From contig JAJDNG010000019.1 of assembly GCA_022340845.1 (NCBI GenBank), positions 1-35,915 of the forward strand: DNA of 35,915 nt, given 5' to 3'. Below are positions 1 to 35,915 of this stretch, piece by piece (the first letter of the stretch is position 1; each line of letters starts with the position of its first letter). Source of the DNA: Gammaproteobacteria bacterium (GTDB lineage: Bacteria > Pseudomonadota > Gammaproteobacteria > SZUA-152). The notes beneath the pieces are model-generated. The model was not told the origin of the DNA. It ran no database searches and saw only the letters and a list, made by a program, of their open reading frames with translations. The position numbers and the translations under genes were made by a program.

Positions 1-569
1 GACGCTACGGCCGGGTCCATGGTTGACCAAGTGTAAGGTGCGGCACCGTTGGTTACCGTGAACTGCGTAGTATCACCAACGCCAAGCACGGCGATGTCCG
101 GGGCGATGGTGAGTGTGGCCAGCACTACATTGATGCCGCCGGTGGTGTCTGCGATGCCATTGGCATCGGTAGCGGTGATGGTTGTGCTACCCGCTTGTTC
201 AGCCGTTAGCAAGCCACTGCTGTCTATGCTGGCCACGGTGGGATCGCTGCTGCTCCAGGTATACGGTGGTGTACCTGCTGTTGCCGTAAACTGCAGGGTT
301 TGCCCCGGCGCAAGAGTGGCGCTCGCCGGAGTTATTGTAGTCTGCGTCACTTCAATGGAGTTGCTGCTTCCGCTTAAGCCGGTGCTGTCGGTTGCCGTGA
401 CCGTGACACTTCCTGTGGTTAAACCTATAAGCAAACCATTGGCATCGATACTGGCTAACGTAGGATTGTCTGTCGACCAAGTGTAAGGCGCCGTACCACC
501 ACTGGCATTAAACTGTACTGTGGCACCCACTGCCACTTGTGCCGAGTTGGGATTGATTTGTACTGTGCC
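1..569 (-). repeat. Tandem Ig-like (BIG2-type) domain repeats in the protease
   Basis: About residues 433-507, 508-581 and 582 to the edge are three copies of one module of about 74 residues. Each copy has a PYTWS strand, then a P-x-x-A/V-ASID segment. The two copies seen in full go on to a GLL turn and a TATD strand. The third copy is cut by the window edge, so the total copy number is unknown. Such modules usually act as stalks or sugar/surface-binding spacers; the role here is inferred. Confidence 0.85.
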
Positions 570-1865
570 TTGGACCGACGTCAATGCGTTGAATGCGTTC
601 AAGCGCCCTTTGGTGATGGTTCGGCTGGCTAACGAAGTCACTGGGTCCACGCCTTCCAATAGGGCGGCTTTGACTTCCTGGTAGGTCAGCGAGGGATTGG
701 TCGCAAATAATAAACCGGCAACACCGGTGACGTGAGGCGTTGCCATGGAGGTGCCGCTCAATACACGATAGCTATTACCGGGGGCGGTGCTGTAGATGTC
801 TACGCCAGGGGCGCCCAGGTCCACGGTATTGGCGCCGTAGTTGGAAAAACTGGCAAGCCCGTCCCTGTGGTCGGTGGCAGCGACGGAAATGATATTGGGT
901 AGATCATAGGTGGCGGGATAAGTGGGTTGAAAATCGTTGTTGGTGCCGTCGTTGCCAGCCGCCGCCACGAACAAATGGCCTTGGTTTTCCGCATTGACGA
1001 TGGCGTCATGCAAGGCCTGGCTGAAAGGGCCGCCGCCCCAGCTGTTGTTGGACACCCGCGCTCCCATCTTGGCGGCGTATTCAATGGCGCCAATAGCCGA
1101 TTGCAAGCTGCCACTGCCGTTGGCGTCGAGAAATTTCAGCGGCATGATACGCGCATTCCAATTTACCCCGACTACGCCGATGCCGTTGTTGCCCGCAGCG
1201 GCGATAGTGCCAGCCACATGGGTGCCATGAAAGTGGTCATCCATGGGGTCATTGTCGTTGTTGGCGAAATCCCAGCCGCGGTAGTCGTCAACAAACCCAT
1301 TGCCGTCGTCGTCTATGCCGTTGTTGGGAATTTCCCCTTCATTGGTCCACATATTGTCGCGCAAGTCTACATGGTTGTAGTCGACGCCGGAGTCGATCAC
1401 GGCGATCACCACATCGGTGCCGGTTTGAATATCCCAGGCCTCTGGCGCGTCTATGTCGGCATCCACTACGCCCAAGGTCTGGCCGGTGTTGTGTAGGCCG
1501 TACAAAGAGTCGAAATCGGCATCGTCGGGAATAGTCTGCATGGCGTGGACCTGGTAATTGGGCTCCGCATATTCGACGTTAGGGTCTTGCAATAAAGTCT
1601 GCAGAGTTTGTTGCACCGTAGTGTTGGATTGAAGCTTGGCAAAAGCCAGGCCCGGTACGATCTGGTACCATTGGGTCGCCGTGCAGCCGGCGGTGGAAAG
1701 CGAATTCGTTAGACTATTGGCGGTGATGGTGGTTTTGAATTTGACTAATACACCCGAGGCATAAGTGTCAGAGGTGGTGATTTGCCCGGTCATCGCATGG
1801 GCGGTGGAATTGAAAAAAAAGACGAATAAAAACAAATAGAAAAATAATGATCGTGCCTGATTCAT
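1..1865 (-). CDS. Secreted subtilisin-like serine protease (S8) with Ig-like repeats, 3' end cut by window edge
   Basis: The reverse strand from ATG at 1865 stays open to base 1, giving 621 codons without a stop, so the C-terminus lies outside the window. Residues 1-24 form a Phe/Leu-rich signal peptide ending in AHA. An inhibitor-I9-like propeptide follows (about 35-108, with VEYAEPNY near 98). The catalytic domain spans about 120-430. The S8 triad is visible as VIAVIDSGVD (Asp158), HGTHVAG (His213) and GTSMATPH (Ser373), and the oxyanion Asn305 is in AAAGNDG. From residue 433 come at least three Ig-like (BIG2-type) repeats. The protein is predicted to be an exported protease, either released or held at the surface by its unseen C-terminus. 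A strong GGGGAG Shine-Dalgarno lies about 8 nt before the ATG. Substrate unknown. The family call is secure. Confidence 0.95.
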   Translation of the reverse strand, partial: MNQARSLFFYLFLFVFFFNSTAHAMTGQITTSDTYASGVLVKFKTTITANSLTNSLSTAGCTATQWYQIVPGLAFAKLQSNTTVQQTLQTLLQDPNVEYAEPNYQVHAMQTIPDDADFDSLYGLHNTGQTLGVVDADIDAPEAWDIQTGTDVVIAVIDSGVDYNHVDLRDNMWTNEGEIPNNGIDDDGNGFVDDYRGWDFANNDNDPMDDHFHGTHVAGTIAAAGNNGIGVVGVNWNARIMPLKFLDANGSGSLQSAIGAIEYAAKMGARVSNNSWGGGPFSQALHDAIVNAENQGHLFVAAAGNDGTNNDFQPTYPATYDLPNIISVAATDHRDGLASFSNYGANTVDLGAPGVDIYSTAPGNSYRVLSGTSMATPHVTGVAGLLFATNPSLTYQEVKAALLEGVDPVTSLASRTITKGRLNAFNALTSVQGTVQINPNSAQVAVGATVQFNASGGTAPYTWSTDNPTLASIDANGLLIGLTTGSVTVTATDSTGLSGSSNSIEVTQTTITPASATLAPGQTLQFTATAGTPPYTWSSSDPTVASIDSSGLLTAEQAGSTTITATDANGIADTTGGINVVLATLTIAPDIAVLGVGDTTQFTVTNGAAPYTWSTMDPAVA

Positions 1866-2956
1866 TTTCTCTCCCCTAAAAAAGGCATTGCATACATTGG
1901 TTTGTTCGCCCGAAATCAATATGTTGCGTTGGTAATCAGGTAGGTAACGGGCAATTTTTTTTCCAGGCAAAGCTCCGCCACTGGGCTTATGCGCTTGCAT
2001 GCCACATTAACGGTTTTCTGGCTGGTTGCTTGTGGTGGTTCTGGTATTAGTCGTTGATAGACTGTAGCGAAACTTCAGGTAATGGAAAGTTAATATTACA
2101 TCTACAGCATACTACTCCTTGGTTGAAACTCAGCTTCCTTGACGACAACTTCTACCGCATTATCAATAGTACTATTTAAAGCGATTCATTGTTTTTAAGA
2201 CCGAATAAACTTTGATCTGCAACATTGTTGAAAACATGTTGGCATAAATTAATGCTTAAAAATTCAGTCTCTGCTGATCAAATGAAGACTCGCGGCAATT
2301 TTTACTTTTACTCAACACTAAGTCAACCGTTGCTTACGTAGTGAAATCCGTAGTTTAGCAAATCGCTATTGTGAGCAATGTGGAATTTCTTTTTTTTGTT
2401 CAGAAACTTAAATTAGAGAATTTGCCAAAATTATAGATTGTCTAAGAAAATACTTACATAAAGTTAAGGAAAATATTACACCTTGTAGTAAAGCGTCTTA
2501 CCGTGCTTGATTGCGGTCATCCTTCTGTTGCAGACGCGGTAAAAACTACTGCTAATGAATCCGTTCTTGACTGAGACACATGAAATTGGCGCCTGCGCCG
2601 GATTTGCCATTACAGGCCAACCGGATGCACCGTTTTGGCACAATTTTGCCGTACTCGGTGCCTTTGAGAAACGTTAAAATGAGTTTAAAAACAAAAAGAT
2701 AGTGAGTATTTGGTGTCTCTGGCGTCCAAATTGCTTGCGATAGGTATGGCCAGGGTATTGGAATTTTGTTATTCGTCCTGATACCGGCTATAAGTAGTGG
2801 CAATCACGCAGTTTGTTAGGTTACACTACGCCCAATTGCACGTTTTACAAGTCATTTCAGAAATTCCTCTCGGTGTTTCCTCGGCAAATTTCTTCGTTTG
2901 ATATGCAATTATTCGACTATTTTTTGATCTACATTTTTTGATAAGAAAGGTACAAC
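1866..2956. other. 1.1 kb AT-rich intergenic region without a convincing gene
   Basis: This stretch separates the divergent protease and cold-shock genes. Both strands carry frequent stops, and the longest open frame (minus strand, 2552-2803, 83 codons) resembles no family I know. Near 2588-2599 there is a perfect short palindrome, GGCGC-CT-GCGCC, in otherwise AT-rich DNA. The last 130 bases before 2957 should hold the cold-shock leader, because cspA-type mRNAs usually have long 5' UTRs. I could not place promoter boxes with confidence. Confidence 0.5.
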
Positions 2957-3163
2957 ATGGTTACAGGAACAGTTTAGTGGTTTAACGAATCTAAAGGTTT
3001 TGGTTTTATTACTCCGGACAGTGGTGATAAAGACGTATTCGTGCATTTCTCAGCGATTGTCGGCGACGGTTTTAGGACGTTGGCTGAAGGCCAAGTGGTG
3101 AGTTTCCAAGTGGAACAGGGAGCTAAAGGCCCGCAAGCTACGCAAGTCGTTGTGCAAAGCTAA
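2957..3163 (+). pseudogene. cspA-like: CspA-family cold-shock gene interrupted by an in-frame TAG at codon 7
   Basis: Reading from ATG 2957 gives MVTGTV, then TAG at 2975-2977, then [19 protein letters not shown] and onward to TAA at 3161. Apart from codon 7 this is a full-length 68-residue CspA-type protein. RNP1 (KGFGFI) and RNP2 (VFVHFSAI) are both intact and the C-terminal GAKGPQA is conserved. In the family the interrupted position is the invariant Lys of the TVKWFN segment, so one A-to-T change (AAG to TAG) explains the stop. An AAAGG Shine-Dalgarno sits 7 nt before the ATG. No plausible restart codon lies between the stop and RNP1. The options are a very recent pseudogene, a sequencing error, or readthrough. 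TAG is an ordinary stop in this genome (it ends purH, the ferredoxin gene and the 1167-residue gene). Confidence 0.85.
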
Positions 3164-3250
3164 GTACAAGGCTAAGTACAAGGTTAAGTAAAAAGCCAAC
3201 GTACAAAGCCAACGTACAAAGCATAAGTACAAATCGCAGTACAAAACTAA
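3152..3250 (+). repeat. Degenerate 12-13 bp minisatellite, eight units, starting in the cspA 3' end
   Basis: The last four codons of the cold-shock frame, GTGCAAAGCTAA, are unit one. Seven more variants follow back to back: GTACAAGGCTAA, GTACAAGGTTAA, GTAAAAAGCCAAC, GTACAAAGCCAAC, GTACAAAGCATAA, GTACAAATCGCA and GTACAAAACTAA. The array looks like a slippage expansion of the gene's own 3' end, followed by drift. It lies in the 3' UTR before the terminator. Confidence 0.85.
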
Positions 3251-3284
3251 TCTCGTAATAATAACAACAAGCTTTGTCATTCGG

Positions 3285-3330
3285 TCCCGCGCCCCCTTTT
3301 TCCGGGTGGCGTGGGATAGGTTTTCTTTTG
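3285..3330 (+). terminator. Rho-independent terminator after the cold-shock gene
   Basis: TCCCGCGCC at 3285-3293 pairs with GGCGTGGGA at 3308-3316 (9 bp with one G-T wobble). A T-rich tail follows at 3321-3330 and beyond. It ends the cspA-like transcript before the RRM gene. Confidence 0.75.
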
Positions 3331-3360
3331 TGTTTTAATCACTTCTCAATAACGTCTTGC

Positions 3361-3377
3361 GAGGGATTATTTCATTG
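3361..3377 (+). promoter_or_regulatory. Shine-Dalgarno that places the RRM start at TTG 3375
   Basis: GAGGGA at 3361-3366 is 8 nt before TTG 3375, which reads M-K-K-M-I-V. It is too far (about 17 nt) from ATG 3384 and lies inside the frame that would start at TTG 3357. The TTG start at 3375 therefore fits best. Confidence 0.6.
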
Positions 3378-3638
3378 AAAAAAATGATTGTGAGTAATCT
3401 GCCGTCCGATGCGTCTGAAGAATCATTGACGCAACTGTTTTCTGAGTACGGTACAGTTCGATCCGTGTATGTTGCTAGTGATGTTTTTACAGGTAGATGC
3501 CGTGGCTTCGGCACTGTGGAAATGGAGGGTCATGAAGCAAGAGCCGCGGTGGCTGGATTGGATGGAAAAATGTACGAGGGTAAATCCCTGAAAGTCCGGT
3601 TTGACGATGGCCGTGGTAAAGGTAAAAAGCGTCGCTAA
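3375..3638 (+). CDS. Small single-RRM RNA-binding protein
   Basis: About 87 residues forming one RNA recognition motif. RNP2 is IVSNLP near the N-terminus and RNP1 is CRGFGTVEM in the middle. A basic tail follows (GRGKGKKRR). Bacterial one-RRM proteins of this size bind single-stranded RNA, and several are cold-induced. The partner RNA here is unknown. The gene directly follows the cspA-like gene, but a terminator lies between, so it probably has its own promoter in 3330-3360. The start is taken as TTG 3375 because of the Shine-Dalgarno at 3361; ATG 3384 is possible. The family call is firm and the biological role open. Confidence 0.88.
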   Translation: MKKMIVSNLPSDASEESLTQLFSEYGTVRSVYVASDVFTGRCRGFGTVEMEGHEARAAVAGLDGKMYEGKSLKVRFDDGRGKGKKRR

Positions 3639-3700
3639 ATCCTTTCTTTACAGCAGTGAATGTTCCAACCGGTTTGCCGAGCCCAAAAAGATACGCAATT

Positions 3701-3744
3701 TTCAGGGGCTGTACGCCGGGTATTGTGCGATCAACACCCCTGAA
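3701..3744. repeat. Inverted repeat with 8-bp arms and a long loop
   Basis: TTCAGGGG at 3701-3708 is repeated in inverse as CCCCTGAA at 3737-3744. It lies between the convergent RRM gene (ends 3638) and the OB-fold gene (ends 3766 on minus). The 28-nt loop and the lack of a clean T tract make it a weak terminator candidate. Confidence 0.4.
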
Positions 3745-3765
3745 GCGTGCTTTAAAAAACAGGAT

Positions 3766-4137
3766 TTATTTGTGTTTTTCGATGGTGGATTGTTCGATCA
3801 AGATAGGATATTTATACCCAAATCCGAAATCCACGTTTAACGCCACTGTTCCGGTAATGGTCACTTCATCGCCCACATTGGCGGTTTGATCGCTGGTCAC
3901 CGTAATATCATTTGTGCCTTGTCCACCAGTGCCGTCCTGAATATGCAAGAAATTTCGTTTCATGATGCCATTGTTCACTTTTACAACTTTGCCGTGGATT
4001 TGAACGATTTTCCCATTCAGTTTTGCTTGATCGGTGTTAACAGCTTCAACCGTTTTCTTTACTGCGTCATCGGCTAGCAACGGTTGGGCGAAAAACATTG
4101 AGCAAGCCAGCAAAGCAGGTAATAGATATCGAGTCAT
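3766..4137 (-). CDS. Exported small OB-fold protein
   Basis: 123 residues. The N-terminus (MTRYLLPALLACSMFFAQPLLA) is a signal peptide with a likely cut after Ala22. LLAC at residues 9-12 is a borderline lipobox, so a lipoprotein is possible. The mature part contains GKIVQIHGKVVKVNNGIM, then NFLHIQDGTG, then a beta-rich GDEVTITGTVALN segment. This is the pattern of periplasmic OB-fold proteins often mislabelled as DNA-binding or tRNA/helicase-type OB-fold proteins. The ligand is unknown. It stands alone between a convergent RRM gene and a divergent HAD phosphatase gene. Its start is clear, with TAGGAGAA just upstream of the ATG. Confidence 0.75.
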   Translation of the reverse strand: MTRYLLPALLACSMFFAQPLLADDAVKKTVEAVNTDQAKLNGKIVQIHGKVVKVNNGIMKRNFLHIQDGTGGQGTNDITVTSDQTANVGDEVTITGTVALNVDFGFGYKYPILIEQSTIEKHK

Positions 4138-4312
4138 TTATATTCTCCTAAAGTTAAGCCTTCTTAGTAACATATTTAGGACTATTTTGAAAGTCTGGCT
4201 TAGCGCCCTCGTTGACCACCTATCCCCATCCCCTTTGATTTTCCCGTTGAAACTGTGCAGTATTTGATACTTACACAAAACTATAACCATTGCACAAGTA
4301 GAGTATAAGCCT

Positions 4313-5155
4313 ATGAAAGCGAATATCCTTTTATGCAGCGATCTTGACCGCACTATTCTTCCCAACGGTGCTCAACCCGAGTCACCACAAGCGCGTACCA
4401 AGTTGCGTTTGTTCGCAGACCGCCCGGAACTGATGCTCGTCTATGTGAGCGGCCGGCATGCAGAGCTGATCCGCGAGGCCATATCCGAATACCATATTCC
4501 ATTGCCGGATTTCGCGATTGGTGATGTGGGTACCACCATTTATCACATTCGTGACGACCGCTGGCATCCCTGGCAGGAGTGGAGCGAGGCCATCGCGCCG
4601 GACTGGAATGGCGCGCAACACGCTGATCTGGCAGCCCTGTTTAACGATTTAAAAGAGCTGCAGCTGCAAGAAGCTGAGAAGCAAAATACCTTCAAGCTCA
4701 GTTACTATACGCAGCCTGAACTTGATCACGATGCATTGATTGGTGAAATGAGCAGCCGATTGCGAAAACATAAAATCAAAGCCAGCTTGATTTGGAGTGT
4801 GGATGAATCGGCCAATGTGGGTTTATTGGATGTATTGCCGGAATCGGCCACCAAGCTGCACGCTGTGCAGTTTCTGCGTGAGCGCCAGGGATTTCAAGTG
4901 CAGCAAACCGTTTTCGCCGGCGATAGCGGGAATGACTTGCCGGTGGTCACCAGCGGCGAACTGCAGTCGGTATTGGTTAAAAACGCCCACCCCGATGTCA
5001 TTCATGCGGCGAAAAAAGCCCTGCAGGAAAAAGGGGCCAGCGAACAACTGTACGTAGCCCAGGGTGGTTTTTTGCAAATGAATGGCAACTATAGTGCGGG
5101 TGTATTGGAAGGCGTGGTGCACTTTCTACCGCAAACCAAACCCTGGCTGGAATGA
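4313..5155 (+). CDS. HAD-IIB hydrolase, sucrose-phosphate-phosphatase-like
   Basis: 280 residues. The HAD motifs are visible: motif I is CSDLDRTIL, with nucleophile Asp10 and acid/base Asp12; motif II is YVSGRH (Ser46); Lys181 and GDSGND (204-208) give motifs III and IV. The C2-type cap between them fits the sucrose-6-phosphate phosphatase branch of the family, which removes phosphate from sugar phosphates. Relatives also act on glucosylglycerol- or mannosylglycerate-phosphate, so the substrate is not fixed by sequence. No sugar-phosphate synthase is next to it in this window. The cytoplasm is the expected site, since there is no signal peptide. The position after the aspartates is Arg (DLDRT), where many HAD proteins have Gly. 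Confidence 0.8.
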   Translation: MKANILLCSDLDRTILPNGAQPESPQARTKLRLFADRPELMLVYVSGRHAELIREAISEYHIPLPDFAIGDVGTTIYHIRDDRWHPWQEWSEAIAPDWNGAQHADLAALFNDLKELQLQEAEKQNTFKLSYYTQPELDHDALIGEMSSRLRKHKIKASLIWSVDESANVGLLDVLPESATKLHAVQFLRERQGFQVQQTVFAGDSGNDLPVVTSGELQSVLVKNAHPDVIHAAKKALQEKGASEQLYVAQGGFLQMNGNYSAGVLEGVVHFLPQTKPWLE

Positions 5156-5301
5156 CGTGCGGTTGTGCTTGTAACCTCCGCGGGCACTCAGTGTCGAACG
5201 CTATTTGTGTACCGCTTTGAGCATGAGGGTTTTTTGGCGCCCCACAAAAGGATTAAGCAAAAATTGTGTATGTATTTCTTTGTAACTAAACTTAATTTTT
5301 T

Positions 5302-5327
5302 CTTCGTGCGCTTCGCGTGTTTCGTGG
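5302..5327. repeat. Three degenerate 9-bp repeats in an intergenic gap
   Basis: CTTCGTGCG, CTTCGCGTG and TTTCGTGGT follow each other directly. They lie in the 285-bp gap (5156-5440) between the convergent HAD and OmpA-family genes. Apart from these and the terminator at 5359 I see no gene in the gap; the 69-codon plus-strand frame at 5165 looks random. Confidence 0.5.
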
Positions 5328-5358
5328 TAGGTAAGGATTTTTCTATTCATGGACAGGC

Positions 5359-5393
5359 AAAAAAAAGCAGTTAGCCGCTAAGCAGCTAACTGC
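5359..5393 (-). terminator. Rho-independent terminator of the OmpA-family gene
   Basis: A perfect 9-bp stem, GCAGTTAGC at 5367-5375 and GCTAACTGC at 5385-5393, is followed on the minus strand by eight T residues (5359-5366 read in complement). On the plus strand there is no T tract, so it serves the minus-strand gene ending at 5441. Confidence 0.9.
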
Positions 5394-5440
5394 AACCTCA
5401 GGAGGCTTACGAAGGGAAGCGTTACTAAGTCAACAAACCG

Positions 5441-6208
5441 TTAAAATGCACTGACAATCAAACCGTCGGTATCCGTGTCGTCGCCATACTGCAGTTCCAC
5501 CCGGCGGTTTTCATCCCAATTTTTCTCGTCGTTGAGTGGAAAGGATTCGCCATAGCCGTTCACTTTGATTTGCGATTCGGATACACCATAGCTCATTAAA
5601 ATGTCAGCCACTCGCCGCGCGCGTTTTTTACTTACCACAAAATTGTTTTTTGCCGTGCCGCGGTTGTCAGAATACCCATTAACATTGACAAGGACTTCCG
5701 GATTATTTTGCAAATACTCCGCATGCGCTTTTAATATGTCCAGGCCTTGCTCGTCGACGTCGTATTGGTTGTATGCAAAATGGAAAATAGCGACTTGCGG
5801 TTTTTGCGATTCCGCGGGTTGAGGCACTTGCAGGTTGACAGGCATGGTGTCTGTTGTTTCAACGATTGAATCATTTTTTATAGCAGCTTCACTTGTATCA
5901 TCGGCCATTGTCTCGGTGGTTTGCAGGTTGAGCGATTCGGATTCGGCCGGCTCGGCATCAAGCATGGCTTCCTGGCCGGTTGATTCCTCGGAATGCATCT
6001 CGGTGATGGTGGATTCCGTCTCAACGTAAGTTAAGGTGTTTAAGTCGCTACTGCGGATGTCGGCTTCTTGCTCAATCGCCACATCTTCCTGTGCACCGAT
6101 GCTGGCGGTTTTTTCACTGGTGGCGGAACATCCCACGGCCAGAGCAATGGGGAAAGTGGCGATGACGAATGTTTCGATAAAACGGATTTTGGATTTTGCG
6201 TGTCTCAT
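5441..6208 (-). CDS. OmpA-family peptidoglycan-associated lipoprotein
   Basis: 255 residues. A basic and then hydrophobic signal ends in ALAVGC, so Cys27 is the likely lipidated residue. Residues about 30-135 are a Glu/Ser/Thr-rich acidic linker. The C-terminal 110 residues are an OmpA/Pal domain: FHFAYNQYDVDEQG starts it, NGYSDNRG follows, then a KKRARRVADIL helix and NGYGE, and NRRVEL closes it. This domain binds meso-diaminopimelate in peptidoglycan. The protein should be anchored in the outer membrane and clamp the cell wall. It is a single gene with its own terminator at 5359. It is not Pal itself, given the long linker and lack of tol genes nearby. Confidence 0.88.
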   Translation of the reverse strand: MRHAKSKIRFIETFVIATFPIALAVGCSATSEKTASIGAQEDVAIEQEADIRSSDLNTLTYVETESTITEMHSEESTGQEAMLDAEPAESESLNLQTTETMADDTSEAAIKNDSIVETTDTMPVNLQVPQPAESQKPQVAIFHFAYNQYDVDEQGLDILKAHAEYLQNNPEVLVNVNGYSDNRGTAKNNFVVSKKRARRVADILMSYGVSESQIKVNGYGESFPLNDEKNWDENRRVELQYGDDTDTDGLIVSAF

Positions 6209-6360
6209 GATTGGGGCTCCTTTACGTTGTCTCAGTTAATGTCAGTTAAAAGTTGATGGGGAAATCATCTTTCGTTGTGTATATTAAAGAGCAACAATCT
6301 GCTGAGAAGGCAGAGACAAAATACAAATGTGCGAGTGAATTCTGACGAAATGTGGAAACC

Positions 6361-6389
6361 GCACCAAACCCATGAAAATCATGGGGTGC
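6361..6389 (-). terminator. Possible weak terminator hairpin downstream of the 1167-residue gene
   Basis: CCCATG at 6369-6374 pairs with CATGGG at 6380-6385 around an AAAAT loop. The outer GCAC/GTGC pair extends the stem past a bulge. Only a poor T-rich tail follows on the minus strand, so the call is tentative. Confidence 0.35.
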
Positions 6390-6453
6390 GCGGAATGTGG
6401 TAGCGATGGATTGGGCTTGAAATGGCGCGGTTTACCGCAATGGGGAAGATACC

Positions 6454-9400
6454 CTAATAATCCCGCAACCCATCAGCGCCAATAGTGCCGTGCAAGCTGG
6501 TTAGATAGGCGGGACTTTCTAGATATTGTAATTTGTCTTTGGCGGCAGTGGATAAACGTTCAAGCTTTTGTTGTTCTTCAGGCTCAGTGCAGACATTCAA
6601 GCGATGCCGAATATAATCAATATGTTTCTGCCACAGCTGAATGTCGAGTTGTTGTTTTAAGGCTAAGCGTTGCTGATACCAGTCACTGGACAATAAATAC
6701 TCGCGGGTAAACAGTTGGCGAATCTCCGGGTGGTTGGCGTCTTTGCCCTCAAAATTGCCCTGGGCCATAATATAAAGCAACGCTTTAATGGGAGGGCAGG
6801 CGCCTTCAATAGTGCCGTCATCGATATAACTTTGCGCCACACGGCGTTGCGCGCTGACGATGTTGTGGATGCCATCTACATAAACGTCCAAGTCCTGAGT
6901 TTCCGGTTTCAGCATGGCTTCGTCAAATACCGTGGTGGGATTATCGAAGAGTTTGCCGAAATACGCGTGCACGAATCCTTTGGTAATACGGTATCCGAGG
7001 CGGCTGGCTTGCACTTGTGTGCCGTTGTAGTCAAAGTCTTCCAGTTTCTCCAGATAAGCGTTTTGAATTAAGTACTCGGGGTCTCGGTCGCGCAGGGGCA
7101 GCCGGCACCAGATTTCGGGGATTAAGAGGCTCACATCATGATCAATGCGCCGGTAAGGGCCCACATAGCCGGCGGCGGAACTGAAACCGTCATACCCGCA
7201 CAGGATAAAAGACACCAAAGCGTTATTGAGATCGGCCGTGGTGCTCAAGGAGTTAAACGGTCCTTTGGTTAAAGCGCCTTCCGAGCCCGCGCCGGTGGTC
7301 GACGGTGATTTTCCCGTCAAGCTGCAGATAAAGTCCATAAAAAGTTCGGGCAGCTCTTGATAATGAATGGGATTGTAAACCGCAAGGGCAGAAATGTTGT
7401 TCTCTTTGTCGGGTGGATTGTTGCGCCGCCCCGGCAAAACGGCGTTCACCGGCGTATTGACCGCCTGATCCAGCGGTACCCGGCGGAACATTCGAATCCC
7501 CATTTCAGCGATGTATTTATCCCTGGCATTGGCCAAATCGGGGCGTATTTGTAAATAACGCACATTGGGGGTAGGTTTGCCGTTGACCAGCCGCGGATGT
7601 GCGGACGACACAAAATAGCCATTGCAGTCAGCCGCCGACTTGATCAGGTGTTGCATGGGTTGAGTGAATTCCCGAAAGCGAATGATATTCTGATGCAGTT
7701 TTCTGGCGTCCCCGGAATCCAGGGGCTGGAAATTGGAGATAAAATTATGGTCTCCGGCGAGATCCGCTTCGGCCTGTTTGTCCAGCCCTCGATGAATGGC
7801 ATCGTCGGGACGTTGAAATAAATAGTTCTCGCAATTGTGTATCAGCTTGACGCTGGGATTTTCATAACCGGTATTAGAATTATTCAGCTGGGTAGAGGGG
7901 ACAGTCACCGACGCGGTGATATCGTCCGCCATTTGCACTTTTTGTGAAGCGATGAAATCCTGTCGCAATTTATAAAGACGCCAGGCGTCGTCTTCGCTGC
8001 GTCCCACGCGCAAATAACTCGCCACCAGCTTGCGGCCGTTATACTTGAGTTCATGGCCGGGATAGCCGTTGACGATGTCCACGCTGAATTTGTTGCGCCA
8101 GCTTGTGCCCCATTCCGGACGGTAAAAGCGTTTGATGATGAACACCAGGGCGCGGATATGCTGCGGAATGCTTTCTAACCATTGGTTGTATTCTTCGCTA
8201 TATTCTTCCTCCGAAGGCGTTAACAATCGAATCACCGATCCCAGGGAACGCTTGGCGCTCAGTAGCGAGCGGCTGTCCATTCCGGCATCGGCATGTTTGA
8301 AACGTCGTGAATAATCTTTTTCAAAAATCTTCTGAATAGTGTCGAAATCAGTATCATAGTCATCAACGTATAGCGCGCCACTGATAATGGCGTCTGAAAT
8401 GGATTTGGAGATTTCCGATTTGCCGCCGCCGGATACCGTGCACGGTTTGTGACACAATGTGCCTTCGGCTTCAGTACCTATCAATCGCCATGATGGGGCA
8501 TGGGGATGCTGCTCCATGTGTACTTTATAACCGCAAGGGCGGATATACGTATGCTTGGCAAGCAAAGGAATTTGCCGGGTGTCATTGTCACGACGCCAAC
8601 TGACGGTTTGGTCGTAGAGATTCATCTGCGCGTCTTCTGGCACGTAAATGATGTCGGGATACTCTTTGTCCACGCCATAGCCTTCTTTATGCAGCACCAT
8701 GCGTGATCCAAACAATCCTACGCATTCATCGAAGCTATGATTGGCATTGCGTATGCGCTTGTCCGGCGTGTATACGTCACCGAGGTTATAACTGGCGAAC
8801 GCCAAGGCACCGCCGGAGTGTTCTTCTTCACAGCCGCCGTATAAATTGGCTGAATAACTGATTTGCGATTTGACTTCCTTTTTGCTGTAGCCAAAGTAAT
8901 TGTCGGCAATGAGGGTGACGACAACGCCTTGTTTGTCCCGACAGGTTATTTTAAAAGGCAGGCCATCATTGTAGAGTTCGTTGTCATCCTGCCAGCACAT
9001 GCCGTCCCGTTGTTGCCGTTCAGTGGCTTGATTATACGGGGGCAGGCCCAAGTCCTTTTTTCTCAGTTGCGCCAAATGGGGCGCTAAAATCACGCAGCCG
9101 GTGTGCCCAGTCCAGTGGTCAATGTCCAGGGCGGCGTCGTTTTCCTGCAAAAATGGATCGCCCCCATTGCCGAAAATGCGTTCCACAAAATCCAGATTCG
9201 ACACCAGGCTGGCCGGCGCGAAAAACCGGATTTCCATGCTTTTTTGCGAACTTATATTGGGAACGGTCGGGCAAACCACAGGCCGCAATAACAGGGAAAC
9301 CCAGGTTTTCGCCGATACGTTCAGTTCGTCTTCGTCATAGGTGAATGGCAGTTCCAATAACTCCGGCGGCGGCAGTAACGCGGCTTCTAATAATGCCCGG

Positions 9401-9957
9401 AATACGCCCACCGGCACGGCTTTCTTATCGTGCGCGATAGCCAAACCGCCTTCCACAATATGAAACACGCCTTTGGTGGTGCGACGGTCATGCTTGGGAT
9501 TATGCAATACGCCTTGTTTAATTCGATAAGACTCGACATACGGCGAGGTAAACTTGTCATGATGCAACGGCAAAGAAAGCTCTTCGGCGAGTCCAGGGCG
9601 ATCCAGGATAAAACTGGCGTTGGGTAGGGTGGGGGCTAATGCTTGACCGTGCTGGGCAAAATACTTATTGAGAAAATTTTGAATGCGTTCGTCGGCGGGA
9701 CAACGGTATTCTTCCAAATGTTTTTTTTGTTGGCGATAGTGGCGGATTAAATTGCCGGCGATTTGCAGGAATTCGTCGTCATAGTGGGTACTGTCCGGCG
9801 GGTAGCCAAGCGCAGCCAGTTGCAGTTTTATATGGCGAATCCGCTGGTATCGGACTGTGTCAGCACTATCGTCACTGCCATTGGTCGGTATATCCGTTGC
9901 AGCGTCAATTGCTGTCTTGTTGGCGTTGCCGTACCGCAATGAAGGTTGTTTATTCAT
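6454..9957 (-). CDS. 1167-residue protein, candidate diphosphate-dependent PEP carboxykinase
   Basis: A soluble protein of about 132 kDa with no signal peptide or membrane segment. Striking segments are DNYFGYSKKEVKSQISYSAN (353-371), CEEEHSGGALAFASYNLGD (376-394), and a Gly-rich nucleotide/phosphate-loop-like SGGGKSEISKS (509-519). My best match from memory is the PPi-type PEP carboxykinase family (EC 4.1.1.38), whose members have about this unusual length. That enzyme interconverts PEP + CO2 + phosphate and oxaloacetate + PPi. This is family recall, not a computed hit, and active-site equivalence was not verified. It starts 40 bp after the glucan phosphorylase stop, so the two are probably co-transcribed. 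Such a pair would tie glycogen use to anaplerosis. It ends in TAG. If the call is wrong, it is a large conserved protein of unknown function. Confidence 0.5.
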   Translation of the reverse strand: MNKQPSLRYGNANKTAIDAATDIPTNGSDDSADTVRYQRIRHIKLQLAALGYPPDSTHYDDEFLQIAGNLIRHYRQQKKHLEEYRCPADERIQNFLNKYFAQHGQALAPTLPNASFILDRPGLAEELSLPLHHDKFTSPYVESYRIKQGVLHNPKHDRRTTKGVFHIVEGGLAIAHDKKAVPVGVFRALLEAALLPPPELLELPFTYDEDELNVSAKTWVSLLLRPVVCPTVPNISSQKSMEIRFFAPASLVSNLDFVERIFGNGGDPFLQENDAALDIDHWTGHTGCVILAPHLAQLRKKDLGLPPYNQATERQQRDGMCWQDDNELYNDGLPFKITCRDKQGVVVTLIADNYFGYSKKEVKSQISYSANLYGGCEEEHSGGALAFASYNLGDVYTPDKRIRNANHSFDECVGLFGSRMVLHKEGYGVDKEYPDIIYVPEDAQMNLYDQTVSWRRDNDTRQIPLLAKHTYIRPCGYKVHMEQHPHAPSWRLIGTEAEGTLCHKPCTVSGGGKSEISKSISDAIISGALYVDDYDTDFDTIQKIFEKDYSRRFKHADAGMDSRSLLSAKRSLGSVIRLLTPSEEEYSEEYNQWLESIPQHIRALVFIIKRFYRPEWGTSWRNKFSVDIVNGYPGHELKYNGRKLVASYLRVGRSEDDAWRLYKLRQDFIASQKVQMADDITASVTVPSTQLNNSNTGYENPSVKLIHNCENYLFQRPDDAIHRGLDKQAEADLAGDHNFISNFQPLDSGDARKLHQNIIRFREFTQPMQHLIKSAADCNGYFVSSAHPRLVNGKPTPNVRYLQIRPDLANARDKYIAEMGIRMFRRVPLDQAVNTPVNAVLPGRRNNPPDKENNISALAVYNPIHYQELPELFMDFICSLTGKSPSTTGAGSEGALTKGPFNSLSTTADLNNALVSFILCGYDGFSSAAGYVGPYRRIDHDVSLLIPEIWCRLPLRDRDPEYLIQNAYLEKLEDFDYNGTQVQASRLGYRITKGFVHAYFGKLFDNPTTVFDEAMLKPETQDLDVYVDGIHNIVSAQRRVAQSYIDDGTIEGACPPIKALLYIMAQGNFEGKDANHPEIRQLFTREYLLSSDWYQQRLALKQQLDIQLWQKHIDYIRHRLNVCTEPEEQQKLERLSTAAKDKLQYLESPAYLTSLHGTIGADGLRDY

Positions 9958-9997
9958 AGTGGTTTCCGTCAGCGTATTTTTCAGAGGTTTTGCCAGC

Positions 9998-12553
9998 TTA
10001 AAGCCAAATCATGCATCCCGTTTCATGCGGATGTGCTTGCAGTGCATGATAGGGATAGACCCGGAGCTTGTAAAACTGCAATCCCGCCATGCCCGGTTCG
10101 AACTCTGCTTTAAATAGTGTTTCACCGAACTCATTTTTGTCAAGCGGCCGCAATTTGATGATGTCTTTGACGATGAATTTTTCCACTTCGGATTTTCTGC
10201 CCAGCAAGCATTCGACAATTACATCATCGGCGGTGAGTTCCGCCAAGTTCACCGCTACGAGGATAGTCATGAGCGACCCGGTGGCCACGGAAGGTTGAGG
10301 GTCATCCAATCGTCGTATGCTCACGTTGTTCCATCGTGAATGGATTTTCTTTTTCCATTCTGTTAACTGCCTGGCGCGCTCGGCGCTTTCAGTTTGCAGA
10401 AGTTTGCCGTGCCTGGCCGCCGCGGCATAAAAATCGCGCACGTAATCCATGACCATTCGTTGCGAGTTGAATTTCGGCAACAGAGTTTTCATGGAAGCTT
10501 TGGAACGTTTTACCCAGCTTTCCGAATATCCATGGCCATTGCGGCTGAAAAACGAAGGGATGATCTGATATTCCAGGATGTCCAGGAGAATCTGCCCTTC
10601 CAAGCGGTCGCGTTCGGCTGCGTCTTTGCTGGTATGCGGCTGGATGGCCCAGCCATTTTCACCGTCAAAGCCTTCCTGCCACCAGCCATCCACCACGCTC
10701 AGGTTGAGCACGCCGTTTATGCCGGCTTTTTGCCCGGACGTGCCACTGGCTTCCATGGGGTACTCGGGTGTGTTAAGCCATACGTCCACACCGGTGACCA
10801 GGCGCCGCGCCAGACCGAGATTGTAATTTTCTAACAAAATAATTCTGCCGCCAAAGCGAGGCTGACGTGAGAGTTGATGAATGGTGTGAATCAGTTGTTG
10901 TCCCGCCAGATCACTGGGGTGGGCCTTACCCGCAAAAATGAGCATCACTGGTTTTTCGGGATTATTCAGCAACCGGGCCAGACGTTCGGTATCGCTGAAC
11001 ATTAAGGTCGCCCGTTTGTACGTGGCAAAGCGCCGGGCGAATCCCAATATTAAGGCACTGGAGCCCTCCTTTTGCAAGAGATTGCTTATGCGTTCGAATT
11101 CAATGCCGCCACAATTGTTCCGCCGGCATTGATAGTCAATTCGTTTATGCAAATCCTTGATTAAAATTGACTTCAATGTTTGCCGGACACTCCAATAACG
11201 ATACTCCGGGATGTCATCAATGCGTTGCCAGTAGTCTTTACTCAGCAATTGGTTGCGCCATTCGCGCCCAAATTCCATATCGAACAAATTACTCCATTCG
11301 GGGGCAAGAAATGTTGGCACGTGGACACCGTTGGTTACATGTTTAATGGGGTTGTCTTCGCTGGCGACTTGTGGCCATATGAAGGCTTCCATTCTCGAGG
11401 CGACTTCCCCGTGAATTTTGCTCACGCCGTTGTGAAAGCGCGAGCCGCGCAAGGCCAGGGCGGTCATGTTAAAGCCGCCTTGACTCGACGGTGTGGAGCC
11501 TAGTTCCAAAAACTCTTGTATACTAATGCCCAGGACGTTACACAGGCCGGAAAAATAATACTCTATCAAACCGTGGCCAAAGATATCGTGTCCTGCCGGC
11601 ACCGGTGTGTGAGTGGTAAATACCGTCGCGGATGCGGCCAGTTCGAGGGCAGCATGGAATCTCAATCCTCCGGCGGTATATTCGCGGCATCGCTCGATGA
11701 TTTGATAGGCGGCATGGCCTTCATTGATATGCCAGACGGTTGGCGCAAGCCCCAGGGCTTTTAGCGCCCGCACGCCGCCTATGCCGAGCAGGATTTCCTG
11801 TTGGATGCGGGTGTTGGCGTCTCCCCCGTACAGCTGATACGTAATCGTTCGGTCGGTGTCGTTGTTTTCACTGATGTCGCTATCCAACAAATAAAGATCA
11901 ATGTGTCCGGCCTTTGCCTTCCATAGCTTGACATAGACATCACGCTCAGGAAATTCCACACTGACACGGATTTCGTTACCCAATTGGTCACACACGGGTG
12001 TGATCGGCAATTGGGTGAAGTCGGCATCGGTATAATGAACTTCCTGGTTGCCGTAGGCATCGATAGACTGAGTAAAATAACCATGCCGGTATAGCAACCC
12101 AATGGCCACTAGCGGAACGCGCAAGTCGCTGGCGGCTTTGCAATGGTCACCGGCTAAAATGCCCAGTCCTCCTGAATAGGTGGGCAGGCTTTCATGCAGG
12201 CCGAACTCCAGCGAGAAATACGCCACCAGATCCTGCTCCGTGTTCAAGCATTTTTGTAAGTCAATATTAGGCGGTTCGTTGATATATGTATCGTAGTCCG
12301 CTAACACCCGGTTAAAGGCTTCCATAAACGCGCGGTCTTTGACCGCTTCTTCCAGGCGGTGTTGTGATACCCGCCGCAGAAACAGTTTGGGATTATGGCC
12401 GCACATCTCCCATAATTCGGGGTGTAAAAAATAAAATAAGGCGCGGGTCTGCGATGACCAACTGTAGTAAAGGTCTTCACTCAGTTCCACCAGCCGCTGC
12501 AGACGTTCGGGAATGTTGGGCACTACTTCAAAACTATAAAATGTACCGGTCAC
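9998..12553 (-). CDS. glgP: Alpha-glucan (glycogen) phosphorylase, GT35
   Basis: 851 residues. It uses inorganic phosphate to release glucose-1-phosphate from glycogen or maltodextrin, with pyridoxal phosphate as cofactor. The first 100 residues (NIPERLQRLVELSEDLYYSW) are the DUF3417-type domain that marks the TIGR02094 branch, unlike E. coli GlgP. Visible motifs are SLEFGLHESLPTYSGGLG (114-131), NEGHAA (277-282), THTPVPAGHD (314-323) and EASGTSGQKAGINGVLN (601-617). Lys609 is the expected PLP-bound lysine. The start is GTG at 12553, with AGAGAG upstream. It is first in a two-gene unit with the 1167-residue PEPCK-like gene. No other glycogen gene is in the window. Confidence 0.93.
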   Translation of the reverse strand: MTGTFYSFEVVPNIPERLQRLVELSEDLYYSWSSQTRALFYFLHPELWEMCGHNPKLFLRRVSQHRLEEAVKDRAFMEAFNRVLADYDTYINEPPNIDLQKCLNTEQDLVAYFSLEFGLHESLPTYSGGLGILAGDHCKAASDLRVPLVAIGLLYRHGYFTQSIDAYGNQEVHYTDADFTQLPITPVCDQLGNEIRVSVEFPERDVYVKLWKAKAGHIDLYLLDSDISENNDTDRTITYQLYGGDANTRIQQEILLGIGGVRALKALGLAPTVWHINEGHAAYQIIERCREYTAGGLRFHAALELAASATVFTTHTPVPAGHDIFGHGLIEYYFSGLCNVLGISIQEFLELGSTPSSQGGFNMTALALRGSRFHNGVSKIHGEVASRMEAFIWPQVASEDNPIKHVTNGVHVPTFLAPEWSNLFDMEFGREWRNQLLSKDYWQRIDDIPEYRYWSVRQTLKSILIKDLHKRIDYQCRRNNCGGIEFERISNLLQKEGSSALILGFARRFATYKRATLMFSDTERLARLLNNPEKPVMLIFAGKAHPSDLAGQQLIHTIHQLSRQPRFGGRIILLENYNLGLARRLVTGVDVWLNTPEYPMEASGTSGQKAGINGVLNLSVVDGWWQEGFDGENGWAIQPHTSKDAAERDRLEGQILLDILEYQIIPSFFSRNGHGYSESWVKRSKASMKTLLPKFNSQRMVMDYVRDFYAAAARHGKLLQTESAERARQLTEWKKKIHSRWNNVSIRRLDDPQPSVATGSLMTILVAVNLAELTADDVIVECLLGRKSEVEKFIVKDIIKLRPLDKNEFGETLFKAEFEPGMAGLQFYKLRVYPYHALQAHPHETGCMIWL

Positions 12554-12847
12554 TGTTCAAGCATCTCTCTGGGAATATGAAAATATCAATGGAAACGGGA
12601 TTTCTACCTTAACGGATGGTATACATTGCATAGTCAAAACGCTTGTATCGATTTTTATTATTGCCGATGGCACAACGCTGTGACCGGGTATCTCACTCCA
12701 TGGATCGCTCGCAGCACTTTCTATACCAGGATTATTTTTGATTTATATCAATAAGTTATGTAAATGAGGCGCGGTTGTTTGATTTAAATATGCACCAACA
12801 TGGTTCGCTGGTTATAGTAATGCATCAGGATTACGCTTGAGAATGGT
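12554..12847. promoter_or_regulatory. Divergent intergenic region, glgP (minus) and AEC permease (plus)
   Basis: 294 bp that must contain both promoters. The sequence is AT-rich towards 12720-12830. I could not assign -35/-10 boxes or an operator with confidence, and I see no gene or repeat in it. Confidence 0.4.
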
Positions 12848-13768
12848 ATGTTAACGGTTATTCTACAAATGGCGGGGTTGATCGTCTGCGGTATTGTCTG
12901 GCGGTATCTCAAGCCCGCGGGCTTAAGCCACGAGCAAACCCGTACGGTTTTAACGACGCTGGTTTATTATCTGTTATTGCCTGCGTTGGTATTGTCCGTA
13001 TTATGGAAAGCCGACATCGGGGCAAACTCGGTTTTTATCGTTCTGGCCGCATTGGTTGGGTTGGTGGTGGGGTTGCTGTTAAGTGTCTTCAGTTGCCGGA
13101 TGTGCAAATCCAAATCACCCCAAGCCGGCGCAATTTTGCTGGCGGCGACTTTCCCCAATGCCACCTACCTTGGATTGCCGGTGCTGGAGGCGACCTTCGG
13201 CGACTGGGCGCGCAGCGTTGCCATCCAATACGATTTGTTTGCCTGCACACCGTTTTTGTTTACCGTAGGAATTTTGGTCGCCGCCCGCTACGGTGACGCC
13301 GAAGCGATCAAAACCTCCATGGTCGGGCGCCTCATGCAGATTCCCGCATTATGGGCGGCGATAATCGCGGTAATACTAAATCTGATGCAGGTGCCGTTGC
13401 CCGGGATCTTGGAGGGTTTTCTCAGTTTGCTGGAACGGGGGGTGGTTCCCTTGATGTTATTTTCCATAGGGTTGAGTCTGCAATGGAGTAAAAGCCAATG
13501 GCAGTTAATGCCTACGGTAGTTCCGGTCATCCTGTTGCGTTTTTTAATCGTACCGCTGGTGGTCTTTTATTTCTCTTCGGCCATCGGATTATCGGGGGAT
13601 TTGCGCTCTGCTGTGGTCATTGAAGCGGCCATGCCCAGTATGGTTTTGGGTATCGTGTTGTGCGACCGTTTTAAACTGGATGTCAGTCTGTACGCGACGG
13701 CAGTAACGGTGACGACCGCTTTGAGCATCATTGTGTTACCCATGTGGTTTAGATTTTTAAGTACGTAA
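12848..13768 (+). CDS. AEC (auxin efflux carrier) family permease
   Basis: 306 residues, nearly all hydrophobic, with about 8-10 predicted membrane segments. The two-fold AEC pattern is visible. One half has LVYYLLLPALVLSVLW, a polar cytoplasmic stretch and FPNATYLGLPVLEATFG. The other has LMLFSIGLSLQW followed by VIEAAMPSMVLGIVLCDRF. In this family the conserved N-x-x-x-x-G-P and A-x-P break motifs line the substrate path. Bacterial members move small organic anions such as malate or malonate, or amino acids; the substrate here is unknown. It is divergent from glgP and looks monocistronic. The next gene starts 193 bp downstream, and no strong terminator lies between them. Confidence 0.88.
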   Translation: MLTVILQMAGLIVCGIVWRYLKPAGLSHEQTRTVLTTLVYYLLLPALVLSVLWKADIGANSVFIVLAALVGLVVGLLLSVFSCRMCKSKSPQAGAILLAATFPNATYLGLPVLEATFGDWARSVAIQYDLFACTPFLFTVGILVAARYGDAEAIKTSMVGRLMQIPALWAAIIAVILNLMQVPLPGILEGFLSLLERGVVPLMLFSIGLSLQWSKSQWQLMPTVVPVILLRFLIVPLVVFYFSSAIGLSGDLRSAVVIEAAMPSMVLGIVLCDRFKLDVSLYATAVTVTTALSIIVLPMWFRFLST

Positions 13769-13961
13769 TCGGTGGGAGCTTGCCCGTGTAAACCAAAACG
13801 GTAATATTAACCGTGTAGCATTGAACTTGTACACAGTTTGTTATTGGCTTGTATGTTAGGATGGTACTTTGATTGCTAATGTGTAGTGTGATTTATATTG
13901 TATTGATTGATACGAAACAGTACACGAGAATAATACTGCCGCAATAACCTGAGAAAACCCT

Positions 13962-14465
13962 ATGTCACTATCCGGATTTAATCATAGCATTCACTGGAGC
14001 GAGTTTCAGATTGTTGATCAGCGTCCCGCGGGCGCGGTGAAGGAAGCGGAAATTTTTCTGATCACCAATATCATCTGGCAAACCGCCACCCAGCAAAGCG
14101 GAGATTGTCGGGTGGTGGGGATTAAAGCTTCCGTGGGAGTGGATCAGGGAAAAAGCTGGGTGTTGCAAGGTAAAAAGGGTGTTTATTTACGCCATCATGA
14201 ACAAGGGCATTTTGATATCGTGGCTATCGGCATGCGGGAGATGTACAACAAAATTATGGCCTTGAGCAAAACACGCTGCGCGGATATAAACCAGGAAGCG
14301 CACCGCATTCAACAGGAAACGCAACAACTTATCGACACGACTCGCCTGCGCTACAATAGCCAAACAAACAACGGTGGCAATCGTTCCGTGCAAAATGCGT
14401 GGGAAGCGCAGATCAAAAGCGTTAAACTTCGCAGCGATGGCGCGTTGGCCGACCTTCCCAAATAA
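13962..14465 (+). CDS. DUF922-like protein with a HExxH motif
   Basis: 167 residues. HHEQGHFDI at 78-86 contains a HExxH zinc-peptidase signature (His79, Glu80, His83), as in the DUF922 family of putative Zn-dependent proteases. An alternating beta region precedes it (VVGIKASVGVDQGKSWVL). A Gln-rich helix (INQEAHRIQQETQQLIDTTR) follows. Unlike many DUF922 proteins no signal peptide is visible, so it may be cytoplasmic. TGAGAAA stands in place of a Shine-Dalgarno before the ATG. The gene is followed by a DUF1499 gene 98 bp on. Activity is unproven; the third zinc ligand cannot be picked out by eye. Confidence 0.65.
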   Translation: MSLSGFNHSIHWSEFQIVDQRPAGAVKEAEIFLITNIIWQTATQQSGDCRVVGIKASVGVDQGKSWVLQGKKGVYLRHHEQGHFDIVAIGMREMYNKIMALSKTRCADINQEAHRIQQETQQLIDTTRLRYNSQTNNGGNRSVQNAWEAQIKSVKLRSDGALADLPK

Positions 14466-14563
14466 GCTAAGGTTTTTTTGCCACCCCATTGAGTGCTTGC
14501 TAATTAACCCGCTATGGTTGATAGGGGCGCACAATCGCAGGCATCTCACCAGACACTGTTGCT

Positions 14564-14920
14564 ATGTCTAACCACATTCTAAAACCTTGCCCCAACAAAC
14601 CCAATTGTGTGTCGTCTTTAAGTACTGACAAAGCACATGCCGTCGAGCCCTTGTCCTATCATGGCGACTGGCAGCCGGTAAAGCGGGCGTTGCTGGACCT
14701 CATCGAAAACCTGCCGCGCAGCGCTGTTGTGGCGAACCGCAATGAATACCTGCATGTTACTTTCAAATCTAAAGTATTCGGCTTTGTGGATGACGTGGAA
14801 TTGGTGTTCGACGATGCGCGCAAAGTGATACACATAAAATCAGCATCGCGGCTAGGATATTACGATTTTGGGATCAACCGGCAGCGAGTGGAACTGTTGC
14901 GTAGCCGGCTGACCACCTAA
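14564..14920 (+). CDS. DUF1499 family protein
   Basis: 118 residues. The family signature is clear: CPNKPNCVSS at the N-terminus, then FKSKVFGFVDDVELVFDDA, and a C-terminal IHIKSASRLGYYDFGINRQR. The family is widespread and of unknown function. Many members are lipoproteins or membrane-linked, but this one shows no signal peptide. The stop is only 14 bp from the stop of the convergent ggt gene, so transcripts of the two genes may overlap. Confidence 0.85.
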   Translation: MSNHILKPCPNKPNCVSSLSTDKAHAVEPLSYHGDWQPVKRALLDLIENLPRSAVVANRNEYLHVTFKSKVFGFVDDVELVFDDARKVIHIKSASRLGYYDFGINRQRVELLRSRLTT

Positions 14921-14934
14921 AAAGCTTGTGCACC

Positions 14935-16635
14935 TTATTTAACTTCCGCTTTACCGATGACACGCGGATCGCTGGCTGCCAGTACCTGGTTTTCCTGGCG
15001 TAGCCAGATCACTGCCTGCATGTTGCCATAAGGCCCGCGGGTTTGTTCCAGAGTATGGCCTTTGGCTTGCAGGGCTTTGATTTGTTTGGCGCTGAACGCG
15101 CCTTCTTCATATTGAATGACGTCCGGTAAATACTGATGATGGTAGCGCGGCAGACTGACCATGGAGTTGGGCACACCGCCGTCGGCGTAATCCAAAATGG
15201 CCAATAACACCATTGTGATAATCCGGCTGCCGCCAGGCGTGCCCAGTACGGCAACACCGCGTTCGTTTTCTATGAAGGTGGGTGACATGCTGGACAACGG
15301 TCGTTTACCGGGTGCGATGGCATTGGCTTCCGCTCCCACCAGACCGTACGCGTTGGGCGTACCGGGTTTGGCCGAGAAATCGTCCATTTCGTCGTTCAGT
15401 AACACGCCTGTGCCGGGGGGCATAAAACCGGAACCAAAAGGATAGTTAATCGTGAGCGTGGCCGCGACACGATTGCCCTGTCGATCGATGATGGAAAAGT
15501 GTGTGGTGTCTTTGCCTTGAGGAGGCATTTCAATACCCGGTAATGTATTGCTGGGAGTGGCTTTGTCCGGATGAATGCCGGCCCTCAGTCCCGCGGCATA
15601 GTAGGCGTGGAGCAGTTTGGACGTGGGAATATCGACAAAATCCGGATCACCCAGATAAATGGCGCGGTCGCGGTAAGCGCGGCGCATGGCTTCCACGATG
15701 TAATGCGTGCGTTGCACTTTATCGAGCGAGTCTAACGGGTAGCCGGATAAAATATTGAGCATGGTGAGCAAAGCAATGCCACCGGAGGAGGGTGGGGCAG
15801 CTGAGGTTATTTGCATATCGTGATATTTACCACTAACGGGGAGCCGTTCCACAATGGCGAAGTTCGCCAAGTCTTCCATTGACCAAATACCTTTGGCCTG
15901 TTTGACGCCTTGCACCAGTTTTTGCGCAACCGGGCCTTTGTAAAATCCATCGTAGCCCTGGCTGGCTATGGATTTTAGAGTAATTGCCAGATCCGGTTGC
16001 TTGACGATAAAGCCCACTTCAGGGGGCTTGTCATTTTGCAGCAGCACCGCTGCGGCGGCGGGCGAAGCTTGAATCGCTTTAAGACGGAACGTGGCCATGC
16101 GCTGGTAGTGTTCATCCACCGGAAATCCATTTTCCGCATGGCGAATGGCGGGCGCGAGGTTTTGCTGCAACGACAGTTTGCCATATTTCTCAGCGATATG
16201 GACCATGGCCGCCGGAATGCCGGGAATGCCGGCGGCGAGCGGGCCGTCGATGGAAAGTCCCGGTATTACTTCACCTTTGTCATCCAAATACATGTCGCGA
16301 TGGGCTGCCTGCGGTGCGGTCTCTCGGCCATCGACCATAATCTGATATTGGTCTTCTTCCCGATGCAGCAGCCAAAAGCCACCGCCGCCCAGTCCGGAAC
16401 TCATGGGTTCGACCACCGCCAGGGTGGCGGTGATGGCCACTGCGGCATCGAAGGCGTTGCCGCCGGCCTGCAGGATTTCATGTCCGGCATCGGTGGCTAA
16501 CGGGTGTGCTGTGGCAATGCCCGCGGCGGGCAGAACCGGTTCGGCCCGACTGTTGACAGGCAGTACGCTGGTCAACAGCAGTACGCAAACGCTAAGACAA
16601 ACGCTATGCAAGCAAGGTCTAATGGGTTGTCTCAT
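14935..16635 (-). CDS. ggt: Gamma-glutamyltransferase (glutathione hydrolase)
   Basis: 566 residues, an N-terminal nucleophile hydrolase that cleaves the gamma-glutamyl bond of glutathione and passes the glutamyl group to water or an amino acid. A signal peptide (CLSVCVLLLTSVLPVNSRA) sends it to the periplasm. The large-subunit motifs are AGGNAFDAAVA, GLGGGGFWLL and DGRETAP. Self-cleavage before Thr377 in GKDTTHFS would expose the catalytic threonine of the small subunit. PLSSMSPTF and LGTPGGSRI further on are substrate-pocket motifs. AAGGAACC precedes the ATG by about 7 nt. The upstream ferredoxin gene has its own terminator at 16720, so ggt should have a separate promoter in 16636-16719. 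Confidence 0.95.
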   Translation of the reverse strand: MRQPIRPCLHSVCLSVCVLLLTSVLPVNSRAEPVLPAAGIATAHPLATDAGHEILQAGGNAFDAAVAITATLAVVEPMSSGLGGGGFWLLHREEDQYQIMVDGRETAPQAAHRDMYLDDKGEVIPGLSIDGPLAAGIPGIPAAMVHIAEKYGKLSLQQNLAPAIRHAENGFPVDEHYQRMATFRLKAIQASPAAAAVLLQNDKPPEVGFIVKQPDLAITLKSIASQGYDGFYKGPVAQKLVQGVKQAKGIWSMEDLANFAIVERLPVSGKYHDMQITSAAPPSSGGIALLTMLNILSGYPLDSLDKVQRTHYIVEAMRRAYRDRAIYLGDPDFVDIPTSKLLHAYYAAGLRAGIHPDKATPSNTLPGIEMPPQGKDTTHFSIIDRQGNRVAATLTINYPFGSGFMPPGTGVLLNDEMDDFSAKPGTPNAYGLVGAEANAIAPGKRPLSSMSPTFIENERGVAVLGTPGGSRIITMVLLAILDYADGGVPNSMVSLPRYHHQYLPDVIQYEEGAFSAKQIKALQAKGHTLEQTRGPYGNMQAVIWLRQENQVLAASDPRVIGKAEVK

Positions 16636-16719
16636 AAAACGGTTCCTTGTGATTTGTTATTCAGTTGTGGTTGTCGGACGCGCTTAATACAAAACGGTAC
16701 CATAATATTAGACGGCAAT

Positions 16720-16749
16720 AAAAAAGGCTCCACACTGGGAGCCTTTTTT
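16720..16749 (-). terminator. Rho-independent terminator after the ferredoxin gene
   Basis: GGCTCC at 16726-16731 pairs with GGAGCC at 16738-16743, flanked by A6 and T6, so it can work on either strand. On the minus strand it ends the ferredoxin transcript about 50 bp after its stop. Confidence 0.9.
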
Positions 16750-16799
16750 GGGGTCGGTTACCCTGGTTGCCGTTAAGGCGCGGCACGGCACACGCGGAA

Positions 16800-17126
<327 letters not shown>

Positions 17127-17226
17127 TCTGATTGGAAATTGTTTGATCAAAAACAAGGCGAAATTATCGCAGTTTGACCTGTCGCAATGCAATACGTTTC
17201 AGGCACACGCCTTAGCGGGAGTAATA

Positions 17227-17703
17227 TTACCCCAATCGCCGCTTGAGTTCAGCCATAACGTTTTCATGGACAAAGTCCGAGACATCACCCCCTAATCTGG
17301 CAATTTCCCGCACCAGACTGGAGGAAATATAGGTGAATTTTTCATCGGGCGTTAAAAACAGGGTTTCCACTTCGGGAGCCAGTTTGCGGTTCATGCCCGC
17401 CAGTTGAAACTCATAATCAAAGTCCGATACCGCCCGCAAACCACGAATAATGGCAACCGCCTGGTGCTGACGGGCAAATTCGACCAATAGACCGTTCAGT
17501 GCCAGGATTTCCACGCGTTCAATGGTGGCCGTCGTGGTTTGGGCCATATTCAGACGCTCATCCAGGGAGAATACCGGTTGTTTACTGGTGTTGGCGGCGA
17601 CGGCCACAATCACGCTGTCAAATAATTTCGTCGCCCGCTTGATCAAGTCGGTATGGCCTTTGGTTATGGGATCGAACGTGCCGGGGTATATGGCAGTGGT
17701 CAT
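17227..17703 (-). CDS. coaD: Phosphopantetheine adenylyltransferase
   Basis: 158 residues, the usual length. It makes dephospho-CoA from 4'-phosphopantetheine and ATP, the fourth step of CoA synthesis. The nucleotidyltransferase motif YPGTFDPITKGH near the N-terminus holds the catalytic TxGH histidine (His17). ISSSLVREIA (about 128-137) is the second nucleotide-binding motif. The start codon overlaps the rsmD stop by 4 bp (ATGA), so the two are translationally coupled. This rsmD-coaD pairing is common in proteobacteria. Confidence 0.97.
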   Translation of the reverse strand: MTTAIYPGTFDPITKGHTDLIKRATKLFDSVIVAVAANTSKQPVFSLDERLNMAQTTTATIERVEILALNGLLVEFARQHQAVAIIRGLRAVSDFDYEFQLAGMNRKLAPEVETLFLTPDEKFTYISSSLVREIARLGGDVSDFVHENVMAELKRRLG

Positions 17704-18296
17704 GGGGTGCTCTCTTGTTGGGTTTCGCGAATAGCCAAATGATAGCTAACCTGGCCGCTGTGTTTGCTGCGGTGTAATCGCCAGTTGTCAGGCAAGGGCA
17801 GCGTCTTTAGGGTACTTTCCGCTTCAACGTAAATGTACGCATTATCCGTCAGGAAACCCTGGTTTTCCAATTGAGCCATGCATGGTTGCAGCAAATTTTG
17901 CCCATATGGCGGGTCGAGGAACACCACATCAAATGGTTGCCCGGGCCTGTGCCGCAAATAGTGTGTGGCATCGACTTGTTCCACCTGGGCATTGTCAATG
18001 TGCAGTTCGTGCAGATGGCTGTTCAATTGTTTCGCGGCCTGGAGGTCTTTTTCCACGAAAACGGCGTAGTCCGCTCCCCGTGACAGGGCTTCCAACCCGA
18101 ATGCGCCGCTGCCGGCAAATACATCCAACACCCGTGCCCCATGCATGTCGAATTGCAGCCAATTAAACACCGTTTCCCGGATACGGTCCGGTGTGGGTCG
18201 CAGCCCGTCGATAGCAGGGAAGCTGAGTTTTTTACCCCGCCATTTTCCGCCAATGATACGCACTGCATTCGCGCGCCCCTGCGCTTTTTTGTTCAT
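17700..18296 (-). CDS. rsmD: 16S rRNA (guanine966-N2)-methyltransferase
   Basis: 198 residues, an SAM-dependent enzyme that methylates G966 in the 30S subunit. IIGGKWRGKKLSFP opens the family pattern, and RPTPDRIRETVFNWL follows. Motif I is VLDVFAGSGAFGLEALSRGA and the catalytic motif IV is DPPYG. It starts 12 bp after the hemF stop and overlaps coaD by 4 bp, so hemF-rsmD-coaD reads as one operon. Confidence 0.96.
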   Translation of the reverse strand: MNKKAQGRANAVRIIGGKWRGKKLSFPAIDGLRPTPDRIRETVFNWLQFDMHGARVLDVFAGSGAFGLEALSRGADYAVFVEKDLQAAKQLNSHLHELHIDNAQVEQVDATHYLRHRPGQPFDVVFLDPPYGQNLLQPCMAQLENQGFLTDNAYIYVEAESTLKTLPLPDNWRLHRSKHSGQVSYHLAIRETQQESTP

Positions 18297-18308
18297 GCAT
18301 TGCGCCGC

Positions 18309-19304
<996 letters not shown>

Positions 19305-19332
19305 TTATCACCAAAAACCGCCAATACGGCAC

Positions 19333-19366
19333 AAAAAAATGGCCGGAACCCGTGAGGCTCCGGCCA
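19333..19366 (-). terminator. Rho-independent terminator of the ABM-like gene
   Basis: TGGCCGGA at 19340-19347 pairs with TCCGGCCA at 19359-19366. On the minus strand seven T residues follow (19333-19339). It separates the ABM-like gene from hemF. Confidence 0.9.
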
Positions 19367-19426
19367 AAAGTCCGTTCACGTTGGGGTAGGGGGATGTGAA
19401 CGGGGGGAAGATCGATAAGGGACGTA

Positions 19427-19873
19427 TTAAGAAGCGTATTTCAGTTTGGCTTCTTTGGCCGCTTTGGCTTGCTCTTCGTCATAAGCCGCACCGGACCATA
19501 GCATTTCGTAGGCGATTTCTTCGTTACCGTTTTCGCACAATTCCAAGACCTCTTTGAACAGCGGCTGGAAAGTATCGCTCTTGTGCGATTCTTCGTGGTC
19601 TTCGAACGATCGCCAGAAGGTGATGATCAGTGCTTCTTTGCCGGCCAGTGGGCTTTCCACCGCTTGTCCAATGGTGCTGCCTTCGTTGGAGACTTGACCC
19701 GAGTTCAAGGCAACCAGGCCGCCGACGAATCCAGTTTCGGAGTGAAAGGTCTTAACATTCTCACACAACATGGCGACCCGTTCTTGCAGATCGTCTACGG
19801 TGAATTCGGGTTTTAGAATCACTCGGTTGATAGTCACAACACCGTCGTGAGGAAAATTAGGAATGAATGACAT
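19427..19873 (-). CDS. Small ABM-like (dimeric alpha/beta-barrel) protein
   Basis: 148 residues from the ATG at 19873, which has a near-perfect AAGGAGG Shine-Dalgarno 7-8 nt upstream; the longer frame to 19906 is not needed. A VVTINRVILKPE strand is followed by a long helix (DDLQERVAMLCENVKTFHSE). Further on come GFVGGLVALNSGQ and ALIITFWRSFEDHEESHKS. This fits the ferredoxin-like fold of antibiotic-biosynthesis-monooxygenase proteins, where W and H/E residues line a pocket. The C-terminus is an Ala/Lys-rich helix. No substrate can be inferred. It is monocistronic, with its own terminator. The strong Shine-Dalgarno and terminator suggest a well-expressed gene. Confidence 0.65.
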   Translation of the reverse strand: MSFIPNFPHDGVVTINRVILKPEFTVDDLQERVAMLCENVKTFHSETGFVGGLVALNSGQVSNEGSTIGQAVESPLAGKEALIITFWRSFEDHEESHKSDTFQPLFKEVLELCENGNEEIAYEMLWSGAAYDEEQAKAAKEAKLKYAS

Positions 19874-20078
19874 GATGGCCTCCTTCTTGGTTTTTAACCC
19901 ACACAAAATACCTGAGTGAATTAGTAATTAATTAAATACTTATATAGCAATGACACACTCATTTTTCAACTTATTTTTTGGGAGTCATAAAATATTTAAA
20001 TCAGTTATCGGGGGGTATAAAAAGTTTTTAATATTCCAAAAGGGATACTGCTGACTTTTTTCAATGACCTGCCACAGG

Positions 20079-20630
20079 CTAGCGGGTGGTTTCGCCAGTA
20101 ATTAAGTCCTTGATCGTGGTGGGTTTTGCCAGGCCGCCAAGAGGGCCGGCGAGGATGAAGTCCAAGCGATCGGCGAAATAGCGTCTCACGCTCATTACCG
20201 ATTTGGCGGGATTTTGTTGGCTGATATTGGCACTGGTGGAGACAATGGCGCTGCCTGTGGTTTCGCATAGCGCTTTGGCCAAAGGATGAGCTGTGATGCG
20301 AAGGGCAATGCGGTCGTGTTTACCGCGAATCCACACAGGTACCGCAGGACTGGCCGGCAGCAACCACGTGGTCGGGCCTGGCCAGCTCTGATCCAGGCGG
20401 CGTTTTTGCTGTTTCGACAGTGGCTGTATCCAGGGCTGAATTTGCGCGAAATTGGCGGCGATCAGAATAACACCTTTGTCCGCCGGGCGATGTTTGAGGG
20501 CCAGTAAGCGCAAAACCGCTGCCGCATTGTATGGATCACAGCCCAGACCGTAGACGGCTTCCGTGGGGTAAGCGATGATGCCACCTTGGCGAATACAGCG
20601 GGCTGCCAGTCGTAGCTTAAAATGGCTCAA
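20079..20630 (-). CDS. tsaC: Threonylcarbamoyl-AMP synthase (YrdC/Sua5 domain)
   Basis: 183 residues, the short TsaC form without the C-terminal Sua5 domain. It makes threonylcarbamoyl-AMP from Thr, bicarbonate and ATP for t6A37 tRNA modification. YPTEAVYGLGCDP, KHRPADKGVILIA, WPGPTTWLLPA and the STSANISQQNPA segment are the conserved YrdC substrate-binding motifs. It begins 11 bp after the purE stop and is probably the last gene of a purH-purD-purE-tsaC transcript. Confidence 0.94.
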   Translation of the reverse strand: MSHFKLRLAARCIRQGGIIAYPTEAVYGLGCDPYNAAAVLRLLALKHRPADKGVILIAANFAQIQPWIQPLSKQQKRRLDQSWPGPTTWLLPASPAVPVWIRGKHDRIALRITAHPLAKALCETTGSAIVSTSANISQQNPAKSVMSVRRYFADRLDFILAGPLGGLAKPTTIKDLITGETTR

Positions 20631-20641
20631 TGTGGCAGGAA

Positions 20642-21154
20642 TTAAGACTTTTTAGCCAGTTTTTGCTGCAATTCGGTGTCTTTCGCAATCACCGCCTGCG
20701 CGTTGGCCTCACGATCTTGTTGCATGCGTTCGGCCAGCGCCGGGTCCGCCAAGGCAATCATTTGCCCGGCTAAATACGCTGCGTTTTTGGCGCCCGCTTT
20801 GCCAATGGCGACCGTGGCCACGGGTATCCCGCCTGGCATCATTACCGTCGATAACAACGCATCTTCGCCTTTGAGTGGCCCGCCTTCCATGGGCACCCCG
20901 ATGACCGGTTTCAGCGTCAAACCGGCGACCGTGCCGGCCAGGTGTGCAGCCAGCCCTGCCGCGGCGATGAATACCGCGCAGCCTCGTCGATCGGCATCTT
21001 TTACATAGGCATGAGTAACATCTGGGGTGCGGTGTGCCGAGGTGATTTTTACTTCGTAAGGGACTTTTAATGCGTCCAATACGTCGAGTGTGGCTTGCAT
21101 GGTGGGCAGATCGGAATCCGAGCCCATCAAAACGGCAACAAATGGTGTACTCAT
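20642..21154 (-). CDS. purE: N5-carboxyaminoimidazole ribonucleotide mutase
   Basis: 170 residues (class I PurE). It converts N5-CAIR to CAIR in purine synthesis. The signature [10 protein letters not shown] and the SAHRTPD histidine loop are at the N-terminus. [16 protein letters not shown] and [30 protein letters not shown] complete the active site. purK, its usual partner, is not in the window. It lies between purD (39 bp upstream) and tsaC (11 bp downstream). Confidence 0.97.
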
Positions 21155-21193
21155 GATTTACTCTCTCACTGGTCAGTTTCGAATGGATGTGTA

Positions 21194-22483
21194 TTACATG
21201 GATTGCTCTCTGGCAATGGCTCGGTAGCCAATGTCGGTGCGGTAGTAGGCATCCTGCCATTGGATATTGCGCACGGTTTGGTAGGCTTTGGACTGAGCTT
21301 GAGAGACGCTGTCTCCCAAAGCGACCACACACAATACCCGGCCGCCGGCGGTGACCACTTGGCCATCGGACTCTTGGGTTCCGGCATGAAATACTTTCAC
21401 GTCTTCTGTCTCTTTGGAAGGCAAGCCCCGGATGACATCGCCTTTGCGGTAATCGAAAGGATAACCACCGGCGGCCATCACCACGCCCAGCGATACGCGA
21501 GAATCCCATTGGGCTTGTACGGAATTGAGTTTGCCGTCTATAGCCGCATCGCACAAAGCCGCCAAATCGGATTTCAGCCTCATCATGATGGGTTGGGTTT
21601 CCGGATCACCAAACCGGCAATTGTATTCCAGTACTTTGGGCGTGCCGTCCGAGTTTATCATCAAGCCGGCGTATAAAAAGCCGGTGTATGGCATGCCTTC
21701 CGCGGCCAATCCTCTCACCGTGGGGATAATCACTTCGTCCATGGCGCGTTGATGAATTTCCGGAGTGACAACTGGCGCCGGTGAATACGCGCCCATTCCG
21801 CCCGTGTTGGGGCCTAGATCGCCATCATCCCGGGCTTTGTGATCCTGGGAGCTGGCCAGTGGCAGGATATGTTCGCCATCCACCATGACGATAAAACTGG
21901 CTTCTTCGCCGGTGAGAAATTCTTCCACCACGACTCGATGACCGGCATCGCCGAAGGCATTGCCTTGCAACATGTCGGTAACAGCATCGATGGCCTGTTG
22001 TTCGGATTGGGCAATGATCACGCCTTTGCCGGCGGCCAGGCCGTCGGCTTTTACCACGATGGGAGCGCCCATTTGTTGAATGTATTGAATGGCGGCTTGT
22101 GCGTCGGTGAAGGTTTGATAAGCCGCCGTGGGAATATGATGCCGTGCCAGGAAATCTTTGGTGAACGATTTTGACCCTTCCAGTTGGGCGGCGGCTTTGA
22201 CCGGTCCGAAGCAGCGTAACCCCGCAGCTTGAAACTCGTCGACGACGCCCGCAACCAAAGGCGCTTCCGGACCGACGATGGTTAAATCGATGGCGTGCGT
22301 TTTGGCAAAATCCACCAAGGCGTCAATGTCGTCGGCGCTGATCGCAATATTGCGCATCAATGGCTCCAAAGCGGTGCCGGCATTACCGGGGGCTACGTAG
22401 ACCGCTTCCACATTGGGGGATTGGGTGCATTTCCATGCCAATGCGTGTTCACGGCCGCCGCCGCCGATGATTAATACTTTCAT
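21194..22483 (-). CDS. purD: Phosphoribosylamine-glycine ligase
   Basis: 429 residues, an ATP-grasp enzyme that makes glycinamide ribonucleotide (GAR). Visible are the N-terminal GGGGREHALAWK, KADGLAAGKGV (the ATP-grasp lysine loop), NTGGMGAYSPAP and NCRFGDPETQ (Mg/ATP ligands). The ATG at 22483 has no recognisable Shine-Dalgarno: a heptad repeat element runs to within 3 bases of it. purD follows purH by 142 bp, and purH-purD is the standard order. Confidence 0.97.
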   Translation of the reverse strand: MKVLIIGGGGREHALAWKCTQSPNVEAVYVAPGNAGTALEPLMRNIAISADDIDALVDFAKTHAIDLTIVGPEAPLVAGVVDEFQAAGLRCFGPVKAAAQLEGSKSFTKDFLARHHIPTAAYQTFTDAQAAIQYIQQMGAPIVVKADGLAAGKGVIIAQSEQQAIDAVTDMLQGNAFGDAGHRVVVEEFLTGEEASFIVMVDGEHILPLASSQDHKARDDGDLGPNTGGMGAYSPAPVVTPEIHQRAMDEVIIPTVRGLAAEGMPYTGFLYAGLMINSDGTPKVLEYNCRFGDPETQPIMMRLKSDLAALCDAAIDGKLNSVQAQWDSRVSLGVVMAAGGYPFDYRKGDVIRGLPSKETEDVKVFHAGTQESDGQVVTAGGRVLCVVALGDSVSQAQSKAYQTVRNIQWQDAYYRTDIGYRAIAREQSM

Positions 22484-22485
22484 GT

Positions 22486-22623
22486 CGTAGTTCGTAGTTC
22501 GTGGTTAGTGATTTGTGATTAGTGATTCTCTTGTTAATCGTCGTTTGTTCTTTGGACAGTTTCGAGGCATATCAATTGTTAAGGATGTGAGTTACCGCAT
22601 CTACCAACTAACCACGAACTACG
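22486..22623. repeat. 138-bp heptad-repeat and inverted-repeat element between purH and purD
   Basis: From about 22487 six heptads run in tandem: GTAGTTC, GTAGTTC, GTGGTTA, GTGATTT, GTGATTA, GTGATTC. The 17-bp CGTAGTTCGTGGTTAGT at 22493-22509 recurs as a perfect inverse at 22607-22623. The element thus spans almost the whole purH-purD gap. It ends 2 bp from the purH stop and starts 3 bp from the purD ATG. A transcript could fold into a 17-bp stem. Confidence 0.85.
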
Positions 22624-22625
22624 AC

Positions 22626-24197
22626 CTAATGCCGGAAATGGCGCATCCCGGTAAACACCATGGCAATGTCATGGTCGTCGGCCGCCTGGATGACTTCTTC
22701 ATCGCGCATGGAACCGCCAGGCTGGATGACCGCGGTCACGCCCACTTCGGCGGCACTGTCAATACCGTCGCGAAACGGGAAAAAGGCATCGCTGGCCATG
22801 ACCGAACCGGTTACACGCAAGCTGGCATCCTGGGCTTTAATGGCAGCGATCCGCGCGCTGTATACGCGGCTCATTTGGCCCGCGCCAATTCCGATCGTCA
22901 TGCCGCCTTTGCCGTACACAATGGCGTTGGATTTGACGAATTTGGCGACTTTCCAGGTAAACATCAAATCATTGAGTTCCTCCGCCGTGGGGATTCGTTT
23001 GCTGACCACTTTGAGGTCCGCTTCGGTGATCATGCCGTTATCGCGGTCTTGCACCAGTAAACCACCGCAGACTCGTTTAAAATCCAATCCTGGCGATAAG
23101 CTGCTTTCCCACATGGCGCAACTTAACACCCGCACATTTTTCTTGTCGGCCAGAATGGGCAAGGCATTATCGTCCACGCCGGGTGCAATGATGACTTCCA
23201 CAAATTGCCGCTCGACGATCGTCTTGGCCGTCGTCGCGTCCAGCCGCCGGTTGACTGCAATGATGCCGCCGAACGCCGAAGTAGGATCGGTTTTGAAGGC
23301 GCGGTCATACGCCTTGGCGATGGATTCGTCTATGGCAACCCCGCAGGGATTGGCGTGTTTGACAATCACGCATGCGGGCTCATCAAATAGTTTGACGCAT
23401 TCCAATGCCGCATCAGTATCGGCAATATTGTTGTACGACAATTCCTTGCCCTGAATTTGTCGTGCCCCGCTTACGCAAGCCGATGGTGTAGGTGTTTCCA
23501 CATAGAACGCCGCTTTTTGGTGAGGGTTCTCGCCATAGCGCAAGGATTGTTTTTTACTGAATTGCCCATTGAAGGTATTGGCAAAATCGCGCTTCTTTTC
23601 GGACGCTTCCTGTTCGATTTTGCCCAGAAAATTAGCAATATTGCCATCGTATTGCGCGGTGTGCTCAAAAGTCTTGACCGCCAGTTCAAACCGGGTATCC
23701 CGGGCGACCTGGCCTTTGTTATTGGTTAATTCCTCCAATACCCGGGAATAATCATTGGGGTCCACTACCACCAGCACAGAGGGGTAGTTTTTCGCCGCCG
23801 CCCGCAACATCGTAGGGCCTCCAATATCTATATTTTCCATGGCCGTGGGTAAATCGCAATTAGGGTCGGCCACGGTTTGTTCGAAAGGGTATAGATTAAC
23901 GGCGACTATATCGATGGGGGGAATGTTGTGTTGCTTCATGACTTGATCGTCAATGCCGCGCCGTCCCAGCAGACCGCCATGAATTTTGGGATGCAAAGTT
24001 TTTACGCGCCCGTCCATCATTTCCGGAAAACCGGTATAGCGGGAAACCCCCACGACGGCGATATCGTTTTCTCGGAGCAGTTTCGCCGTTCCGCCGGTGG
24101 ATAGTATTTCCACGCCCATTTCGGCCAAGCCCCGCGCAAAGGCGACGACGCCGGTTTTATCTGAGACACTGATTAATGCACGTTTGATGGCTGCCAT
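22626..24197 (-). CDS. purH: Bifunctional AICAR formyltransferase / IMP cyclohydrolase
   Basis: 523 residues. It performs the last two steps to IMP: formyl transfer to AICAR and ring closure. The first 150 residues are the MGS-like cyclohydrolase domain ([27 protein letters not shown]). The rest is the formyltransferase domain with the catalytic KHANPCGVA and [24 protein letters not shown] follows, and the C-terminal [10 protein letters not shown] is conserved. It stops with TAG. Fis and dusB lie upstream on the same strand, but 300 bp with a hairpin separates them, so purH probably has its own promoter. Confidence 0.97.
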
Positions 24198-24497
24198 GTA
24201 TTGATTTCCGCTAGTCAGTTCCAGTTTGAGTTGAAGTCATTGTTAGAGCATTAAGCTCATGTTTAACCACAACATTTCGAGATGTTGAGAAATAATTAAA
24301 TAACGAAATCTAAAATAAGGATGGATTGTTATATCTGCTAAAGCTAAAAACAACAGCAACGATCATAACGACCGAGGACCACGCCCAGCAATTCCAGCGG
24401 ATGGCTCTGCTGAGGGAGGATGACACCAAATGCAGCTGCCCCGCCAATAATGTGGGGGGCGGCTGTATTTCGTTTCCTTGTGGTAAACCCCGCCGGT
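24198..24497. other. Intergenic region between fis and purH with a GC-rich hairpin
   Basis: 300 bp without a gene. Next to fis, CAGCTGCCCC at 24433-24442 pairs with GGGGCGGCTG at 24456-24465 (10 bp, one wobble). On the minus strand no T tract follows, so it is only a possible fis terminator or mRNA 3' end stabiliser. The rest, AT-rich around 24240-24330, should hold the purH promoter. No boxes are called. Confidence 0.45.
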
Positions 24498-24821
24498 TTA
24501 GCGGATATCGTACTGTTTTAGTTTTTTACGTAGTGTGCCCCGATTGAGCCCCAATACTACTGATGCTTTGCTCTGGTTTCCTTTGGTGTATCTCATCACG
24601 GTCTCCAGTAGCGGTCGCTCTATCTCCTGAAGCACCAGCTGATACAGGTGAGCGGGTTCGTGATCGCCCAAATCATTGAAATAGTTTTCCAGTACAACTT
24701 TGATGTGATCACTCAGAGGCTGGATACTACCAGAGCCCTGAAGCGGTTTTTCCAAGAATCTTGCTTCAGCTTTTTCTTCTTCAGTTTTATCTACCGTTGG
24801 AGTCGGTAATTCTGTTGTCAT
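24498..24821 (-). CDS. fis: Nucleoid protein and transcription factor Fis
   Basis: 107 residues, slightly longer than E. coli Fis (98). The C-terminal half is well conserved: VLENYFNDLG, then a helix ending in PLLETVMRYTKGNQSKAS, then the helix-turn-helix VLGLNRGTLRKKLKQYDI. It binds DNA as a dimer and controls rRNA promoters, recombination and chromosome shape. The start overlaps the dusB stop by 4 bp (ATGA). The dusB-fis operon is characteristic of gammaproteobacteria. Confidence 0.97.
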   Translation of the reverse strand: MTTELPTPTVDKTEEEKAEARFLEKPLQGSGSIQPLSDHIKVVLENYFNDLGDHEPAHLYQLVLQEIERPLLETVMRYTKGNQSKASVVLGLNRGTLRKKLKQYDIR

Positions 24822-25804
24822 GCTGCTAACCCCTCTTGCACCGTTAAACGATCAAAAAACTCCTTGGTACTGCGCAGTTGTTCACTGGCTGAATCCACAC
24901 AATTGATATATTGCCGAAACGCGGCGCCGTGCCTTTGTCCCTTGCTATACCATGAGATATGTTTCCGGGCCATGCGAACTCCAGTGTACTCCCCATAAAA
25001 CTCATACAAATTCTTCAAGTGATTTAATAAAATCTCGCGCACTTCGGTTATTTTTGGTTCAGGCAGCTTGGTGCCAGTGCGCAGGTAGTGCTCCACCTCA
25101 CGAAATATCCAAGGACGCCCTTGTGCGGCTCGCCCGATCATAATGCCATCAGCCTGGGTGTAATCCAACACATATTTGGCTTTTTCCGGTGTCGTAATGT
25201 CGCCATTGGCGATAACGGGCAGGGATACGCGAGATTTGACGTCGGCGATAGTATCAAATTCCGCATCACCTTTGTAAGCGCACGCCCGGGTTCGGCCGTG
25301 GATAGCCAACGCCTGAATTCCGGCTTGTTCCGCCAATCGGGCGATGCGTATCGCATTACGGTTACTCTTGTCCCACCCGGTGCGAAACTTTAACGTGACC
25401 GGGACATCGACCGCGTTAACCACCGCCTCGAGTATGTCCCCCACCAGTTTTTCATCTTGCAATAACGCTGAGCCGGCCATCACATTGCACACTTTTTTGG
25501 CTGGACAACCCATATTGATATCAATGATTTGAGCCCCCTTGTCCACATTATAGCGAGCGGCCTCGGCCATCATTTTGGGTTCAGCCCCGGCAATTTGTAT
25601 GGCAATAGGCTCCACTTCCCCTTCGTGGTTCGCCCGGCGTTGAGTTTTGACGCTCCCCCATAACAGAGAATTGGAAGATACCATTTCAGAAACGGCGTAT
25701 CCAGCGCCCAGTTTTTTACACAGCTGGCGAAACGGCCGGTCGGTGACCCCCGCCATGGGCGCTAAAACCAGGTTGTTGACCAATTTATAAGGACCGATTT
25801 GCAT
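24818..25804 (-). CDS. dusB: tRNA-dihydrouridine synthase B
   Basis: 328 residues, an FMN enzyme that reduces uridine to dihydrouridine in tRNA. The barrel motifs are LAPMAGVTDRPFR (FMN site), NMGCPAKKV with the catalytic Cys, LKFRTGWD, IHGRTR, VIANGDITTPEKA and GRAAQGRPWIF. It is followed by fis with a 4-bp overlap. Transcription from a promoter in 25805-26076 would serve both genes. Confidence 0.97.
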   Translation of the reverse strand: MQIGPYKLVNNLVLAPMAGVTDRPFRQLCKKLGAGYAVSEMVSSNSLLWGSVKTQRRANHEGEVEPIAIQIAGAEPKMMAEAARYNVDKGAQIIDINMGCPAKKVCNVMAGSALLQDEKLVGDILEAVVNAVDVPVTLKFRTGWDKSNRNAIRIARLAEQAGIQALAIHGRTRACAYKGDAEFDTIADVKSRVSLPVIANGDITTPEKAKYVLDYTQADGIMIGRAAQGRPWIFREVEHYLRTGTKLPEPKITEVREILLNHLKNLYEFYGEYTGVRMARKHISWYSKGQRHGAAFRQYINCVDSASEQLRSTKEFFDRLTVQEGLAA

Positions 25805-26076
25805 AATTACGGCTTCAATCTACGTATTAAATGTGCTTTTTTAATGTGTATAGTCGGGGCAAATAGTTGCAGGTGAAAACACACTATTTCGCTAATCACT
25901 ACAGAATACCGGGGAAACAGAAGTTGCAAATAATACTCGTAATGGACTTGCGGATAAAGTTCTGTGTTGAAAAATTTTACAATTTATCCACTTAACGCCA
26001 TTTAGTATTGACCTTATGGGCTAATGTTGGTAAGCAGGATTGAGTTCTGCAATGCCCGGGTTACCGGCGCTTTGGC
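25805..26076. promoter_or_regulatory. Intergenic region upstream of dusB-fis
   Basis: 272 bp between the DUF3426 gene stop and the dusB ATG. It should contain the dusB-fis promoter, which in other gammaproteobacteria is growth-rate regulated. I see AT-rich DNA near 25830-25850 but no clear -35/-10 pair and no gene. Confidence 0.35.
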
Positions 26077-27888
26077 TTAGATCAGAGGAATAAAATCGAA
26101 TTCGAAATTCACCGCATTGCTACCCGGATCCATCATTTCCAGCTCCACTTGAATCGGCGTGTTTGGCGGCATACCCGCTTCTTTTACGATGTCTGCAGAT
26201 AAATATTCATACGGTGCAAAGCGGCGCATGGCAACATGTTGCCCATTTAAGTCCGAAAACGTAATTTGCAGGCCGGGGTAGGACTGCACGAAGCGGGCGT
26301 TGTTAATGATGGTTGTGGTGACTAACAGTGCGTTTTTCACCTTAGGGTGGGAACGAATGTCCTGGCTGACCAGTTCCAACTGGCGCACGTCGCTGGGTAG
26401 CGTCAAATCGCAGGACATATAGCCGCAAAAGGATTCGATCCATGGCCTTAGTGGCGCCACGCGGGCTAAATCGTTGTGTTTGAAATAAACGGTTTGTACC
26501 AAAAAAATCACCATTAAGACGATGCTGCCCAAAGACCACAATGTCATTGATAAGTAATGTTGCGGTGCCTGATTTTGACCGGGATGGAAGTCTTCCAATA
26601 GTTGTTTGGGGATAGCGGGTAAATATTTGGGACTCTCTTGTGGTTCGTCTTTGGACGAATCCGGTATTGGTTTTATTTCGGCGCGGCGTTTGTCGCTTTG
26701 TTTCTTAGTCTGTTTTTTGTTTCGTTTTTTACGTTTTTTATCGGCTGCCTTGTCTACCGGTTGTGCTTGTTCGGTGGAAAGCGGCGGCAGTTGTTCCGAT
26801 TCTGCAGACTTTTCGCTGGCTTTGCGATTCAGTGATTTGACCTTGACGCCGCCATTGGCTTCGTGGTGTTCCGCAGCGTCATTCGCCAGAATATCTTCGC
26901 GCAACGCCTGATTGTCGAATAATGCCTGAGCGTCCCCGACAATATCGGTTTCATCAATGGATAAATCGTTTTGAAAAACGTCCGCCTCATCAGTGGACTG
27001 GTCAGGCTCTTGAAGCACGATTTGGTCTTCATCATCTATCGTCTCTTCAGCGTCTTCGTCAATGATTTTTAATTCATTGAGTGCATTTAATGCTTCTTCG
27101 TAATCGACGCCATCATCGTCCTCCGGATGCTGTTCCAATGCGGTGTCGGCGACCGTTGGCGCAGACTTCTCCGGCTTTGCCGGTTGGGAGGCCACGGGAG
27201 CCGGCGTTGGCGTCTCCTTTGGTGGAGGGGGCTGAGCCGCAGTGGCGGGTTTTTCTGGCGCGGTCACTACCTCCGGTACGGGCGGCACCATAGGTTCGGG
27301 TTGTGCCTTGTGCTCTGGTTTTGGGGGGGTAGCGGCCGCGCCGGGCAGGGGGCCGCGGTTTTCCAGTTGGCGAATGGACAAACTGGAGTAACTTTGCCGC
27401 AGTTTTTCGATTGTGGCGATGGCTTCGTTTAATTTATGGCTGTTTGGTAGTGCCTGTTTCGGTGCCTGTACCACCGGAAGAGGTGTAGGCTTAGGAGGTT
27501 GTGGGCGTTTTTCCGGCGGCAATATATTGGTTTTTTCCAGATCGATGGGTGCTGGAGGCGGTGCCGGTGTTGGCGCTGGTTCTTCTTCTTCGATAATTTC
27601 TTCGTCTATTGCTTCTTCGAATTCTTCTTCAAACTCTTCCTCGATAACATAAAACTCTTCCGAGTATTCTTCGGCGTAGTCTTCCAGCTCTCCTTCATCG
27701 ATGAAAATTTCTTCTTCCAGTTCACTTTCGTCGTCGTCAAAAGCGACTTGTGGTGGTTCTTCGGTAAGATTACCCAATGCGCTGAACACATTTCGGCACT
27801 GACCACATCTCACATTGCCTTGGGCAATACGTAAATGCTCAGGGGTAACCTGGAAATAGGTCAGACATTGGGGGCATTGGGTGTACAT
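26077..27888 (-). CDS. Zinc-ribbon and DUF3426 membrane protein
   Basis: 603 residues. The N-terminal 40 residues are an MJ0042-type zinc ribbon (Cys5, Cys8, Cys28, Cys31; CPQC and CGQC). Residues about 50-440 are low-complexity: long Glu/Asp runs, then Pro/Ala-rich, then Lys/Arg-rich (KKRKKRNKKQTKKQ near 385). One membrane segment (about 448-469, LGSIVLMVIFLVQTVYF) is followed by a periplasmic DUF3426 domain of about 130 residues. The family sits next to prmA/dusB in many gammaproteobacteria; its function is unknown. The middle is much longer than in many relatives. Ligand and partner are unknown. Confidence 0.85.
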   Translation of the reverse strand: MYTQCPQCLTYFQVTPEHLRIAQGNVRCGQCRNVFSALGNLTEEPPQVAFDDDESELEEEIFIDEGELEDYAEEYSEEFYVIEEEFEEEFEEAIDEEIIEEEEPAPTPAPPPAPIDLEKTNILPPEKRPQPPKPTPLPVVQAPKQALPNSHKLNEAIATIEKLRQSYSSLSIRQLENRGPLPGAAATPPKPEHKAQPEPMVPPVPEVVTAPEKPATAAQPPPPKETPTPAPVASQPAKPEKSAPTVADTALEQHPEDDDGVDYEEALNALNELKIIDEDAEETIDDEDQIVLQEPDQSTDEADVFQNDLSIDETDIVGDAQALFDNQALREDILANDAAEHHEANGGVKVKSLNRKASEKSAESEQLPPLSTEQAQPVDKAADKKRKKRNKKQTKKQSDKRRAEIKPIPDSSKDEPQESPKYLPAIPKQLLEDFHPGQNQAPQHYLSMTLWSLGSIVLMVIFLVQTVYFKHNDLARVAPLRPWIESFCGYMSCDLTLPSDVRQLELVSQDIRSHPKVKNALLVTTTIINNARFVQSYPGLQITFSDLNGQHVAMRRFAPYEYLSADIVKEAGMPPNTPIQVELEMMDPGSNAVNFEFDFIPLI

Positions 27889-28064
27889 AAGTGCTAATAA
27901 TAAGTATTAAAACAACAATTTAAATATATTTTTATAGTTTTTTATTGTCTGTGAGCAAAAATTGAGCCAACAGACGGCAGTATAAATTGGTTGAAACCAG
28001 CCGATTCGCCTCGTAGTAATAGGGAATGACCGCTAACTGGAAAGGATTCTTTACGCGATGATGC

Positions 28065-28943
28065 TTATTTTTTAATACCGGCCAGGCGTACCCACTCATC
28101 CTGTTGCACGGGATTTTCCAGCTGAAACCACTGGCGATAACGCGTTTCTATCAATTCCACTTGGTTGCCGAGTATACCGGACAATACAATACGCCCGCCA
28201 GGGTTCAACAATTCGGCGAATCGTGGTGCTAATTGTAACAGAGGATTGGCGAGGATATTGGCGATAACAATGTCCACCGGCGGCAGGTTTAACGCCTGCG
28301 GCGCGCACGTGGTGATGGATGTCAGTAATTGGTTATTTTCAGCGTTAGTGCGGCAGGCGGATAACGCCTGGGGATCGTTATCCACTGCCCAGGCGTGACG
28401 CACGCCCAGTTTTGCCGCTGCCAGCGCCAATATCCCGGAGCCGCAACCGAAATCGACGAGAGACTCTCCACCAGTGATGTTTTCATCCAGCCACTGCAAA
28501 CACAACGCGGTTGTGGGATGAGTCCCGGTACCAAACGCCAGACCGGGGTCCAGCAAGATGTTGACGCCGTCCGGATCCGGTGGTGGAGTCCAACTGGGGC
28601 ATATCCATAGGCGCTTGCCAAAACGCATGGGTTTGAAATACTTGATCCATTCGTTTTGCCAGTCTTTGTCCTCCAACGGTTCCAGCTTCCAGGATGGCAA
28701 AGTCCGTGGGGCAAGGGCACGCCCCAATGCTTGAATAACAGGCTCTATGGCTTGATCCGCATCGAACAAAGCGATGACCTCAATGGTATCCCACAGCGGC
28801 GTGGAGCCCGGTGGCGGTTCATACAGTGGCTGATCGGCGGCATCGCGCAACGTCACCGAAGCGGCGCCCAATTCACTTAATATGTCAGAGAGTGTTTCTG
28901 CATCCCGTTCAGTAGATTTTAAGATGAGTTGCAACCAGGGCAT
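28065..28943 (-). CDS. prmA: Ribosomal protein L11 methyltransferase
   Basis: 292 residues. It trimethylates ribosomal protein L11 with SAM. The N-terminal substrate-recognition domain (MPWLQLILKSTERDAETLSD) is followed by LDPGLAFGTGTHPTTALCLQ. Motif I is LVDFGCGSGILALAAAKLG and the catalytic loop is DIVIANILANPL. It follows accC by 90 bp. The ATG at 28943 has no clear Shine-Dalgarno; a GAGGTTC repeat element begins 6 bases upstream of it. Confidence 0.96.
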   Translation of the reverse strand: MPWLQLILKSTERDAETLSDILSELGAASVTLRDAADQPLYEPPPGSTPLWDTIEVIALFDADQAIEPVIQALGRALAPRTLPSWKLEPLEDKDWQNEWIKYFKPMRFGKRLWICPSWTPPPDPDGVNILLDPGLAFGTGTHPTTALCLQWLDENITGGESLVDFGCGSGILALAAAKLGVRHAWAVDNDPQALSACRTNAENNQLLTSITTCAPQALNLPPVDIVIANILANPLLQLAPRFAELLNPGGRIVLSGILGNQVELIETRYRQWFQLENPVQQDEWVRLAGIKK

Positions 28944-28948
28944 GTGGC

Positions 28949-29027
28949 GAGGTTCGAGGTTAAAGGATAGCGGTTGTAGGGATCGAGGTTGTGAGGTTCA
29001 AGGTTAAAGGTGCTCACGCCTCGATCC
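28949..29027. repeat. Heptad-like repeat element between accC and prmA
   Basis: The 18-mer GAGGTTCGAGGTTAAAGG at 28949-28966 recurs at 28993-29010 with one mismatch. GGATCGAGG at 28980-28988 has a perfect inverse, CCTCGATCC, at 29019-29027. The unit resembles the GTAGTTC/GTGGTTA heptads of the purH-purD gap. The element fills most of the 90-bp gap. Confidence 0.75.
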
Positions 29028-29033
29028 TCGAAT

Positions 29034-30380
29034 TCAATCCTTAAGCCCCAGTTTTTTCTCCAAATAGTGAATGTTAGTGCTGCCGGTTAGAAAGGCCGCA
29101 TCACTGCATATATCCTGATGTAACGGAATATTGCATTTGATGCCTTCGATCACGCATTCGCCCAAGGCGCTGCGCATTCTGGCAATGGCGTTCTGGCGGG
29201 TATCGCCATGAGTGATGATTTTGCCAATCATGGAATCGTAATAGGGAGGCACGCGATAGCCGTTGTAGATGTGGGAGTCTACCCGCACGCCGGGGCCGCC
29301 CGGGGCGTGGTATTGGGTGATGGTGCCCGCCGATGGCATAAAGGTTTTTGGGTCTTCGGCATTGATGCGGCACTCTACCGCGTGGCCTCGCAGCGTGATT
29401 TGCTCTTGGGTATATTTCAACGGTTCCCCTGCTGCAATGCGCAATTGTTCTTTGACAATGTCCACGCCCGTGATCATTTCCGTTACCGGGTGTTCAACCT
29501 GTACCCGGGTGTTCATTTCGATGAAATAAAATTCACCATTTTCGTACAAGAATTCAAACGTGCCCGCACCCAGATAACCAATTTCCTGGCACGCCTTGGC
29601 GCAACGCTCGCCGATATGCTGACGCATCTCTTCGCTAATGCCGGGGGCCGGAGCTTCTTCGATGACTTTTTGATGGCGCCTTTGCATGGAACAATCGCGC
29701 TCGCCTAAATGAATGGCATTGCCGTGGCTGTCGGACAGTACTTGAATCTCGATATGACGGGGATTTTCTAAAAATTTTTCGATGTATACGGTGTCGTTGC
29801 CAAACGCCGATGCCGCTTCGGTGCGGGTTAATGAGATGGAATTGAGCAAGTTGGCTTCACTGTGCACAACCCGCATGCCTCGGCCTCCGCCGCCTGCAGC
29901 TGCTTTAATGATGACCGGATAACCAATTTGCCTGGCGATACGTAATGTTTCGGCCGGGGTGTCACCCACCGGGCCATCGGAGCCGGGCACGCATGGCACA
30001 CCGGATGCCTTCATGGCGTTGATGGCCGAGACCTTGTCGCCCATGAGGCGAATCGTTTCCGAGCGGGGACCTATGAACGTGAAACCGCTTTGTTCAATAC
30101 GTTCGGCAAAGTCGGCATTTTCCGCCAGAAATCCATACCCCGGATGAAAAGCGACCGCATCGGTGACTTCCGCTGCACTGATCAGGGCGGGGATGTTTAA
30201 ATAGCTGTCCACGGAAGGTGCAGGCCCTATGCATACGGATTCGTCGGCTAATCGTACGTGTTTTAAATCCCGGTCGGCGGTGGAATGCACCGCGACAGTT
30301 TTAATCCCCATTTCTTTACAGGCGCGTAATATCCGTAACGCAATTTCGCCACGATTGGCAATCACAATCTTGTCAAACAT
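29034..30380 (-). CDS. accC: Acetyl-CoA carboxylase, biotin carboxylase subunit
   Basis: 448 residues, the normal length. It carboxylates the biotin of AccB with bicarbonate and ATP, the first half of the committed step of fatty-acid synthesis. ATP-grasp motifs: [14 protein letters not shown] (Gly-rich loop), [22 protein letters not shown], and [15 protein letters not shown] with the catalytic Glu and Arg. It follows accB by 87 bp and is co-transcribed with it, probably from an aroQ promoter. Confidence 0.98.
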
Positions 30381-30467
30381 AACAGTATCTAATCTTTAGG
30401 GTTTTTGACGCTACTCAGTTATTGGGCTATTTTTAGACAACTTTTGGTCTATGGTGAATACAGGTCG

Positions 30468-30935
30468 TTATTCAATGATGAAGAGCGGTTCCCCATATTC
30501 CACCGGTTGGCCGTTTTCAACCAGGATGGCTTTCACCGTGCCGACTTTGTCGCTTTCAATTTGATTCAGCAGCTTCATGGCTTCGACAATGCACAAGGTA
30601 TCGCCCACATTGACATGGTCGCCGACTTCCACAAACGATTTGGCTCCCGGAGAGGAGGCGCGGTAAAACGTGCCTACCATGGGCGAGTTAATGGTATGGC
30701 CGGTAATAGCTTCCGGGGTAGCCGTGGCCGTCTCACTGGTTGAAGCAGGCTGGGCACCGCCGGAAGATACGCTGATGGGCGGTGGCGCGGGCATAGGCGG
30801 AGCGTAAGCCGGCGCCATCGGCGCCTGACTATAACGGCTAATGCGAACGGATTCCTCGCCTTCGTGGATTTCCAGTTCACTAATGCCGGATTCTTCGAGT
30901 AATTCAATGAGTTTTTTGACTTTTCGTATATCCAT
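30468..30935 (-). CDS. accB: Biotin carboxyl carrier protein of acetyl-CoA carboxylase
   Basis: 155 residues. The N-terminal helix ([17 protein letters not shown]) is followed by a Pro/Ala-rich linker (about 37-75). The C-terminal biotinyl domain has the biotinylated Lys121 in [10 protein letters not shown]. The thumb region [18 protein letters not shown] is also conserved. It carries carboxybiotin between AccC and the AccAD transferase. Its start is 18 bp after the aroQ stop, so aroQ-accB-accC is one operon. Confidence 0.98.
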
Positions 30936-30953
30936 GAAATCGCACCTTACTTG

Positions 30954-31436
30954 TTAGGACTTTTTGGTAACGGATTTATTGACGGTTTTAAGCGTGTTGT
31001 TCTTGATGTGATGAATGGCCGCTTGAACAGCCAGTTCATACCCCAGAGCACCCAGCCCGCTGATCACCCCTGATGCAATATCGGAAAAGTAAGAGTGATG
31101 GCGAAACGCCTCCCGGTTATGCACATTGGACAAGTGCACTTCGATAAACGGTATCTGCACGGCGGCAAGGGCATCGCGTAACGCTACGCTGGTGTGGGTA
31201 AATCCTGCGGGATTGATAATGATAAAAGCACTATTGTCAGCGCCGGCCTGATGGACACGATCGATCAATTCATGCTCGGCGTTGCTTTGATAACTTTGAG
31301 CTAAGAGTCCGTTGGTCGCGGCCAGATTATGCAGTCGCTGGTCAATGTCTTGCAGACGGTCCTGCCCGTAATGCTGCGGTTCCCGTGTACCCAAAAGATT
31401 CAGGTTGGGACCGTGTAATATCAATATGTCGGCCAT
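30954..31436 (-). CDS. aroQ: Type II 3-dehydroquinate dehydratase
   Basis: 160 residues from ATG 31436. It dehydrates 3-dehydroquinate to 3-dehydroshikimate in the shikimate pathway. [14 protein letters not shown] with the catalytic-loop Arg opens the protein; [17 protein letters not shown] and [20 protein letters not shown] hold the catalytic His and Asn residues. The longer frame from TTG 31472 adds 12 residues that the family lacks, so I prefer the ATG, although neither has a strong Shine-Dalgarno. It is the first gene of aroQ-accB-accC. Confidence 0.95.
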
Positions 31437-31733
31437 TTGTATGCGGTCAATGTTTTTCGAATCATTGCTCAATCGAGCCAGTGGGTTTTTAGCGTGTGCT
31501 AAATACCGTAATATTTATTCGGATATCAATATTGCCAGTAACACATTGCCGGCAATTTGTGCTGAAAAAGCATTAATTAGAAGCGGACTTACGCTAAATT
31601 CCGTGAAACAGGCAACAAGCCTGCAGAAGACGGGCATTATTGCGGAGATAGACGAGTTTGTCTATAGGATTTTTCTGGTTTGTGAAATTTACTGTAGATC
31701 GCTGCAAACTTGCACAAAATTGACGATTTTAGT
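31437..31733. promoter_or_regulatory. Intergenic region upstream of aroQ
   Basis: 297 bp between the tlpA-like stop and the aroQ ATG. It should hold the promoter of aroQ-accB-accC. The DNA is AT-rich near 31490-31600. I see no gene; the plus-strand frame across it looks random and overlaps tlpA antisense. No promoter boxes are assigned. Confidence 0.35.
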
Positions 31734-32300
31734 CTACAACAGCTTTTTGATGATGGATTCTGCCTGGTCGCGCTTCAATTCTTCCCTTTGCCTGTGGACA
31801 ATGTTGCCATCGCGGTCAATGAAGACAGTATAGGGTAGAGCGCCAAAGCGGTTGCCATAGGTTTTGGAAATTTCGATGGCGTCATCCACGCCGGTTAACA
31901 TGGGATAATTGACGCCGTAGGTATCCATAAATTCTTTGACTTTGCTGATTTCATCAATCGCTACACCCACAAACTGCAAGCCTTGCGGCCCGAATTCATC
32001 CTGCAGGTCGACAAACATGGGCGTTTCCCGGCGGCAAGGTGGGCACCAAGTGGCCCAAAAATTCAACACGATCACATTACCCTGCCATTGATGAATGTTA
32101 TGCGGGGCTCCGTCGAGGTCCGGCAAGGTGAATTCCGGGGCTTTTTGCTGCGCCGAGGTTAGGCTCACGTCGGCGTGTTTACCCTCGGCGTCAGTCGCAG
32201 TTTGGTCCTGTGAGCTGCTGACAATCATTTTTACCAATTGACTGCCACCCCAAATGCCGACCACAAATGTGAGAATTAACAAAATGTGTCTGGTTTTCAT
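31734..32300 (-). CDS. TlpA-like membrane-anchored thioredoxin-fold protein
   Basis: 188 residues. An N-terminal signal anchor (HILLILTFVVGIWGGSQL) holds it in the inner membrane facing the periplasm. The AhpC/TSA-thioredoxin domain starts at PEFTLPDLDG. NFWATWCPPCRRE has the redox pair Cys86/Cys89, and GALPYTVFID gives the cis-Pro. It is a ResA/TlpA-type reductant of periplasmic disulfides, for example in cytochrome c maturation. It starts 56 bp after the dsbD stop, and DsbD is the expected electron donor. Confidence 0.92.
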   Translation of the reverse strand: MKTRHILLILTFVVGIWGGSQLVKMIVSSSQDQTATDAEGKHADVSLTSAQQKAPEFTLPDLDGAPHNIHQWQGNVIVLNFWATWCPPCRRETPMFVDLQDEFGPQGLQFVGVAIDEISKVKEFMDTYGVNYPMLTGVDDAIEISKTYGNRFGALPYTVFIDRDGNIVHRQREELKRDQAESIIKKLL

Positions 32301-32356
32301 CCTACCCCCACTAATTTTCGAAAGTCCTATTTTTTAATAGCTAACAACTGGCCCCG

Positions 32357-34711
32357 TCAGCCGGTGACTTTTTCCAGATGTGCTTTAAACTTGTCAGGAG
32401 ACAGAAAACCCACCAGGCGGAAGTTGCGTTTTTCCTGACCCGTGCGGTCGAAAAACAATATGGAGGGCGGGCCGACCAAGCCGAAGTTTTTCAACAGCGC
32501 CTGGTCCAGCTCATCATTTGGGGTAACGTCCGCTTTGAGTAACACCACGTTTTGCAGTGCTTGCCGCACGCCCGGATCTGAGAAGGTGTATTTTTCCATT
32601 TCTTTACAGGAGATGCACCAGTCGGCATAAAAATCCAGCATTACCACTTTACCTTCGGCCTGGGCCGCTTGCAGTTCACGATTCAGTCCATCCAAGCCTT
32701 TGATTTTCTTAAATTGCAATTTCTGCTGCGCCACGCTAGTCGATGCCGTACCACCGCCGGCGAAACTGACGCCTTTTAACGGCTGCAATGGGTCGCTGCT
32801 ACCGCCGGCCACACCCACCAGCAACAAGGCGCCGTAGATCAAACCAATCAGGCCGACACCTTTCCATAGTTTGTGCCATCCTGAGGCCCCTTGGGGGATG
32901 GATTCCAGCGCGCCCATGTAGATCGAGGATACAATGAGCAGGGCCGCCCACAGCAACATGATCACCTCAGCGGGTAAGATACGCTCCATCATCCAAATAG
33001 CCACCGCCAGTAACAACACGCCGAAAACCGCTTTGACGGCGTCCATCCAACCGCCGGCTCTGGGCAGCAATTTACCCGCCGCCGTGCCTATGACCAGCAA
33101 GGGTGCACCCATGCCAAGACTCAGGGCGAACAAGGCGCCGCCCCCCAAGACGGCATCGCCGGTCTGACCGATATAAATCAACGCACCCATCAGTGGCGCG
33201 GCGACACACGGGCCGACGATGAGCGCGGACAACAGCCCCATAATGGCGACGCCGGTGAGTGTACCGCCTTGCTGGCGGTTGCTCAGTTCGGTGAGTTTGC
33301 TTTGAATGGCGGTAGGCATTTGAATTTCGTAAAATCCAAACATGGAAAACGACAACGCCACGAACACCAGTGCAAAGGTGGATAAAATCCAGGGATTTTG
33401 AAATGCCGCCTGCAGATTGCTGCCGAACAATCCGGCGATAACTCCAGCCACCGTATAGGTCAACGCCATAGCCAGCACGTAGACCAGCGACATGGTAAAT
33501 GCCTTGCGCGTGGTGATATTGTCGCCCTGTCCGGCGATGATGCTGGATAAAATGGGGATCATGGGAAACACGCAGGGGGTGAATGCCAGCAGCAGTCCCG
33601 AGCCAAAGAATATCAATAAGGTCAGCAGGAAATTGCCGCTTTTAATGGTGTCCGCCAGCTGATCCTGCTCGGAGACAAATTCTTCACCAGAAGGCCCGCC
33701 ACCCATAGCGCCACCGCCGCTGGCGGCCTGCGGTGCCTCGGCCACAGGCATTCCCTTTGGCAGGGATATGGGCATGACACTTTTCATGGGCGGATAACAA
33801 AAGCCACGGTCTGCGCAGCCTTGGAATTTTGCCACCAACGTCACTTCAGTGGGATCAAGCAGGGTACGGTTGAGAGATAATGAGACCTCCGCTTCATGGT
33901 AATACACTTCCATGCGGCCAAAGGATTCATCCACTTTTTCCTTGCCGTGGGGCATAGTGATGGTCCCTAAGGTGACACCCTCGGCGTTTTGCAATTCGAA
34001 TTTAATTTTGTCGCGATACAGGTAATAGCCGTCGCGAATGTCCCAGCGGGCTTTGATGAGGTTGCCGTTTTCGGCTTCGGCGGAAAAAACAAACACCTGT
34101 TCACCGGGCAGGAATTCCTCTTCATTACTGCTCAACCCCAGTGAGTCGCCCAGTTTTTTTAACGCCGACAATGGACCGCCGGAATCGTTCGGGGATTCCT
34201 CTGCTGCAGCGCTGGCAGCGGCCGGCAGCGGTGGCAGATTTAATGACACCTGCTGTTTTTGTGGAGGGTAACACAGGCCAATATCGGCGCACCCTTGGGA
34301 TACTATGGTGAGGTCCAGAGTCTGGGCGTCAGCCGAGCGTACAATAGGAATATCAATGGCAATTTTGCCCCGGTAGGTTTCCACCTCACCAAAGAATTCG
34401 TCAGACTTGATTTTGCCTTTGGGGTATACCGCCTCCTGCACGCTGATATCCGGTGTATTGCTGATGAACTTGAATTTTTCCCGATAGAGGTAATAACCGT
34501 CAACAATATCCCATTCGGCGCGGATCATATCGGCTGCCGTAACGGAAGTGCTCAAGACGAACGCTTGTTCGGGAGGTAACGGTTCATCGGCATTGAGCCC
34601 CAGTTCATCCGGTGGGATATCCGCCGACGCCGGGCATGTCAACGTCAGGAAGGTCGTAAAGACCACACTTAGGGTACTAAATACGGTGAATCGTTTTGAT
34701 AAAGCGTTCAT
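32357..34711 (-). CDS. dsbD: Thiol:disulfide interchange protein DsbD with two N-terminal catalytic domains
   Basis: 784 residues from ATG 34711. It carries electrons from cytoplasmic thioredoxin across the inner membrane to periplasmic proteins. A signal peptide is followed by two tandem nDsbD (alpha) domains. Both have the WDI-x-DGYYLYR strand and a QGCAD-x-G-x-CYPP cysteine pair (Cys141/Cys147 and Cys299/Cys305). E. coli DsbD has one such domain and about 565 residues. The membrane part (about eight segments) has the cysteines of LLAFTPCVFPMIP and IVGPCVAAPLMGA. The C-terminal thioredoxin-like domain ends the protein with FYADWCISC. The frame also opens at TTG 34723, but GAGG at 34718-34721 is 6 nt from ATG 34711, so that ATG is chosen. 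Confidence 0.96.
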   Translation of the reverse strand: MNALSKRFTVFSTLSVVFTTFLTLTCPASADIPPDELGLNADEPLPPEQAFVLSTSVTAADMIRAEWDIVDGYYLYREKFKFISNTPDISVQEAVYPKGKIKSDEFFGEVETYRGKIAIDIPIVRSADAQTLDLTIVSQGCADIGLCYPPQKQQVSLNLPPLPAAASAAAEESPNDSGGPLSALKKLGDSLGLSSNEEEFLPGEQVFVFSAEAENGNLIKARWDIRDGYYLYRDKIKFELQNAEGVTLGTITMPHGKEKVDESFGRMEVYYHEAEVSLSLNRTLLDPTEVTLVAKFQGCADRGFCYPPMKSVMPISLPKGMPVAEAPQAASGGGAMGGGPSGEEFVSEQDQLADTIKSGNFLLTLLIFFGSGLLLAFTPCVFPMIPILSSIIAGQGDNITTRKAFTMSLVYVLAMALTYTVAGVIAGLFGSNLQAAFQNPWILSTFALVFVALSFSMFGFYEIQMPTAIQSKLTELSNRQQGGTLTGVAIMGLLSALIVGPCVAAPLMGALIYIGQTGDAVLGGGALFALSLGMGAPLLVIGTAAGKLLPRAGGWMDAVKAVFGVLLLAVAIWMMERILPAEVIMLLWAALLIVSSIYMGALESIPQGASGWHKLWKGVGLIGLIYGALLLVGVAGGSSDPLQPLKGVSFAGGGTASTSVAQQKLQFKKIKGLDGLNRELQAAQAEGKVVMLDFYADWCISCKEMEKYTFSDPGVRQALQNVVLLKADVTPNDELDQALLKNFGLVGPPSILFFDRTGQEKRNFRLVGFLSPDKFKAHLEKVTG

Positions 34712-34717
34712 TGCAAT

Positions 34718-34721
34718 CCTC
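34718..34721 (-). promoter_or_regulatory. Shine-Dalgarno that decides the dsbD start
   Basis: GAGG six bases before ATG 34711 on the minus strand. The upstream TTG at 34723 lies within it and has no Shine-Dalgarno of its own. Confidence 0.75.
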
Positions 34722-34750
34722 AAAAATAAAATAAAAGATTATTGTGTGAC

Positions 34751-34812
34751 GTTTTTGTTACGGCCATGTTTGTTACGGCAATGTTTATTAAGGCAATGTT
34801 TTTTACATCGGG
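34751..34812. repeat. 15-bp tandem repeats between cutA and dsbD
   Basis: GTTTGTTACGGCAAT at 34768-34782 is followed by GTTTATTAAGGCAAT and a decayed GTTTTTTACATCGGG. It is preceded by a longer variant (GTTTTTGTTACGGCCAT). About four units fill most of the gap between the cutA stop and the dsbD start. Confidence 0.75.
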
Positions 34813-34824
34813 TAAAACGTTTGC

Positions 34825-35178
34825 TTAACCGTTGGTATCTGTGGTTGCCACGACGTTTTCGCCAATCCATGAGAGGTAACCCTGCAATCCCGCAACAATG
34901 GGGACAGCGACCACCTCCGGAAGTTCATAAGGGTGAGTTTCGCGAATCACCGCTTCCACCTGTGGATAGGCGGCTCGAGTGGATTTAATGATTAATAGAA
35001 ATTCTTCGCCGGATTCGATTTTGCCTTGCCAGGGATATATCGAGGTCAGTCCGGGCATGATGTTCACACAGGCAGCCAGATGTTGGTGGATTAACGCATT
35101 GGCGACCTGTGTGGCGGATTCCTTATCCGGACAAGTGTTGAGAATTACCAAATATTGTTGAATGGATGGGTTAGCCAT
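34825..35178 (-). CDS. cutA: CutA1 divalent-cation tolerance protein
   Basis: 117 residues, the usual length. The trimeric ferredoxin-like fold is shown by VILNTCPDKESATQVANALI, AACVNIMPGLTSIYPWQGKI, EEFLLIIKSTRA and ETHPYELPEVVAVPI. CutA1 is cytoplasmic, linked to copper tolerance in E. coli; the molecular role is still debated. The cutA-dsbD order is conserved across gammaproteobacteria. It diverges from fxsA across 236 bp that must hold both promoters; no boxes are called. Confidence 0.97.
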   Translation of the reverse strand: MANPSIQQYLVILNTCPDKESATQVANALIHQHLAACVNIMPGLTSIYPWQGKIESGEEFLLIIKSTRAAYPQVEAVIRETHPYELPEVVAVPIVAGLQGYLSWIGENVVATTDTNG

Positions 35179-35414
35179 ATATCGATAATTGGTGGTACAA
35201 CTTTTTTGAATTCGGCATCATATATCCGGTCATTTAGCAGTATTGAGGGAATGCTACACTAGCCCGCTGCAGGAATTATCACATTCGCTAGGTTGTTAGA
35301 GCCAAAGGCCGTTAGTTTATTACATTTTTTATGCAATTTGCGCTTCAAACCGGTATGCTTAATAAGAAATTCTTCAAATCATCGAACGACGACTGATCAC
35401 CATAGCACTTTTCA

Positions 35415-35885
35415 ATGAATCCAATAACCATATTGTTTTTTCTATTTCTGGCCATTCCGTTGCTGGAAATTTATCTGTTAATCCAAGTGGGAGGGGTAAT
35501 CGGTGCGCCATGGACCATATTTTTAGTCGTGTTCACCGCCGTATTGGGGGCGTGGTTGTTACGAATTCAGGGGTTTTCCACGCTTCGGCGTATCCAGCAA
35601 ACCCTTAATCAAGGCGGCTTGCCGGCAGTGGAATTAATGGAAGGGGCGGTTTTACTGATGGCGGGTGCGTTGTTATTGACGCCGGGATTTTTCACCGACA
35701 CCATTGGTTTTATCTGTTTGGTGCCGGTGTTGCGGCGCACAATCATTGTTCACCTTATGAGACGTTTTTTTACCCCCCGGCAACCAGGGCATCCCCCCCA
35801 TGTTGATGATCAACCCCCACCACGCCCCAATCATCCCCATCAGACGCATACGATAGAAGGTGAGTACACCCGCGAAGACGAATAA
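35415..35885 (+). CDS. fxsA: FxsA family cytoplasmic membrane protein
   Basis: 156 residues. The N-terminus (FFLFLAIPLLEIYLLIQVGGVIG) and the next segments (TIFLVVFTAVLGAWLLRIQG, VLLMAGALLLTPGFFTDTIGF) are membrane helices with the family's PLLEIYLL and TPGFFTDTIG signatures. A Pro/His-rich hydrophilic tail follows (PGHPPHVDDQPPP). In E. coli FxsA relieves F-plasmid exclusion of phage T7; its basic role is unknown. fxsA often precedes groES-groEL; here the window ends 30 bp after the stop, so that cannot be seen. Confidence 0.93.
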   Translation: MNPITILFFLFLAIPLLEIYLLIQVGGVIGAPWTIFLVVFTAVLGAWLLRIQGFSTLRRIQQTLNQGGLPAVELMEGAVLLMAGALLLTPGFFTDTIGFICLVPVLRRTIIVHLMRRFFTPRQPGHPPHVDDQPPPRPNHPHQTHTIEGEYTREDE

Positions 35886-35915
35886 TCCGTTTAATCTCCT
35901 TCGAATCATCCCTTT

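Follow-up and report, generated by a model that had tools for sequence, protein, structure and literature searches.

DsbD is a bacterial membrane protein that delivers reducing power to the cell envelope. Descriptions of it usually show a single output domain, and the E. coli protein has one nDsbD; how one nDsbD picks among its several clients is, to our knowledge, still open. We sought to understand a dsbD gene that encodes two nDsbD domains in tandem, on a 35,915-nucleotide stretch of gammaproteobacterial DNA (contig JAJDNG010000019.1; this whole stretch is called the window below). We asked whether both copies are intact, how widespread and how old the double form is, and which clients accompany it.

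Two nDsbD domains on one DsbD

The gene lies on the minus strand (32357..34711), starts with the ATG at 34711 and encodes 784 amino acids; an alternative TTG start at 34723 is also open in the list of reading frames. Its whole product scored 752.2 bits with the NCBIfam DsbD model NF001419 (cut-off 330), as a full-length DsbD does, and Pfam ordered its domains as DsbD_N twice, then DsbD_TM, then a thioredoxin domain. DsbD_N (PF11412) matched the reading frame at 117.6 and 105 bits against a cut-off of 25, with 213.7 bits in two stretches over the whole protein. The transmembrane core, DsbD_TM (PF02683; 32804..33640, minus strand), scored 344 bits and contains the two redox cysteines of such a core, C380 and C502, while the C-terminal thioredoxin-fold domain, cDsbD (32360..32719, minus strand), matched E. 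coli cDsbD 2fwe with an E value of 1.1e-35 and has its CxxC in the motif WCISC (C699/C702). Pfam together with structure-sequence matches placed the outer nDsbD domain, n1, at about 34226-34594 and the inner one, n2, at 33752-34132, both on the minus strand. A C-x5-C pair is present separately in each: C141/C147 in n1 (minus-strand codons 34289-34291 and 34271-34273) and C299/C305 in n2 (minus-strand codons 33815-33817 and 33797-33799). The product has nine cysteines, one in a signal-like segment and four pairs, located in n1, n2, the core and WCISC. Equivalents of the residues by which nDsbD is recognised (the C103/C109 pair, Y40, Y42 and D68) occur twice, DGYYLYR is common to n1 and n2, and the two domains are 41% identical. 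Taken alone, n1 and n2 matched solved nDsbD structures by sequence with best E values of 5.8e-19 and 1.3e-20, respectively. A reading made earlier from the DNA letters (the sequence-only reading) had proposed that this DsbD carries two complete nDsbD domains, each with its own Cys pair and with DGYYLYR, and had recommended a domain search; the paired PF11412 matches and the two Cys pairs confirmed this proposal, and both active sites are intact.

In the AlphaFold2 model of the tandem (mean pLDDT 89.8, pTM 0.49) both domains were predicted well, whereas the linker between them (34133..34225, minus strand) was poorly ordered and held one predicted short helix, PLSALKKLGDSLGL, with its first codon at 34172-34174 on the minus strand; the mutual position of n1 and n2 in this model is not firm. 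The best 18 Foldseek matches of the tandem model were all nDsbD chains, and the matches include the complexes 1vrs, 1jzd and 1z5y. VIA-align superposed n1 onto E. coli and Neisseria nDsbD with Z up to 17.2, and n2 onto Neisseria nDsbD in one row (2k0r) with Z 13.7.

Canonical DsbD, as found in E. coli and Neisseria (PF11412, PF02683 and thioredoxin), has the same transmembrane core, C-terminal thioredoxin, nDsbD fold and active site. The solved nDsbD forms that we found have one nDsbD per chain, in contrast to two here, and canonical DsbD has three Cys pairs where this protein has four. ScsB of Proteus mirabilis (6c29) resembles this protein in carrying tandem Ig-like domains before a DsbD-like membrane core; the tandem model matched 6c29 in Foldseek with an E value of 2.6e-8, and one 6c29 domain aligned on n1 at Z 11.1 in VIA-align. 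By sequence, the tandem profile gave no match to 6c29 up to E 10, and an ScsB-like relative from our survey, L134, matched it with an E value of 0.00053. ScsB has a single catalytic pair in its N-terminal periplasmic region, and L134, read by eye, has one Cys pair between signal segment and membrane part, as opposed to two in this protein. The motif NLMPCV, seen by eye in L134 and in a further relative, L123, is absent from this DsbD, which passes the full DsbD model. The gene is a DsbD by every feature tested and departs from the usual description solely in its number of nDsbD domains.

Spread, signatures and age of the two copies

The sequence-only reading had considered the double form unusual, with the proviso that a form common in the clade would be a lineage trait. 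Our genome surveys found it to be common. In the window's family, 22 of 24 genomes (its own included) had a PF11412 match, and all 22 carried it twice in one reading frame. Elsewhere in the class, where each family was represented by one genome, 65 of 72 genomes had a match, and the tandem pair was present in 23 of these 65, about one third of class families. A draw of 120 genomes from the phylum yielded 60 with a match, the tandem form occurring in 4 of the 28 from this class (again including the window's own) and in 0 of the 32 from other classes. Tandem counts in the class and phylum surveys were read by hand from match lists, and the two samples share G000, G030, G035, G036 and G077. On the strength of the family, class and phylum surveys we rejected the idea that the double form is a novelty of this genome and regard it as the lineage trait of that proviso. 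Among named loci similar to the query, a sample biased by its selection for similarity, 74 of 80 proteins were double, including those of Thiomicrospira isolates, Candidatus Thiodiazotropha and tubeworm symbionts. One named double, L096, comes from a contig whose title, Rhodospirillaceae, points to the Alphaproteobacteria; it is the sole such label among the named doubles and may reflect a misnamed bin. Three nDsbD copies were found in none of the 145 proteins kept, 12 others (incomplete, fragmented or replaced by a longer version of themselves) having been dropped before alignment. A plasmid search found a DsbD relative in 2045 records, in every case at less than 60% identity, and in the 10 of these 2045 that were listed each match spans under 1.8 kb, too short for the double form.

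Seven loci with weaker or other-type matches were missed by the HMM (L114, L125, L134, L140, L147, L169 and L173) and are absent from the trees, which comprise 25 doubles and 38 singles. Four of them (L173, G088:C37; L114, G025:C12; L125, G037:C23; L169, G085:C4) are large proteins with a SIGYSTCHWCHVM-type motif, which we take to be DUF255/YyaL-like; each carries a PF11412 nDsbD-like domain near its C-terminus, fused to a non-DsbD protein. L123 (G035:C33) has tandem nDsbD on a membrane core with the ScsB-like motif NLMPCVLPILSLKALGLA and sits on a very long branch, and a tandem pair is present too in G182 and G186, which have the family code of L123. We also asked whether the long singles L176 and L179 conceal a second domain and rejected this, as by eye their additional N-terminal residues seem to be read-through from ahead of the true start codon.

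Both copies have kept their active sites. The active-site cysteines are invariant in 102 of 102 n1 and 102 of 102 n2 domains, many of them from close relatives, and in a one-per-family set of 25 pairs (the window and one genus mate included) D68, Q101 and Y110 are kept in every n1 and every n2. A few other positions separate the copies. At E. coli position 100, 19 of the 25 pairs combine a non-aromatic residue, mostly Ser, in n1 with an aromatic one in n2, and 0 show the reverse; at position 78, Arg or Lys occurs in 23/25 n1 (mostly Arg) versus 5/25 n2. An aromatic residue at position 70, the cap position, is found in 18/25 n1 versus 11/25 n2, with discordant pairs split 9 to 2 (p 0.065); the sign tests on these positions treat related pairs as independent. 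At positions 70, 100 and 78, respectively, the window's protein has F106, S138 and R114 in n1 and S263, F296 and Y271 in n2. According to PMC7347389, F70 in the cap loop of the E. coli protein shields the active site, and F or Y occupies the cap position in 53% of 134 sequences, one per genus. Mean identity was 40% within n1, 38% within n2 and 39% between copies of one protein; since these values are alike, the divergence of n1 from n2 rests on few positions. As judged from these alignments, n1 has its own conserved signature across families.

The sequence-only reading had recommended a tree of both copies to date the duplication. In our domain tree, which has 90 rows, few columns and a bootstrap that had not settled, 19 of 25 n1 domains formed one loosely supported group (84/90) that also held two single domains; the other six n1 lay outside it, and most n2 were intermixed with single-domain sequences. 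The approximately unbiased (AU) test rejected the window's n1 and n2 as sisters (WIN_n1+WIN_n2 clade, p-AU 0.0086). This result ruled out a recent duplication and indicated that n1 and n2 are old paralogues. A single clade for all 25 n1 was not rejected (p-AU 0.159), so that one old duplication can explain the data, more than one origin being possible with six n1 rows elsewhere. A leave-one-out profile sorted 23/25 n1 and 23/25 n2 correctly and scored 35 of 40 single-domain sequences as n2-like, E. coli and Neisseria included, yet Neisseria nDsbD fell on the n1 side of the domain tree. From these assignments n2 is probably the ancestral-type port. L158 is a single whose domain is strongly n1-type in the profile and sister to L145_n1 in the domain tree (100/87); in the core tree its core groups with another single, L166, and not with L145. 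Either nDsbD type seems able to stand alone on a DsbD core.

On the core tree, which was built quickly and has some very long branches, we counted 12 changes between the double and the single state; gain or loss of the extra domain is therefore possible. The pattern of the short linker helix, written after viewing the sequences and counted descriptively, lies ahead of n2 in 17/25 doubles and ahead of n1 in 1/25; it precedes the domain in 7/38 singles, some of these matches falling inside signal segments. In some singles, for example L130, L131 and L177, the helix motif directly follows the signal segment. These three of the seven branch from within the n2 domains (96/90), and the core tree groups them with a double (support 95); the helix pattern, the nesting and the core group together fit a loss of n1 in their lineages. 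In L112, n1 and n2 were sisters in the domain tree (99/82). An independent duplication there is doubtful because L112 still carries the n1 signature (S and R versus F and Y); we consider gene conversion or an error in the tree equally likely.

Given its age and its frequency in the class, we regard the double form as an unstudied variant rather than a single-genome oddity. The architecture is visible to anyone who looks, because Pfam models the domain and reports two matches. Among the open-licence papers searched we found none on a double nDsbD, and the accessible part of the text of PMC7347389 contains none of 'two nDsbD', 'tandem' or 'duplicat'. The double form is seemingly an undescribed variant of DsbD.

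The adjoining tlpA-like gene and candidate clients

A candidate partner is encoded 56 bases downstream of dsbD (31734..32300, minus strand): a TlpA/ResA-like thiol-disulfide protein with the motif WCPPC, for which no NCBIfam model scored above its own cut-off. The gene order fxsA, cutA, dsbD, tlpA, aroQ, accB, accC recurs in many loci among those listed, the names other than dsbD and tlpA-like being presumed by recognition. The sequence-only reading had envisaged a special tie between the double form and this neighbour, and a port dedicated to the adjacent protein would be in keeping with a tlpA gene lying next to dsbD in 17/24 doubles versus 12/38 singles (Fisher p 0.0039, kinship uncorrected; L117 excluded because its flank was too short). 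Within the locus marked by a downstream aroQ, however, the neighbour was present in 15/20 doubles versus 9/13 singles, an independent-pair test (six pairs on supported branches) showed no effect of the double form on tlpA adjacency, and 7/24 doubles had no adjacent tlpA. The tie was not borne out within the aroQ locus, and a dedicated port is hardly credible. The tlpA-like neighbour goes with this locus rather than with the double form of DsbD.

In the draft genome (91.6% complete), PF02683 matched one protein, this DsbD, the related PF13386 being outside the search; one DsbC-type protein and one CcmG above the cut-off were also found. The same genome (G000) encodes 15 redoxin-family proteins above the cut-off, the product of the adjoining tlpA-like gene among them. 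The sequence-only reading had suggested that an extra domain could allow one transporter to serve two partners in the periplasm simultaneously, for example the TlpA-like neighbour and a DsbC-type isomerase, and several candidate clients are encoded in this genome. We compared clients across 61 genomes, 25 double and 36 single, leaving aside G031, G037, G048, G054, G061 and G084, whose DsbD was incomplete or was not recovered, as well as the 7 genomes of the class with no PF11412 match. The median number of redoxin-family genes, a count in which PF08534 presumably picks up peroxiredoxins as well, was 11 in the doubles versus 6 in the singles. In a model that took account of genome size and of the core tree of DsbD, the latter standing in for a species tree, the excess of redoxin/TlpA-type genes in doubles was +4.0 (p 1.6e-5), and under full tree weight it was 3.4 (p 0.00037). 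On log counts p was 0.00085, and 0.0012 with response regulators as covariate; response regulators themselves, a rough control using first-look candidate counts because the scored counts stopped at a ceiling of 62, showed no effect on log counts (p 0.43). An independent-pair test on supported branches (6 pairs) found no difference in redoxin number with the double form. DsbC was present in 23/25 doubles versus 24/36 singles (p 0.03, uncorrected), and CcmG about equally in both (21/25 versus 26/36).

Two putative output ports and their rivals

In the established E. coli pathway, electrons pass from cytoplasmic thioredoxin to the transmembrane Cys pair and on to cDsbD, as set out in PMC7347389. 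The protein described here would carry electrons in the same way from cytoplasmic thioredoxin to C380/C502 and then to C699/C702 of cDsbD, which may reduce either n2 or n1. Each of these would in turn pass electrons to periplasmic thioredoxin-fold clients, for example CcmG, DsbC and TlpA-like proteins. Here n2 would be the ancestral-type port and n1 an old added copy, N-terminal to the linker helix and n2, that probably serves a subset of clients. We assign a probability of about 50% to this reading, one membrane shuttle ending in two parallel, diverged output ports. It is the simplest reading because each nDsbD type is also found without the other on DsbD cores and each retains its catalytic residues. 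Transfer would be parallel rather than serial, with the partners of n1 and n2 specialised; such specialisation is plausible, given that n1 has a conserved signature and that doubles correlate with client number. A narrower version, in which n2 is the general port and n1 an ancient specialised port, marked by Ser100/Arg78, for an expanded set of TlpA-type clients, we put forward tentatively and at less than even odds.

If the two copies were simply interchangeable, raising flux or the number of docking sites without different partners, conserved active sites in both and more redoxin-type genes in doubles would be expected, as observed. Such plain redundancy does not predict the distinct n1 and n2 signatures across families, and we consider it unlikely. 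A serial relay, from cDsbD to n2, from n2 to n1 and from there to clients far from the membrane, would suit the sequence order, in which n2 adjoins the membrane core and n1 lies outside it on the linker, as well as the bias of the aromatic cap at position 70 towards n1 noted above. The n1-type domain of L158, however, stands alone before a DsbD core, so n1 seems not to need n2; moreover, one and the same active site of nDsbD serves both cDsbD and the clients, and we know of no electron transfer from one nDsbD to another. The relay is, in our estimate, distinctly unlikely. It is quite improbable that the double form is a lineage trait of little functional weight, with drift deciding where an old tandem duplication persisted or disappeared: all 102 double proteins examined retain both Cys pairs, although the patchy spread (23/65 matched class families) and the 12 changes on the core tree would fit drift.

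Roughly a third of the class families with a match in our sample have two output domains, and singles of the n2 type, together with one or more of the n1 type, exist in nature for comparison. If n1 and n2 are functionally distinct ports, as in the narrower version above, the pathway that reduces the envelope in many Gammaproteobacteria would be branched within DsbD itself.
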